Shown here: in pieces, positions 1 through 58,550 of the stretch
How the letters are laid out: each line of letters starts with the position of its first letter
Numbering within the stretch: position 1 is the first letter of the stretch
Assembly: GCA_012517475.1 (NCBI GenBank)
Contig: JAAYUV010000018.1
Span: forward strand, 1 to 58,550
From: Peptococcaceae bacterium
GTDB lineage: Bacteria > Bacillota > Desulfitobacteriia > Desulfitobacteriales > Syntrophobotulaceae
DNA: 58,550 nucleotides
Direction of reading: 5' to 3'
Program-made: the position numbers and the translations under genes
The notes under the pieces: model-generated
What the model was told of the DNA's origin: nothing
Database searches by the model: none
The model's input: only the letters and a program-made list of their open reading frames with translations

Positions 1-104
<104 letters not shown>

Positions 105-110
105 ACAAGT

Positions 111-143
111 AATAGACTACTTTAACAAAAAGTAGTCTATTTG
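111..143 (+). terminator. Terminator of the rRNA operon
   Basis: A perfect 13-bp inverted repeat (111-123 with 129-141, arm AATAGACTACTTT) has a short A-rich loop and ends in a short T stretch, directly after the 5S rRNA. The 144-399 stretch before the next gene shows no further clear feature. Confidence 0.8.
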
Positions 144-399
144 CTTTATGTACGGGATACGGGCCGATAAAGTGTAAGGTCAAAGCACCAATCCAACTGT
201 TGAAAGTTAGACTTCGATCAAGGACTTTTTTTATATTTCATAACATTTCCGGATAATTTAATGGTAATATATAGTAGCATATAAAGATTTCTTTTTACCA
301 GCTTATCACAGAAAAGAAAGGTACATATTGAACTTATTTTCGATAAAAGATAACTATATGAATCTATCAATAACATATCCAAAAACGGAGGGAAATATC

Positions 400-1506
400 G
401 TGTTAGTAAATATTACAGATGAATTTCTTAAACTCATTTCGATTGACAGTCCGTCTAAAAACGAAAGAGATTTAGCAATATATTTGAAAAGTAAGCTCAA
501 AGACCTGGGGGCAGAAGTTTATGAAGACAATTCAGCGGGCAAAACGGGCAGCAACACCGGAAACATTATCGGTTTTATTTCAGGAAATCAGAACTTAAAT
601 ACGATTTTGCTTGCAGCACATATGGACACGATAGTATCTACGGACGGGATGGTTCCCCAAATAAAAAACGGGATAATTTACAGTGACGGAAATACGATTC
701 TCGGGGCAGATGATAAGGCAGGGATTGCAGTAATTATAGGGGTATTAAGTAAACTTCAGAAGGATAAAACCATTCAGCATGGCCCGATCGAAGTGTTTTT
801 TACCGTTCAGGAAGAAGTAGGTTTAATTGGGGTCAAAAATCTTGAATATGAGATAAAAGCTCAATATGGGTATGTTCTTGATGGAGATGGACCGGTAGGG
901 ACAATTGTAAATGCTGCGCCTTCCCACGTGACGCTTGATTTAATAGTGGAGGGTAAAGCTGCACACGCCGGTGTAGCTCCTGAAAAGGGGATTAATGCTA
1001 TCGTCGTTGCATCCAAAGCAATAGCAAATTTAGATTCGGGTAGATTGGATGAAGAGACAACAAGTAATTTTGGAATTATCAGCGGAGGCAAGGGAAGAAA
1101 TATTGTTGCGGATAAAGTTGAGATTAAAGCGGAAGTACGCAGCCGCAATCGCAATAAACTGGAAAAAGAAGTCTCAAAAATTATTGAAGAGTTTACAAAG
1201 ACAGCTGCGAATCACCATGCAAAATTTACTTATCATAGAGAACTGGCCTATGAGGCATTTACTATCGACCAGGAACATCCGGTAATCACCGGTGCTTTTG
1301 AAGCCGGAAAAACGCTCGGTATAGAAGTAAAACTGAAAACTACCGGCGGCGGTTTGGACGCCAATATCCTAAATTCCCGTGGGGTCCCTTGTGTTGCACT
1401 CGGATTAGGCAATGACAATCCCCATACAAATGACGAGTATGTAAGTATTAATGAAATGCAAAAAGCTGTTGAATTTCTATTTAAGATATTAACCAATAAA
1501 CCCTAA
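400..1506 (+). CDS. M20 family metallopeptidase, peptidase T-like (YqjE type)
   Basis: Zinc-dependent exopeptidase of the M20 family, probably a cytoplasmic peptidase acting on short peptides. The GTG at 400 is chosen because GGAGGG lies 7 bases before it; the open frame runs further up to 328 but without a ribosome site. The protein is 368 residues, the usual length for the PepT-like/YqjE branch. The metal-binding set is complete: AAHMD, GADDKAG, the QEEVG glutamate pair, LDGDGP and a late PHTNDE histidine. A dimerisation lid sits in the middle. It stands alone between the rRNA terminator and a small membrane protein gene. Exact substrate cannot be told from sequence. Confidence 0.9.
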   Translation: MLVNITDEFLKLISIDSPSKNERDLAIYLKSKLKDLGAEVYEDNSAGKTGSNTGNIIGFISGNQNLNTILLAAHMDTIVSTDGMVPQIKNGIIYSDGNTILGADDKAGIAVIIGVLSKLQKDKTIQHGPIEVFFTVQEEVGLIGVKNLEYEIKAQYGYVLDGDGPVGTIVNAAPSHVTLDLIVEGKAAHAGVAPEKGINAIVVASKAIANLDSGRLDEETTSNFGIISGGKGRNIVADKVEIKAEVRSRNRNKLEKEVSKIIEEFTKTAANHHAKFTYHRELAYEAFTIDQEHPVITGAFEAGKTLGIEVKLKTTGGGLDANILNSRGVPCVALGLGNDNPHTNDEYVSINEMQKAVEFLFKILTNKP

Positions 1507-1600
1507 AACCTATAACATAAAATAAGTTCTGAACGAAATTATTATGGACATCATTCTTTCATGCCTGTTCCATTCATAAGCTGTAATGAGGTGACGAACC

Positions 1601-1921
1601 ATGTGGAAACGCATCCGTCGTGAACTGCTTATTGAATATTACTGGTGGAAAAGGCATACGGCAAAAAAATATCCTTTGGATAGTCCGCTTGGATTAATGG
1701 GAATACTATTTATGATGTCCGGTTTTTTTCTTATGATTATTATTGGGCAAGCTTTTGCAGCTATCTTCCGCAATATGATTCCTGTAGTAAATGGCAGTCA
1801 AGTTGCCGGGGTTTACTGGTCTTCCCTGTTTTTTGCCCTAAAAATAAGTGTAGTTTTTATGGTCTTTGTCATTTCCTTAATTTTTATTCTCTATTTTAAG
1901 TTTTTTGGACGTAAGAGATAA
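1601..1921 (+). CDS. Small membrane protein, unknown function
   Basis: 106 residues starting at an ATG preceded by GAGGTGA. The N-terminus is basic and aromatic (MWKRIRRELL, YYWWKRH). Two hydrophobic segments follow (about residues 31-53 and 73-99), and the tail is basic (FFGRKR). This predicts a two-pass membrane protein with both ends in the cytoplasm. No family is recognised. It lies 94 bases after the peptidase and 227 bases before the glycosyltransferase; the latter gap shows runs of A/T but no sure promoter. Confidence 0.6.
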   Translation: MWKRIRRELLIEYYWWKRHTAKKYPLDSPLGLMGILFMMSGFFLMIIIGQAFAAIFRNMIPVVNGSQVAGVYWSSLFFALKISVVFMVFVISLIFILYFKFFGRKR

Positions 1922-2148
1922 AATAAGGATTTGATCGGCAAAGACGGTGTAATTTGCTAAAATTTAACGGTAAATCGAGATAGAAAAAGATAATAATACG
2001 GGATATAATTAAAACTTGGTGAGAATTTGAAAATATCTGTTTTTTTTTCTTATAAAAACAGGAATATTAAGGAAACTTATTGTACAAGCCTTATTGCAGG
2101 CTAGTATGATATCTGCTAAAATTGATTAACTGAGGGGGGTTTTATTGT

Positions 2149-3420
2149 TTGGAGACTTATGCCAGTTTCTTTGAGCAAATATTTAATATAGTCATGATTT
2201 CCATTCAGGTTTTAATTATTTTTATAACGCTTTATTATTTTACCCTTTCTATTATTGGGATGCGCCGCAAACCGGAAAAAAAGGATTATGATCCTGTTAA
2301 CCGGTTTGCAATTGTTGTTGCAGCCCATAATGAGGAACAGGTAATTGCCCCTTTAGTTGAGAATTTAAAAGATTTGGACTATCCCCCTGAGCTCTATGAT
2401 ATTTATGTAGTGGCAGATAACTGTACTGATAAAACAGCTTTTCTTGCAAGAAAAGCAGGGGCTTGTGTATTCCAACGCTTTAATGATACAAAACGCGGCA
2501 AAGGCTACGCCTTGGAATGGTTATTTGCTAAAATTTTTGCCTTGCCCAAAACGTATGACGCTTTTGTAATTTTTGACGCGGATAATCTTGTCAAAAGGAA
2601 TTTCCTTTTGGAAATGAATGTTAAACTTTGTGAAGGGGAAAAGATTATTCAAGGGTACATAGATTCAAAAAATCCTTTTGATACCTGGGTAACAAATACC
2701 TTTTCTATAGCTTTTTGGCTTATGAACAGATTGATTCAGCTTGCCCGTTTCAATTTGGGTATTTCCAATACGCTGGCCGGTACAGGAATGTGCATTTCGT
2801 ATGATGTTCTGAAAAGGTTAGGTTGGGGAGCCCATTCATTAACCGAAGACCTGGAATTTACCATGAAAGCTCTGGTTTATGGAGTAAAAACCAGCTGGGC
2901 CCATGATGCTATCGTCTATGATGAAAAACCGCTTTCTTTTATGCAATCCTGTCGCCAGCGTAAACGCTGGGCACAGGGGCAAGTTGATGTTGCGGGAAGA
3001 TATATGCTGCTTTTAGTCATCAAGGGATTCAGAGAAAAGAAATGGATGTACTTTGATGCGGCAATACACCTCTTTCAACCCTATTTTACAATGATTGGAT
3101 CATTTTTCCTTCTAGTCCAAGTGTTTACCTTCTTGCAGCCCTATTATGTAAATTTATTTATTGACTATGTACACCCTGTAGCCTGGCAACTGGTATCCGG
3201 TGCGATTACGGTATTTCCGATCATTGCTTTATTCTTGGACAGAATTCCGTGGAAAGCTTATGTGGGGTTAATTTTCTATCCAATATTTATGTATAGTTGG
3301 ATTCCGATAATTTTTGTAGGATTCTTGCATAGAAACAAAAAAGAATGGTCTCATACCAGACATACACGTTCAATTAGCTATAATGAAATCGTTGAGGGAG
3401 AAAAAGTATCCACTAATTAA
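2149..3420 (+). CDS. Membrane glycosyltransferase, family 2, processive type
   Basis: 423-residue GT2 enzyme that would transfer sugar from a nucleotide sugar at the inner face of the membrane, as in polysaccharide synthases. TTG start at 2149 after a GAGGGGGG site. One membrane segment lies at residues 14-37. The catalytic domain shows AAHNEE (59-63), VVADNCTD (87-94), DADN (143-146), TED (232-234) and the QRKRW motif (270-274) that marks processive enzymes. Three to four more membrane helices follow from about residue 300. No partner genes (PilZ domain, deacetylase, export proteins) are adjacent, so the product is unknown. A convergent terminator follows. Confidence 0.9.
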   Translation: METYASFFEQIFNIVMISIQVLIIFITLYYFTLSIIGMRRKPEKKDYDPVNRFAIVVAAHNEEQVIAPLVENLKDLDYPPELYDIYVVADNCTDKTAFLARKAGACVFQRFNDTKRGKGYALEWLFAKIFALPKTYDAFVIFDADNLVKRNFLLEMNVKLCEGEKIIQGYIDSKNPFDTWVTNTFSIAFWLMNRLIQLARFNLGISNTLAGTGMCISYDVLKRLGWGAHSLTEDLEFTMKALVYGVKTSWAHDAIVYDEKPLSFMQSCRQRKRWAQGQVDVAGRYMLLLVIKGFREKKWMYFDAAIHLFQPYFTMIGSFFLLVQVFTFLQPYYVNLFIDYVHPVAWQLVSGAITVFPIIALFLDRIPWKAYVGLIFYPIFMYSWIPIIFVGFLHRNKKEWSHTRHTRSISYNEIVEGEKVSTN

Positions 3421-3460
3421 GGAACCCTTATAAAATCGGATTTGGTAGCAAATAAACAGT

Positions 3461-3486
3461 GACTCCGCCTTGGGCGGAGTCATTAT
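3461..3486. terminator. Shared terminator between convergent genes
   Basis: A perfect 9-bp G+C-rich stem (GACTCCGCC 3461-3469 with GGCGGAGTC 3473-3481, loop TTG) lies between the glycosyltransferase stop (3420) and the end of the minus-strand efflux operon (3504). It can serve both directions. Confidence 0.75.
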
Positions 3487-3503
3487 TATTTGATCAAAAT
3501 CTA

Positions 3504-4604
3504 CTAATTAGCGGCTTCTTTAATGAGATCCCCTTCAAGAATACGATCTGTTCCTTCGGAAATTACTTTATCGTTCAAAGACAGACCGCTAAGAACAGAC
3601 ATGAATTGGCTGTCCGATATGCCGGTCTTAATCGATTGTTTAACAGCCTTATCCTCTTTAACAAGGTAAACATAATCTCTTCCGCTCTGCTGAAAGACAG
3701 CGGTTTTAGGGATTGTAAGAGTCTTCTGCTCTACATTGATTTTAGCAATCCCAGTCATACCGGCGCGAAGAATTCTTTCTGAGTTAGTTATCTTGATTTT
3801 AACCGGAAAGAATTGTCCGGTAGTAATGGAAATCGGGCTAAGAAAAATGATTTCACCGGCAAAAGATTTGCCTGGAATAACATCTGACTGAACATTTGCT
3901 TTTTGGCCTTGTTTCACAGAATTAACAACGGTTTCCGAAACATTGCCGTTTAAGACCAGGTTATCCACAGAGACCACGGATGCTACCGGACTACCAAGAC
4001 TTACAGTCTCACCGGGAGAGACGCTGCAGGTAGCAACAACACCAGAAAAAGGACTTTTAATATCCGCTTTGGAAATATTCAGTTCGATAAGCTTTACAGC
4101 GTTCTGGGCCGAAGAGACGCCCGTTTTTTGCGTTTCATATTGGGAAAAGGCCATATCCCTTTTGGATATAGACTGCTCTAAATCTTTTTGAGAAATTGCA
4201 TCTATTTTTATCAGCTCATTATTGCGCTCAAGTTCTTTTTCAGCATCATGAAGAGAAATTTTTGCTTGGTTCATAGCCTCTATACTCTTTTGCAAATTTG
4301 CCTGAGCCTGTTCCAATTGAATTTGGAGGTCCCTTTTATCCAAAGAGAGTATTACAGCATCTTTTTCCACAAAAGTGCCTTCTTTCGCTAAAACGGAAAC
4401 AACTGTACCTGGGACCTGTGCCGTTAGATTTGCGCTGCTCTCGGCGTCTAGAATACCGGAAATGGTCACTTCCCCAGAAATGGTTTGTTCGTTAACGACA
4501 GCGACCTTGGAGCTGGTAACGGTTTTAGTTGTGTTGCTGCAACCCGTTGCTGATAATAGTAGAACTGCCAGGATAAGTCCAATCGTTATCTTTTTCATAA
4601 TCAT
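3504..4604 (-). CDS. Efflux adaptor lipoprotein (HlyD/RND membrane-fusion type)
   Basis: 366-residue periplasmic-adaptor-type protein. The N-terminus is a lipoprotein signal: basic start, hydrophobic core, then lipobox SATGC. Next come a biotinyl-lipoyl half (AQVPGTVVSVLAKEGTFVEK), a helical hairpin (about residues 95-180), the second lipoyl half (ADIKSPFSGVVATCSVSPGE) and a beta-barrel. It is the last gene of the marR operon, 26 bases after the short HlyD gene. No RND pump or ABC MacB partner is present, so it presumably works with the DHA2 transporter or is a leftover second adaptor. Confidence 0.85.
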   Translation of the reverse strand: MIMKKITIGLILAVLLLSATGCSNTTKTVTSSKVAVVNEQTISGEVTISGILDAESSANLTAQVPGTVVSVLAKEGTFVEKDAVILSLDKRDLQIQLEQAQANLQKSIEAMNQAKISLHDAEKELERNNELIKIDAISQKDLEQSISKRDMAFSQYETQKTGVSSAQNAVKLIELNISKADIKSPFSGVVATCSVSPGETVSLGSPVASVVSVDNLVLNGNVSETVVNSVKQGQKANVQSDVIPGKSFAGEIIFLSPISITTGQFFPVKIKITNSERILRAGMTGIAKINVEQKTLTIPKTAVFQQSGRDYVYLVKEDKAVKQSIKTGISDSQFMSVLSGLSLNDKVISEGTDRILEGDLIKEAAN

Positions 4605-4630
4605 TTACCACTTCCTTTTCTTCTCCACGT

Positions 4631-5332
4631 TTACTCTGCAACATGTATCTTAATCTCAGCACTCATACCCGGAACCAAAGCAAGTTTATCGGTATTGGAA
4701 AAGCGAATCTTGACCGGAATCAGCTGAGTTACTTTTGTGAAACTTCCGCTGGAGCTCTGCATGGAGACGATGGAAAAAGTGGAAATGGTGGCTTGACCGA
4801 TTTCTTCAACTTTTCCCTTAAAAGTATTTTTGGGAAATGCATCAATCGTAAAATCAACAGTTTCCCCGATTCTTACCTTTGAAATCTTGGTTTCTTCAAT
4901 GTTGGCGGAAACGTAAAGGTTTTCGATATTTGCAATAATTGCAAGGGTTTGACCGGGGCTTGCCGCTTGCCCTTCCTGAACCGAGGACTTAATGATTTTT
5001 CCGGAAATCGGTGCGGTAATTTCCGCTTTACTAATGGCGGTGCTGCCGGTCTGATTGAGAGATTTTACACTAACTGCCGATGAACTCGATATGGAGCCGG
5101 TATCCTGCCAGCCTAAATGCTGGCCGGCAAGAACCATTTCCCCTTCGGTAATATTCCAGGAAGTGATCTTTCCCGAAATCTGAGGGGACACGATGACAGT
5201 ATCAGCAGCAATCCGGGCATCCTGGGTTTTAATATAACGAGCCCCTTGATACCAGTAGTATAGAAATATGCTCAGCCCTATTACACTAAAAGATATGATA
5301 ATCAGTTTCATCATTCGTTTCTTGTCTTTCAT
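4631..5332 (-). CDS. Short HlyD/EmrA-type efflux adaptor
   Basis: 233 residues with one N-terminal membrane anchor (residues 9-26), then the first lipoyl half (ISGKITSWNITEGEMVLAGQ). The second half (AEITAPISGKIIKSSVQEGQ) follows after only about 30 residues. The long coiled-coil hairpin of EmrA is therefore missing, making this much shorter than typical EmrA (near 390). A barrel domain follows. A GGAGG site precedes the ATG, which lies 2 bases after the transporter stop, so the two are translated together. The short form is typical of Gram-positive cells, where no outer membrane must be reached (inference). Confidence 0.85.
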   Translation of the reverse strand: MKDKKRMMKLIIISFSVIGLSIFLYYWYQGARYIKTQDARIAADTVIVSPQISGKITSWNITEGEMVLAGQHLGWQDTGSISSSSAVSVKSLNQTGSTAISKAEITAPISGKIIKSSVQEGQAASPGQTLAIIANIENLYVSANIEETKISKVRIGETVDFTIDAFPKNTFKGKVEEIGQATISTFSIVSMQSSSGSFTKVTQLIPVKIRFSNTDKLALVPGMSAEIKIHVAE

Positions 5333-5334
5333 TT

Positions 5335-6900
5335 TTAAACCTCCATTTGATGATTGGGGTTTAACCCCCGGTTGTCATTTTTCTTTGCTTTTCGGGGAAG
5401 AAAGTAAGTAAGAAGAAGTCCTGATAGAGTTATAAAACATGTTATCCAAAACATATCATCAATTGCCTGGACAAACGCAACTTTATAGATATTGGCCTGA
5501 AGAAGAGAGAGAATGGTTTCCTTGCTATAAAGTCCGCTATTAAGCAGGGTATTTAAGTTATCAGAGGGTATAGTCCAGCAAAGATAGGAGGTATGATAAG
5601 CCAATTTATCATTCAGCATGATTGTAAGGAAAGCCAGCCCAAAAGATCCTGCAACTCTGCTGACAATATTCGTAATCGCAGAACCACGCCCCACTTGTTC
5701 GGTAGGAAGTACGGACATGATAGAAGTTTGAACCGGCATCATGGTTAATCCCATACCCAGAGAACGAATCATATTCCACCCGATAATCGAACTCAAAGGT
5801 GTTTCCAAGTTGAGCCCGGTTAGTAGATAAGTACTTAATGCAAGAAGCAGAATACCGGTGCTGACAGGAAAAAAAGGACCGTAGCGGTCGTAGATCTTAC
5901 CCGATACCGGCAGAGCAATCCCGCTTGCTAAAGCCGGTGGCAGCATGAGCAAACCGGCTTTTAAAGCCCCGAGACCCCGGATTGATTGCAGAAAAAGCGG
6001 GACGTAAAATAGGCCTCCGTACATTCCTACCGTGACGATGACAAGAAGAAGGTTACCTAAACTAAAAGCTGGATATTTAAATACTCTCAGGTCCAATAAA
6101 GGATCCGGGACTGTCAGTTCATGGAGGACGAACAAAACCATGAGACTGAAACTAAAGAAGAAAAGCATAACGATACCAAGAGAACTCCAGCCCCAATCCT
6201 GACCTTGGCTTAAAGCAAGAAGCAGGCAGAATAATGAGGCAGAAGAAGTGATGGAACCCCAGTAATCAAATTTTGAGGCTTTGCGATGAGGGAATTCAGG
6301 TAAAACTGTCAAGGCTAAAAATACTCCGATAACTCCAATTGGAAGGTTGATCGTAAAAATCCAGCGCCAATTAATATACTGGACAAGGTACCCGCCTATT
6401 GTTGGCCCCAGGGCTGGAGCTACTACCATAGCAATACCGAAGGCACCCATGGCCGAACCCATTTTGTTTCGCGGAACGAGACTATAAATCATAGACATGG
6501 TTGTAGGCATAATCATCCCACCGCCGGTTGCCTGGACTACCCTGGCAACAATTAATACATTTTCGGACCATGAAAGGGAACAAAATAAGGATCCCAGGGT
6601 AAATACGGCCAGCGCGTAAGTATAAAGTCGTTTATACCCAAAATAATCACCCAGCCATCCGCTGGTTGGAACGACAACCCCCAATGCCAGCATATAAATG
6701 GTCACCACCCATTGAATACGGGAGGTGGTTGTCTGAAAATCGTGCATCATCGCGGAGATAGCAACGTTCACGATGCTGGAATCCAGAACAGCCATGGAAG
6801 TGCCGATAAGGATGACAAACATGGAAAGATGCCACTTTTGGCTGCCGGAAGAACCTTTTTGCTCCATTTCGCTTGTCTGCATTGTATTTTGTTCCGTCAT
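5335..6900 (-). CDS. DHA2-family multidrug transporter, EmrB/QacA type
   Basis: 521-residue major-facilitator protein with about 14 hydrophobic segments. It carries the DHA2 signatures: SSIVNVA in helix 1, a short loop with GWLGDYFGYKR, and NWRWIFTINLPIG after helix 6. It would export toxic lipophilic compounds in exchange for protons. The start is set by GAGG just upstream, and the gene begins 2 bases after the marR stop. The two adaptor genes follow directly. The order marR-emrB-emrA-adaptor implies induction by a substrate drug through the MarR regulator. Confidence 0.92.
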   Translation of the reverse strand: MTEQNTMQTSEMEQKGSSGSQKWHLSMFVILIGTSMAVLDSSIVNVAISAMMHDFQTTTSRIQWVVTIYMLALGVVVPTSGWLGDYFGYKRLYTYALAVFTLGSLFCSLSWSENVLIVARVVQATGGGMIMPTTMSMIYSLVPRNKMGSAMGAFGIAMVVAPALGPTIGGYLVQYINWRWIFTINLPIGVIGVFLALTVLPEFPHRKASKFDYWGSITSSASLFCLLLALSQGQDWGWSSLGIVMLFFFSFSLMVLFVLHELTVPDPLLDLRVFKYPAFSLGNLLLVIVTVGMYGGLFYVPLFLQSIRGLGALKAGLLMLPPALASGIALPVSGKIYDRYGPFFPVSTGILLLALSTYLLTGLNLETPLSSIIGWNMIRSLGMGLTMMPVQTSIMSVLPTEQVGRGSAITNIVSRVAGSFGLAFLTIMLNDKLAYHTSYLCWTIPSDNLNTLLNSGLYSKETILSLLQANIYKVAFVQAIDDMFWITCFITLSGLLLTYFLPRKAKKNDNRGLNPNHQMEV

Positions 6901-6902
6901 AA

Positions 6903-7352
6903 TTAATCCTCAGAATCAATTAACAGGGATTCGAGTTTTTTTAACTCCATTGTCATATCCTTCCACCATGAGGGGGGAAGATTAATATTTTTGATCTCGA
7001 GAAATTGCCTGATTAATTCTTCCATTTTGGGTCCCTTTTCCCGCAATGTATCACTCAATCTTACTAGAACAACCCTGCGGTCATCAGGATCCCGCATTCG
7101 AATAATGTAATTATTTTTTTCCATCCGGTCCAAGATTCCGGTCAGTGTGCTACCTGGGATTCCGAGATAGTCGGAAAGAGCGGAGGTTTTTACTCCTTCC
7201 TTTTTTCTTAAATAGTGGATGGACATAAGCTCAACCGCTCCCAGGTTTAGAGAGAATTGTTCAGGCAGATTATTATAGATCCCTCTTTTTATACGGAATA
7301 TCGTTTTAAAAAATTCAAAAGCATAAAATTCAGGTTCCTGTTTTTCTTTCAT
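6903..7352 (-). CDS. MarR-family transcriptional regulator of the efflux operon
   Basis: 149 residues with a central winged helix: recognition region GIPGSTLTGILDRMEKNNY and wing RMRDPDDRRVVLVRLSD. N- and C-terminal helices would form the dimer. ATG after a clear GGAGG. First gene of the operon. A candidate promoter (7410-7438) and repeated TTCG half-sites (7365-7395) lie just upstream, as expected for autorepression relieved by a drug ligand. The ligand cannot be predicted. Confidence 0.92.
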   Translation of the reverse strand: MKEKQEPEFYAFEFFKTIFRIKRGIYNNLPEQFSLNLGAVELMSIHYLRKKEGVKTSALSDYLGIPGSTLTGILDRMEKNNYIIRMRDPDDRRVVLVRLSDTLREKGPKMEELIRQFLEIKNINLPPSWWKDMTMELKKLESLLIDSED

Positions 7353-7364
7353 AATGTCCTCCTT

Positions 7365-7395
7365 AGTTCGAGTTCGTTTATTTCGAGTACGAATT
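7365..7395 (-). promoter_or_regulatory. Candidate MarR operator
   Basis: Between the promoter and the marR start the sequence carries repeated half-sites: TCGAGTTCG and TCGAGTACGAA as a near-direct repeat, and TTCGT...ACGAA as an inverted pair. The position downstream of the -10 would block transcription when bound. That this is the binding site is inferred from place and symmetry. Confidence 0.5.
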
Positions 7396-7409
7396 AATTG
7401 GTTATATAT

Positions 7410-7438
7410 ATCATACTGTTTTTAATACATCGTATCAA
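7410..7438 (-). promoter_or_regulatory. Promoter of the marR efflux operon
   Basis: On the minus strand TTGATA (7438-7433) and TATGAT (7415-7410) are 17 bases apart, close to the sigma-A consensus, reading into marR. The start codon is about 58 bases beyond the -10. Confidence 0.7.
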
Positions 7439-7612
7439 TAGAAAATAAAGTAAAAAGACAGCTATATTCGTTTCAGACTGTTGTATTAACAAAAACCATA
7501 TAATTAGAAAAGAGACTAATATAAATCTGCAAAAGGATGGGAAAGAAGAAAATAAACACTGCAAATTGGTGTTTTAGACAATAATTACAATGACTTTTTC
7601 TGAAAAAACTCT

Positions 7613-7641
7613 TTGACACAGTATTGATATTTGTGTATACT
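7613..7641 (+). promoter_or_regulatory. Promoter of the tRNA operon
   Basis: A perfect -35 TTGACA (7613-7618) and TATACT (7636-7641) with exactly 17 bases between, ending 20 bases before the first tRNA. Strong sigma-A promoter, as expected for a tRNA cluster. Confidence 0.88.
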
Positions 7642-7661
7642 ATAATTCGTCACGGTAGAGT

Positions 7662-7737
<76 letters not shown>

Positions 7738-7764
7738 TTTATATGCATTCAGGAACAATAGGTT

Positions 7765-7840
7765 GGCCCCGTGGTGTAGTGGTTAACATGCCTGCCTGTC
7801 ACGCAGGAGATCGTCGGTTCAAGTCCGATCGGGGTCGCCA
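7765..7840 (+). tRNA. tRNA-Asp (anticodon GTC)
   Basis: 76 bases, CCA encoded. Acceptor GGCCCCG pairs with CGGGGTC with one G-T pair. Anticodon stem CCTGC/GCAGG with loop CTGTCAC gives GTC. Confidence 0.97.
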
Positions 7841-7872
7841 TTCATTCAATTCTATTCGTTGTAACATGTTTT

Positions 7873-7948
<76 letters not shown>

Positions 7949-7954
7949 TTCCAT

Positions 7955-8029
7955 GCGGGTGTAACTCAGTGGTAGAGTGTCACCTTGCCAAGGTGAAAGT
8001 CGCGAGTTCGAATCTCGTCACCCGCTCCA
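7955..8029 (+). tRNA. tRNA-Gly (anticodon GCC)
   Basis: 75 bases, CCA encoded. Acceptor GCGGGTG pairs with CACCCGC. Anticodon stem CACCT/AGGTG with GCC in the loop. Only 6 bases after tRNA-Phe. Confidence 0.97.
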
Positions 8030-8041
8030 TTGAAATTTTCT

Positions 8042-8116
<75 letters not shown>

Positions 8117-8119
8117 CAA

Positions 8120-8208
8120 GCCGAAGTGGCGGAACTGGCAGACGCACGGGACTTAAAATCCCGCGGGGCTAAAACCCCGTACCGGTTCGATTCCGGTCTT
8201 CGGCACCA
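8120..8208 (+). tRNA. tRNA-Leu (anticodon TAA)
   Basis: 89 bases with a long variable arm (CGGGGCTAAAACCCCG), as in class II tRNAs. Acceptor GCCGAAG pairs with CTTCGGC. Loop ACTTAAAAT gives TAA. CCA encoded; 3 bases after tRNA-Cys. Confidence 0.97.
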
Positions 8209-8212
8209 TTAT

Positions 8213-8289
8213 GGGTTTGTAGCTCAGCTGGTTAGAGTACTGCGTTGACATCGCAGGGGTCGGAGGTTCAAGTCCTCTCAAACCCACCA
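8213..8289 (+). tRNA. tRNA-Val (anticodon GAC)
   Basis: 77 bases, CCA encoded. Acceptor GGGTTTG pairs with CAAACCC. Anticodon stem CTGCG/CGCAG with loop TTGACAT gives GAC, a second valine isoacceptor in the same operon. Confidence 0.97.
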
Positions 8290-8300
8290 AAATTTGTCTG

Positions 8301-8371
8301 AAAACCCGCTATTCATGCGGGTTTTAGAGTTTTTGCACATATTAAAAACTGCTTTTCAGCAGTTTTTTTAC
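8301..8371 (+). terminator. Tandem terminators after the tRNA operon
   Basis: Two hairpins in a row. AAAACCCGC (8301-8309) pairs with GCGGGTTTT (8317-8325), followed by AGAGTTTTTG. AAAACTGCT (8345-8353) pairs with AGCAGTTTT (8358-8366), followed by more T. Confidence 0.8.
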
Positions 8372-8396
8372 TTTGGAAATGAATCACAAGAAGGAA

Positions 8397-8553
8397 TCAA
8401 GCCTTCATTGCCTCCACTAGTTTCTTTGTTCCAACCATATTGATCGCTCGCTTCAAATTATACACAAGAAAACTAAGCCCCAGCTCGCCTGTGGCTTTTT
8501 CTATCCCCTTACATAAAAGATAATAAGCTCCGTGGTAAAAATTGAGGTTTTTA
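8397..8553 (-). pseudogene. Transposase C-terminal remnant (IS1182/IS5-like DDE family)
   Basis: Too short to stand as a gene. The minus strand from about 8553 to a TGA at 8397 reads NLNFYHGAYYLLCKG, then KATGELGLSFLVYNLKRAIN, then MVGTKKLVEAMKA. The segment G-x-L-x(n)-YNLKRAIN is the usual end of IS1182-type transposases. Everything upstream is gone: a TAA is in frame at the left junction and the ACT-MBL gene begins to end only 3 bases away. It is a scar of an insertion next to the tRNA operon. Confidence 0.7.
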
Positions 8554-8555
8554 AA

Positions 8556-10064
8556 TTAGACAGATAACTTTATTGGAGTTTCTGAGCTATTACTCTTTAC
8601 AAGTTTTCTGTTTTTCAGGATTGAAATCGGACCATGGCCACCACAGATAAGGCATGCCTTCTGATTACGGACTTCAATCTTCTCTAAAAGGTTAAGAATT
8701 TGCGTTCTCATCTCTTTTGCTTTTTCAGAATCAACATTAACGCTTCTCATTAAATAGGGCGCAAGTGAGTTAAATTCTGCCCTTTCTGGGGAGAACCCGC
8801 TAATATTTACAAGATTGTCGCCTGTAAAAGCGAGACCGTATTTACTGCAGACAAATATCATTTCGCCATAAAGGTGACCGCCGCTGCCTTCAAAAACTTC
8901 AAATTCCAGGTCGGCTATAGTGAAAGCCCCGATAGGTAAAAGCTCCTGATGCTCATCAGGTGTGCCATCGTCGATAATATCAAATTGATCGGAGTTTGGC
9001 GGGGTATAACCGGAAATGATCCGACTTAGTTTACTGTATCCCCAGCCTAAATCATTATTTTCCCTGTAGTCGGGAATGCCCATGAATTGACGCCGCAAAC
9101 TGTCGGCACTTTTTTTATTAAGACAGATTTTCAGACCTTCGAGCCTGGAAAGAAGACCGCAGTGATCAACATCGGCATGAGTGATAAATACTCTTTTGTT
9201 CATTTTATCCCAATCGGGAAAAATCTTACGGAAAATATTCAATAGTTCATCTGCATAAATGGCATACCCTGTATCAATCAAAACAAGTTCATTCGAAGCA
9301 GCCATTACATAGGTATTACTTCCACAGGGCGGCTGAATACTATAAAGCATTACAGCATCACCAATTTTTTCTTGTTCAATATCGACGCTAAAGTTAATGC
9401 TTCGATGTTGGCTGATAAAATAGGCAAACCGCCGGATGTAATCAAAGACCTTTTTTGGACTCTCGCCGTTTTCTTCGAGCATCTGTAGAATTCGATTCGA
9501 TTCGGAGATGAATTCTATGGTTTTATCCGTACTGAGGGATAAGATTTTTTGCATTTCGTTGGCCAGCCGGATATAGAAAATTGTATTATCCAGATTTTTT
9601 TCAAAATCGTCATAATCAATAATATCGATCTGATAGATTTTACTAATATCATCGAGTAACATTTTGATGATGTCCGGATTTTCAATCAGCAGGCCCATTT
9701 TGAAATTCTGAAAAGGAGTGCCATTGGCATTCGAATTTAAATAAGAAATATTGATATTGTAGTGGTCGAGAATTTCAAGAACGGGCAAAACAGCTCCTGG
9801 TCGATCCGGTATTTTGATATCGACTTCGATCACTCTTGTTTCAGAAATTTCGTTTTTTAGATAGCCGACATTACCTAATTCCTTGGCAATGTTCCTATGG
9901 CTTTCGTCCGCTGCCTCGACATCAAGAAATAGCATGTGCAGGTCAACTGCCTTATTGTAGCTAACACGGACAATATTGCCGTTATATTTTGCAATAATTT
10001 TTGAAGCAAGCATAAAAGCACCGGTTTTATCCGGCATACTGGTAACATAAGATTTTCTTGACAT
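8556..10064 (-). CDS. ACT-ACT-metallo-beta-lactamase fold fusion protein
   Basis: 502 residues from the ATG at 10064, which has GGAGG 6 bases upstream; the frame runs on to 10130 without a better start. Two ACT-like domains come first (about residues 5-72 and 78-150; second with PDRPGAVLPVLEILDHYNIN). A helical linker and a beta-lactamase-fold hydrolase domain (about 250-450) follow. The main metal motif reads THADVDHCG, so the second histidine of HxHxDH is aspartate. Later ligands GGHLYGE, FTGDN and GGHGP are in place. ACT domains usually bind amino acids, so an amino-acid-gated hydrolase is plausible, but the reaction is unknown. It is divergent from the decarboxylase gene. Confidence 0.8.
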   Translation of the reverse strand: MSRKSYVTSMPDKTGAFMLASKIIAKYNGNIVRVSYNKAVDLHMLFLDVEAADESHRNIAKELGNVGYLKNEISETRVIEVDIKIPDRPGAVLPVLEILDHYNINISYLNSNANGTPFQNFKMGLLIENPDIIKMLLDDISKIYQIDIIDYDDFEKNLDNTIFYIRLANEMQKILSLSTDKTIEFISESNRILQMLEENGESPKKVFDYIRRFAYFISQHRSINFSVDIEQEKIGDAVMLYSIQPPCGSNTYVMAASNELVLIDTGYAIYADELLNIFRKIFPDWDKMNKRVFITHADVDHCGLLSRLEGLKICLNKKSADSLRRQFMGIPDYRENNDLGWGYSKLSRIISGYTPPNSDQFDIIDDGTPDEHQELLPIGAFTIADLEFEVFEGSGGHLYGEMIFVCSKYGLAFTGDNLVNISGFSPERAEFNSLAPYLMRSVNVDSEKAKEMRTQILNLLEKIEVRNQKACLICGGHGPISILKNRKLVKSNSSETPIKLSV

Positions 10065-10539
10065 AGGATACCTCCATGCAAAGAATAGGATAATGGAGTT
10101 TATTGCTGTTATTATCATGATAGTAAGCAAATGCCCAAATTTTAGGCTTATGCTAAATCTCTATAGTAGCTTCAATTATACTATAAACGTACTCAACAAG
10201 GATCTTAATGTCCAAAATTCATTAGCATAACCCTTAGGCACTTATGTAGCTATTTTTTCCCTGACTTTGATTAGGTACATTCCTCGGAAAAGTCAATATC
10301 ATAAAAAGAGGTATATCTTAAACATTTATCATTCATTGGGGTGTTTTTCCTACCGAATAAGGAATTTTCAGCGTTGTTTTTTTGTGGATTTGCTGTAAAA
10401 ATGGAGACTTGGAGTATTACTCTGTTCCTAAGAGAAGTAATTTTTGCTAAACTGTATTAAAAAGAAGGATATGAAGGAGTATAATATAAAGGTTATGAAG
10501 TCCAAGGATGGCAAGGAGCGTTAGAAAGGTGGTGGCCAT
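10065..10539. other. Divergent intergenic region, no gene seen
   Basis: 475 bases between the ACT-MBL gene (leftward) and the decarboxylase (rightward). It is A+T-rich and should hold both promoters. TATAAT-like boxes are visible (for example in AGTATAATATAAAGG near 10478-10493), but no -35/-10 pair with good spacing could be fixed. No open frame or repeat is convincing. Confidence 0.5.
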
Positions 10540-11991
10540 ATGGACATAGATCGGCAAGGTAAAGCCCCTATTTATGAAGCACTTCAAAAATATAAAACAA
10601 TGAGGGTTGTTCCTTTTGATGTTCCCGGCCATAAACAGGGCAAAGGGAATCCGGAACTTCGGGAATTCCTGGGGGAGAAATGCCTATCGGTTGATGTCAA
10701 TTCCATGAAGCCTTTAGATAATATCGGGCATCCTGTCTCGGTTATTAAAGAATCCGAGGAGTTGGCAGCAGATGCTTTTGGCGCCCATCATGCTTTTCTA
10801 ATGGTCAACGGAACGACCTCGGCTGTTCAGGCCATGATTATGAGTGTGTGCAAACAGGGCGATAAAATCATTATGCCGCGGAATGTACATAAAAGTGCCA
10901 TCAACGCTTTGATCCTCTGCGGAGCAATCCCTGTATATGTGAATCCGGGAGTAAATAAAGAATTAGGAATTCCCTTAGGCATGTCTATCCATGAAATCAA
11001 AAAAGCTATTGATCAAAACCCGGATGCCAAAGCAATTTTTGTCAATAATCCCACCTACTATGGTATTTGTTCCGATTTAAAAAAGATTACTGAACTTGCC
11101 CACCGGAATAATATGGTTGTATTGGTGGATGAGGCACATGGTACCCACTTTTATTTTGGTGAAAATATGCCGCTGAATGCGATGGCAGCGGGAGCCGACA
11201 TGGCTGCCGTAAGTATGCATAAAACGGGAGGGAGCTTAAGCCAGAGTTCTTTTCTGCTTACCAGCAACCGGTTGAGTACGGGACATGTCCGGCAGATAAT
11301 TAATCTAACACAGACGACGAGCGGATCCTATCTGCTTCTATCATCTTTGGATATTTCCAGACGGAATCTGGCTTTAGACGGAAAAAACATTTTTGCTAAA
11401 GTTACTTCGCTGGCCGATTACGGGCGTGAGGAAATCAATAAAATTGGCGGATACTATGCTTTTTCCAAGGAGCTCATTAATGGAGATTCGGTATATGATT
11501 TTGACCGGACAAAGCTTTCCGTGCATACAAGGGAGATCGGGTTAGCCGGGATTGAGGTTTACGATATCCTGCGTGATGATTATTATATTCAAATTGAGTT
11601 TGGGGATATTGGCAATATTTTAGCCATTATTTCAGTTGGTGACCGCGCTCTGGCCCTGGAACGTCTTGTGTCTTCCCTGTCTGAGATAAGAAGACTCTAT
11701 ATGAGGGATAAAACCGGAATGTTTGATCATGAGTATATTAATCCCGAGGTGGTCATGCCGCCGCAGCAGGCCTTTTATTCCGGAAAATACTCGGTTCCGA
11801 TCCAAAAAAGTGCCGGATATATAAGCGGAGAGTTTGTCATGGCTTACCCGCCGGGAATTCCAATCCTGGCTCCCGGGGAAAGGATCACACCGGAGATTAT
11901 CGACTATATTTCCTATGCCAAAGCCAAAGGAAGTTTCCTAACCGGAACAGAAGATATGTTTATTCAAAATATTAGAATCGTGGAGGAATGA
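10540..11991 (+). CDS. Orn/Lys/Arg decarboxylase family protein (SpeA/YaaO type)
   Basis: 483-residue PLP-dependent decarboxylase of the short Gram-positive type. ATG after GGTGG. The cofactor lysine lies in SMHKTGG, and the conserved aspartate-histidine in VDEAHGTH. The C-terminal part carries the expected FVMAYPPGIPIL and APGERIT. It would make agmatine, putrescine or cadaverine. Its stop overlaps the reading start of the spermidine synthase gene, so the pair supplies polyamines. No agmatinase (speB) is nearby. Substrate choice among arginine, ornithine and lysine is not visible in the sequence. Confidence 0.9.
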   Translation: MDIDRQGKAPIYEALQKYKTMRVVPFDVPGHKQGKGNPELREFLGEKCLSVDVNSMKPLDNIGHPVSVIKESEELAADAFGAHHAFLMVNGTTSAVQAMIMSVCKQGDKIIMPRNVHKSAINALILCGAIPVYVNPGVNKELGIPLGMSIHEIKKAIDQNPDAKAIFVNNPTYYGICSDLKKITELAHRNNMVVLVDEAHGTHFYFGENMPLNAMAAGADMAAVSMHKTGGSLSQSSFLLTSNRLSTGHVRQIINLTQTTSGSYLLLSSLDISRRNLALDGKNIFAKVTSLADYGREEINKIGGYYAFSKELINGDSVYDFDRTKLSVHTREIGLAGIEVYDILRDDYYIQIEFGDIGNILAIISVGDRALALERLVSSLSEIRRLYMRDKTGMFDHEYINPEVVMPPQQAFYSGKYSVPIQKSAGYISGEFVMAYPPGIPILAPGERITPEIIDYISYAKAKGSFLTGTEDMFIQNIRIVEE

Positions 11992-11993
11992 AA

Positions 11994-12848
11994 ATGGAAT
12001 TGTGGTATACAGAGCAACATACCGACAACGTTCGATTTTCTATTAAAGTAGATAAGCATCTTTACTCTGGGCAAAGCGAATTTCAAAGAATCGATGTCTT
12101 TCAAGCCAAAGAGTTTGGTACCTTTTTTACGTTGGACGGTTTGATGATGGTAACGGAAAAAGATGAATTTATTTATCACGATATGATTGTGCATGTTCCG
12201 ATGGCCACTAATCCCAACATTAAGAATATCTTGGTTATTGGAGCGGGAGATGGCGGAACAGTAAGGGAACTCACCCGTTACAAAACCGTTGAACACATTG
12301 ATATGGTTGAGATCGATCAACTTGTCGTGGATGTGTGCAAAGAGTTCCTGCCACAGACTGCTTGTAAACTGGATGACCCAAGGGTAAAACTCTATTTTGA
12401 AGATGGACTGAGATTTATCCGTTCCAAGGAAAATACATATGATCTCATCATTGTTGATTCCACTGATCCTTTCGGACCGGGGGAAGGGCTTTTCACCAAA
12501 GAGTTTTACGGGAATTGCTTTAAAGCCTTGAAGATGGACGGCATCCTCGTTAATCAGCACGAAAGTCCATATTATGAAGGGTATGCGAAATCGATGCAAA
12601 GGGCTCATAGACGCATTCACGAATTTTTCCCGATTTGCAGGGTTTATCAGGCCCATATTCCGACTTACCCCTCAGGACACTGGTTATTCGGGTTTGCATC
12701 GAAGAAATTTGATCCGCTTGAACATGTAGATACAGATGCATGGAACAGACTCGGCATTAAAACCAAATATTATAATACGGAGATTCATAAAGGTTGTTTT
12801 GCCCTGCCCAATTACGTGAAAGAACTGCTTGCAGCCGGTGAAGAATAA
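11994..12848 (+). CDS. speE: Spermidine synthase (polyamine aminopropyltransferase)
   Basis: 284 residues from the ATG at 11994, which has GGAGG 7 bases before it. A second ATG at 11988 overlaps the upstream stop but is too close to that site. Transfers the aminopropyl group of decarboxylated S-adenosylmethionine to putrescine. Motifs: ELWYTEQ start, VIGAGDGGTVRE cofactor loop, MVEID, and the catalytic DSTDPFGPGEGLF. Near-full family length and translationally coupled to the decarboxylase. Confidence 0.95.
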   Translation: MELWYTEQHTDNVRFSIKVDKHLYSGQSEFQRIDVFQAKEFGTFFTLDGLMMVTEKDEFIYHDMIVHVPMATNPNIKNILVIGAGDGGTVRELTRYKTVEHIDMVEIDQLVVDVCKEFLPQTACKLDDPRVKLYFEDGLRFIRSKENTYDLIIVDSTDPFGPGEGLFTKEFYGNCFKALKMDGILVNQHESPYYEGYAKSMQRAHRRIHEFFPICRVYQAHIPTYPSGHWLFGFASKKFDPLEHVDTDAWNRLGIKTKYYNTEIHKGCFALPNYVKELLAAGEE

Positions 12849-12882
12849 TCTTCAAACCTAAAAAGGGGTAATAAGTTATAGA

Positions 12883-13371
12883 ATGGATAAGACGATTACT
12901 GAGAGTAACAAACAAGAATTTTTTATACGGCGTTATCGTGAAACAGACCAGGAAGAGGTTCTGAAGGTATGGTTAAGGGAATCCCTCAAGTCCCATTCCT
13001 TTATTCCGGCTGAATTCTGGAAAGGCTATTTGGATACGCTCAGAAACCAATATCTTCCGGAGTGGAATACCTTTGTCGCTGAACAGGACGGTCAGATTAT
13101 TGGCTTTATATCACTGGTTGGGAATTATGTCGGGGCTCTGTTTGTCTCCACTGAATTTCAAAGACAAGGAATCGGGAGTGCTTTGCTGGATTTTGCTTAT
13201 AAGACTTTCGGCAGCCTGTTTGTAGATGTCTACAAGGAAAATATCCAAGCATTGGCTTTCTACAAAAAAATTGGTTTTTTGGCAAGACGAGAAAAGATCC
13301 AGCCAGAAACCGGACAGGCCTTGATTACCATGTTTTTTGGGATAAAAAAAGCGGAGAAGTCCAAACCATAA
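12883..13371 (+). CDS. GNAT-family N-acetyltransferase
   Basis: 162 residues. The N-terminal IRRYRETDQEEVLKVW helix-strand and the acetyl-CoA loop FQRQGIGSALL are clear, followed by NIQALAFYKKIGF. It is 34 bases after speE and may be co-transcribed; a polyamine or small-molecule acetyltransferase role is possible but unproven. The ribosome site is weak (AGGGGTAATAAG). The stop codon lies inside the terminator hairpin. Confidence 0.85.
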   Translation: MDKTITESNKQEFFIRRYRETDQEEVLKVWLRESLKSHSFIPAEFWKGYLDTLRNQYLPEWNTFVAEQDGQIIGFISLVGNYVGALFVSTEFQRQGIGSALLDFAYKTFGSLFVDVYKENIQALAFYKKIGFLARREKIQPETGQALITMFFGIKKAEKSKP

Positions 13372-13394
13372 GAGGTCGGATTTCTCCTTTTATT
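13353..13394 (+). terminator. Terminator overlapping the acetyltransferase end
   Basis: GGAGAAGTCC (13353-13362) pairs with GGATTTCTCC (13378-13387), followed by TTTTATTTAT. It closes the decarboxylase-speE-acetyltransferase unit and faces the end of hcp. Confidence 0.7.
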
Positions 13395-13428
13395 TATACT
13401 TCTTTTTTCTTGCAAATCTGTGTGTAAA

Positions 13429-15072
13429 CTAGCTGAGCATTGAAGCAAGGTCTTCGTCTACACTGGATATTCCGCCGATCCCGAAAGTATCGATCAGAAT
13501 CTTGGCGACATTCGGAGAAAGGAAGCCGGGAAGAGTCGGACCGAGGTGGATATTCTTGACTCCAAGATGGAGAAGTGCTAACAAGACAAGGACAGCCTTC
13601 TGTTCATACCAGGCAATATTATAAACGATTGGGAGAGCATTGATGTCCTCCAGACCAAAGACCTCTTTCAGCTTGAGGGCAATCACAGCAAGACTGTAAG
13701 AGTCATTGCATTGTCCGGCGTCCAGAACTCTCGGGATTCCTCCAATATCACCAAGATTTAATTTGTTATAGCGGTATTTTGCGCAGCCGGCAGTTAGAAT
13801 GACTGTATCCTTTGGAAGTTTGGCCGCAAAATCAGTGTAATATTCCCTGCTCTTCATTCTGCCGTCACAGCCGGCCATTACTACAAATTTCTTTATCGCC
13901 CCTGTTTTTACAGCTTCGACTACTTTGTCGGCTAAGGCAAGAACTTGCTGATGAGCAAATCCCCCGACAATGCTTCCATTTTCGAGTTCCGTAGGGGGAG
14001 GGCAATTCTTGGCCATTTCAATAAGCGCACTGAAATCTTTCCCCTTATTGCCGTCTCGGTCAGGAATATGCTGTATTCCCTCAAATCCAACGATACTCGT
14101 TGTAAAGAGTCTTCCTTTGTAGCTATCTTTGGGAGGGACGAGACAGTTGGTTGTCATCAGAATTGGGCCATTAAATTTCTCGAATTCTTCGGCTTGTTTC
14201 CACCAGGCATTTCCATAATTACCTGCAAAGTGCGAATACTTTTTAAATTCCGGATAATAATGTGAAGGCAGCATCTCCCCATGTGTATAAACGTCAACAC
14301 CCGTACCTTCAGTTTGTTTCAAAAGTTCATCCAGGTCTTTTAAATCATGTCCGCTGATAAGAATAGCCGGATTCTGTCTAACTCCTGTATTTACGGTAGT
14401 AATTTCCGGGGAACCGTAAGTTGAAGTATTAGCCTGATCCAACAAAGCCAGGGTAGTAACACCGTATTTCCCGGTTTCCATAATAAGCCCCACAAGATCA
14501 TCGGCGCTTAAGGTATCGTCTAGGGTTGCTGACAAAGCCTTTTGAATGAAACGAGTAATTTCCGGATCTTTAAAGCCGAGGACAAACGCATGATGGTAGT
14601 ATGCTGCTATTCCTTTTAGGCCATAGGTAAGAAGCTCTCTTAACGAGCGGATATCTTCATTTTGAGTAGAGATAACTCCAATGGCAGCTGCTTTGGACTC
14701 AAATTCTTCATCTGATGCGGCTGTCCAGGTTGCAGCATCAGGCAGATTGAACATCTTCACTCCTCCGTTCAGGAGCTGAATTTGTAAAGAATCCTTGAGT
14801 CTTAAACCCTCACGGATTTTTTTCAGGATAGCAGCCCTGTCAAAGTTGACATTGGTTAAGGTCATAAAAAGACTCTCAACCGTAAAAACTTCCGCAAATA
14901 AGTTTTGAATCCCGTGATCCCTTGCTATTACGCAATAATAGGAAACTCCTTTAGTAACATAAAGTAATAAGTCCTGAAGGATCGCGACATCCGGTGTTTT
15001 ACCGCAGACGCCCGATTTGGTACAGCCTTTGCCGCCGGCAGTTTCCTGACATTGAAAACAGAACATTGACAT
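13429..15072 (-). CDS. hcp: Hybrid-cluster protein, class I (hydroxylamine reductase)
   Basis: 547 residues from the ATG at 15072 (AGGGGAGG upstream); the open frame extends 93 bases further but that part overlaps a regulatory palindrome. Reduces hydroxylamine in vitro and nitric oxide in cells, protecting against nitrosative stress. The N-terminal cluster is Cys5-x2-Cys8-x8-Cys17-x5-Cys23, the class I form of strict anaerobes. Hybrid-cluster ligands are visible: [49 protein letters not shown] and WYEQKAV. No hcr-type reductase is next to it. Confidence 0.96.
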
Positions 15073-15147
15073 AAAAATATCCTCCCCTATTAAAAAATTG
15101 ATTTGACTGTTTGTGATTTTATTGTACAGGCAGGTCTGGATTGAAGC

Positions 15148-15163
15148 GGTAACATATGTTACC
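15148..15163. promoter_or_regulatory. 16-bp palindrome upstream of hcp, Crp/Fnr-type site
   Basis: GGTAACATATGTTACC is a perfect palindrome centred 84 bases upstream of the hcp start. Its form fits a dimer of a Crp/Fnr-family regulator, and HcpR of that family controls hcp in other anaerobes. No such regulator gene is in the window, so the assignment is inference from place and symmetry. Confidence 0.55.
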
Positions 15164-15286
15164 AAGATGAAAGAACCTACAAATCATTGAATTGCTTTAA
15201 ACAGTTTTTAAGACAAATTGACTAGAATATAGTAAAAATGTCCTAAAAAATAAACGTCCAAAAATAAAATGCGGAATTTTCAATAA

Positions 15287-15301
15287 TGAGAATGATACTC
15301 A
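15287..15301. promoter_or_regulatory. Candidate Fur-type operator upstream of the cyclase-fetAB genes
   Basis: TGAGAATGATACTCA resembles the 7-1-7 Fur box TGATAATNATTATCA with three mismatches and keeps its dyad form. It lies about 160 bases before the diguanylate cyclase, which is followed by an iron-exporter-like ABC pair. No expression evidence. Confidence 0.35.
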
Positions 15302-15458
15302 AGTAACAAATAATTACAATATATCTTAAAATTTAACAAAAAAAATACAAGGAAAATTCCAATATAATAAAGAATTATTAATATATACTTTTCAAGTAAT
15401 TGGCTTTTTGAATAGATAGATTTTATTCAGCCTCAAGATTGTAAAGAAGGAAAAGTCA

Positions 15459-16577
15459 TTGGAACAAAATAACAGGTCGGAAAAAAAGAAAATCTTTTGG
15501 ATTGGGTTTAGCCTTTATAACTGGGCTTTTATTCTGCTGTTCGTTTCCATGTTTATCTTTATTAATGAAAACTTCAGATGGTTTATTATCGTTCCTACAT
15601 TCGTTGTTATTTTTTTGATCTCATTTATCCTTAATCAAAGATTAAACAAGGAAATTGAAAATACAAGGTCTACCGAAAAAGCTCTTAAACATAGTGAAGA
15701 GCTTTTTAGAGGAATTTTTAACAATGCTGCTGCAGGTATTGCCCTACTGGATAAGGAAGGATATTATCAGCATGTAAATTTAACTTTGTGCAGGATGTTA
15801 GGATACACCGAAGAAGAATTAAAAGCGATGAAATTTCAGGATATTACCCATCCCAATGATTTGGAAAAGAGCATTTGTTTATGCGCAGGGATGTGGGAGG
15901 GAACTTATCCATGGATTAACAGTGAAAAGCGGTACATTTGTAAAAATGGAAATATTCTCTGGGCAGAAATCAACATGTCCGCGATCCGCGGAGATGATCA
16001 TGAAATTACAGATATTATTGTAGTTGTTTTGGACATCACTGTCCGCAAGAATATGGAACAAGAATTAATTCTTCAGGCTACGACTGATTTCTTGACCGGT
16101 GTGGATAATAGATTGGCTTTTATGCATAAAGGACAAGAGGAATTTAGCAGAGCGCAGAGATATGGGCGGGATCTTACACTGCTTCTATTGGATGTGGACC
16201 ATTTTAAATGTGTGAATGATATTTATGGACATCTCATTGGTGATAGGGTTCTGCGAGATGTTGTAAGAGCGTGCAAATCCGCTTTAAGGGAATCAGATAT
16301 TCTCGCCAGGATTGGGGGAGAAGAATTTGCAGTCATCCTGTTAGAGTCTCAAAAAGATACGGCTTATCAGGTAGCACTGAGAATTCAGCAAAAAGTAAAA
16401 GAAGTAATTGTGGAATCGGGAAATAATGAGGTTCAGGTTACTGTGAGTATCGGAATCGGTATGCTTAGGGATGAAGATACCCATATGGACGACATTTTTA
16501 AGAGAGCTGACGATGCTCTTTATAAAGCCAAAAATTCAGGCAGGGATAGAATCGTTTTAGAAAATAGTATGGAATGA
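15459..16577 (+). CDS. Membrane diguanylate cyclase with PAS domain
   Basis: 372 residues, TTG start after AGAAGG. Two membrane helices (about 12-34 and 38-57) with almost no outside loop, a PAS domain (about 80-195, ending in DITVRKNMEQE), then a GGDEF domain. The active site reads GGEEF (about 286-290), and the product-inhibition site RESD sits five residues before it, so the enzyme should be active and feedback-controlled. It makes c-di-GMP. Sixteen bases separate it from the ABC ATPase gene, suggesting one transcript. Confidence 0.93.
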   Translation: MEQNNRSEKKKIFWIGFSLYNWAFILLFVSMFIFINENFRWFIIVPTFVVIFLISFILNQRLNKEIENTRSTEKALKHSEELFRGIFNNAAAGIALLDKEGYYQHVNLTLCRMLGYTEEELKAMKFQDITHPNDLEKSICLCAGMWEGTYPWINSEKRYICKNGNILWAEINMSAIRGDDHEITDIIVVVLDITVRKNMEQELILQATTDFLTGVDNRLAFMHKGQEEFSRAQRYGRDLTLLLLDVDHFKCVNDIYGHLIGDRVLRDVVRACKSALRESDILARIGGEEFAVILLESQKDTAYQVALRIQQKVKEVIVESGNNEVQVTVSIGIGMLRDEDTHMDDIFKRADDALYKAKNSGRDRIVLENSME

Positions 16578-16593
16578 TATTTGGGAAGGCGAA

Positions 16594-17238
16594 ATGATAG
16601 AATTACGACAGGTCAGTTTGACTTACAATCATAACTATCTCTTTAGAGGTTTAGATTTCACGATTAATTCAGGAGCTAAGATCCTGCTCAATGCGGCATC
16701 GGGAACAGGGAAAACCTCCTTCTTTCGATTGTTGTTGGGATTTATCCAACCTATTGAAGGGGAGGTTTTATACGATGGAATAAAACTGTCTGCTGAGACT
16801 GTAAAGCAAATAAGAAGAAAGATTGGGTATCTTAGCCAGGATATTGATATGCCGTGGGGAAAGGTTGGGGAAGTAGTCAATCAGATTTTTTGCTATCGGT
16901 ATAACAAATCCCTGCATGCAGATCACCAAAAACTTTTTGAGCTGATTGATTTCCTCGAATTGGGGAAAGATGTCCTGGAGAAAAATGTTGAAGAGCTTTC
17001 CGGTGGGGAAAGGCAGCGTTTGTTGTTGATTATCCTGCTATTGCTTGACAGGGAAGTATATCTGCTGGATGAACCGACTTCAGCACTGGATGAGAACCTG
17101 AAGATGAAAGTGAGAGATCTCTTTTTAAGTCATTCGGCAACCGTACTGGTAATCTCTCATGATAAAGTATGGATTGACAGCAAGAATTTAACTGTTCTGA
17201 ATTGGACAGAGAATGCAGGGTGGAAAGATGGGCAGTAA
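16594..17238 (+). CDS. fetA: ABC transporter ATP-binding protein, FetA (YbbL) type
   Basis: 214-residue ATPase. Walker A is AASGTGKTS, the signature LSGGERQRL, Walker B VYLLDEPTSALDE, and the switch histidine lies in VISHD. Short length and the partner next door identify the FetAB type, in E. coli linked to iron export. Its end overlaps the start of the permease gene. Confidence 0.85.
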   Translation: MIELRQVSLTYNHNYLFRGLDFTINSGAKILLNAASGTGKTSFFRLLLGFIQPIEGEVLYDGIKLSAETVKQIRRKIGYLSQDIDMPWGKVGEVVNQIFCYRYNKSLHADHQKLFELIDFLELGKDVLEKNVEELSGGERQRLLLIILLLLDREVYLLDEPTSALDENLKMKVRDLFLSHSATVLVISHDKVWIDSKNLTVLNWTENAGWKDGQ

Positions 17239-18019
17239 AGATCTAAGTATGGTCTCCCTGGCATTAACGCTTGTTCTTCTTCTCATTCCGTTATTGTTCA
17301 ATTACTTTTTAGGGCTGGGGATCGGCAAAAAGAGCCTTATAGCTGTTTTAAGAATGTGTGTTCAGTTATTCCTGATTGGTTATTTTTTGGGGTATATTTT
17401 TGATCTCAACAATTCGTGGTTAAATTTTCTATGGCTTTTCGTCATGATTATCGTATCAACGATTTCAATTGTTAATTCCTGCAGCCTGAAGTTTAAGGTT
17501 TTCCTTTGGCCTATTCTGATTTCTGTTGCATTACCTGTAATTTTGATGTGCTTGTATTTTAATCGCTTTATCGTTCGCCTGGACAACATTTTTGATGCGA
17601 AGTATCTTATTGCAATCGGCGGGATGATTTTAGGGAATATGTTAAGCGGGAATATAGTTGGGCTAAACCATTTTTTCAACAATGTCCGTAAGATGGAAAA
17701 AAAATATTTAGCTGTTCTTGCCTTGGGGGCGGATAGAAAGGAAGCTTTATTACCCCATGTCAGAGAAAGTATCCTGGCTGCAGTGAATCCCACCATTGCA
17801 TCAACAGCGACAATCGGGCTGGTGTCTTTACCGGGAATGATGACCGGACAGATTCTGGGGGGAGCGTCACCGGTAGTAGCCGTAAAATATCAAATGGCTA
17901 TTATGATTGCAATTTTTATTACACGGATTTTGAGTATTTATATTGCCTTGTATCTGACACAGCAAACGGCGTTTGACGCTTATGATGTTTTAAGGAAGGA
18001 AATATTTAAAGACAAGTAA
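17228..18019 (+). CDS. fetB: ABC transporter permease, FetB (YbbM, UPF0014) type
   Basis: 263 residues from the ATG at 17228, preceded by GGGTGG and overlapping the fetA stop; an ATG at 17213 is possible. About six to seven membrane helices. Conserved UPF0014 stretches are present: GMILGNMLSG, ALGADRKEALLP and the TIGLVSLPGMMTGQILGG loop. With FetA it would export iron or another metal; this is inferred from the E. coli pair. Confidence 0.88.
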   Translation: MGSKDLSMVSLALTLVLLLIPLLFNYFLGLGIGKKSLIAVLRMCVQLFLIGYFLGYIFDLNNSWLNFLWLFVMIIVSTISIVNSCSLKFKVFLWPILISVALPVILMCLYFNRFIVRLDNIFDAKYLIAIGGMILGNMLSGNIVGLNHFFNNVRKMEKKYLAVLALGADRKEALLPHVRESILAAVNPTIASTATIGLVSLPGMMTGQILGGASPVVAVKYQMAIMIAIFITRILSIYIALYLTQQTAFDAYDVLRKEIFKDK

Positions 18020-18048
18020 GGCCTATCCGGTTGATAAAGGAGCACCAT

Positions 18049-18699
18049 ATGATTAATAAAATGATTTATGATATATCGTTGCCACTCTATCCCGGAATGG
18101 CTGTTTTCCCGGGCGATCCTGTTTTTTCACGGGAGCAGACCAATTCCATTGACCAAGGAGATTATTATAATCTGTCTAGAGTTAGCTTAGGAAGCCATAC
18201 GGGAACTCACATCGATGCTCCTTATCATTACCTGCAAAAAGGGATGACAGTAGATCAGCTTCCGATAGAGGATTTAATCGGAGAAGCAAAAGTGATTGAA
18301 ATCAACGCAGAAAAGACAATACTTCCTGAGCATCTTCAATACAGGGATATTCGTCAGGGGGACCGGATTTTATTCAAAACCCGGAATACCGAACTGCTTC
18401 AGGGGAAGGCTTTTCGGCAGGATTATACATATTGTAGTCCAGAAGCAGCTTGTTACTTGAGAGAAAAAAAGGTCAGGTTGATAGGGATTGATTATTTATC
18501 TATCGATGATGCGGCAGCTGAAGATGGTCCCTGTCATCGGATTTTTCTTTCAGCCGGTATTATCATTCTGGAGGGTCTTAATTTGTTTGGTGTTCCTGAA
18601 GGTGAATACGATTTAATTGCATTACCCCTAAAGATTTTGGGCTGTGATGGGAGTCCGGTACGGGCAGTATTGGTAAAAAGATCATGTAAATTCGGATGA
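18049..18699 (+). CDS. Cyclase-family metal hydrolase (kynurenine formamidase-like)
   Basis: 216 residues from the ATG at 18049 with AAAGGAG upstream; the frame reaches back to a TTG at 18031. The metal motif HTGTHIDAPYHY is the family hallmark, and the start YDISLPLYPGMAVFPGDP is typical. Members hydrolyse formylkynurenine or similar amides and lactones. No tryptophan-breakdown genes are nearby, so the substrate is open. It begins 30 bases after fetB. Confidence 0.88.
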   Translation: MINKMIYDISLPLYPGMAVFPGDPVFSREQTNSIDQGDYYNLSRVSLGSHTGTHIDAPYHYLQKGMTVDQLPIEDLIGEAKVIEINAEKTILPEHLQYRDIRQGDRILFKTRNTELLQGKAFRQDYTYCSPEAACYLREKKVRLIGIDYLSIDDAAAEDGPCHRIFLSAGIIILEGLNLFGVPEGEYDLIALPLKILGCDGSPVRAVLVKRSCKFG

Positions 18700-18784
18700 A
18701 TATCCCCGGAACAACAGAGGGAAACTGATACTTGAGGACATTACAAGCGGCCTCTTCCTGGAAGAATAATGGTGAGGTGAAGGA

Positions 18785-20416
18785 ATGAAACAGGCAAACC
18801 ACAATGAGTGGCAAAGATTTAAGGAGTATCTTTATAATCATGAGGAATTGGGTCTTCAGCTGGATATAAGCAAAATTAACTTTAGCCAGGCAGATTTCAA
18901 TAATGTGGATCGCAGGATGCAGACTGTCTTTTCCAAAATGATGGAGCTTGAAGGAGGAGCAATAGCTAATCCTGATGAAAACCGGATGGTAGGGCATTAT
19001 TGGCTGCGCAGCCCGGAACTTGCTCCAAGGTCCGAAATTACTGAAGGAATCCGGATGACCTTACACGCCATAAAGGAGTTTGCGACCAAGATCCATCAAG
19101 GGCTCATTCTGGGTGAGATTGGGAGAGAATTTAAGAATGTTCTTGTTATAGGAATAGGGGGTTCGAGTTTAGGTCCCCGCTTTGCTTCAGATGCGCTGGG
19201 TTCTCCAGGGGATAGAATGAAACTTCATTTCCTGGATAATACCGACCCTGACGGAATGGATAGAGTATTCGATGAACTTCAGGGAAAACTGGATATGACT
19301 TTGACCGTTGTTATTTCTAAGAGCGGCGGAACGGTGGAAACCAGAAACGGGATGGAGGAGGCCCGGCGACTTTATCATGCGCAAGGATTGCAATTTGCAA
19401 GGCATGCAGTTAGCATTACCCAGAGTGGAAGCCAGCTTGACAGAACAAGAATCAAAGAAGGATGGCTTATGGCTTTTCCCATGTGGGATTGGATCGGCGG
19501 GCGTACTTCTTTGCTGTCAGCGGTGGGACTGCTTCCCTTAGCACTTCAGGGTATCAATATAGATCAGCTGTTAGAAGGGGCTAAGAAATGTGACGAGATA
19601 ACCCGGAGTCAAGATACCAGAAATAATCCTTCTGCGCTTCTTGCCCTGATGTGGTTTATCATCACGGGAGGATTAGGCGGAAAATTGATGGTTATGCTAC
19701 CATACAAAGACCGGCTGGAGCTTTTCACCAAATATCTTCAACAGCTAATTATGGAATCTTTAGGTAAAGAGACCGATTTGGAAGGAAAAGTTGTTAAGCA
19801 GGGGATTGCAGTCATGGGGAATAAAGGATCAACGGATCAGCATTCCTACTTGCAGCAGCTTCTTGACGGACCGGAGAATGTTTTTGTGACGTTTATAGAA
19901 GTCCTTAAAGACAGAAATTATCCTTCTGATCTGATCGCTGAAGAGAGTACAAGCGGGGATTATTTGCATGCATTCTTTATAGGAACCAGAAAAGCGCTTT
20001 CCCAGAGGGGGAAAGATTCTATTACAATTACCATAAAGGAGATAAACGAATTTTCCATTGGTGTTCTTCTGGCCTTATTTGAAAGGACAGTAGGTTTTTA
20101 TGCATTGCTTTCGAACATTAATGCTTATCATCAACCGGCAGTAGAATTAGGCAAAAAGGTAGCCGGTGAAGTTATCTCCCTAAAGAACAAGGCAACAACT
20201 TATTTACATAATCATAAGGGGCAGAAATATACCCTTGAAGAACTGTCAGCGGCTCTTGCGGAAGAGACCAATATGGAGACGTTATTTAAAATCCTGCAAC
20301 ATGTGGTTCATAACCCGGACCATGGAATTAAAAGGGAAATGACAAAGTCAAGCCAGGAAGATACAGAAAATAATTTCCGTGATGAATGGACAAAGGCTTA
20401 TTATTTTGCTGAATAG
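18785..20416 (+). CDS. pgi: Glucose-6-phosphate isomerase
   Basis: 543 residues, ATG after GGTGAAGG. Interconverts glucose 6-phosphate and fructose 6-phosphate. Motifs seen: VIGIGGSSLGPR, the phosphate loop VVISKSGGTVET, MPYKDRL, and GSTDQHSYLQQLLDGP with the catalytic region. Followed by a glucokinase remnant on the other strand and then phosphoglucomutase, a grouping for hexose phosphate and glycogen metabolism. Confidence 0.95.
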   Translation: MKQANHNEWQRFKEYLYNHEELGLQLDISKINFSQADFNNVDRRMQTVFSKMMELEGGAIANPDENRMVGHYWLRSPELAPRSEITEGIRMTLHAIKEFATKIHQGLILGEIGREFKNVLVIGIGGSSLGPRFASDALGSPGDRMKLHFLDNTDPDGMDRVFDELQGKLDMTLTVVISKSGGTVETRNGMEEARRLYHAQGLQFARHAVSITQSGSQLDRTRIKEGWLMAFPMWDWIGGRTSLLSAVGLLPLALQGINIDQLLEGAKKCDEITRSQDTRNNPSALLALMWFIITGGLGGKLMVMLPYKDRLELFTKYLQQLIMESLGKETDLEGKVVKQGIAVMGNKGSTDQHSYLQQLLDGPENVFVTFIEVLKDRNYPSDLIAEESTSGDYLHAFFIGTRKALSQRGKDSITITIKEINEFSIGVLLALFERTVGFYALLSNINAYHQPAVELGKKVAGEVISLKNKATTYLHNHKGQKYTLEELSAALAEETNMETLFKILQHVVHNPDHGIKREMTKSSQEDTENNFRDEWTKAYYFAE

Positions 20417-20441
20417 GATCACAATGGAAGGTCTTTCCCGG

Positions 20442-20729
20442 TTACTGAGCGGTTTGCTCAGCCCCTAAGATACTGGAAAAAAGACGAAGACTTTGTTTGC
20501 AGAAAGGGCACAGCTCAGTCAAAGCCCTATTGCTGATTTCCGCAGGACTGAGGTCTCTTATTTGGTCTGAACGGGAATTTTCTTTAAAGAAAAGCGCCAG
20601 AAGTTCCTCTACATTTCTAAAATCCTTACTGGGATACTTTTTTTCTATCAAGATAACGGGTTTATCCGTATGGAAAAAACAAAGGGCCAAATGTGACTTG
20701 GTTCCACCGATGTCTGCTGCAAACAGCAT
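20442..20729 (-). pseudogene. glk: Glucokinase remnant with a large internal deletion
   Basis: 95 codons. The N-terminus ADIGGTKSHLALCF is the ATP-binding start of a Glk-type glucokinase, and NVEELLALFF follows as expected. After about residue 66 the frame jumps to ALTELCPFCKQSLRLFSSIL, then GAE, which in full-length Glk lies more than 100 residues further on. It then ends at QTAQ stop, missing the C-terminal part. An in-frame deletion plus loss of the 3' end explains this. Its last codons also form a CTGAGC/GCTCAG hairpin that may end pgi transcripts. Confidence 0.7.
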
Positions 20730-20872
20730 AAGTTACCTCCATGAAAAGAAGTTAGTAAATAAAAAGGTTTCAAGGTATACTTGTATTATGCAATAACAGG
20801 AAAAAAATTCAAATCCTTGTTTAGTAGTATAGTATGAAAGTGATTTATCTTGTCAGAAGGAGATGATTCTGG

Positions 20873-22621
20873 TTGCCACAGGTTTCCATCAACGAAAGGT
20901 TTAAGCTGTGGACGGAAAGCCAATATTTTGATCGGGAGACCAGGGAGGAACTGCTTGGACTAAAAGATCAAAAAGAAATTGAAGATAGATTTTATACGGA
21001 TTTGGAATTCGGTACAGGCGGTATGAGAGGAATCTTGGGTGCGGGAACTAATAGGATGAATAAATATGTAATCCGGAAAGTGACCCAGGGGTTGGCGGAT
21101 ACGGTGAAGGGACAGGGCGGTGATGCCTGTGAACGCGGGGTTGTTATCGCTTTCGATTCCCGTCTTTATTCTGCCGAGTTTGCCCTGGAGACAGCCCTGG
21201 TTCTGGCGGCCAATGGCATAAAAGCATATTTATTTGACTATTTAAGACCAACTCCCGAACTGTCTTTTGCAGTCAGATTCTTGCATACCGTTGCCGGAGT
21301 AAACATCACTGCCAGTCATAATCCGAAGGAGTATAACGGATATAAAGTGTATTGGGAAGACGGGGGACAAATCCCCCCCCATAAAGCTAAAGTGATCGTC
21401 GAGAATATTTCCCGCCAAAAGGGTTGGGAGATCGCGGTGCTTGCTCAGGAAGAGGCAGAGAGGTTGGGGCTTGTGTTGCGGGTGGGGGAAGAGATCGATC
21501 ACGCCTATTATACGGAAATTAAGATGCAACTCCTTTTCCCTGAGCTGATCAGGGAAAAAGGAAAAAACCTTAAAATTGTTTACACCCCGCTTCACGGTAC
21601 CGGGGGAAGACCGGTGCAGAAGATACTGGAGGATACAGGCTTTTCCTCCCTCTTTATTGTACCTGAACAGGAAAAACCGGATTGTAATTTTACAACAGTT
21701 AAGTCTCCCAACCCGGAGGACAGCTGTGCTTTCCAGTTAGCGCTTCGCTATGCGGAACAAAAGCAAGCAGATATCGTCCTGGCAACAGATCCGGATGCAG
21801 ATCGCTTAGGGTTATATGCCAGACAGGAAAACGGAAAATACAGGCGATTTACCGGAAATGAAATTGGGGTCTTACTCGAGTATTATCTATTGTCACAAAA
21901 GAAACAGATGGGAGAACTTAAAGCTGATGCAACTGTCGTCAAAACCGTCGCTTCTACAGACTTAGGTGACGCTGTCGCAGAAGGATTTGGCGCTAAAATC
22001 GTGAATGTCTTGGTAGGGTTCAAATATATTGGCGAACAGATTAAGGAAATGGAAGAAAAGGGCTGGGGAACTTATCTTTTTGGTTTTGAAGAAAGTTACG
22101 GGTATTTAGCCGGTATTTATGCACGGGATAAAGATGCTGTTCTGGCCTCAGCGCTTTTATCCGAAGCCGCTTTGTATTATCGGGAAAAAGAAAATAAGAC
22201 TCTTCCCGCTGTTATGGAAGAGATATTTGGGTTATACGGTTTTTATAAGGATGACCAAATTGCTGTCTCTCTTCAGGGGAAAGAAGGGAAGGAACAGATT
22301 GCCCGAATTATGGATCACCTCCGAAAAGCCAACTTTGATAATATTGGAGAGCAGCATATTCGAAGTATAGAAGATTATCTGATTAGCAGAAGGTATGTTC
22401 CTGAGGAGAACCGGGAAGAACCCATTGATCTGCCAAAGGAAAACGTGTTAAGGTTTTCTTTCAGCGGGGGAGGGTTCGTCATGGCCCGTCCATCGGGAAC
22501 CGAGCCAAAGATCAGGTTTTACTTCTGCATCAGAGGGGATTCATCAGCAGACCTGGATAACAGGATGGAAAAGGTTCAAAAGGATTTCATAGGCAGTATC
22601 CAGGAATTGATTGGATCATAG
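20873..22621 (+). CDS. pgcA: Phosphoglucomutase/phosphomannomutase (PgcA type)
   Basis: 582 residues, TTG start after AGAAGGAG. Interconverts glucose 1-phosphate and 6-phosphate. Domain marks in order: GTGGMRGILGAG, the phosphoserine loop TASHNPKEYNGYKVYW, the magnesium loop TDPDADRLG, sugar-binding GFEESYGY, and the phosphate-binding RPSGTEPKIRFY. Full family length. A G+C-rich hairpin without a T tail follows at 22629-22647. Confidence 0.95.
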   Translation: MPQVSINERFKLWTESQYFDRETREELLGLKDQKEIEDRFYTDLEFGTGGMRGILGAGTNRMNKYVIRKVTQGLADTVKGQGGDACERGVVIAFDSRLYSAEFALETALVLAANGIKAYLFDYLRPTPELSFAVRFLHTVAGVNITASHNPKEYNGYKVYWEDGGQIPPHKAKVIVENISRQKGWEIAVLAQEEAERLGLVLRVGEEIDHAYYTEIKMQLLFPELIREKGKNLKIVYTPLHGTGGRPVQKILEDTGFSSLFIVPEQEKPDCNFTTVKSPNPEDSCAFQLALRYAEQKQADIVLATDPDADRLGLYARQENGKYRRFTGNEIGVLLEYYLLSQKKQMGELKADATVVKTVASTDLGDAVAEGFGAKIVNVLVGFKYIGEQIKEMEEKGWGTYLFGFEESYGYLAGIYARDKDAVLASALLSEAALYYREKENKTLPAVMEEIFGLYGFYKDDQIAVSLQGKEGKEQIARIMDHLRKANFDNIGEQHIRSIEDYLISRRYVPEENREEPIDLPKENVLRFSFSGGGFVMARPSGTEPKIRFYFCIRGDSSADLDNRMEKVQKDFIGSIQELIGS

Positions 22622-22806
22622 AGTCAAAGCACCGGTTTCTCCGGTGCGAGATCGTTCAAATTTTGTATGACCTTCATACTGATGTAAGATAAGAGCATCA
22701 TATGGAGGTTTTATTATATGGTGAAGGCATTAGTGCATAATAAGAAGTTCTGGAAGGATACAGAAAAGATAGATTTATGTGCTAATCTATTCCTGGAGGT
22801 GAAAAA

Positions 22807-23477
22807 ATGGCTTTCAAAATTCTATTGCTTGAAGACGATGCCGAACTGAGAGAAATTATCACGGACTATTTTATGGAGAAGAGCGGCGGGACTTTTGATA
22901 TAGACTCTGCCAAGACAGGCAGTGGCAAAAATGCCTTGGAAACGAATATGATTTGGTCCTTCTGGATGTCATGCTGCCGGAGGTTGACGGGTTTGCCATT
23001 TGCAGGGAGCTCAGAAAAAAGAGTGATGTTCCGATTGTCTTTATCACTGCAAGGCACAATGAGAACGACAGATTGCACGGGTATTATCTCGGGTGTGATG
23101 ACTACATAGCTAAACCTTTCTCGCTGGCGGAGCTTTATGCCAAGGTTACCGCTTTAATCAGACGTTCCAAAGGCACGGTGAGAAACGACATTATGGCGGC
23201 AGGGAACATCAAATTGAATCCCTACCGTTGTACGGTTTTTGTCAATGAGGAGGAAGTCATCCTGGCACCCATGGAATTTGCCATTTTAAAAATACTCATG
23301 GAGAATCGCGGTAAATTGGTGAGCCGCGAAAGCCTTCTCATCCGGGTTTGGGGATATGATTTTGAGGGTAATGACAGGGTGGTGGACAATCATGTCAAAA
23401 AACTGCGCAAGGCCTTGGGGGATGCTTCAACTCAAATTAAAACCGTGTTTAAAAGAGGTTACAAACTGGAGGGGTAA
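22807..23477 (+). pseudogene. OmpR-type response regulator with one-base frameshift
   Basis: The frame opens with MAFKILLLEDDAELREI (acidic pocket intact), then goes wrong after about residue 47. The rest continues one frame over from about 22940 as EYDLVLLDVMLPEVDG, FITARHNEND, YIAKPFS, and a complete winged-helix domain ending FKRGYKLEG. Adding one A in the run at GGAAACGAATATG restores a normal 220-residue protein. It could be a sequencing slip, but the partner kinase next door is also broken, which favours real decay. Confidence 0.8.
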
Positions 23478-23479
23478 AA

Positions 23480-23886
23480 TTGAAGACAAATAGAACAAAG
23501 CGCACAATTTATTTCCGTATCGTTTGTGCCTTTTTTGCTATTTACCTGGTATTGATGGCAGGCTTCAGCCTATTCCTGGTATCACAGGAAAAGAAATTGG
23601 CGGGTTTAGCACTCCAGCCCTTCGCTTTTCAAGTCAACAATACGGTAGAAGATGTCCTGCAAGATCATCTTGACAGTAATCATCAGATCACGGATATTGC
23701 CACATTTCTGAAGATAAGATGAACGAAATATGGCAGCCTTATAAAAAAGCTGATGCATCACGCAACAATACTAAAGGGACAGGTCTTGGCCTGGCAATTT
23801 CACGTGCCATACTGGAATTATATCAATTTTCGTATGGCGTCCAAAATAGTGATAATGGTGTGAAATTCTGGTTCAAATTTACTTAA
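23480..23886 (+). pseudogene. Sensor histidine kinase with internal deletion
   Basis: The N-terminal part (23480-23722) has a basic start, a membrane helix (about 12-32) and the beginning of a sensor region. Within a few bases the sequence switches frame to the end of a kinase: EDKMNEIWQPYKKAD, then NNTKGTGLGLAISRAILELY (the G2 ATP box) and a stop at 23884-23886. HAMP, the phospho-acceptor histidine and the N box are missing, so several hundred bases were deleted. It directly follows the frameshifted regulator. Confidence 0.8.
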
Positions 23887-23962
23887 ATTTATTTTGGGTG
23901 TTTTTATCCTCAATTTATATTAGGATTTAAAGTCCGGCTATTTAATAATTTGGAGGAAGCGT

Positions 23963-24370
23963 ATGCTTTATTATATTGCCATTGCCATAACGATTATCTC
24001 CAATGTCTTTTACCAGTTGCTTCAAAAAGCAATTCCTAAAGAAACGAATCTCTTCATCTCCCTCATTGTTACCTACATCACTTCCATAGTTATCTGTATA
24101 ACAATATTTTTATTCAACTCCAATTGGGCTAACTAACCTATTGAGTTCAATCAAAAAAGCTCATTGGACAAGTTATGCATTAGGTCTATCCATTATCGGA
24201 TTGGAGCTCGGATATCTTCTCACATATCGCGCTGGCTGGAAAATAAGTTTTGCCGCTATTTTCTCCAATACGGCGGTAACGGCTCTACCCTCTTTTTTGA
24301 GTTCCTATTCATACATCATTAAAATATGTTCTCATTCTTTTTTTAGTTTCTTGTATCTGCTTTTTTAAAA
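23963..24370 (+). pseudogene. DMT/EamA-family transporter, broken
   Basis: ATG at 23963 after GGAGG opens MLYYIAIAITIISNVFYQLL and two helices, then stops at 24136. The next frame continues SSIKKAHWTSYALGLSIIGL, ELGYLLTYRAGW, SFAAIFSNTAVTAL, and a third frame gives KYVLILFLVSCICFFK. Together these resemble a small-molecule exporter with ten or fewer helices, cut by at least two frameshifts. 24371-24597 beyond it shows no gene. Confidence 0.6.
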
Positions 24371-24597
24371 GACCCTCTGCTATCCTCTATTTATCTTTTG
24401 AGCTTTTCATTAGTACCCTTTATCATTTTGCATTTTCTTACATGATATCGAAAACAATGTTATGATTCTTCCTCCTTTCGGATCTCCTTTTATATCTTCA
24501 TAACTCTATCTAACCGATTTCTCACTTCTCAAGTAATTTTACATTTTTATAGTCTGCCTATTTGGATATTCCCCCTCAATTTACAACAGCAATTCAT

Positions 24598-24632
24598 AAA
24601 AAAAGAAAGCTATATGGTTAGCTTTCTTTTTT
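24598..24632. terminator. Bidirectional terminator
   Basis: AAAAAAGAAAGCTA (24599-24612) pairs perfectly over 14 bases with TAGCTTTCTTTTTT (24619-24632). A and T runs on both sides let it work on both strands. It overlaps the stop codon of the ArsR gene. Confidence 0.85.
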
Positions 24633-24966
24633 AATGGGATATATGCTCCAACCCCTGGGTTAGTATTCGATACACATGGTCATCATCCAGTGAATAGATA
24701 CTGGTTTTTCCATCCTTCCGCACTTTCACTAATTTATTTTGCCTCAGGATTCTTAACTGGTGTGATACGGCGGATTGACTCATCCCTAAAAGATCTGCCA
24801 GTTCGTTAACATATAGTTCATTATCCAACAGTGAAAATAGGATTCTTATTCTTGAAAAATCACCGAAAACTTTATAGAAGTCTGCTAATTCCAAAGATAA
24901 CTGTTCACTTGGCACATGGCCTTGGGCTTTTTGAGATCCCGGTGCACGAAACACTGACATAACCAT
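24631..24966 (-). CDS. ArsR/SmtB-family transcriptional regulator
   Basis: 111 residues from the ATG at 24966, which has GGAGGG upstream; the frame runs back into the palindrome without a ribosome site. Winged helix: FGDFSRIRILFSLL, ELADLLGMSQSAVSHQLRIL (recognition helix) and VRKDGKTSIYSL wing. An ELYVNELADLL stretch is where SmtB-type alpha3 metal sites sit, but no cysteine pair is present; C-terminal DDDHVYRIL and LEHISH carry acid and histidine residues of the kind that form alpha5 zinc sites. The expected partner (a metal transporter) is not beside it. Confidence 0.9.
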   Translation of the reverse strand: MVMSVFRAPGSQKAQGHVPSEQLSLELADFYKVFGDFSRIRILFSLLDNELYVNELADLLGMSQSAVSHQLRILRQNKLVKVRKDGKTSIYSLDDDHVYRILTQGLEHISH

Positions 24967-24993
24967 AACCCTCCAGTATAATAAACAAGGGAA

Positions 24994-25047
24994 AATAATT
25001 AGTATTATACATATGTGCATATGTACATATGTATAATACTAATTATT
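24994..25047. promoter_or_regulatory. Perfect 22-bp inverted repeat, likely ArsR operator
   Basis: Arm 24994-25015 (AATAATTAGTATTATACATA then TG) is the exact reverse complement of 25026-25047, with a 10-base centre TGCATATGTA. The centre region also holds CATATGT three times at 8-base steps. It lies 28-81 bases before the ArsR start, between it and the YkvI gene end. It could bind the regulator as stacked dimers, or fold as an RNA hairpin. Confidence 0.6.
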
Positions 25048-25083
25048 GAGTGCGTTCGTCAATGCTTTTTGAGAAAAAAACAA

Positions 25084-26166
25084 TTATTTTCGGTCAAATC
25101 TTAAATAGCCGGAGAGGATTTCCCTGAACTGCGACCACAAAATGCTGGCCAGAAAGAATAAGCCAATGAAACCCATAACCGGGTAAATCGTAGTAATTAC
25201 CTTGGCAAATCCTAATTGGGCGGCAAAGAAAGCACCTACACAAGCGATTCCGGCCCAAATCATTTTCTGCACCTTAGTGAAGGCAATTCTGGCAACAAAT
25301 CCATAAAGAATACTTACGGCCGTTGTGTAAATTTCCAAGAGAAGAATAAAACCATAGGCATGGGCTAGTAAAGGATTAAGACGGGATGCGAGAAATACCA
25401 TAGGAACCTGAAAAGGAAGTATCTCCGGAACTCCGCTTATGATGGCCAGATTGATAGCGAGAATACCGATACCCAGGCCCAAACCGCCCAGAATTCCCCC
25501 GTAAATAAGGCTTTTATTATTCCTGGCCTCTACTCCTAAGGGTGCTAAAATGGCAGTAGCCAGCAAGATATTGTACGAGACATACAGCAGGGCTGAAAAA
25601 GGCCATTTTGTTGTGACGGATGATTGCAAGGATTCCACAAAAATAATCTTCTGAAGGGTAATGGGATCGTGAATAATGGAATAGACAGCTACCCCAAAAA
25701 CTGCCGTTAATAAGAAAGGAACGACTAAACCAATCGCCTTGATCACATTATTAACACCGGAAATAACGGTGAGAAAGGACAGGACGATTATTACCAAACT
25801 CCCGCTGAAAGAGGGAAAACCAAGCTGCTCTTCGGCAACAGCTCCGGAGCCGGCCGCCATGACAACCAAAACACCAAGAAAGCTGAATGTAATAAACCAG
25901 TCCATAAGAATACCAAGTTTCCGCCCGCCAATAAACCTTACCAATTCCAAATGAGAGTCTGATTTAAGGTCCCGGGAAACCTGCATGATGGCTAATCCAA
26001 AGTAGCAAAAGAGAATTGTAACGATAAAGATTCCGATGAACCCAGGCCGGCCGAAAAATGTGAAGAATTGAAGAACCTCCTGGCCGGTAGCGAATCCTGC
26101 ACCAACAACCGTTCCGATAAATGCTGAGGCAACAGCCCATGTTGATAATTGTTTCGTACTTTTCAT
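25084..26166 (-). CDS. YkvI-type membrane transporter, substrate unknown
   Basis: 360 residues with about ten membrane helices. The start STWAVASAFIGTVVGAGFAT, then GQEVLQFFTFFG, is typical of the YkvI family, whose unwound first helix recalls LeuT-fold amino-acid transporters. Complete, with no signs of damage. It reads toward the ArsR palindrome and is divergent from the sensor-like gene. Function in the family is not established. Confidence 0.75.
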   Translation of the reverse strand: MKSTKQLSTWAVASAFIGTVVGAGFATGQEVLQFFTFFGRPGFIGIFIVTILFCYFGLAIMQVSRDLKSDSHLELVRFIGGRKLGILMDWFITFSFLGVLVVMAAGSGAVAEEQLGFPSFSGSLVIIVLSFLTVISGVNNVIKAIGLVVPFLLTAVFGVAVYSIIHDPITLQKIIFVESLQSSVTTKWPFSALLYVSYNILLATAILAPLGVEARNNKSLIYGGILGGLGLGIGILAINLAIISGVPEILPFQVPMVFLASRLNPLLAHAYGFILLLEIYTTAVSILYGFVARIAFTKVQKMIWAGIACVGAFFAAQLGFAKVITTIYPVMGFIGLFFLASILWSQFREILSGYLRFDRK

Positions 26167-26362
26167 TTTCTTACCTACTTTCCGGTAAACGAGTAATTGC
26201 CCTCAGTAAAGTATAGTGAGAACATTCCAAAAAAATACTTTATTCAGATGAGGTCTGACAAGTTTTCTTCGAATTGGGTTTAAGATCATGCAGAATTTGT
26301 TATTATGGTGTAGAATAGGAGCAAGGCAGAATATCAAATTTCCAGCTTCCGGAGGTAAAAAG

Positions 26363-27007
26363 ATGACCCAACAAACCAAAAGACTTTATGCAATTATTAT
26401 CATTACAGTATTTTGCTTGATTATCGTAACCGGTATCGGCAATTTTCGCGCCAAACAACTTGCGGTTAGCCTGGTAGGAGATAATGTGACTCAGGCTGTC
26501 TCAACAGCGGCCAAGAGTCTGGACGGAGAGAAAGTAAAGCAAGTAATCAGCTCTTTAGATGAGAAAAATCCCTATTATGCGGAAATGCGCAAGATTTTAA
26601 TTGAGTCTAAAAATAATTATCAGCTCGAGAACATCTATATGTTATATAAGGATCAAGCGCAGGCAAGATGGTTCTATGTGGTAGATGCCAGGGAAGAAGC
26701 GGATCCGGCGCATACACCGCTTGGGAAAACAGAGAAGCGCGCATCTGCTGCAGTGGAGAATACGATTCGGGGGAAAGCAGTACATGGAGAACACCATGTA
26801 ACCTCCCTTGGCACATTTGTCTCGAGTTATCAGGAAATCAAAGATCAAAATGGGAAGACGTTTGCCGTACTTGCTGGAGATTTTAATGCAGGGGAAATGA
26901 CCGGTTTTCTTTACCTGACCCGTTATGCTCAAATAGGCATCATTGCTTTAGGCTTGTTATTGATAGGGGCCACAGTTTTCTTAACCCAAAAAAAGCAGGG
27001 AGAATAA
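26363..27007 (+). CDS. Sensor-like membrane protein without output domain
   Basis: 214 residues from the ATG at 26363 (GGAGGTAAAAAG upstream); the frame starts at 26288 but lacks a site there. One helix at 10-28, then an outside domain of about 150 residues with the look of a Cache/PAS-like sensor (LDGEKVKQVISSLDEKNPYY, then YAEMR; YMLYKD; WFYVVDAREEADPAHTPLG). A second helix (about 187-207) and a short basic tail follow. No HAMP, methyl-accepting or kinase part is attached, unlike known receptors with this sensor. Confidence 0.65.
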   Translation: MTQQTKRLYAIIIITVFCLIIVTGIGNFRAKQLAVSLVGDNVTQAVSTAAKSLDGEKVKQVISSLDEKNPYYAEMRKILIESKNNYQLENIYMLYKDQAQARWFYVVDAREEADPAHTPLGKTEKRASAAVENTIRGKAVHGEHHVTSLGTFVSSYQEIKDQNGKTFAVLAGDFNAGEMTGFLYLTRYAQIGIIALGLLLIGATVFLTQKKQGE

Positions 27008-27116
27008 AAATATAATAGAGTGACGGAAGATAACCTTTAATATAAAAGAATAAGAGAATCCCTCACCGGAAATATTAGGTAAAAGGAAGCATATATATTT
27101 TCGGGGAGGGATTTTT

Positions 27117-28028
27117 TTGTTAGAAGAATATTATGTTGAAGTAGGAACTGCTAATTTTAGAGAGAACCTCTTTCGAAAGCTAAGCGACCTGCGTTCCAAA
27201 GAAGGCCTGCCCATCGAGTTTTACGAAATAAAAAATGGCGCATCGTATCTTGTCCGTTGTGTTTATTCCAGTTTGAAGGGAAAACAAGATCAGGACAGGT
27301 TGACCGCAAGGATATATAATTATTATTTTGCCCGAACCTTAGCCGAAATTATTTTTCAGGGCTGGGAGGGACATTTTGTCAAGAAGATACTAAAAAAAGA
27401 ATATAACATGAGTCACTATGATATTGAAAGTATTTTAAGGAAAGTATGGCTAAGTATGAACCAGGAAGAAAAACCCTACTTGCCTGAAACGAGAAAGCAT
27501 GTGCTGGTGAAATCCATCCTTGAATTCTTGGATTCCCATAAACGATTTGATATTGAAGGCTTCATGAATTTCCGGGCGGACCAATATAAGAGAGAACTTC
27601 GGAAACATGTTGCCCGGGCGGTGAATGAATATGCTCTAGATCAAGAACATGAAGGGTTTGTACGGCTCCTCAAAAGATTCTTAGATTCTCAACATAGCAT
27701 TTATAAAACCATGCACCTGGTCATAGAAAAAAATGGAGAGATTCAGTTTTATGATGACAGGGGCAGAAATATCAGCGAAGAATGCCTGGAGGATAATCGT
27801 TCTTTTTTGCAGGAATCTGCCCAAGAGGCGGCTGCCAACGGGCGAAAAAGCCATCTTGAACTATATGATGATTTTTTAATCAGCTCTATCCTTAAATGTG
27901 CGCCTCGCCGTATTGTTGCTCATGTAACCTCAGAACATTACCAGGATATGATTCAAATCATTCGTGAAGTTTTTCAGGACAGAATAAGTTTTTGTCAAGG
28001 CTGTTCTTTATGTCAGGAGAAGAATTGA
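27117..28028 (+). CDS. ytxC: Sporulation protein YtxC family
   Basis: 303 residues, TTG start after GGGGAGGG. Mostly helical soluble protein; the C-terminal half (LLKRFLDSQHSIYKTMHLVI, then IVAHVTSEHYQDMIQIIREV) matches the YtxC family, which is found in spore formers and sits just before thrS, as here. Ends in a CQGCSLCQ cysteine cluster. Molecular function is not known. Confidence 0.8.
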   Translation: MLEEYYVEVGTANFRENLFRKLSDLRSKEGLPIEFYEIKNGASYLVRCVYSSLKGKQDQDRLTARIYNYYFARTLAEIIFQGWEGHFVKKILKKEYNMSHYDIESILRKVWLSMNQEEKPYLPETRKHVLVKSILEFLDSHKRFDIEGFMNFRADQYKRELRKHVARAVNEYALDQEHEGFVRLLKRFLDSQHSIYKTMHLVIEKNGEIQFYDDRGRNISEECLEDNRSFLQESAQEAAANGRKSHLELYDDFLISSILKCAPRRIVAHVTSEHYQDMIQIIREVFQDRISFCQGCSLCQEKN

Positions 28029-28074
28029 CAACATGAAATAAGTGGTATAAGCTAGTATTGATTATTTATAGTTC

Positions 28075-28319
28075 AACATGATGATAGGGACAGTAATCTG
28101 AGCAGATATCATCCAGAGAGAAATGCCGGGGCTGAAAGCATTTTAGTGATGTTCAGAGGAAGACCACCCTTGAGTGCTTTGCTGAATCCAGTAAGCAAGC
28201 CGTCCATCCGCGTTAAGGATTATAAGGGGAATAAGTATTGATATTGCTCTTCTTATTCCCGAATTTGGGTGGAACCACGATATCGCTCTCGTCCCATATT
28301 GGGGCTGGGAGTTTTTTTA
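28075..28319 (+). promoter_or_regulatory. T-box leader controlling thrS (tRNA-Thr sensing)
   Basis: Contains the stem I purine motif (CCAGAGAG, near 28113), a specifier loop GAAG-ACC-A-CCCTTGAG with threonine codon ACC at 28163-28165, and the T-box core TTGGGTGGAACCACG (28265-28279). The terminator GCTCTCGTCCC...GGCTGGGAG with a T run follows. Uncharged tRNA-Thr should stabilise the antiterminator and turn thrS on. A TTGACA at 28025 overlaps the ytxC stop and is a likely -35. Confidence 0.9.
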
Positions 28320-28361
28320 TTTTTAACCATATTATTTATTGTCAAGGAGTGAAAAAAACGT

Positions 28362-30281
28362 ATGATCCATGTCACACTGAAAGACGGTTCAGTGAGGGAA
28401 GTTGCACCTGGTACAACCATTCAGGAATTAGCATCTTCTATCTCCCAAGGGTTAGCAAGGGCAGCAGTTGCCGGTAAAGTAAATGGGAAGGTAAAAGACC
28501 TGAATTCCCCCCTCGAAGAAGAAGCTCAGGTTGAGATTCTTACCCTGGACAGTGAAGAAGGGTTGGAAGTAATGAGGCACTCTACCTCACACCTCCTTGC
28601 CCAGGCTGTCAAAAACTTGTTTCCCGGCACATTGCTCGGGATTGGTCCCGCGATAGCAAACGGGTTTTATTATGATTTTGATTCCGAGCATACCTTTACT
28701 CCTGAAGATCTGGAAAAAATCGAAAATGAAATGAAAAAACTAGCTAAACAAGAATATCCGTTTGAATGCCAGGAGATTTCCAGGAAGGAAGCTATAGCCT
28801 ATTTTCAAAACAAAGAGGAAAAATACAAAGTTGAGCTAATAAACGATCTGCCGGGTGACGCCAGGATTTCAATGTATACCCAGGGCAATTTTACAGATCT
28901 CTGTGCCGGGCCCCATGTTCCGACAACAAAATTTCTAAAAGCATTTAAGCTTCAAAGCATAGCAGGAGCATATTGGCGGGGCAGCGAGAAAAACAAAATG
29001 CTCCAAAGAATTTACGGTTTGGCTTTCGCAAAATCGTCTGACCTCGAAGACTATCTGTTTAAGCTGGAAGAAGCCAAAAGACGCGATCACAGAAAGCTGG
29101 GTCTTGAACTGGACCTGTTCAGTCTTCATGATGAGGGGCCGGGATTCCCCTTTTTCCATCCGAAAGGTATGGTCCTAAGGAATACCCTTGAAGAATTCTG
29201 GAGAAAGGAACATCAAAAGAGGGGCTATGTAGAAATAAGAACTCCCATCATCCTTAACCAGGGACTTTGGGAACAATCCGGTCATTGGGATCACTACAAA
29301 GAAAATATGTATTTTACAAAAATCGATGACCAGGGCTATTGTGTAAAACCGATGAACTGTCCGGGCGGAATGATTATGTACAGGACAAAACTTCGCAGCT
29401 ACCGCGACCTTCCTATCCGCTGCGGTGAACTGGGACTGGTTCACAGGCATGAGCTTTCCGGGGCATTGCATGGTTTGCTTCGGGTACGGAATTTTACCCA
29501 GGATGACGCGCATATTTTTATGCTTCCCTCTCAAATCAAAGAGGAAATTATTGGCGTAATCAATCTCGTAGATTATTTCTATAAAGTATTCGGGTTTGAG
29601 TATCATGTAGAATTGTCAACCCGCCCCGAAAATTCCATGGGATCAGATGCAGATTGGGAAATGGCGACCAACGCCCTGAAAGAAGCGTTAGAAGCCAAAG
29701 GCATGGAATATAAGATTAATCCCGGAGATGGCGCTTTCTACGGTCCTAAAATTGACTTTCATCTTAAGGACTGCCTGGACCGGACCTGGCAGTGCGGAAC
29801 CATCCAGCTCGACTTCCAGATGCCTGAGAAGTTCGATTTGACCTATATTGGCGAGGATGGAGAAAAACATCGCCCGGTAATGATTCATCGGGTAGTTTAT
29901 GGCAGCATAGAAAGATTTATTGCCCTTTTAACCGAACATTATGCGGGAGCTTTTCCGGTTTGGTTGTCCCCTGTTCAGGTTCGCATTTTGCCCATCAGCG
30001 ACAGGCATAGTGAATATGCGGAAAAGGTTCAGGCTGTACTCAAAGAACAAGACATCCGTGTCGAAATGGATGATCGCAGGGAAAAAATCAATTATAAGAT
30101 CAGGGAAGCACAAACGGAAAAGATTCCCTTTGCACTTGTCGTAGGGGATAAAGAGGCAGAGGAAGGGACAGTGGCTGTTCGCCGCTACGGACAGCAAAAT
30201 ACAAGTACAATGAAACTTGAAGAGTTTATCCAGCTCATCAAAGAAGAAATAAGAAACAAAAAGACAAGTCCGGAAGCATAA
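28362..30281 (+). CDS. thrS: Threonyl-tRNA synthetase
   Basis: 639 residues, AAGGAG upstream. TGS domain (1-62), editing domain with RHSTSHLLAQAV (HxxxH zinc/editing motif), then the class II core: motif 2 RHELSGALHGLLRVRNF with DDAHIF, the zinc region NCPGGM, motif 3, and a C-terminal anticodon-binding domain (RILPISDRHSEYAEKV). Controlled by the T-box leader in front. Confidence 0.98.
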   Translation: MIHVTLKDGSVREVAPGTTIQELASSISQGLARAAVAGKVNGKVKDLNSPLEEEAQVEILTLDSEEGLEVMRHSTSHLLAQAVKNLFPGTLLGIGPAIANGFYYDFDSEHTFTPEDLEKIENEMKKLAKQEYPFECQEISRKEAIAYFQNKEEKYKVELINDLPGDARISMYTQGNFTDLCAGPHVPTTKFLKAFKLQSIAGAYWRGSEKNKMLQRIYGLAFAKSSDLEDYLFKLEEAKRRDHRKLGLELDLFSLHDEGPGFPFFHPKGMVLRNTLEEFWRKEHQKRGYVEIRTPIILNQGLWEQSGHWDHYKENMYFTKIDDQGYCVKPMNCPGGMIMYRTKLRSYRDLPIRCGELGLVHRHELSGALHGLLRVRNFTQDDAHIFMLPSQIKEEIIGVINLVDYFYKVFGFEYHVELSTRPENSMGSDADWEMATNALKEALEAKGMEYKINPGDGAFYGPKIDFHLKDCLDRTWQCGTIQLDFQMPEKFDLTYIGEDGEKHRPVMIHRVVYGSIERFIALLTEHYAGAFPVWLSPVQVRILPISDRHSEYAEKVQAVLKEQDIRVEMDDRREKINYKIREAQTEKIPFALVVGDKEAEEGTVAVRRYGQQNTSTMKLEEFIQLIKEEIRNKKTSPEA

Positions 30282-30287
30282 GCAACA

Positions 30288-30316
30288 GGGTCCGCGATTC
30301 GCGGACCCCTATTCTT
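30288..30316 (+). terminator. Terminator after thrS
   Basis: GGGTCCGCG (30288-30296) and CGCGGACCC (30300-30308) form a perfect 9-bp stem with a 3-base loop, followed by TATTCTTT. Confidence 0.85.
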
Positions 30317-30410
30317 TATGTGAAAATCCTTACCTTTTTATTTTATATCAGTTCATGTAAAATAAAAGTGAATAGGAAGGATCATAATCAGAATAGGCGG
30401 GGATGCAATC

Positions 30411-31367
30411 ATGTGGAAGAGAAAAGTGAATGAATATAAAATCGGAGAAACCTTTATGGCTTTTTTTCTCATCCGCAAAGTCGAATGTAAAACGACTTCC
30501 GGAGGGAGTAAATATTTAGATATCTTACTGGGGGATTCCAGCGGAGAAATTGTTGCCCGGATGTGGGACTGTTCACCTGAAGACGAGACCCAATTTGTCA
30601 ATAATATGCTTGTAAAAGTAAAGGGAAGTGTGGTGGACTGGCAGGGAAAAAGACAGATTAAAATTGACAAGATTCGGCCTGTACAGGAAAAGGATGGAGT
30701 GAACATCAAAGAATTTATTCCTGTCGCGCCCTACGACCCGGAGGAAATGTATGCCGAGCTTTATGAATATACAACCAGGATCGAAAACCCGAAAATTCGG
30801 GAAATGGTTCAACTTGTCATTGCTGAATCTGGGGAAAGACTGATAACCCACCCTGCTGCAGTGATGAATCATCATGCCTTGCGTTCGGGATTGTTGTATC
30901 ATACGCTCACCATGCTTAAGGCAGGGGAAAAGCTACTAGAAGTTTATTCCTTTTTGAATAACGACCTGGTTTATGCCGGAATCGTACTCCACGATATTGC
31001 CAAGCTGGATGAAATTGATGCCAACGAATTGGGAATTGCCACCGAATATACGGTCGAAGGACAGCTTCTGGGTCATATTATACAAGGAATTAAAAGAATT
31101 GAAAAAGCTTCCCGGAGCGTTGGGCTGGACGTAGAAACAAGTGTTCTTTTGGAACATATGGTGTTATCTCATCATTATGAACCGGAGTTTGGCAGCCCCA
31201 AAAGGCCGATGATTCCGGAAGCAGAGCTCCTTCATTATCTGGACATCCTGGACGCGAGGATGTTCGATATGCAAAAAACGCTTGGTGAGATTCAGCCGGG
31301 GGAATTCTCAGATAAATTATGGGCTTTGCACAATAGAAAACTGTATAAACCTGAAAGAAAAGAGTAG
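30411..31367 (+). CDS. yhaM: 3'-5' exoribonuclease YhaM family
   Basis: 318 residues. N-terminal OB-fold nucleic-acid-binding domain (about 10-90: AFFLIRKVECKTTSGGSKYL, LGDSSGEIVARMWD), then an HD phosphohydrolase domain with LLYHTLTML, GIVLHDIAKLDE (HD pair) and LEHMVLSHH. Family members degrade RNA from the 3' end. ATG choice rests on the family start; the upstream site is weak (GCGGGGATG). Confidence 0.93.
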   Translation: MWKRKVNEYKIGETFMAFFLIRKVECKTTSGGSKYLDILLGDSSGEIVARMWDCSPEDETQFVNNMLVKVKGSVVDWQGKRQIKIDKIRPVQEKDGVNIKEFIPVAPYDPEEMYAELYEYTTRIENPKIREMVQLVIAESGERLITHPAAVMNHHALRSGLLYHTLTMLKAGEKLLEVYSFLNNDLVYAGIVLHDIAKLDEIDANELGIATEYTVEGQLLGHIIQGIKRIEKASRSVGLDVETSVLLEHMVLSHHYEPEFGSPKRPMIPEAELLHYLDILDARMFDMQKTLGEIQPGEFSDKLWALHNRKLYKPERKE

Positions 31368-31402
31368 AAGGAAAAAGGTTATAGCTAGAAGAGGTGTAAG
31401 AG

Positions 31403-32473
31403 ATGTTCAAAATAGACCATAAGTATTCCTTGAAAAAGATGATGACTGTCTCTTTGGCTATCCTATTAATAATTAGTCTGCTTTCCGGGTGCAGCCTTGC
31501 GGAGAAAGCTACAGGACAAGTTCCTGCCGGGGATTTCGGTCCCAATACTCCCCGAGTCGGGCTAATCACCGGGGATGGCGGGATTACCGATCCATATTAC
31601 AAAAAGGCATGGGAAGGGCTGCAAAAAGCACAGAGTGAATTCCAGATCGGTATTGGCTATGTCAAGGCAAAAAATGAAAAGGATTATCCTTCAAAACTGG
31701 AAGAATTAAGTCAGGAAAAGTGCGAACTTATTATAACGGTTGGTCCCGAAGCTGGTTTGGCTGCAGCGGAAGCGGCTAAGAAGAATCCCAAAATTGTGTA
31801 TATTTGTCTGGACAGCAGTTTAGATAGTCCAATCCCGTCAAATGTGTTAGGAGTGTCCTATAAAATTGAAGAAGCAGCTTTTTTAGCCGGTATTTTGGCC
31901 GGTAAAATGACAAAATCTCATGTTGTAGGATTTATCTCCGGTGACAACAAAGAGATTTCTCAGCAATACTATTATGGTTACAAAGCAGGATTAAGAACTT
32001 CCAGTTCAGGCAGTGAGCTGATGAAAGGGATAGCCGGAACATTTTCCGATAAAAGCAGAGTTGAAAAGATGACTGTGAGAATGATCGAATCTGAGGCCGA
32101 TGTGGTTTTTCATGCGGCCGGAGCCGCCGGGAGCGGTATGATCAAGGCTATAAACCAAAACGGAAAATATGCCATCGGATCGGACCTGGACCAGAATGAT
32201 CTGGCACCCAAGCGGGTAATTACCTCTGTGATCAAGAATAATGATGATGTTCTATATGAACTGATAAAAAAGTTTAAAGAAAATAAACTGGTTTTAGGAA
32301 AAAACACCGTTTACGGACTGGCGGAGAAAGGTGTTGGCTTGGCGGAAACAACCCAAAACATGGTTCCCGACGATGTTTATAAGAAAATGCTCCAATATCA
32401 GGAGAATATTATTTCTAAAAAACTTAAAGTGCCTACTTCTGAGAATGAGTATTTGGATTTCGTAGATAACTGA
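31403..32473 (+). CDS. BMP-family ABC substrate-binding lipoprotein
   Basis: 356 residues. Lipoprotein signal with lipobox LLSGC (Cys30). The fold is that of PnrA/basic membrane proteins: RVGLITGDGGITDPYYKKAW, LIITVGPEAG, VVGFISGDN and VVFHAAGAAGSGMIKA. These usually bind nucleosides. No permease or ATPase genes follow, so partners must lie elsewhere, or the protein acts alone, as Med does in Bacillus. 35 bases after yhaM. Confidence 0.88.
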   Translation: MFKIDHKYSLKKMMTVSLAILLIISLLSGCSLAEKATGQVPAGDFGPNTPRVGLITGDGGITDPYYKKAWEGLQKAQSEFQIGIGYVKAKNEKDYPSKLEELSQEKCELIITVGPEAGLAAAEAAKKNPKIVYICLDSSLDSPIPSNVLGVSYKIEEAAFLAGILAGKMTKSHVVGFISGDNKEISQQYYYGYKAGLRTSSSGSELMKGIAGTFSDKSRVEKMTVRMIESEADVVFHAAGAAGSGMIKAINQNGKYAIGSDLDQNDLAPKRVITSVIKNNDDVLYELIKKFKENKLVLGKNTVYGLAEKGVGLAETTQNMVPDDVYKKMLQYQENIISKKLKVPTSENEYLDFVDN

Positions 32474-32484
32474 TCCCAAATAAA

Positions 32485-33138
32485 CTATTTACGGGAAAAA
32501 CGGCTGAGAGAGGTATTCTTGCCTACGAATACCAGAACATCCTTTTCATCGATTACCGAGTCTGCTCCGGGATCGGCAATGATTTGATCCTTCTTTTTAA
32601 TAGCCAGTACACTCATCCCATATTGGGCGCGTAAATTAAGCTTGCCAATGGACTTGCCGACGAATTCGGGAGGAGCAACTACCTCAATAATGCTGTAGTC
32701 CGGCGAAAGCTCGATGAAATCCAGAATATTTTCGCTTACAAGATGATAGGCGACCCGGATCCCCATATCTTTTTCCGGATATACAACCTTATCTGCTCCG
32801 ACTCTTTCCAACACCTTGCCGTGCATATTATTTTTTGCCTTAGCGATAACATATTTTACTCCGATTTCTTTGAGGATGACAGTAACGAGAATATTTGCCT
32901 GAATATCTTCTCCGATTGCCACGATGACTACATCGAAGTTTCGAATCCCCAGGGCCTTGAGGGCATCTTCGTCCAGCGCATCTACCTGTACGGCATGCGT
33001 TACTTCATTGGCGATAGCCTGGACTTGCTGCTCAGAGCTGTCTATCGCTAAAACATTATAACCCAGTGAACTCAAGGTTGTTGCGACACTTGAGCCAAAC
33101 CGGCCCAAACCAATAACCGCAAATTGCCTGTCTTTCAT
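32485..33138 (-). CDS. ktrA: Potassium uptake regulatory subunit KtrA/TrkA
   Basis: 217 residues. N-terminal Rossmann domain with VIGLGRFGSSVATTL for NAD(H)/ATP, then a TrkA-C domain (about 135-215) of the type that binds c-di-AMP in Firmicutes. Cytoplasmic ring that gates KtrB. RBS GGGGGTAACACC before the ATG; 11 bases after ktrB on the same strand. Confidence 0.95.
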   Translation of the reverse strand: MKDRQFAVIGLGRFGSSVATTLSSLGYNVLAIDSSEQQVQAIANEVTHAVQVDALDEDALKALGIRNFDVVIVAIGEDIQANILVTVILKEIGVKYVIAKAKNNMHGKVLERVGADKVVYPEKDMGIRVAYHLVSENILDFIELSPDYSIIEVVAPPEFVGKSIGKLNLRAQYGMSVLAIKKKDQIIADPGADSVIDEKDVLVFVGKNTSLSRFSRK

Positions 33139-33149
33139 GGTGTTACCCC

Positions 33150-34535
33150 CTAACCAATGATAATTTTATCTTCAGGATATTTTATATGAGACAAAGCGTT
33201 GTCTTTGCTTTTCAGGGAAATAGCCAGGAGGACGGTTATTAAACCGACTCTTCCGAAGTACATGGTCAAGATAATAAATATTTTCCCAACCGCACTTAAC
33301 GATGGGGTCAATCCCATTGTCAGCCCCACAGTACCGAAAGCCGAAACGGTTTCAAACAAGATTGGGAGCAACCCTGCTGCTTCAGTCCGCAAGAGGATTA
33401 ATACAACAGTAATGATCCAAAGCAGGGCTAAAAGCGTAATGGCAAAAGATTTCCTGATGGTAGCATGTGGTATCGTTCTTTCTTTAATTACGACATTCTC
33501 GTTTCCTTTTAAAATGCTGATTATACAAAGAATCACTGATAGAAAAGTGGTTGTTTTGATACCTCCTCCGGTCGATCCGGGTGATGCGCCGATAAACATC
33601 AGGATGATGATAAAAAACACGGTAGACGGGTGGAGGTCGGCAATAGGAAGTGTATTAAAGCCGGCTGTCCTCGGCGAAACAGACTGAAAAAAGGAAGCCA
33701 AAATCTTTGAAAGCATGTCAAGGTTACCAAGTGTCTTGGGATTGGTCAACTCGTTGAAGAATATAAATAAAAAACCAACAATGATCAAAAAGATCGTTGT
33801 CTGAATAACCAAGCGGGAATGAAGATTAAGTTTCTTCCCTTTTTTATTATACACATCGGCCAGGACAGCAAAACCAAGACCTCCGATTATAATCAGGAAC
33901 ATAATTGTCAGGTTTACTGCAATGTCACCTGTTTGCTCCGTAAGACTCAAAAACTTGCCGAAAAGATCAAAGCCTGCGTTGTTAAAGGCTGAGACGGAAT
34001 GAAAAACAGCATAATATGCTGCTTTGGTTGTCCCCATCTCGTGAAACCACCTGAGGAAAAGAATCAATGCGCCTGATGCTTCTATAACAAAAGAGAAAAT
34101 CAAAACTAATTTGGCGAGTCTCACGATGCCTTCCAGGGACAGCTGGTTAAAAGACTCCTGAAGAAGAATTCTTTCTCTTAATTTGATTTTTCTGCCCAGC
34201 AGGATGGCAAAAAGAGTGGCAAAAGTCATAAACCCAAGACCGCCGATTTGAATCAGACATATAATCACAATCTCACCAAAGACGGAATAGTGATCAGCAG
34301 TGTCCACCACTACCAAACCGGTAACGCACAAGGCTGAGGTGGCTGTAAAAACCGCATCAAGATAAGGAGTCCCTAAACCATTCTCCGTTGCAACAGGGAG
34401 ACTTAACAAAACCCCGCCCAACAGTATCAACACCGCAAATCCCAATGCCAGGATACGGGCAGGGGTAAAACTGCTTATAATTTGTGAATTCCCGTTAGAA
34501 TTTTTGCCGTTTAGAAGAATCCGAATTTCCGACAT
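33150..34535 (-). CDS. ktrB: Potassium uptake channel subunit KtrB/TrkH
   Basis: 461 residues with about ten helices and four pore repeats: ATSALCVTGLVVVDTA, SAFNNAGFDLFG, PRTAGFNTLPI and SAFGTVGLTMGLTP, carrying the filter glycines. Takes up potassium with sodium coupling. First of the ktrBA pair; it may share a transcript with the lysE-type gene that ends 38 bases upstream. Confidence 0.95.
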   Translation of the reverse strand: MSEIRILLNGKNSNGNSQIISSFTPARILALGFAVLILLGGVLLSLPVATENGLGTPYLDAVFTATSALCVTGLVVVDTADHYSVFGEIVIICLIQIGGLGFMTFATLFAILLGRKIKLRERILLQESFNQLSLEGIVRLAKLVLIFSFVIEASGALILFLRWFHEMGTTKAAYYAVFHSVSAFNNAGFDLFGKFLSLTEQTGDIAVNLTIMFLIIIGGLGFAVLADVYNKKGKKLNLHSRLVIQTTIFLIIVGFLFIFFNELTNPKTLGNLDMLSKILASFFQSVSPRTAGFNTLPIADLHPSTVFFIIILMFIGASPGSTGGGIKTTTFLSVILCIISILKGNENVVIKERTIPHATIRKSFAITLLALLWIITVVLILLRTEAAGLLPILFETVSAFGTVGLTMGLTPSLSAVGKIFIILTMYFGRVGLITVLLAISLKSKDNALSHIKYPEDKIIIG

Positions 34536-34573
34536 AGTTACCTTCCTTGGTATGTATTTCTGTTATTTTTCGT

Positions 34574-35197
34574 TTAAGCCAGGAGGAAATATTGAATAAA
34601 GGAATAACCAAGTTTCATTCCGTAGATAAGAATTATTATGCCACATATTAGATTAATAATCTTCAAGGTAGAAGAGCGAAAATAACCTCTTAGGAAATAA
34701 ACAATCCCCCCCAGACTTAAAAACCAGCAAAATGAAGCACTGCATGTACCCAAAATAAAATATTGCACCATTTGTCCCGGTAAAGTGGAATAAATACCCC
34801 CCAATAAAAGCGAACCATCTATTAAAGCCTGGGGATTAAGCCAGGTAATAGCGAAACAGGAGAAAAAAACGGACAGAAAAGAAGTTTGCCGGGGTTTTGC
34901 CTGAATTTCCCCAACGGGAGCAATGGCCAGTTTAATACCGATTGCTATCACCGCAAAACTTCCCAAAAAGAGCACCAGCCCTTTCAAAAAAAGGAATCTG
35001 TCCAGAAGAGCTCCCACTCCCCAGAAACAGGCTAAAGCGAGGCTGATATCAAAAAATATTGTAAGTAATGATACCTGGAGTACTTTCAGCGGTTTCTCTT
35101 TAAGCCCGGCGTTAATGACATACATATTTTGAGTGCCGATCGGTGCAACATAAGCCAGGCCGAGTACAAATCCCTGTGTAAAATAAATCAGATTCAT
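34574..35197 (-). CDS. LysE/ArgO-family amino-acid exporter
   Basis: 207 residues, about six helices. The start FTQGFVLGLAYVAPIGTQNM carries the family's APIGPQN-like loop, and ITWLNPQALIDGSLLLGG is the conserved middle loop of LysE/ArgO. Exports basic amino acids. Lies between the XRE regulator and ktrBA on the same strand. Confidence 0.92.
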   Translation of the reverse strand: MNLIYFTQGFVLGLAYVAPIGTQNMYVINAGLKEKPLKVLQVSLLTIFFDISLALACFWGVGALLDRFLFLKGLVLFLGSFAVIAIGIKLAIAPVGEIQAKPRQTSFLSVFFSCFAITWLNPQALIDGSLLLGGIYSTLPGQMVQYFILGTCSASFCWFLSLGGIVYFLRGYFRSSTLKIINLICGIIILIYGMKLGYSFIQYFLLA

Positions 35198-35228
35198 TGA
35201 TATATCCCCTTTTATGAAAAAACAACGA

Positions 35229-35606
35229 TCAGGAATTCTGTGTCTCTTCTTCAGTCATCGAAATAACAAACTGATCAACTCTTCCTTGACCTCTTTCAGA
35301 CAATAACCGGTAATGGTACATTAATTCTTTTTCGTAATCGGTTAAATCAGAAAAATCCGCTTCAGGCAAGGATTCCCCGCCGCGTCGGCGCGGGGCCCCT
35401 TCTCCGGAAAGAAGCCAATCAACAGATATGTCCAGAATCGTACAAAGTTCCAACAGGGTGTCGGCCTTGGGGTAATAAATCTCTTTTACATAATTACTGA
35501 AGGTATCCTGATTTAAACTTAACATTTCTGAAAGTTGTTTTTGAGTATAAGGACTTTTCTTTACTGAATTTTTTAGTCTTTTTCCAAAACCTTTTAAACC
35601 AGCCAC
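35229..35606 (-). CDS. XRE-family DNA-binding protein
   Basis: 125 residues if it starts at the GTG at 35606 (GGGGTGA just before); the frame reaches 35654 without a site. Helix-turn-helix at about 16-70: YTQKQLSEMLSLNQDTFSNY, then VDWLLSGEG. The C-terminal region is acidic and helical. A strongly G+C-rich palindromic stretch encodes APRRRGG. It may control the lysE-type exporter that follows 31 bases later; this is inference from order. Confidence 0.8.
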   Translation of the reverse strand: MAGLKGFGKRLKNSVKKSPYTQKQLSEMLSLNQDTFSNYVKEIYYPKADTLLELCTILDISVDWLLSGEGAPRRRGGESLPEADFSDLTDYEKELMYHYRLLSERGQGRVDQFVISMTEEETQNS

Positions 35607-35790
35607 TTTGTCACCCCGAATCTCTTGGAATAACATGCCATTACAGTTTATCACTTAATTATAATGTTCATGACGAAAGATATAAATAGAATCTTTAGTC
35701 AATTGCAGTTTTGACAACAATATTTTTTGGATATCATCTCAATAAACGAATAAATTAGAATAAATTAGAAATGGATTCAGATCAATAATA

Positions 35791-35819
35791 TTGACAATTA
35801 ATATGCGAATAGGTATAAT
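35791..35819 (+). promoter_or_regulatory. Consensus promoter of the infC operon
   Basis: TTGACA (35791-35796) and TATAAT (35814-35819) separated by exactly 17 bases: a perfect sigma-A promoter, about 210 bases before the infC start, leaving room for a regulatory leader. Confidence 0.92.
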
Positions 35820-35834
35820 ATTTTTGCTAAGTAG

Positions 35835-36015
35835 AAGCCATCCGCTTCTCACCTCATAACAATTGTTAATGAGGTATCAAGTGAGTTTTTTCCGGTTTAT
35901 GGTGATGCTCATTTTGTATTTAATGGAGACGGGTGGAAAACCCGTCTTTGTTTTTTGCCGCTCCTTGCCATCCATGGCATCGCGGCATTAGGCCATCCTG
36001 GCCGTCATTTATTTT
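35835..36015 (+). promoter_or_regulatory. L20-type leader with attenuator before infC
   Basis: The long leader contains several helices (GAAGC...GCTTC; CCTCATAACAATTGTTAATGAGG) and a strong terminator: GACGGG (35928-35933) pairs with CCCGTC (35941-35946), followed by TTTGTTTTTT. In Bacillus, ribosomal protein L20 binds such a leader and ends transcription of its own operon. The same layout is seen here; the fine structure was not modelled. Confidence 0.8.
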
Positions 36016-36029
36016 GGAGGTGATTCCAC

Positions 36030-36551
36030 ATTAACAAGGATTTACGGATTAATGAAGAAATCCGGGCTCGGGAAGTTCGACTAGTCAGTGATGACGGAGA
36101 ACAACTCGGGATTGTTCCTCTTAAAGAAGCTATGCGCATTTCAATGGAGAAGGCTCTTGACTTAGTTGAAATTGCACCTACCGCTAAGCCTCCCGTGTGC
36201 AAGCTGATGGATTACGGGAAATACAAATACGAGCAGGCTAAGCGCGACAAAGAAGCACGAAAGAAGCAAAAAGTCGTAGAAATTAAAGAAGTGAAACTGC
36301 GTCCTAATATTGAAAGTCATGATTTTTTAACCAAAGCAAAAAACGCCCAGCGTTTCTTAAATGACGGAGATAAGGTTAAGGTTACGATCATGTTCAGGGG
36401 CAGGGAGATTACTCATCCTGACCAGGGTAAAGTATTATGTCTTCGTTTGGCTGAGCTTCTTGCCGAGGAATCTGTGATGGAGCGTGAACCGAAGGTTGAG
36501 GGTCGTAACATGGTTATGATTCTTGCACCTGCTACAAATAAACACGACTAA
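36030..36551 (+). CDS. infC: Translation initiation factor IF-3, AUU start
   Basis: 173 residues starting at the ATT at 36030, with GGAGG 9 bases before it; no ATG, GTG or TTG fits and the first residues (M)[18 protein letters not shown] are those of IF-3. The AUU start is the known way IF-3 controls itself by rejecting weak starts. Both domains are whole: N-terminal YGKYKYEQ region and C-terminal [13 protein letters not shown]. First gene of infC-rpmI-rplT. Confidence 0.97.
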
Positions 36552-36573
36552 ATTGAAAAGGGGGTTACCCACC

Positions 36574-36774
36574 ATGCCGAAAATGAAAACACACCGTGGG
36601 GCTGCAAAACGTTTAAAGAAAACTGGAACCGGTAAAATTATTCGCTATCATGCGTATAAAAGCCATATTTTAGAAAAGAAATCACCGAAACGCAAACGCA
36701 ATCTTCGCAAATCCGCTGTTATGCACAAATCCGATGTCAAGCGCATTGAGCGTCTCATTGCTTACGTAAAATAG
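36574..36774 (+). CDS. rpmI: Ribosomal protein L35
   Basis: 66 residues beginning [20 protein letters not shown] after a GGGGG site. Very basic, full length for bL35. 22 bases after infC. Confidence 0.98.
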
Positions 36775-36823
36775 ATTGTTCGCAGACTGCATATTGAATT
36801 AACACTTGAAGGAGGTCTTTAAA

Positions 36824-37210
36824 ATGGCCCGTGTAAAAAGAGGCGTCAGGGCGCATCAACGCCATAAAAAAATACTCAAATTAGCAAGAGGATACAGAGG
36901 TCGTAAAAGTAAACTCTTTAAAATGGCAAAGCAGCAAGTCGTTAAATCTATGGCTTATGCATTTGCCCATCGTAAAGAGAGAAGACGTGATTTCCGTAAA
37001 CTCTGGATTGCAAGGATCAATGCTGCTGCCAGAATGAACAATATGACATACAATCGATTAATGTATGGTCTGAAACTTGCCGGAGTGAATATCAACCGTA
37101 AAATATTGGCAGATCTCGCAGTGAATGATGCTGCAGCCTTTGCCAAATTGGTCGAAACCGCTAAAGAAAAAATTGAAAGCGGAAACCCTAAAACTCAGGC
37201 AAATGCCTAA
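36824..37210 (+). CDS. rplT: Ribosomal protein L20
   Basis: 128 residues from ATG at 36824 with GGAGG upstream. Begins [20 protein letters not shown], the usual bL20 start. About ten residues longer than most at the C-terminus ([13 protein letters not shown]). The likely repressor of this operon through the leader. An imperfect hairpin (AGTTCGAT...ATCGAACT) follows in 37230-37263. Confidence 0.98.
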
Positions 37211-37287
37211 GTCTTGAATGCAGGAAGAAACGGAGTTCGATTTTTCTACGAAAGATCGAACTTCTCTGTCTATCAGGGGGAATTCTT

Positions 37288-38118
37288 ATGATTACATCCG
37301 TGCATAATGAACAGGTTAAATATGTTACATCCCTTCATCATAATAAAGGGCGGAAGGAATCCGGGGAATATCTGATTGAGGGAAAACGCTTTGTTTATGA
37401 GGCATTAACCAGAGAAGCTCCCGTCAAAAAGATTTATTTTGTTTCTTCCATGAAATTGCCTAATCAGGAGATTTTCAATCAGGAAACAACGGCGGATATA
37501 CCCGGGCTGGTTGATCGCGCTTCCTCCCTGGGGATTCCCGTTGAAGAAGTATCTGAGACTGTCCTGAAAAAAATGAGTACCACTGAAGAACCTCAGGGAA
37601 TTCTAGGAATCGTTAAAAAAATCAGTTTTTCATGGCAGGATATTACAGCCGGGGACAATTCGATTATGCTTGTAATAGACGGAATTAAAGATCCGGGTAA
37701 CTTGGGTACGATTTTAAGAACCGCTCTGGCGGCAGATGTGAAACACATCATTCTTACTAAAGGAACGGTGGATCTTTATAACCCGAAAGTATTACGAAGC
37801 AGTATGGGAGCAATTTTTTCACAAGCCATTCTATCCGAAAAAACACCTGAAGAAGTAGTAGATTTTTGTTTGCAGCGCCATATCATGTTAGCTGTTTCTA
37901 CCATGGAAGGGGACTCCATCTTCAAGGAAAACATCCGTGATCATGATCCTTTGGCTTTAATTATCGGGAACGAAGCATTTGGTCCCTCAGAGTATTTCCT
38001 GAAAAAAGCGGCCAAAAGATATTCGATACCGATGTATAACAATGTGGAGTCTCTCAATGCGGCAATGGCTGCCGGAATTTTCCTTTATGAATTGAGAAGA
38101 CAGGTACAATTCTTGTAA
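37288..38118 (+). CDS. TrmH/SpoU-family RNA 2'-O-methyltransferase
   Basis: 276 residues. N-terminal RNA-binding part (SVHNEQVKYVTSLHHNKGRK), then the knotted SPOUT domain with the three family motifs: DGIKDPGNLGTILRTA, LIIGNEAFGPS and IPMYNNVESLNAAMAAGI. Methylates ribose in rRNA or tRNA; position not predictable. The rplT-methylase-pheST order is common in clostridia. Confidence 0.93.
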   Translation: MITSVHNEQVKYVTSLHHNKGRKESGEYLIEGKRFVYEALTREAPVKKIYFVSSMKLPNQEIFNQETTADIPGLVDRASSLGIPVEEVSETVLKKMSTTEEPQGILGIVKKISFSWQDITAGDNSIMLVIDGIKDPGNLGTILRTALAADVKHIILTKGTVDLYNPKVLRSSMGAIFSQAILSEKTPEEVVDFCLQRHIMLAVSTMEGDSIFKENIRDHDPLALIIGNEAFGPSEYFLKKAAKRYSIPMYNNVESLNAAMAAGIFLYELRRQVQFL

Positions 38119-38203
38119 AATACTCAGCGAAATGATATAATTCTGAAAAGGCAAAATAACTCTATTTTGTTTTGAACCAAAGCCGAAGAAAGGTGGGCTT
38201 AGC

Positions 38204-38329
38204 TTGTCAGTAGACGATTACTTTTGGAAAGCCTTTGAGGCCACTGGTTCTCCCCAACTATATCTCATGTACAAAAACAAAATGAAATCTAGTGACAATG
38301 AACGGGACAAAAGGAATGCCAACCTTTAA
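38204..38329 (+). CDS. Tiny YqzL-like protein
   Basis: 41 codons: TTG start at 38204 after AAAGGTGGG. Reads MSVDDYFWKAFEATGSPQLY, then LMYKNKMKSSDNERD. The pattern FWKxFxxTGxxxxYLxYK is that of the YqzL family of small proteins in spore-forming Firmicutes. The 3' end overlaps the start of the pheS T-box leader. Function unknown; family match is from memory of the pattern. Confidence 0.65.
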   Translation: MSVDDYFWKAFEATGSPQLYLMYKNKMKSSDNERDKRNANL

Positions 38330-38530
38330 GGAAGGATCGATCTTAGACTGAAAGTCGACCAGGTAGGTATCCACCTCAATGTGGGAGTCTTGAGGTTGAA
38401 TTTCATCCCGGGAGTTTACCGGTTGGCACCGTTATCAGCTGATCTAAGAGTGACTCGGTTTTCCGGTTAAATTAGGGTGGTACCGCGGGAGTAATTACTC
38501 TCGTCCCTGTTAGGGACGAGAGTTTTTGTA
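38290..38530 (+). promoter_or_regulatory. T-box leader controlling pheST (tRNA-Phe sensing)
   Basis: Specifier loop GAAT-TTC-A-TCCCGGGAG with phenylalanine codon TTC at 38402-38404, the T-box core AGGGTGGTACCGCGG (38473-38487), and a terminator CTCTCGTCCCT (38498-38508) with AGGGACGAGAG (38512-38522) followed by TTTTTG. Low charged tRNA-Phe should allow readthrough into pheS. Confidence 0.93.
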
Positions 38531-38561
38531 TTAATGATAATGAATCGAAAGGGCGATCAAC

Positions 38562-39584
38562 ATGAGGGAAGAAATCCAAAGGATTAAAGAAAAGACGCTG
38601 GCTGAATTAGAAAAAGTTAACTTGATGGAGGAACTTCAGGAACTAAAAGTAAAGGTTATGGGCAAGAAAGGTTCCCTGACGTCCTTATTGAAGCAAATGG
38701 GCGGATTGAGTCCCGAGGAGCGGCCTATTATCGGCCAGGTCATCAATGAAGTCCGTACTCAATTGGAAGAGGCGTGGGAAAATCAAGCCAGGAATCTTGA
38801 GAAGAAAGCTCTTGCCAGGAGACTTGAAGAAGAGCGGATTGATATCAGTTTACCGGGCTTTTACCTGCCGAAAGGGCACCAGCATCCATTAAGCAAGGTA
38901 ATTGAAGAAATTGAAGACATCTTTGTCGGAATGGGCTTTACCATTGCAGAGGGACCGGAAATTGAAACCGATTATTATAATTTTGAAGCATTAAACCTGC
39001 CTAAGGATCATCCGGCCAGAGACATGCAGGATACTTTCTTTATTACCGAAGATATCCTTTTAAGGACACAGACTTCACCGGTACAAGTTCGGACGATGCA
39101 GAAGATGAAGCCCGGGCTTCCCGTAAAGATTATAGCCCCGGGAAAGGTTTACCGTAATGATGATGATGCTACCCATTCCCCGATGTTTCATCAGGTGGAA
39201 GGACTCCTGGTTGACAAAGGGGTTAGAATGTCCGATCTGAAAGGAATCCTCCTTTATTTTTCCAGGCAGATGTTTGGAGAATCCAGAGAAATTCGTTTAA
39301 GGCCAAGTTTCTTCCCTTTTACCGAACCAAGCGCGGAGGTAGATGTCTCTTGCATGCTTTGCGGCGGGGAAGGCTGCAGACTGTGTAAAGGCACGGGGTG
39401 GATTGAGATTCTGGGATCAGGCATGGTCCATCCGCGTGTATTGGAAAGCGGCGGATATAACCCCAATGAGGTAACGGGATTTGCGTTCGGAATGGGCGTA
39501 GAAAGAATCGCCATGCTAAAATACGGCATTGAAGATATGAGACTTTTATTTGATAATGATATTCGTTTCTTGGAGCAATTTTAA
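38562..39584 (+). CDS. pheS: Phenylalanyl-tRNA synthetase alpha subunit
   Basis: 340 residues. N-terminal coiled coil (about 1-90), then the class II core with [32 protein letters not shown], motif 2 [18 protein letters not shown], a CxxC...CxxC ([15 protein letters not shown]), and motif 3 [14 protein letters not shown]. Forms the alpha2beta2 enzyme with PheT. Confidence 0.98.
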
Positions 39585-39622
39585 CTGAATGAAATGTGTA
39601 AAAGGGTTGGGAGGATTCAGCT

Positions 39623-42034
39623 ATGCGCGTCAGTATGAAATGGTTAAAACAATATATCAATTCAAACGTTGGTCCGGAGGAATTGGCTGAAATCTTGACT
39701 AGCGGAGGTATTGAGGTAGGGGCGGTAGAATGCCTGAATAAAGGATTCAAGGATGTATATATCGGTGAAATTAAAGCGATTCATCCGCATCCTGATTCTG
39801 ACAAGCTTCAGGTCTGCCTTGTCCAAATAGATACCAAGGAACTAACCATTGTTACAGGGGCAACCAATGTCTTACAAGGAGATAAAATCCCTGTGGCAGT
39901 TCCAGGGGCTGTACTGCCTGGAGGCAAAGAAATTCAGCCGACAGAATTGCGCGGGATACCATCCAATGGGATGCTCTGTTCAGATAAAGAATTGGGAATA
40001 GAGTCGGTTGGCCTTGACAGGAGTAAAGGTGGAATTTTGATCTTGCCTTCGGATGCTCCGGTCGGGAAAAAGCTCGAAGACTATTTGGAATTAGACGACC
40101 ATGTCCTTGAACTGGAATTATATCCGAACCGTCCTGATTGCCTTTCCATGGTCAATGTAGCCCGGGAGGTCGGAACCCTTTTAGGGGTTCAGCCTTCCCT
40201 GCCTGAATGGGCGCAGGGAGAAGTGCCGGTATGGCCCGAAGATATTAAACAAAAAGTAGAAATAGAAAACCCCGATCTCTCCTGGAGATATGCGGCCTTG
40301 CTGGTCGATGATGTGGTTATCAAACCGTCACCGTTATGGATGCAGAATCGCTTAAGAGCGGCTGGAATCAGACCAATTAACAATATTGTAGACATCACAA
40401 ACTACTGTATGCTGGAAATGGGGCAACCGCTTCATGCCTTTGACAGGGATAAACTTAACGGAACCATCCGCGTCCGGCTTGCATCCCAAGGAGAGAAGAT
40501 TGTCAGTCTCGACGGAACTGAAAGGAAGCTGGATAGTGATATGCTTGTCATCGCTGATGATCGGGGACCGGTAGCGATTGCCGGTGTAATGGGCGGGCTG
40601 GATAGTGAGGTAACGGACAAAACTACAAAAATTCTCTTCGAGTCGGCTCATTTCTTGGGAGCAAGCATCCGGCGCACAAGCAGAAAGCTTGGATTGCGCT
40701 CGGAATCTTCCAGTCGCTTTGAAAAAGGGGTCAACCCGTATTGGGCAGTCCCTACACTGGGCAGGGTTGCAGAACTGTTAATCGAGTTGGAAGCAGGCAA
40801 TCCCATGTCATTTACAGAAAAAGTCTGCTATTTACCTCCTGCAGTACAAATTGAAGTATCTTTGAACCGGGTTAATAAGGTTTTAGGTGTGGATTATACT
40901 TCTCAGGAAATAGAAAAAGTACTGGACGCGCTGAATTTTGCCTACAAACAAAAGCAGGAAGATATTTTTTTAGTAGATATTCCGTCTTATCGCCAGGATA
41001 TTAAGATCGAAGTGGATATGATTGAAGAAATTGCGCGGGTAATCGGCTACGACAGGATTCCAACAACGCTGCCTGCGGGAGCACAGACTGGGGGAAGAAG
41101 AACGCCGGAACAAGCTTTTCGGCTGAAACTCCGCAAAACTTTAATCAAATGCGGTATGAATGAGGTTGTTTCTTACTCTTTTGTCAAAAAAGAAAGCGAT
41201 CAAATTTGGGGTTCGGACAGGGGAAACATCCCACTTCTAAACCCCTTGAGAGAAGAACTCGGGACGATGCGGACCTCCCTCCTCCCCGGTTTACTGGAAA
41301 TTGCATCCCGGAATAGTGCCCGCCGCAATATGGATCTGCTGCTTTTCGAAATAGGCAGTGTTTATTTGCCTAAAGAATTGCCTTTGACGGCTTTGCCGGA
41401 AGAAGTTACCCGGATTGCCGGACTTGCTCAGGGCGGAGATAAAAGGCACTGGCTTGTGCCTCAAGCCAAATATGACTTTTTCTATGTGAAAGGGATTTTA
41501 AGCGAAATCGCTAAGGAAAGCGGAGTGCAATTTGAATATCGCAGGGTTGAAGGAAGTAAGTATAAAACCTTGCTTCATCCGGGAAGGTCGGCTGAAATAT
41601 TCATACAAGGTATAAACATCGGCGTAGTCGGCGAGATTTACCCGCAATTGGACCAGGAATGGGGTCTTCAGAGACCTGTTCTGTTTGAGCTGGATTTTGC
41701 CCAACTGTTCAAAGAATCCAACCAAACCATTATTGCTAAATCATACCCCCGGTTCCCTGCAATTCAACGGGATCTTGCTGTTGTTGTTCCTAAGGATATT
41801 CCGGCTGAAAAAATTCAGAAAAGGGTATTCGAACTGGGTGGTGAACTCCTGAAAGAAGTGGAAATTTTTGATGTCTACCAGGGTCATCCGGTTCCGGAGG
41901 GGCATAAGAGTCTCGCATTGACAATGCGCTACCAATCTGCTGAAAGAACACTCAAAGATGAGGAAGTTAACGCCCTCAATTCCAATATCCTGTCCGGCAT
42001 ACAGCAGGAATTCGGCGCGGAATGGCGAAAGTAA
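39623..42034 (+). CDS. pheT: Phenylalanyl-tRNA synthetase beta subunit
   Basis: 803 residues, GGGAGG upstream. Order: start RVSMKWLKQYI, EMAP-type tRNA-binding domain (about 40-150, VTGATNVLQGDKIPVAVPGA), B3/B4 editing domain (YCMLEMGQPLHAFDRDKL), B5 (KVEIENP..., DIPSYRQDIKIEVDMIEEIA), catalytic-like core and C-terminal FDX-ACB domain (KSYPRFPAIQRDLAVVVP). Full length. Confidence 0.98.
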   Translation: MRVSMKWLKQYINSNVGPEELAEILTSGGIEVGAVECLNKGFKDVYIGEIKAIHPHPDSDKLQVCLVQIDTKELTIVTGATNVLQGDKIPVAVPGAVLPGGKEIQPTELRGIPSNGMLCSDKELGIESVGLDRSKGGILILPSDAPVGKKLEDYLELDDHVLELELYPNRPDCLSMVNVAREVGTLLGVQPSLPEWAQGEVPVWPEDIKQKVEIENPDLSWRYAALLVDDVVIKPSPLWMQNRLRAAGIRPINNIVDITNYCMLEMGQPLHAFDRDKLNGTIRVRLASQGEKIVSLDGTERKLDSDMLVIADDRGPVAIAGVMGGLDSEVTDKTTKILFESAHFLGASIRRTSRKLGLRSESSSRFEKGVNPYWAVPTLGRVAELLIELEAGNPMSFTEKVCYLPPAVQIEVSLNRVNKVLGVDYTSQEIEKVLDALNFAYKQKQEDIFLVDIPSYRQDIKIEVDMIEEIARVIGYDRIPTTLPAGAQTGGRRTPEQAFRLKLRKTLIKCGMNEVVSYSFVKKESDQIWGSDRGNIPLLNPLREELGTMRTSLLPGLLEIASRNSARRNMDLLLFEIGSVYLPKELPLTALPEEVTRIAGLAQGGDKRHWLVPQAKYDFFYVKGILSEIAKESGVQFEYRRVEGSKYKTLLHPGRSAEIFIQGINIGVVGEIYPQLDQEWGLQRPVLFELDFAQLFKESNQTIIAKSYPRFPAIQRDLAVVVPKDIPAEKIQKRVFELGGELLKEVEIFDVYQGHPVPEGHKSLALTMRYQSAERTLKDEEVNALNSNILSGIQQEFGAEWRK

Positions 42035-42068
42035 GTAAAGTTATAGATAATCAGCAGGAGAGCGAGGG

Positions 42069-42335
42069 ATGAGTGTGAGTTGGGAAGAGCAAAAAGTCTC
42101 GGTACAAATATTTGGTGAACTTCACGTGATCCGAGGCAAGGGATCTGAAGATTATATTATGGGACTTGCTGCCGATGTAGATAAACGAATGCGTGATATT
42201 GCGCTCAAATTTCCCCGTCTGGCTGCGCATCAGGTAGCAACGCTCGTTGCCCTTAATCTTGCCGATGAACTGGCAAAAATCAAAGAGGAACAAAAGACCG
42301 TACTGGACATGTTGGGAGAAAACGGCGGGATTTAG
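42069..42335 (+). CDS. zapA: Cell division protein ZapA
   Basis: 88 residues: VSVQIFGELHVIRGKGSEDY, then helical VDKRMRDIALKFP and VATLVALNLADELAKIKEEQ. Stabilises FtsZ at the division ring. In many clostridia zapA after pheT is followed by further core genes, but here the accessory island begins right after it. Confidence 0.9.
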   Translation: MSVSWEEQKVSVQIFGELHVIRGKGSEDYIMGLAADVDKRMRDIALKFPRLAAHQVATLVALNLADELAKIKEEQKTVLDMLGENGGI

Positions 42336-43052
42336 TAACTTATCTGGAAGATAATAAATACAGAAGAAGGTATCGCAAGACTGCTAAAAAAGTAGTGAGC
42401 GGTATCTTTTTGTTTCTAAAAGACTCGCTCTTTGCAGGACTTAATAAACCATCTCAAGGCAGGGCTACGTAATGTATAGACGCTTTCGGCAGATTGCGCC
42501 CTCCATGGCGCAAACAGCCGCACTCCGCATCCGGCTCCGTTTGACGCTGTCTATACATTACGTAGCCTATTCTCTGGGTTTTGCAGAAGCCATTTTTTAA
42601 GTTTTAGCGGTTAAAGGACGTTACGTTAGTATTTCTGAAGAGAAACAAGGGTTATTGGGAAATTTTACTCGATGATAAGTTATTATATAGAGAGTACTGC
42701 CTATCTTATATACTAAAAAAATTCTTTAAAGGAAAATTATGGAGAAATGTAGAATATCCGAATGAGCAGCAAATATTAAGGAACTGTTTTACTGTTGTTA
42801 AGGGGTAGAAAATAGGGCTAATGTCTATCCTGCAAAGTTAATTTTTGGTTTTAGATATGGATTATAGCTAAAAGTTATTTAACCGCAACGCATGTGACTA
42901 AAATACCATATTTTGGATTTAACCCAATATAGGCGGTAAAAAACTGTTATCGGAAAGATGAGGCTGGGTGGCCGCGTCCTGCGGCGGGGAAGCCGGATGA
43001 AGAAAGGGTCAAATAGAGTATCCAATCAAAATAATTATGGAGGATATATACA
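42336..43052. other. Island left flank: structured, gene-free DNA
   Basis: 717 bases with no gene seen. It holds a 19-bp perfect inverted repeat (see 42463-42567) and a G+C-rich hairpin GCCGC-GTCCT-GCGGC (42971-42985) nested inside GGCT/AGCC just before the ATPase gene. Between them lies A+T-rich DNA with scattered short frames. Composition changes sharply compared with pheT and zapA. Confidence 0.6.
42463..42567. repeat. Perfect 19-bp inverted repeat with inner hairpin
   Basis: GGCTACGTAATGTATAGAC (42463-42481) is exactly complementary to 42549-42567. The 67-base interior is G+C-rich and contains a second perfect stem TTGCGCC-CTCCAT-GGCGCAA (42494-42513). No transposase is inside or beside it. 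It could be a small mobile repeat, a recombination site or a strong RNA fold after zapA. Confidence 0.75.
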
Positions 43053-44543
43053 ATGGAGTACAGGAGTGAGATTAGAGAGAGCCAAATTAATACCCTTTTA
43101 GAGAAAGTTGAAAATGGTAATTATGGAAAATATTTAGCAAGTCTTAAATTAGTAAGAATAAGAGGTTTTGCGAATGAATCAGTAAAATTTGATTTTCCGG
43201 TAACAGCTATTGTCGGTCCAAATGGAGGAGGAAAAACTACAGTTCTTGGTGCAGCTGCTTGTGCGTACAAAGAAATTAAACCAGGTAGATTTTTTACTAA
43301 AAGCGGTAAATTTGATAATAGCATGCGGGAATGGAAGAATGAGTTAATTGATAAAAAGAAAAACAATCGAGAATTTATTAAACGTTCTGCACAATTTAAG
43401 AATCTTAAATGGTCTAGGGAAGATTTATTAACAAGAAACGTTTCGTTGTTTGATGTTTCAAGAACTATTTCAGCCAATGAGCGTAAAGAATTAAAACAGT
43501 GTGCATCATCTACATTTAAGGTAGAAGAGAACAAAATAAAAGAGCTTGAACAACAAGTGTCGAATGCAATTGGAAAGATACTCGGAAAAGATATTAGTAA
43601 TTATTCACAAATACTTGTATCCGATAAAGGAAGAATAACATTACTAACAGGTAAAACAGACCAAGGAGTTGAATATTCAGAATTTCATTTTGGTGCAGGC
43701 GAGTCTAGTATAATTAGAATGATTATAAGCATAGAATCATGTCAAGAGAATTCACTTGTACTTATTGAAGAAATTGAAAATGGATTACATCCTTTAGCAA
43801 CGATGAGATTGGTAGAATATCTCATTGAAGTTGCTGAAAGAAAGAAAATACAAGCAATATTTACTACACATTCAAATGATGCGTTAATTCCTCTACCGAA
43901 TAAAGCAATCTGGGCTTCTATAGGAAATAAAATTGTTCAAGGCAAGCTAAATATAAAATCTTTAAGAGCAATAACTGGACAAGTTAGCTCGCAGTTGGCT
44001 ATTTTTACTGAGGACAGTTTTTCGGCTATGTGGATTCAAACGGTTCTAAGTAGCGACGAAGAAATACAATACGAATCAATTGAAGTACATGGTTTAGAAG
44101 GGGATGGAACTGCAGCTAAAATAAACAAATACCACAATCAGAATCCATCAGTTAAAATACCATCACTCTGTTATATTGATGGAGATTCAGAACAGCATGA
44201 AAATGAAATTGATAAAGTTTATAGATTACCGGGAGAAATGCCGGAGTCATATATTTATTTAAGAATAAAGGAAAACATTGATGTTTTGTCAGGAGAATTA
44301 GCGGTGTGTCTTCATAAACCTTATGAGTTACAAGATAAAGTAAAAAGAGTTGTTAATGATACTTGGATTACTAATAGAGATAGACATTTATTGTTCTCTC
44401 AAGTAGGGAAAAGTTTAGGGTATATTTCAGAAGAAGTGGTTAAAAGTGCATTTCTTAGCCTGTGGGCGCAAAAGAATCCTAATGAAGTTGGGACAATCCT
44501 AGTTCCTATAAAGAAAATGATAGAGTTAACTGAAAATAAGTAG
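43053..44543 (+). CDS. OLD-like ATPase with TOPRIM-like domain, candidate phage defence
   Basis: 496 residues, GGAGG upstream, clearly more A+T-rich codons than its neighbours. ABC/SMC-type ATPase: Walker A VGPNGGGKTT (54-63), signature-like FGAGESS (213-219), Walker B LVLIEEIENGLHP (235-247), switch TTHSND (271-276). The C-terminal part looks like a TOPRIM nuclease: acidic FTED (318-321) and YIDGDSE (374-380). This matches the plan of OLD-family nucleases, some of which act in phage defence (P2 Old, GajA of Gabija). No helicase partner (gajB), reverse transcriptase or methylase adjoins it, so it would be a single-gene (class 1) type. Function inferred. Confidence 0.75.
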   Translation: MEYRSEIRESQINTLLEKVENGNYGKYLASLKLVRIRGFANESVKFDFPVTAIVGPNGGGKTTVLGAAACAYKEIKPGRFFTKSGKFDNSMREWKNELIDKKKNNREFIKRSAQFKNLKWSREDLLTRNVSLFDVSRTISANERKELKQCASSTFKVEENKIKELEQQVSNAIGKILGKDISNYSQILVSDKGRITLLTGKTDQGVEYSEFHFGAGESSIIRMIISIESCQENSLVLIEEIENGLHPLATMRLVEYLIEVAERKKIQAIFTTHSNDALIPLPNKAIWASIGNKIVQGKLNIKSLRAITGQVSSQLAIFTEDSFSAMWIQTVLSSDEEIQYESIEVHGLEGDGTAAKINKYHNQNPSVKIPSLCYIDGDSEQHENEIDKVYRLPGEMPESYIYLRIKENIDVLSGELAVCLHKPYELQDKVKRVVNDTWITNRDRHLLFSQVGKSLGYISEEVVKSAFLSLWAQKNPNEVGTILVPIKKMIELTENK

Positions 44544-44550
44544 ATTAAGG

Positions 44551-44670
44551 GTGCGACATCCTGTCGCACTCTAGCTTCGGGGGGCCTCATCCTTCCGATA
44601 ACAGCGAATTTGCGTAACTTTGCATAGATGTATGCAGGAAGACGCTACGCAAATTCGCGAGACGTTAGCC
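44551..44670. repeat. attC-like folded site after the ATPase gene
   Basis: Starts 7 bases after the stop. First a perfect hairpin GTGCGACA-TCC-TGTCGCAC (44551-44569). Then a 73-base imperfect palindrome: ATAAC (44598-44602), GCGAATTTGCGTA (44604-44616) pairing with TACGCAAATTCGC (44646-44658), an inner hairpin TGCATA/TATGCA, and GTTAGCC (44664-44670) at the end. The ATAAC...GACGTTAGCC ends recall the core sites of integron attC elements, but the unpaired spacers differ from the classic form, so this is a candidate only. Confidence 0.4.
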
Positions 44671-44744
44671 GAAATTTTCCATCCACGTATTGTTTGTAAC
44701 GGTTGTGTTTGGGAGATTGCTAAAGTAGAAGGGAGGAAAGAACG

Positions 44745-44978
44745 TTGATAAAATGCCAAAATTGTAACAATACTATTGACACTGATTCAGTATTTTGCAA
44801 ATACTGTGGGTCTAAAATTGAAAGCGAAGAAAGAAAATACACCATCCTTAAATGTAATCAATGTCAGGCTGAAAACGATTTAGACGCCGATTTTTGTAAA
44901 CATTGCGGAAGTAATGACTTAATTAAAGAAGAACAAACTGATTTTGAATTCTTAGCCAAATACGCTAGATTCTTCTAA
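44745..44978 (+). CDS. Double zinc-ribbon small protein
   Basis: 77 residues, TTG start after GGGAGGAAAG. Two zinc ribbons in a row: Cys4-x2-Cys7...Cys18-x2-Cys21 and Cys37-x2-Cys40...Cys51-x2-Cys54 (FCKYCGSKI and FCKHCGSND). A short acidic then aromatic tail follows (FEFLAKYARFF). Such ribbons usually serve protein or nucleic-acid contact. It follows the attC-like site and belongs to the island; the partner is unknown. It could also be the N-terminal piece of a longer, shortened protein. Confidence 0.6.
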   Translation: MIKCQNCNNTIDTDSVFCKYCGSKIESEERKYTILKCNQCQAENDLDADFCKHCGSNDLIKEEQTDFEFLAKYARFF

Positions 44979-45643
44979 CCTTACCCCACGTTCCCGCTCA
45001 TCCGACTGAATTCTCAGGAGGATAATCGCCTGGGAGTAGGTCAAATTCCCAACGGTTGGGAATTTGAGGGGGACAAGCTGTCCATAGATACCACGCCTTG
45101 ATAAACCTCAAAATCGTCACTGGTGACGAATTTGAGCTGCCGTCTAAGGAGGTGAGCTGGTAGGACCTATTCAAAGCAGAAAAAACTACCGGCAAAGATG
45201 ACTTCGCAGTCAGTAGGAATCAAGTTATATTGATTGGAAACGGTTTTGTTTCTGTTTGGGAGGTGCAAATTTCTCATCCTATTTGATTATTTTTGTCCAA
45301 AAGAATTCTATTTTAGTGTAATTATAGGGGCCGACCTCCTGTCGACCTCTGAGTCTGGGGGCGCGCGATTTTACATAGCCCAGAATTCCCGCAAGGGTGC
45401 CAGAAGCGTGAAGTTTGGGGAAAGTTCAGGCACCACATCCTCCCGCCTAAGATAAGAGCTATCTAAGGCGGGAGGACGTCATTAGAGATAAAATTTTTTT
45501 TAGGATCAACGCCACTAATAGTTTGAGAAATGCTCTTCTTTTTTTGCGAAGAGCCATATTTTTTGTTACAGTAATTATACAGATATAGTTTAGCGTATTT
45601 CTCAGAAAGCTTGTTTACCAAGAACTTGTCAGGGGGTATGGGA
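44979..45643. other. Island right flank with decayed coding traces and hairpins
   Basis: 665 bases. A plus-strand frame 45098-45286 reads INLKIVTGDEFELPSKEVSW, a TAG, then DLFKAEKTTGKDDFAVSRNQ and on to a stop; it looks like a broken gene of unknown family. A hairpin CGAC-CTCCT-GTCG (45332-45344) resembles those at 42971 and 44551. A long imperfect hairpin CCTCCCGCCTAAGATA (45439-45454) pairs with 45460-45475 and may be a terminator. Nothing else recognised. Confidence 0.5.
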
Positions 45644-45913
45644 ATGAAAGCAATTATTACGGTAGTTGGTAAGGATAAAGTGGGAATTATTTATCGTGTC
45701 ACCCAAGTTTTAGCCGAGAGCAATGTCAATATAGAAGATATCAGCCAAACCATTCTTCAGGGCTATTTTACCATGATGATGCTGGTAAATCTCTCTGACT
45801 TAGCTTGTGATTTCAGTGTTTTGAAAGAGCAGCTGGAAAAATTGGAGAAGGACATTGGTCTTTCGGTCAAGATTCAAAGAGAAGAAATTTTCAACTATAT
45901 GCAGAGTATATAA
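45644..45913 (+). CDS. ACT-domain protein, UPF0237 family
   Basis: 89 residues from the ATG at 45644 (GGGGG 7 bases upstream; another ATG at 45638 is too close to it). A single ACT domain: [20 protein letters not shown], then [16 protein letters not shown]. Always found before the UPF0210 gene, as here (20 bases apart). Probably a small amino-acid-sensing regulatory partner; the exact role is not known. Confidence 0.9.
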
Positions 45914-45933
45914 CACTTTTTGGAGGGGCAGCG

Positions 45934-47292
45934 ATGGTGCTCAATAATAATATCTTTGAAACAATACGGATGATAGAAAAAGAAAAACTGGATATCAGAA
46001 CCATTACCATGGGGATTTCACTGTTGGACTGCATAGACTCCTCCGGGAAAAATGCCTGCAGGAAAATATACGATAAAATTACCGGATATGCCCGGAACCT
46101 GGTCAAAGTCGGGGATGAAATCGAGAATGAATTTGGGATTCCCATTATTAACAAGAGAATTGCAGTAACTCCCATCGCTTTAATAGCCTCCGCCAGCGGG
46201 GAAGATCATTATGGGGAATTTGCCAAGGCCTTGGATGAGGCTGCTAAAGAAGTCGGCGTTAATTTTATAGGCGGTTTTTCTGCTCTGGTACATAAAGGCT
46301 TTGCTAAAGGCGATAAAACCCTGATTAAATCAATTCCCCAGGCGCTTAACGAAACGGAGAGAGTATGTTCCTCCGTTAATGTCGCAAATACAAAAGCAGG
46401 GATCAATATGGATGCCGTCAAACTGATGGGAAAAATTATTAAAGAAACTGCGTATTTAACCAGGGAAAGAGACTCTTTGGGATGCGCTAAACTAGTCGTC
46501 TTTGCCAACTCTGTGGATGATAACCCTTTTATGGCCGGTGCCTACCATGGCATCGGAGAGCCGGAGGTCGTGATCAACGTGGGCGTGAGCGGTCCGGGAG
46601 TTGTAAAATGCGCCCTGGAAAAAGTCAAAGGAGAACCGCTGCACGTAGTGGCGGAAAATATTAAAAAGACTGCTTTTAAAATCACCCGGGCTGGTCAGTT
46701 GGTCGGGAATGAAGTTTCCAAGCGGCTGAACGTGCCCTTTGGCATTTTGGATCTGTCCCTCGCGCCCACACCCGAGATTGGAGACAGTGTAGCCAGAATC
46801 CTGGAGGAGATCGGTTTGGAAGCTTGCGGTGCCCATGGTACTACGGCGGCTTTAGCCTTGCTGAATGATGCGGTAAAAAAAGGCGGCATCATGGCCTCTT
46901 CGTCCGTCGGAGGATTAAGCGGCGCTTTCATTCCGGTGAGTGAAGATGAGGGGATGATCCAGGCGGCGAAAAGCGGCGCTTTAACTTTTGATAAACTGGA
47001 AGCCATGACCAGCGTCTGTTCGGTAGGCCTGGATATGATCGCTATTCCGGGGGATACCAGTGAATCCACCATATCCGCCATCATCGCCGATGAAGCGGCA
47101 ATCGGTGTAATCAATAACAAAACCACTGCGGTCCGCGTCATTCCGGTCTATGGTAAAACGGTCGGCGACACCGCCGAATTCGGCGGCTTATTGGGATATG
47201 CACCGATCATGCCCGTCAACCCGTTCAGTGCGGAAGAATTTATCAACCGGGGCGGCAGGATTCCGACGCCGGTGCATAGCTTCAAGAATTAA
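45934..47292 (+). CDS. UPF0210 (PFL/DUF711) family protein
   Basis: 452 residues. Conserved stretches of the family: [36 protein letters not shown] and [19 protein letters not shown]. Distantly related to pyruvate-formate-lyase-like folds, and conserved with the ACT gene just before it. Cytoplasmic; function not established. More G+C-rich than the island on its left, marking a return to the core genome. Confidence 0.9.
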
Positions 47293-47298
47293 ATCACA

Positions 47299-49059
47299 TC
47301 ACCACTCCAGATACCAATATATGTTATTGTAGTTCGTAAGATAATAAACGGCATCTTTATCTGGGGTTAATCCCAAGATAAAGCCTTGTTGTTCCATCTT
47401 TTCCTTCTGATCTTTTTCTATATCATAAAGATAAATATCTTCACCGATGTTAAAGACAAGTTTTTCTTTACTGATAAAATTGCAGTTGCTTATTTCATCC
47501 CCCGTCAGCACCTCTTTTACACCTTTTTCAGTAAGTAGGACACTCCCTGAATTGGACGGATCCTTCTTTTGTGCCAAAACCAACCCTATCCCATGCAGGG
47601 TGACGGGCTTCGTGGCGTTTTTAAGGAGGAGCTCTTTTTTTCCTGTTGTCAGATCCAGCTTGACGACATCTTCTTTATCAATGAAAACAAGATTTTCGTC
47701 ATCCATCCATTGAATATAGATCGTTGTGGGGAATGATTGCCGGGTCTGCCCGCTCGCAATATTTTTTCCTTCATAAAGCTTTTTTCCATCAATGGAATAA
47801 ACAGAAATACTGATATCGGCGGAATGGTCGTCCGTCGTAAAAACAATCTTTTTCTTATCCGGAGATAACTTAGCATCATACACGTGAAAGGTGGAATATG
47901 GAAACTCAAAAAGCTTTGTCTTACGTCCATTTACGAGATTTTCAGTGAAAATATTTGTTGAGTTTTCCAGAACCTCTTTATAAAGAACCGTCTCCGGATC
48001 AATCCAATTCAGATACCAGTCGAAACCAGGCATTCCGAGTCCATAGGATTTATTTTTAAGTGGGATTGTATTTCCATTTTTAATATGATAGACGGTTTTT
48101 TCTTGCGAATTGTCCAGAAGCAATAGATTATGAATTTCGCTTGTCGGCCAGATGTTGAAGCTTTTATCGCGGAATTGTCTTATGACCTTTGCCGTTTTTG
48201 TTTTAAGATCCATAACGCTTAATTGATTGGGATCATTTACTCTGAAAAACAGGTTTCCGATAATTTTAGAGCCTTTCTGATCGACAGCATCTTTCATGGA
48301 TAACAGATATTCGGTATTATCCATCAGCTTATCTACATATATTTTCAGCTTATGGCTATTGATCCACTCGTATCCGACCTCGGCTTTATCTCCTAAACCG
48401 TTTTTAATAGACTGCTCAACACGTTCCTTATTTACGTCTTTGGTGAAATCAATTTCGAAGGTCTTAGGTTCCGTCGTTAAGAAGAGAGTTTGATGTACGG
48501 ATTGCGGATCCGATTCCATCTGGCCCAAACCGGTATAAGTTTTTTCATAACCGATCAGCGAATAAGAGGCTTTGGGATCTTCTTCGATAAGAATGTTAAT
48601 GTCTAAATCGTTTTCCAGCATATTGCCGTTTTGATCGGCAATAAGATCTTTAGAAATATGTAAGGTATAGTTCTTGCCGTATTCGATATTGCGGGCAACG
48701 CCAAAGATAATTTTATACTGTCCCATATAGCCGTCTAAAAGAGAGAGTTCCAAAGGGTGATCGTAACCGGTCAGGTTTACTTTATTAATGTAATCCGAAA
48801 GGATCAGGTGAGATTCGTAAGTAATCTCAAAGCTGATCATATTGCCGGAAAGTCTCACTGAATTTTCTTTGACCTCTATATGGTCTCCTATCCAACCGGT
48901 GTCTTTATATTCATGTCCGCTGGAGATCATGATCTTGGGGTTAGGAATAGAATGCTTGACTTCCGGAGCCAAAGAACTTTGGTTTTTTGAGCAAGAGGCA
49001 AATGTCAATATAAGAAAGAGCATTAATACAATGGTTGGCATTTTTTTCACACTACTCAC
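47299..49059 (-). CDS. Large lipoprotein with Ig-like and beta-propeller-like parts
   Basis: 586 residues. Signal with lipobox TFASC near residue 23. The N-terminal half has two stretches of the SbsA/Big_5 type (NKVNLTGYDHPLELSLLDG; KTFEIDFTKDVNKERVEQSI, then EYLLSMKDAVDQKGSKI). The C-terminal half has repeated WD/TolB-like blades (YDAKLSPDKKKIVFTTDD, YIQWMDDENLVFI). Anchored outside the membrane. No enzyme motif seen. First member of a run of secreted proteins on this strand. Confidence 0.75.
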   Translation of the reverse strand: MSSVKKMPTIVLMLFLILTFASCSKNQSSLAPEVKHSIPNPKIMISSGHEYKDTGWIGDHIEVKENSVRLSGNMISFEITYESHLILSDYINKVNLTGYDHPLELSLLDGYMGQYKIIFGVARNIEYGKNYTLHISKDLIADQNGNMLENDLDINILIEEDPKASYSLIGYEKTYTGLGQMESDPQSVHQTLFLTTEPKTFEIDFTKDVNKERVEQSIKNGLGDKAEVGYEWINSHKLKIYVDKLMDNTEYLLSMKDAVDQKGSKIIGNLFFRVNDPNQLSVMDLKTKTAKVIRQFRDKSFNIWPTSEIHNLLLLDNSQEKTVYHIKNGNTIPLKNKSYGLGMPGFDWYLNWIDPETVLYKEVLENSTNIFTENLVNGRKTKLFEFPYSTFHVYDAKLSPDKKKIVFTTDDHSADISISVYSIDGKKLYEGKNIASGQTRQSFPTTIYIQWMDDENLVFIDKEDVVKLDLTTGKKELLLKNATKPVTLHGIGLVLAQKKDPSNSGSVLLTEKGVKEVLTGDEISNCNFISKEKLVFNIGEDIYLYDIEKDQKEKMEQQGFILGLTPDKDAVYYLTNYNNIYWYLEW

Positions 49060-49129
49060 AACCTTTTTAAATACAATCTCCCCATTTGCATAGTAAACTA
49101 TTGCCTCTTAATTTTGATGAAAAATTAAC

Positions 49130-49291
49130 TTAAGATTCTTTATTTTTAGTTATGTAAATTTTAAGGGCTTTAATCATTATATTCACTAATCTAATAGTGT
49201 TAATCATTAAACAAAGGCCTACGATTCTGAAAACTATATCTAAATATATTACTGTCAATGGTAGAATCGGCGTATTAACACTGAGATTCAT
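49130..49291 (-). CDS. Possible small hydrophobic protein
   Basis: 53 codons from an ATG at 49291 preceded by GGGGGGAAG. Two hydrophobic stretches (PILPLTVIYLDIVFRIVGLC) and a lysine-rich end. It lies 36 bases after the next gene's stop. The good ribosome site is the only support; no family known. Confidence 0.3.
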   Translation of the reverse strand: MNLSVNTPILPLTVIYLDIVFRIVGLCLMINTIRLVNIMIKALKIYITKNKES

Positions 49292-49327
49292 TAAAATCTT
49301 CCCCCCTGCATACATTCGAACGTTCTT

Positions 49328-49909
49328 CTAAATTCCATAAATGAAGTAGTCGGTAATATCCACATCATTGCTATCCTTAAAAGTCACTAAAGTGTAAACT
49401 ATATCTTGATACGAATGTAGAAAATAATTTTGACCTGAAATATCTTCCTTTATCATTTCGTTGCTATTTACCTTCTTGACTTCATAGCTACTGGCTTTAA
49501 AGTCTTTATTGCAACCATAGACAACAATAAAGTTATTATCGGAGCCGTCGTCTCTGGTAAAATTCATCATCATTCCGTAAAGTGATTTACCCTCCCCTTG
49601 TCTTGCTCCATAAGTTGGTTTATAAAATAGTCCGCCAAGTTTCTCCTCAAAGCAATTGGCATACAGCTCATTTTTTTGATCAACGGGTGTACTCAAGGTA
49701 ATAACAAAGTTCTTCTCATCATAAGTCACCTTTAACTCTTTTTGAACCATCATGGTTTTACCGGTTGCTTGTTGTAAGTATTTGGTGAAATTTGGGCCGA
49801 ATACATATTTGTTAAATATAGTTGAATACACGGTTATCGCGCTGATTGCCAAAATCACTGACCCAATAAGTAATATATTCTTCTTGTTTTTTATCCACAT
49901 ATCTTTCAT
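49328..49909 (-). CDS. Membrane-anchored extracellular protein, unknown
   Basis: 193 residues with a basic start and one membrane helix (about 10-30), then a soluble domain (about 35-193) rich in beta-type sequence with a single Cys pair (NCFEEK, YGCNKD). No catalytic motif or family recognised. ATG after AGGAGATG. The 50-161 gap upstream to the next gene holds a perfect hairpin (50085-50113). Confidence 0.6.
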   Translation of the reverse strand: MKDMWIKNKKNILLIGSVILAISAITVYSTIFNKYVFGPNFTKYLQQATGKTMMVQKELKVTYDEKNFVITLSTPVDQKNELYANCFEEKLGGLFYKPTYGARQGEGKSLYGMMMNFTRDDGSDNNFIVVYGCNKDFKASSYEVKKVNSNEMIKEDISGQNYFLHSYQDIVYTLVTFKDSNDVDITDYFIYGI

Positions 49910-50084
49910 CTCCTATTTCTAGCAATTTCAGATAAAGTTAATAAAAAGACATATAATTTTTTTTCATAAAATCCCTCATGCGAAATGATGTGTTGAATGT
50001 CTTCAAATGTGATTAAAGATTTAAAAGTATCAGAGTGAATAATCGCTTGATATTTCTTTCCTCCGGAGCAAAAGACAGAGGTTC

Positions 50085-50113
50085 CTCAGAGCCGACAAAA
50101 TGCCGGCTCTGAG
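50085..50113. terminator. Hairpin after the propeller gene
   Basis: CTCAGAGCCG (50085-50094) pairs perfectly with CGGCTCTGAG (50104-50113). It follows the minus-strand gene ending at 50162. There is no T run, so termination is likely but not certain. Confidence 0.5.
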
Positions 50114-50161
50114 ATGAACTCTTTGTTAAAAAGCAACTTTCTACCCTAAATCTCACTATTC

Positions 50162-51409
50162 TTATTGCTCATAGAGTATCTTTCTCTGTTTATCTTGTAG
50201 ATCATAAACCACAATCGCAAAATCACCCGCTGCCATAAGACCCACCTCATCCCCGGTAAGCAACACATCAATAAATGTTGTGTTATTCGCCCAGGCACAA
50301 CGGTAGTTAACCCGGTTCTTCGTAGTTTGAATCTTCTCTTCTTTTCCCTGGTTATCCATTACGCGGTAACTATCCCCGTCGAGGACAACGCAATGCTTAC
50401 AGTCAGGGGAAAAAGACCAGTCGAGAAGCCAGGGAGGACTGTCATAAGTATAGGCGTAGGAATATAGGCGATTTTCGGTCACGTTATACACCATGGAAGC
50501 AGATGAAGCAGAATCCTTCTTGGGGGTAAAGACAGCCTGCCCCCGGCTTGTCCCCCGCAATTCAAATCTTTCTGGCAGGTTGCTTAACACCGTGTCCTCG
50601 CCGGAACCAATTCGATATTGGCGCACACTGTTCCCTTCATAATAGACGATGCCAAGTTCGCTTACAGCCAGAATATCCCCTTTCAGGTCCAAGTTTTGCC
50701 AATGATAACCGCTTTCTTTTAACGATAAAAAAATATTATTGGTTTCCAAAACCAGATCCCCTTTGTCGGTGACTGAAAGTCCGCTGACTTTACCCTGCCC
50801 GAAAATTATGCTCTCTTTACTTCCGCTGAGAACGCTATAAACCGTCACATCCGTTCCGTCATTTGCAGCAAAAGCATAATAACTTGAACCGGAAGACCAT
50901 GAATCTTTAATTTGATAATGGTTAGCGGCACCGATTTCTAGAATCGATCCGTCACGCAGGTTGGCAAGATACATTTTTCCTTGCCAACTAGACTGGTTTT
51001 CGGCCAAGCCATTATTAATAACGACATAATCTCCACTTGGACTGAACGAAAAATTTGTAACGATACTTCCTTGAATATGGCCGGCATCGATACTTGTTAG
51101 ATCAATTGCGCTTAAAAAACGACGGTGAGTAATACTATAAGTCAGCATGTGGGCGTGGTTATAAAACACCACTTTATCCGTATTGGCAAAACCAACCAAC
51201 CACCCTGCTACGCCCGTGCTTTCTGTTTTTAATCCTTTCAACAGTTTGACCAGTTGGGGACTATTATCCTGCAAATTGGCGGATAAGGCGTCCCTGCAGT
51301 CCGGATAGAGGACTTCCACCGGAGCCTCCTTCGTGTTTTTCGCGGAGGTCTTTGTCTTGATAATCTTGACACGCTGTGAAAATACCAGTTTTATTCTCCA
51401 GATCATCAA
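50162..51409 (-). CDS. Beta-propeller-like protein, 5' end uncertain
   Basis: 415-codon frame whose real product seems to begin near SAKNTKEAPVEVLYPDC. Blade-like repeats follow (NFSFSPSGDYVVIN, LVLETNNIFLSL, WSFSPDCKHCVVLDG, WANNTTFIDVLLTGDEVGLM). It resembles the lipoprotein at 47299, but no signal peptide or ribosome site is found. Its first 146 bases overlap the DUF4362-like gene in another frame. A deletion that joined two genes, or a frameshift, would explain this. Function unknown. Confidence 0.6.
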   Translation of the reverse strand: MMIWRIKLVFSQRVKIIKTKTSAKNTKEAPVEVLYPDCRDALSANLQDNSPQLVKLLKGLKTESTGVAGWLVGFANTDKVVFYNHAHMLTYSITHRRFLSAIDLTSIDAGHIQGSIVTNFSFSPSGDYVVINNGLAENQSSWQGKMYLANLRDGSILEIGAANHYQIKDSWSSGSSYYAFAANDGTDVTVYSVLSGSKESIIFGQGKVSGLSVTDKGDLVLETNNIFLSLKESGYHWQNLDLKGDILAVSELGIVYYEGNSVRQYRIGSGEDTVLSNLPERFELRGTSRGQAVFTPKKDSASSASMVYNVTENRLYSYAYTYDSPPWLLDWSFSPDCKHCVVLDGDSYRVMDNQGKEEKIQTTKNRVNYRCAWANNTTFIDVLLTGDEVGLMAAGDFAIVVYDLQDKQRKILYEQ

Positions 51410-51812
51410 CCAGATAATAATTCACCTTGCCTTGGCTTTCTTCCTTAATTGCTTTGACCATTTTCCTTTGCATTATGCCTTTGTCTCTTCCGGCAAACTT
51501 GTCCATGGAGTTGTCATATGTATAGTTTATCATCCTTCCGTCATACTCAAGAATACGTGCAATAGGATCACCTTCCACGGTGTAACTGATAATTTGAACC
51601 TTCGCCTTTTGGCGATTATTAACAGCATCAATAAATGCATCGAGTTTCTCAACGTTATATGTTCTCCCGTGTACGTCAACAACATCCCCGTTTTTAACCG
51701 CCAGGTCGGAATTATAGGATGCAGGTATGGACGTAGATAAAGACGTACATGCTGGCAAAAGCAAAAACATGATGAATAAAAAAGGCATTAAAAATTTGTT
51801 CAAAAAATACAC
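51264..51812 (-). CDS. DUF4362-like lipoprotein, 3' end likely altered
   Basis: 182 codons. Lipoprotein signal with lipobox LLPAC, then KNGDVVDVHGRTYNVEKLDA, KVQIISYTVEGDPIARIL and EYDGRMINYTYDNSMDKFAG, the pattern of DUF4362 proteins from Bacilli and clostridia. After about residue 140 the sequence (DKDLREKHEGGSGGSPLSGL) is low-complexity and overlaps the propeller frame, suggesting a lost natural end. Anchored outside the cell membrane; function unknown. Confidence 0.65.
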   Translation of the reverse strand: MYFLNKFLMPFLFIMFLLLPACTSLSTSIPASYNSDLAVKNGDVVDVHGRTYNVEKLDAFIDAVNNRQKAKVQIISYTVEGDPIARILEYDGRMINYTYDNSMDKFAGRDKGIMQRKMVKAIKEESQGKVNYYLVDDLENKTGIFTACQDYQDKDLREKHEGGSGGSPLSGLQGRLIRQFAG

Positions 51813-51865
51813 CCCTAACGCACAATCTTGGGCACAGGAGAATGTTTTTTTATTTATATTGAACT

Positions 51866-52099
51866 CTAAAAACGATGGTTAAATGAAACGATAAATAATA
51901 GGTAGCCACATAAGATATAAAAAATTACCTTAGAAGCCAGGCAATAGGGACAAAAACCACCTAAAAGAATATATCGGACAATCTGTAAAAACGTACAATG
52001 TCCGAATTGATCTATGAACATTGCGGTATAGATTGTAACGTATGAATTTTGAACTTGAGAATTCAATATATCTCTGAACCAAATAATAATTTGCAGCAT
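51866..52099 (-). pseudogene. Membrane-protein fragment resembling the VKOR family C-terminus
   Basis: 77 codons without a ribosome site, 5 bases after the lipoprotein gene's stop. It reads FLQIVRYILLGGFCPYCLAS, then KVIFYILCGYLLFIV. The CPYCLAS motif at the top of a helix is like the redox CxxC of vitamin K epoxide reductase-type disulfide enzymes. The preceding helices and second cysteine pair are absent, so it is probably a leftover. Weak call. Confidence 0.3.
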
Positions 52100-52104
52100 A
52101 ACCG

Positions 52105-53319
52105 CTATTTCGTTATGAAAAAACCTTTCTTATCACCATACATATTAGAATAATTGATTATGGCCCGTCCGTCGTTCAAGAGTGCCACAATACCTAATTG
52201 AAGTTTCGAAGCTGAAACCAGGCATTCTTGCTTATGAGAGTTGAAATCAAATATTTCTACCGTTTCCTCTAGATTTTCGCCCGCTTGTTTATTCGACAGA
52301 GTAAATGCCAAAAAATCTTTGTTAAAAGCTGCATAGAGCTGAGGTGAATTTGAACGGAGATTTTTTGGTAATGGAATGCTTACCGCTCTTTTTATTTTAT
52401 TCGTTAAATCCATGATTGCAAGGTTTAAATTGTTCATAGACTCCAAATTATCACTGGAACCGTTATAAATTGGAATAAAATTCTGGATTGTAGACCAGGT
52501 AATGTTGACTGGCAGATAATCTATTAATAAAGACTCATTAATTTGACTTAAGTTAAAGACGTAATAGGCTTCCTTATAGCCTGCGATCTTGGCAATAAGA
52601 AATTGTTCACTGGGTGTTAAAAGCAAATCATAAAGTCGATAGGGCAGTTTCTTTGGGTCTTCCAGTCCTGGATTAGGCGGTTGTGGATTATCCCAAATTT
52701 CTATTTCCGGCAGAAGCGTGATTTTTTCATTATTCACAAGGTCGTATCGAAAAAGGCTTCGTTCCTGTTCATCAGTATAATATACATACTGCCCGTCCTT
52801 ACTGATGTCAAAATGATTATAGTAAAGTCCGTTAGGACGTTCTAGTCTTTTTAATTCATTTATTAATTGTTCCGAAAAGACTACTTTGTTCCCTAATGAA
52901 TTTAAATTGCCATCGAGAAAATAATAACCATCGCGACTTTTCACCATTATTTTGTCTTCCAACAATCGTATCCCTGAATAGTTTTCTTGTTCAACAGAAG
53001 ATAAATCTTTACGCTCAGTAATTTTTGACTTATTCGGATCAAAACTATAAAGTGCGGGATGGTGCTTACTATTTCCTAGGCCATAGCTTATATGCTCCCA
53101 AATGACTGTTTGGCCCAGAGGTCGTCCTAAATCGGAAACGTCGGGGACGATTTCATTCTCTGTAAATAAATGCATATAAGAGCCGGATATGTTTTCACCG
53201 GTATTTTGGGCTATATTTTTTGAACATGAAATAGTAGAGAAAAAAATTGTTATACTTAATAATATTGCTATACTTCCTGTGAAGAGTATCGATAATCGTT
53301 TTTTCCCCATTTTCATCAA
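52105..53319 (-). CDS. Propeller-like lipoprotein, unknown function
   Basis: 404 residues, AGGAGATTTG upstream. Lipoprotein signal with lipobox STISC. The rest is beta-rich with blade-like pieces (YYNHFDISKDGQYVYYTDEQ, YDLLLTPSEQFLIAKIAG, LYAAFNKDFLAFTLSNK). Its arrangement resembles the lipoproteins at 47299 and 50162, suggesting a local family. No enzyme motif. Confidence 0.7.
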   Translation of the reverse strand: MMKMGKKRLSILFTGSIAILLSITIFFSTISCSKNIAQNTGENISGSYMHLFTENEIVPDVSDLGRPLGQTVIWEHISYGLGNSKHHPALYSFDPNKSKITERKDLSSVEQENYSGIRLLEDKIMVKSRDGYYFLDGNLNSLGNKVVFSEQLINELKRLERPNGLYYNHFDISKDGQYVYYTDEQERSLFRYDLVNNEKITLLPEIEIWDNPQPPNPGLEDPKKLPYRLYDLLLTPSEQFLIAKIAGYKEAYYVFNLSQINESLLIDYLPVNITWSTIQNFIPIYNGSSDNLESMNNLNLAIMDLTNKIKRAVSIPLPKNLRSNSPQLYAAFNKDFLAFTLSNKQAGENLEETVEIFDFNSHKQECLVSASKLQLGIVALLNDGRAIINYSNMYGDKKGFFITK

Positions 53320-53360
53320 ATCTCCTGTTTTATATATCTCTATTATACTATTCTATTCTA

Positions 53361-53393
53361 CAAAACAGCCACGTTATTTCTTACGTGGCTGTT
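53361..53393 (-). terminator. Terminator of the M23 gene
   Basis: AACAGCCACGT and ACGTGGCTGTT (53364-53374 with 53383-53393) form an 11-bp perfect stem. On the minus strand it is followed by TTTTG, 25 bases after the M23 stop. Confidence 0.75.
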
Positions 53394-53417
53394 ATAATTA
53401 TTTTATTTTGAGAATCA

Positions 53418-54874
53418 TTAAAGATTAAGATACGGATATAAGGATGCTAAAATATTATCGCCTTCATATTGCAAAGAATTGTTTCCAGGCGCTACTTCAA
53501 AGTGAACATGAGGGCCATCGGCATTACCCAAAGCTCCTTGAGTGCCGACATATTGTGTTGCGGATACAGGGCTACCGGGACTTACTGCTTTATAAGACAT
53601 ATGCAAATAAGAATATGAACTATTTGACGAAGTTTGTACACAGAGTTGATGTGTCGAATGACCTGAATCAGGCGTTATCACTGTACCGCCAAGCATTGCG
53701 TAAATTGACGGATAACCTGCTGGAGAGAAATCTATCCCTTCATGAGCACCACCTTGTGAAGTAGAATAGGTTCCATAAAGATTTTTGCATATAAAAGCCT
53801 CATTAGTTTTATTGTATAGTCTGTTATACATATTTTTACATTGAGCAGACTGTTGTGTCGCAACAAAAAGATCTAAAGATTGGGAATTAACATGGAAATA
53901 ATCGTAGCCATATCCAGGAAAATAAACATAATAATATATTGAAGGGTCGCGATATGCAGTTATACTAAATTTTGTTTTGGCATTAAGTCCAATTTGTTGT
54001 GATTCATATTGGGCCTTGATCTGATCTAATTGTGCGCACGTTGTGCGCTTCATATATATTTCACAGAAATCATCGCTCCTGCGTTGCGATGTAAAACAAC
54101 CGACTAACCTCATGCGAAAGCCTCTGGGGGACAATAACATGTCGGTAAAGTCAGAATTAGACAGCTAGTGCTGTCGAGTGGCTTGTGAGTCAGGCCATAT
54201 ATGGTAAAGCCTGTGGGCTGCTTCCGGATCTATGGCTGAGTGACGCAAATTTAACATCAGCGTGAAGAAAGTGTTGGCCCGCTACGGAAGTTCAACCATT
54301 TTTCCTGGCTAAATGCGATTTGAGGGACCCGCTTGCCCGTGTCTGCTACATCTGCGGCAATTCGCACTTTCATGTCAGCATGTATATCACAGGAAAACGA
54401 AGAAGCTCGACAAGCCCTATTCACCGATTGTCACTGTCATTCTGTCCATCAACCGGCGTTAGATACCCTTATGCGAACATTGCTTTGCCAATGTCGAAGC
54501 TGACAGGTTTCAGCTTAATCAGTTAAACGGGGATAACTCATTTGGAATATGGAGAGCCGTATGCGGTGAAAGTCGCTCGTACGGTTCGGGAAGGGGCGGG
54601 TTACTTTGCTAATCCGCCTATTTCATTTCATATATTATTAGTGAACTCTTTTTGTCAGATAAACTATGCTGCTTGAGACAAGTCGGTAATGTATTTGTTC
54701 CAAGTTTGCGTAGTTAATTAATATAAGCGCTAAGAAATCAGCTAAAGTCGTAATAGCCACTCAAAATTGTAGATAAAACATCTGGCACCTGATCTGTCTC
54801 TAGAAAAGCATCTATGGCCAAGCTATACATAAAAACAGAAGAGACAGCAAAAACACACTGAATTCTTTTCTCAT
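53418..54874 (-). pseudogene. Secreted M23 metallopeptidase, split by a group II intron
   Basis: The C-terminal half (53418-54042) is a complete LytM/M23 domain: GAHEGIDFSPAG (HxxxD), HLMSYKAVS-type region and GPHVHFEV (HxH). The N-terminal part lies beyond the intron: ATG at 54874 after AGGAGTG, signal MRKEFSVFLLSLLFL, a frameshift, then IDAFLETDQVPDVLSTILSG. Deleting 54043-54626 exactly rejoins SLIIYE to TCAQLDQIKAQYE in one frame. Two in-frame stops (TGA, TAA) and the frameshift show decay. The intron is antisense and cannot be spliced from this gene's mRNA. The longer open frame at the 54140 end is intron sequence, not protein. Confidence 0.8.
54043..54626 (+). mobile_element. Group II intron, shortened copy 1
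   Basis: Begins GTGCGC (group II 5' end GTGYG), contains domain I-like sequence (ATGCGAAAGCC, GGTAAAGTC), and near the end domain V: GAGCCGTATGCGG, TGAAAGTCGC, TCGTACGGTTC, with the AGC triad. A domain VI stem follows (GGCGGGTTA...TAATCCGCC). The coding part is reduced to the end of the intron protein (INRR stop IPLCEHC). Ends were fixed by alignment with copy 2 and by restoration of the M23 frame. 584 bases; no full protein, so it cannot move on its own. Confidence 0.8.
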
Positions 54875-54903
54875 AAAAAAATCACTCCTTTCTTACGCAC
54901 GTT

Positions 54904-55429
54904 GTGTGCGCTCCATATATACTTCGCAGAAATCATCGCCCCTGCGTTGCGATGTAAGACAACAGACTAACCATATGCGAAAGCCTCTGGGGGACAATAG
55001 TAGTCGGTAAAGTCAGGATTAGACAGCGAATGTTGTCGAGTAGCCTGGTGTCAGGCTATATATGGTAAAGCCTGTGGGCGCTTCCGGCATCAGTTTAACC
55101 ATTTTGCCTGCCTGAGTACAGCTTGAGGGATCCGCTTTCCGTGTCTACTACATCTGCGGCAATCCGCATTTTCATGTCAGCATGTATCACAGAAAACGAA
55201 GAAGAAGCTCGGCAAGCCCTATTCACCGATTGTCACTGTCATGCTGGGCATCAACCGGCGTCAGATACCCCTATGCAAATACTGCTTTGCTCATGTCGAG
55301 GCTGACATGTTTCAGCTTAATCAGAAGAAAAGACGATAACTTATTTGGAATATGGAGAGCCTTATGCGGTGAAAGTCGCTTGTACGGTTCGGGAAGGGGC
55401 GGGTTACTTTGTTAACCCGCCTATTTCAT
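54904..55429 (+). mobile_element. Group II intron, shortened copy 2
   Basis: Same element as copy 1, about 280 bases further on and inserted just upstream of the M23 ribosome site. It shares the preceding exon bases CGCACGTT with copy 1. Domain V is altered (GAGCCTTATGCGG), breaking a stem pair, so it is probably dead. The protein remnant 55202-55339 is open: KKLGKPYSPIVTV, INRRQIPLCKYC, FAHVEADMFQLNQ. About 526 bases; it also lacks the stretch near GATCTATGGCTGAGTGACGC present in copy 1. Confidence 0.75.
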
Positions 55430-55548
55430 TTTTATTGTGTGGATTCTCAATATCCAAATAAATAGCTATCACTAATTATATTTTGTTTCTTTTTCCTATC
55501 ATTTTCCATACGCCGCACGGCGTATCTTTTCGACTCCATTCTCTATTT

Positions 55549-56006
55549 TCATTCCTTTTTGTGTATTAATTGAATCAATTCTACCTGGGTAGATACCCCC
55601 AATTTCCTGTAAATATTTTCAAGATGCTTCTTCGCCGTAGATTCGGCAATATGTAAACAAGATGCAATTTGCTTCCGGGTATGGCCTTGGATTCGCAGTT
55701 TGAGTACTTCTTTTTCTCTAACTGTTAGTGTGTGTATGGATGGATTTTGATCATAATGGGTATTCATCTTAACCTCCTCCGGAGTTCCTGATGTTTCTGT
55801 CAATCGCTGTTCAACCTCTCCTTTACCAACTCCCGGATACTTACCAGGTCAAAAGGCTTTCTCACATAGACAATCCCAGGATCGATTTCGTTGATTTTTT
55901 CTACTATGTCTATATTGGAATAGGACGAAATCAAGATAATGGGTATTTTCGGCATACTTCTGTTGAAGCCATTCCAATCAAACCTTTCATTTTTTATGAT
56001 CTGCAA
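55549..56006 (-). pseudogene. Response regulator (REC-LuxR) missing its front half
   Basis: Two frames overlap by 4 bases (ATGA at 55800-55803). The upstream one (55800-56006) is the end of a receiver domain: KIPIILISSYSNIDIVEKIN, then YVRKPFD with the conserved lysine. The phospho-acceptor aspartate half is absent. The downstream one (55549-55803) is a LuxR-type helix-turn-helix (LTVREKEVLKLRIQGHTRKQ, IAESTAKKHLENIYRKLGV) and looks intact. Either a broken FixJ-like regulator or a translationally coupled remnant; the HTH part might still bind DNA. Confidence 0.65.
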
Positions 56007-56082
56007 ACGGAAAGAAAAGGATTAGCTGTACTTTCGTCGAAAACAATATACGCCTATCGAAATGATAAGGAAGGAGCTCTTA

Positions 56083-56619
56083 TTGGTGGACGGAGAACAA
56101 AGAAAATCAGACGATTTTAGAGAGATTGCAGAGAGTCTATATAAAGAGAACTATAAACATGTTTATAAAGTCGTCTTTTTTGCTGTACATGAAAAAAGTT
56201 CTGCTGATGATCTGGTTCAGGAAGCTTTTTACAAGGCTTTCAAAAACATTGACCAGTTGAGCGACGGTAAGAAATTCAAAGCATGGGTAACGGCTATCGC
56301 GATTAATCTTTGCAGAAACCATATGAAAGTAAGAAAAAATAAAGAATTGCCCTTGGAACATTTAGGTGAACATACGCCTGATGAAAGTGCAGAAAAACAA
56401 TTCATGCAAAATCTCGTAAGAAGTGAAATAGAGGGTATTTTTAAAGAGCTGAACTATGAGGAAAAAGAAATTATCCTCTTAAAATATCATTTCGGATTTA
56501 CCAGTAAAGAAATTGCAGAGTACTATAAGATCAGTATGGAAAACGTTAATGTGAAGCTATTCAGGGCCAAGAATAAATTTAAAGAAAAACACCAAAGACA
56601 ATCGGGGAAGGGGGCTTAA
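56083..56619 (+). CDS. ECF-type RNA polymerase sigma factor
   Basis: 178 residues from the TTG at 56083, 6 bases after AAGGAG; an ATG at 56062 is in frame but lacks a site. Region 2 (KHVYKVVFFAVHEKSSADDL, VQEAFYKAFKNI) and region 4 (ELNYEEKEIILLKYHFGFTS, KEIAEYYKISMENVNVKLFR) are both present. It would direct polymerase to a small stress regulon. The next gene, 2 bases later, is the probable anti-sigma factor. The promoter region overlaps the broken regulator upstream. Confidence 0.92.
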   Translation: MVDGEQRKSDDFREIAESLYKENYKHVYKVVFFAVHEKSSADDLVQEAFYKAFKNIDQLSDGKKFKAWVTAIAINLCRNHMKVRKNKELPLEHLGEHTPDESAEKQFMQNLVRSEIEGIFKELNYEEKEIILLKYHFGFTSKEIAEYYKISMENVNVKLFRAKNKFKEKHQRQSGKGA

Positions 56620-56621
56620 AT

Positions 56622-57491
56622 ATGCCGGACTATCGAGAAGATCAATTGGATGAGCTGTTGAAAGAAACCATTGAGTCTACTTTAGACGGTATTGAGGTTC
56701 CCCCGGTAGACAAAGAATGGGAAAAGTTCGACGCCAAATATGGAAATGTATTGTTCAATGACAATGAACGAGAACATTATTTGGCTGACCTCATTGTGCA
56801 GAAAACTCCCGGCTTAGGTGAGGAAAATCCAGCAATATATGTGCTGAAACCTCAAAATGCTACTTCGGAAGATCGTAAGAAAAGTGTCAAACCATATTCT
56901 TTAAGATTTCTTAGAAATATCGCAGCAGCCTGTATTTTGATTGCAATATTCACAATGATGATAGCTAAACCCCAAAAAGCTGCGGCCATGGGTGAATGGA
57001 TATTACAATTTTTCAAAGTCAAAACAGGGGAGACTACGGAGAATATTCAAAGATACCAGGGGTCTTCAGGACAACAAGCCGGCGAATATCAAGAAATTAA
57101 AACTGTGGAGGCAAATCTGGAAGAAGCGCAGAAGGCAAGCCCTTTCAGGATTGGTATACCAAGTTATCTTCCGGGTAATGTCACGGAAAGAAAAATTTAT
57201 TACGAGAAAGCCGGTGATATATTTTTGGTCCGGATCGAATATTATGAAGCCGGTCAAAAGGTTATCCTATTGAATCAAAAGAATATCAAAGGTGATAATG
57301 CCTTTTCTAAAGGAAACGATACCGATGATTCTCTGAGTAAAAGGATTAAAATCAAAGGAAACGAAGCCCTTTTATTTGAATATAAGAACAATACGCTTGA
57401 GATTGTATGGGATAACAACCGGGTTCTCTATCAATTAAGAGGGGAACTTCCGGCAGAGGAGTTAATCAAAATTGCCGAATCGATCGGGTAA
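56622..57491 (+). CDS. Probable anti-sigma factor with DUF4367-like domain
   Basis: 289 residues. Cytoplasmic N-terminal region (about 1-95), one membrane helix (about 103-119, NIAAACILIAIFTMMI), and an outside domain (about 170-289) of DUF4367 type: FRIGIPSYLPGNVTERKIYY, VILLNQKN, and LEIVWDNNRVLYQLRGELPA. The layout and the coupling to the sigma gene indicate that it holds the sigma factor at the membrane until a cell-surface signal arrives. The signal is unknown. Confidence 0.82.
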   Translation: MPDYREDQLDELLKETIESTLDGIEVPPVDKEWEKFDAKYGNVLFNDNEREHYLADLIVQKTPGLGEENPAIYVLKPQNATSEDRKKSVKPYSLRFLRNIAAACILIAIFTMMIAKPQKAAAMGEWILQFFKVKTGETTENIQRYQGSSGQQAGEYQEIKTVEANLEEAQKASPFRIGIPSYLPGNVTERKIYYEKAGDIFLVRIEYYEAGQKVILLNQKNIKGDNAFSKGNDTDDSLSKRIKIKGNEALLFEYKNNTLEIVWDNNRVLYQLRGELPAEELIKIAESIG

Positions 57492-57497
57492 GACAGA

Positions 57498-57525
57498 GGA
57501 GCCGCGGAAGCGGCTCCCTTCTACT
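57498..57525 (+). terminator. Terminator after the sigma/anti-sigma pair
   Basis: GGAGCCGC (57498-57505) and GCGGCTCC (57510-57517) form an 8-bp stem, followed by CTTCTACTTT. It lies between convergent genes. Confidence 0.75.
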
Positions 57526-57531
57526 TTCTGT

Positions 57532-57975
57532 TTAATACACCGTGATGCCGTTTGTGGTGGTGTAGAGATACTCGTAGTTGGCTCCGTTCTCGCAGTAATG
57601 TTTGGTAACTAAGCGGTAGGAATAACCTGACATAGCCGGGACCGTGATATTTTTGCCGATATAGTTCGAATAGGTATTGTAAAAAGGAATGGTCTGAATG
57701 GTGACCCAACTGCTGCCGTTCCAACGCTGCACGTTGATCTCCAGACCAATTTCAGGGACCGAATAGTAAGCATAGGTCTGGCAGCTGATGTAAAGGGTTG
57801 ACCCTCCGGCATCGGCAATATAGGATGTACCGTCCTGCAGCATGGTCATACTTTGCGTGCCATTTTGAACGGGGTTTTCCCGATCAATGGCGGAGGCGTT
57901 GGGGGCTGCCCAAACCGGGACGGCAACTAGGGTCAAAATAAGGGCCAAAACGAGAATCAGACTGGTTTTTCTCAT
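57532..57975 (-). CDS. Small secreted protein, unknown
   Basis: 147 residues with a classic signal peptide (MRKTSLILVLALILTLVAVP) and likely cleavage after VWAA. The mature part (about 120 residues) is tyrosine- and threonine-rich beta sequence with one cysteine pair (YISCQTYAYY, KHYCENGANYEYLY). GGAGG upstream. It resembles small secreted clostridial proteins of unknown role; it may be part of the ECF regulon next door (inference from place only). Confidence 0.7.
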   Translation of the reverse strand: MRKTSLILVLALILTLVAVPVWAAPNASAIDRENPVQNGTQSMTMLQDGTSYIADAGGSTLYISCQTYAYYSVPEIGLEINVQRWNGSSWVTIQTIPFYNTYSNYIGKNITVPAMSGYSYRLVTKHYCENGANYEYLYTTTNGITVY

Positions 57976-58276
57976 TGGAGAAACCTCCTTAAAAATATTT
58001 TCACTATTAAAGACAAACGACTCAGCAAAATCTTACAAAGATAATTAGAAAATTTTTGTATTTTTTTTGGGTAGGGAGAATGATGAAAGAAGCCATCTCC
58101 TGTATATTTTTAAGAGATGGCTCCTTTTCTTCTATCGTCTTTTTCTTGTTTTGAGTTTCACTAGGGATTACTGCCCTCGGCCGTAATCCTGTGACCGGCA
58201 AATAATGTCCGTAGCTATAAGTTTAAGCACAGAGTTGCTTAATTATATTACTATAGAAAATATTATAATCGTTTAA
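57976..58276. other. Intergenic region with one terminator-like hairpin
   Basis: 301 bases. AGCCATCTC (58091-58099) pairs with GAGATGGCT (58114-58122), followed by CCTTTTCTTC: a probable terminator for rightward transcription or for a leftward gene lost here. A GGATTAC...GTAATCC dyad lies at about 58166-58190. No gene seen. Confidence 0.5.
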
Positions 58277-58429
58277 CTATTTATTAAACTTCTCTAATAA
58301 ATCATTTAGCTTAAATGAATCTTTTGCTACTTTCCGGGTTGCTATTCCATCGGAAGTCAATTCATAAGCTCCATAAATTGACCCAACTATTCCATAAACT
58401 TTATTATCTTTAGCTAGTTTCTCCTGAAA
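58277..58429 (-). pseudogene. C-terminal gene fragment, unknown family
   Basis: From about 58429 to a TAG at 58277 the minus strand reads QEKLAKDNKVYGIVGSIYGA, then YELTSDGIATRKVAKDSFKL, then NDLLEKFNK. Good codon structure, but the front is cut off by different sequence at about 58430. No family recognised. It looks like the end of a gene split by an insertion. Confidence 0.45.
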
Positions 58430-58433
58430 AAGT

Positions 58434-58550
58434 CAGGGAATTTTACCAAAATAAAAAGGAATTCGAGGCCTCAAAATGGAAATAGTTAGCGCTAAAAACC
58501 CTTCCAAGAGGCGAATTCCTTTTAAATAAAGGTTCAACATCGCCTCAGAA
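58434..58550 (-). mobile_element. Possible insertion-sequence end at the window edge
   Basis: At the cut of the gene fragment lies CCTGAAAAAGTCAGG, a short hairpin of the kind found at ends of IS1182-like elements. Next comes AAAAGGAATTCG (58457-58468) repeated inverted in GAGGCGAATTCCTTTT (58512-58527). A minus-strand frame reads EAMLNLYLKGIRLLEGFLAL, then TISILRPRIPFYFGKIP, ending at 58437, and may be a transposase tail. The rest lies outside the window. Confidence 0.3.

Follow-up and report, generated by a model that had tools for sequence, protein, structure and literature searches.

Two decayed group II introns at a peptidase gene and a start-codon rule in the insertion sites of their family

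The group II intron Ll.LtrB homes to a site in a relaxase gene and is spliced from there. Three target specificities of bacterial group II introns, namely homing sites, terminators and attC sites, were listed in a 2015 review (PMC4424553). The window analysed here, a stretch of 58,550 nucleotides that forms one contig (C33) of a 3.68-Mb, 115-contig genome of a Peptococcaceae bacterium, carries decayed remnants of a mobile group II intron, hereafter copies A and B, both of which lack complete domains I‒IV. By themselves, an inactive antisense intron and the decayed gene around it would be ordinary. Comparison with the intron family corrects the intron ends, and the target rule that emerges from this comparison explains the presence of copy B at the start of a gene on the strand of the M23 peptidase. 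In our interpretation, the two remnants are likely dead, internally deleted copies of a mobile intron family that normally homes antisense to gene starts, with copy A at an off-type site.

Copy A consists of the following parts.

54026‒54031, plus strand: IBS1 of copy A, CTAATT, the last six nucleotides of the 5′ exon, the same as the IBS1 of a Pelosinus copy
54032‒54626, plus strand: copy A, an internally deleted group II intron, 595 nt of a 2.36-kb element
54032‒54238, plus strand: start of domain I, nt 1‒207 of the full-length element (blastn to a full-length relative, 90% identity)
54244‒54626, plus strand: remnant of the IEP C-terminus and 3′ ribozyme domains (comparison with the full-length relative)
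54552‒54626, plus strand: domains V and VI, with an A as candidate branch point, 7 nt before the 3′ end (RF00029 and fold)

The first-pass annotation had recognized the remnant of a group II intron on the plus strand, and this reading holds, since Rfam RF00029 matches 54552‒54626 with 67.4 bits. The hairpins expected of domains V and VI form in these 75 nt (fold z = -4.94). The covariance model check proposed for domains V and VI also found a match in copy B (55355‒55429, 62.7 bits), where the 3′ AT is present, while the Rfam D1‒D4 families gave no match in copy A, copy B or their intact relatives. Copy A starts with GTGCG at 54032 (a GUGYG-type 5′ end) and closes with AT at 54626 (an AY-type 3′ end). 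About 40 other copies, whose flanks are unrelated, start with GTGCGCACGTTGTGCGCTTCAT, which corresponds to 54032 of the window; copies with unrelated flanks begin GTGCGCACG and finish ...CCTATTTCAT. When copies from this genome and related genomes are aligned together with their flanks, GTGCGCACGTTGTGCGCTTCATATATA is common to them and the divergence lies before it. In an order-level search, matches were obtained in 28 of 74 genomes, the best of which start at query base 1 (54032) or stop at base 595 (54626), and a pattern scan of GTDB contigs revealed identical ends in Desulfosporosinus, Sporomusa, Pelosinus, Desulfotruncus, Lucifera and Paradesulfitobacterium. Since the family copies share these ends despite their different flanks, copy A spans 54032‒54626, and both its boundaries and its family membership are directly supported.

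These boundaries differ from those proposed earlier, in which the intron occupied 54043‒54626 and its exact removal rejoined SLIIYE to TCAQLDQ in frame on the minus strand, thereby fixing both ends. The 3′ end at 54626 is retained, but the true start lies 11 nt upstream, at 54032. GTGCG is also present at 54043, as a second GTGCG internal to the intron, and the frames would join if 585 nt were cut. The cut at 54043‒54626, however, removes 584 nt and gives ...SLIIYENVRTIRS... in one frame and two stops followed by YMKTCAQLDQ in the other; after removal of the true intron (54032‒54626), the two sides are still in different frames. Because both cuts leave the frames unjoined, the join fixes neither end, and the TCA of TCAQLDQ is the antisense of the first bases of the intron itself, not gene sequence. 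Moreover, GTGCGCACGTT (54032‒54042) occurs in other copies with differing flanks, and the first matching base in related genomes is 54032. The family comparison has already refuted the shorter intron with its in-frame join, to which we assign almost no probability.

Full-length relatives (L069‒L073) are 2355‒2362 nt long and encode an IEP of 590‒591 aa with RVT_1 and Intron_maturas2 domains, which is located at nt 497‒2269 in the 2362-nt relative. The closest solved protein to this IEP is LtrA, with an E-value of 2e-80 over residues 8‒577, and, as judged from its protein and its ends, the family is assigned to the LtrA-like (mitochondrial-like) class of group II introns. Searching the genome of the window with the intron revealed more 5′ and 3′ ends, many of which coincide with contig ends, as expected since the copies are nearly identical repeats. 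Intact IEP halves are likewise located at contig ends of this genome. Contigs C1, C17, C20, C66, C76, C109 and others end inside copies of the family. The intron is thus a cause of assembly breaks, and the copy number of the family is underestimated. One intron 5′ end was located in a viral contig, and a search for phage-borne relatives of the IEP found none. The genome of the window also contains a different RT/maturase gene of the group II intron type (453 aa, L018), which appears to be intact, at about 72.7‒73.7 kb of C96.

Copy B, which is absent from the first-pass annotation, was inserted just upstream of the Shine-Dalgarno sequence of the same minus-strand gene.

54872‒54892, minus strand: initiation region struck by copy B, consisting of GAAAGGAG, a spacer and ATG (sequence and family offset rule)
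54887‒54892, plus strand: IBS1 of copy B, CCTTTC, a perfect complement of the EBS1 loop GAAAGG found in the same genome
54893‒55429, plus strand: copy B, an internally deleted group II intron with a decayed 5′ splice site, TTACG instead of GTGCG (alignment to copy A and to the full-length relative)

Relative to the 2362-nt element, copy A retains nt 1‒207, a 47-nt piece of the IEP gene and nt 2054‒2362, whereas nt 208‒1861 and about 1909‒2050 are missing or unalignable; copy B retains about nt 11‒188 and 2038‒2362. In both copies, about 1.75‒1.8 kb of the full-length element is gone, including EBS1, most of domain I, domains II‒III and most of the IEP (RT) gene, of which only a C-terminal remnant is kept. 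The deletions are directly supported by these alignments, and since most of domain I, domains II‒III and the IEP are gone, copies A and B would be unable to splice even from a sense-strand transcript. One deletion has the same right breakpoint in both copies, close to a CGGCAG repeat. A shared-deletion origin was considered and is not supported, because each of the two is closer to an intact copy in the same genome than to the other; for the same reason, the common breakpoint could reflect either separate deletions at a short repeat or gene conversion.

The flanks of other family copies, such as CTCCTTTT, CTCCTTTC and CCTCCTTCA, represent a reverse-complement Shine-Dalgarno sequence with CAT slightly further up. 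At 24 of 45 sites, a Shine-Dalgarno match of 5 nt or more was found together with a start codon whose open frame reads away from the intron, compared with 0.98% of 20,000 random positions. Merging similar flanks left 34 independent 5′ sites, for which background rates were drawn from the same loci. Counted on the very sites in which the rule was noticed, an antisense ATG or GTG lies 16‒18 nt from the junction at 27 of the 34 (background 7.9%, p = 5e-24), with three at offset 16, 14 at 17, 11 at 18 and no more than four at any other offset. A Shine-Dalgarno sequence plus an open gene is present at 19 of them (background 0.25%, p = 4e-41). The site in the viral contig, which alone is independent of the discovery of the rule, carries ATG at 17. 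The genes at these sites (Ddl, SpoVAD, CWB2, ABC, amidohydrolase, SDR, thiolase, MFS and CobO) are intact and unrelated to one another, and nine of the ten tested fall into recognized, unrelated Pfam families. The fixed distance to the start codon is thus directly supported by counts from a set that consists of survivors of selection and in which some sites share a genus, a bias lessened but not fully removed by flank merging and the viral site. Since the copies found are survivors, the pattern arises in part from selection against insertions in genes.

Copy B obeys the start-codon rule. Its IBS1 overlaps the antisense Shine-Dalgarno sequence CTCCTTTC (54885‒54892), and the ATG at 54874‒54872 is located 18 nt from the insertion. 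Copy A lacks an antisense RTG at 16‒18 nt and sits inside a reading frame. Other sites are also used by some sub-lineages (Pelosinus, with EBS1 AATTAG), and the IBS1 of copy A is identical to that of the Pelosinus copy with this EBS1 loop, the EBS1 of copy A itself being deleted. A second recurrent target was observed in Desulfosporosinus, AGGAAATGAAAGAAAGATGTGGAA read antisense, with several sites lacking an open gene. Flanks of this type stand at the 5′ side of L073, L076, L079, L080, L081, L084, L085 and L090, and the readable copies there carry a matching EBS1 (AGGAAA). This target may belong to a repeated element.

The sequence preference is read at least in part by the intron RNA. A loop near nt 259, CCCAATAT[EBS1]TTGGG, is variable between copies and pairs with the last six exon bases of each copy. 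Pairing between EBS1 and its own IBS1 averages 5.65 of 6, compared with 4.66 after permutation (p = 5e-5, permutation, 17 copies), and when all of the first 460 nt were scanned with no region chosen in advance, nt 259 came out on top for both pairing and z. This EBS1-IBS1 covariation is directly supported, and the loop in the genome of the window, GAAAGG, is a Shine-Dalgarno mimic. A constant GGGGGA near nt 95 is a candidate EBS2 that could pair with a pyrimidine tract.

The same data bear on an alternative account, in which ordinary decayed introns home by EBS1/IBS1 only and start-adjacent copies are seen because intergenic DNA tolerates insertion. Covariation alone accounts for part of the sequence preference, purifying selection removes in-gene insertions, and nesting in intergenic DNA has been described for bacterial introns (PMC8919778). 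Tolerance, however, cannot put the start codon in a 3-nt interval at 27 of 34 sites, and ATG or GTG at 16‒18 is kept even at sites without any gene. The distance to the start codon also stays constant across copies with different EBS1 sequences, an indication of a second reader. We therefore consider tolerance alone an improbable explanation and favor recognition of the antisense initiation region.

From these sequence patterns, we infer the following route. In complex with the protein as an RNP, the intron RNA would pair its EBS1 loop GAAAGG with CCTTTC opposite the Shine-Dalgarno sequence of a gene, while a further element, probably the protein, would read the antisense start codon (CAT) about 18‒20 nt upstream. 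The intron RNA would then reverse-splice into the strand opposite the Shine-Dalgarno sequence, followed by target-primed reverse transcription. Because EBS1 and the CAT reader would bind the strand opposite the gene start, the intron comes to lie antisense, just outside the Shine-Dalgarno sequence of its target. Copy B seems to have arrived by this usual route, and copy A sits at an off-type site (IBS1 CTAATT) inside the M23 frame, which it probably split. The middle of both copies would have been lost later, and the gene would have decayed.

The gene itself is represented by three segments.

53418‒54031, minus strand: remaining part of the M23 peptidase (PF01551, intact homologues and motifs)
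53418‒54140, minus strand: present open frame of 240 aa, about the first 36 residues of which are the antisense strand of copy A
54627‒54874, minus strand: probable N-terminal part of the split M23 gene, with leader, frame change, TGA and TAA (weak protein similarity)

That the intron lies antisense to a whole M23 domain was confirmed by the match to PF01551 (Peptidase_M23, E = 9e-15) on the minus strand, and the metal-binding motifs HxxxD (HEGID) and HxH (HVHFE) are intact. The antisense strand of copy A appears to provide the open frame with a new in-frame ATG along with the additional residues. As the first-pass annotation had stated, a hydrophobic leader resembling a signal peptide follows the ATG at 54874, which is preceded by a good Shine-Dalgarno sequence, and translation places a TGA, a TAA and a frame change between this ATG and the intron. 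Its statement that splicing could not rescue the gene is also correct, since copy A is antisense to the gene, besides having lost most of the ribozyme and the IEP.

Intact M23 homologues of 417‒473 aa are present in related genomes. The M23 part of the window aligns to their C-terminal half, and the comparison was marginal for the segment at 54627‒54880. A single-frame profile (HMM) search of this segment against the intact homologues gave a non-significant E = 0.098, and in a frameshift-tolerant alignment to the N-terminal part of the homologues, 34 of 1000 shuffles were as good. An uninterrupted allele was also sought: one same-genus genome contained no close homologue, and the closest intact proteins are 45‒49% identical. 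Since both comparisons are only marginal, we regard 54627‒54874 as the probable N-terminus of the split M23 protein. Copy B occupies the canonical position beside the Shine-Dalgarno sequence and ATG of 54874, like its relatives at real gene starts, which indirectly supports 54874 as the start of the M23 gene. The segment could instead be the remnant of another short gene, bracketed by copies A and B and brought to the M23 gene by intron recombination or deletion; this would fit the marginal similarity, the frames that fail to join, and a leader plus segment about 150 aa shorter than the N-terminal part of the homologues. Against this origin, which we consider rather unlikely, the segment and the M23 part are on the same strand, the leader peptide fits a secreted M23 protein, and the weak similarity beats that of most shuffles. 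An N-terminus of the M23 gene remains our preferred reading.

Other features were observed elsewhere in the window. Just beyond copy B (55549‒56006, minus strand), what looks by eye like one broken regulator gene consists of a LuxR-type DNA-binding fragment and a response-regulator-like fragment that overlaps it. Two proteins of 185 and 289 aa follow at 56062‒57491, the first of them sigma-factor-like, and by eye resemble a sigma/anti-sigma pair. Seven clustered tRNA genes occupy 7662‒8286, and a T-box leader (107.7 bits) is located at 28072‒28299.

We regard the start-site habit as a new target specificity within a known intron class. We think it reasonably likely that an LtrA-class lineage across several Bacillota families represents a fourth target specificity, directed at antisense initiation regions by a Shine-Dalgarno-mimicking EBS1 and an extra start-codon reader. 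If so, a retroelement exploits a very common bacterial regulatory motif as a repeated landing site, and thousands of gene starts are potential, comparatively harmless homing sites, as insertion there leaves the Shine-Dalgarno and coding sequences of the gene intact. The family would also lend itself as a natural scaffold for directing insertions to positions upstream of genes. A search of the open-access literature, a scope outside which most subscription journals fall, yielded no report of targeting to Shine-Dalgarno sequences or translation starts.

Among described systems, the family resembles the TeI3/TeI4 introns of Thermosynechococcus elongatus in that families diverge by changing their EBS sequences and that internally deleted and ORF-less copies occur alongside full-length ones (PMC2882425). 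The sites occupied by TeI3/TeI4 comprise, among others, intergenic regions, IS elements and other introns, and the available part of that account reports no Shine-Dalgarno or start-codon rule (PMC2882425). With group IIC introns, the family shares the targeting of a motif class, not of one homing site, which provides many low-cost sites per genome, but its protein is LtrA-like and not of class C. Terminator or attC targeting of the group IIC kind was rejected, because the 40 nt that precede the junction show less structure than the background (-2.0 versus -5.2 kcal/mol on average) and thus form no terminator or attC hairpin. The resemblance to Ll.LtrB includes an IEP alignable to LtrA over nearly its full length, the GUGCG start, EBS1/IBS1-guided insertion and a C-terminal Cys/His-rich endonuclease-like region. 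In contrast to Ll.LtrB, the present multicopy family inserts at gene starts, in antisense orientation to its targets.
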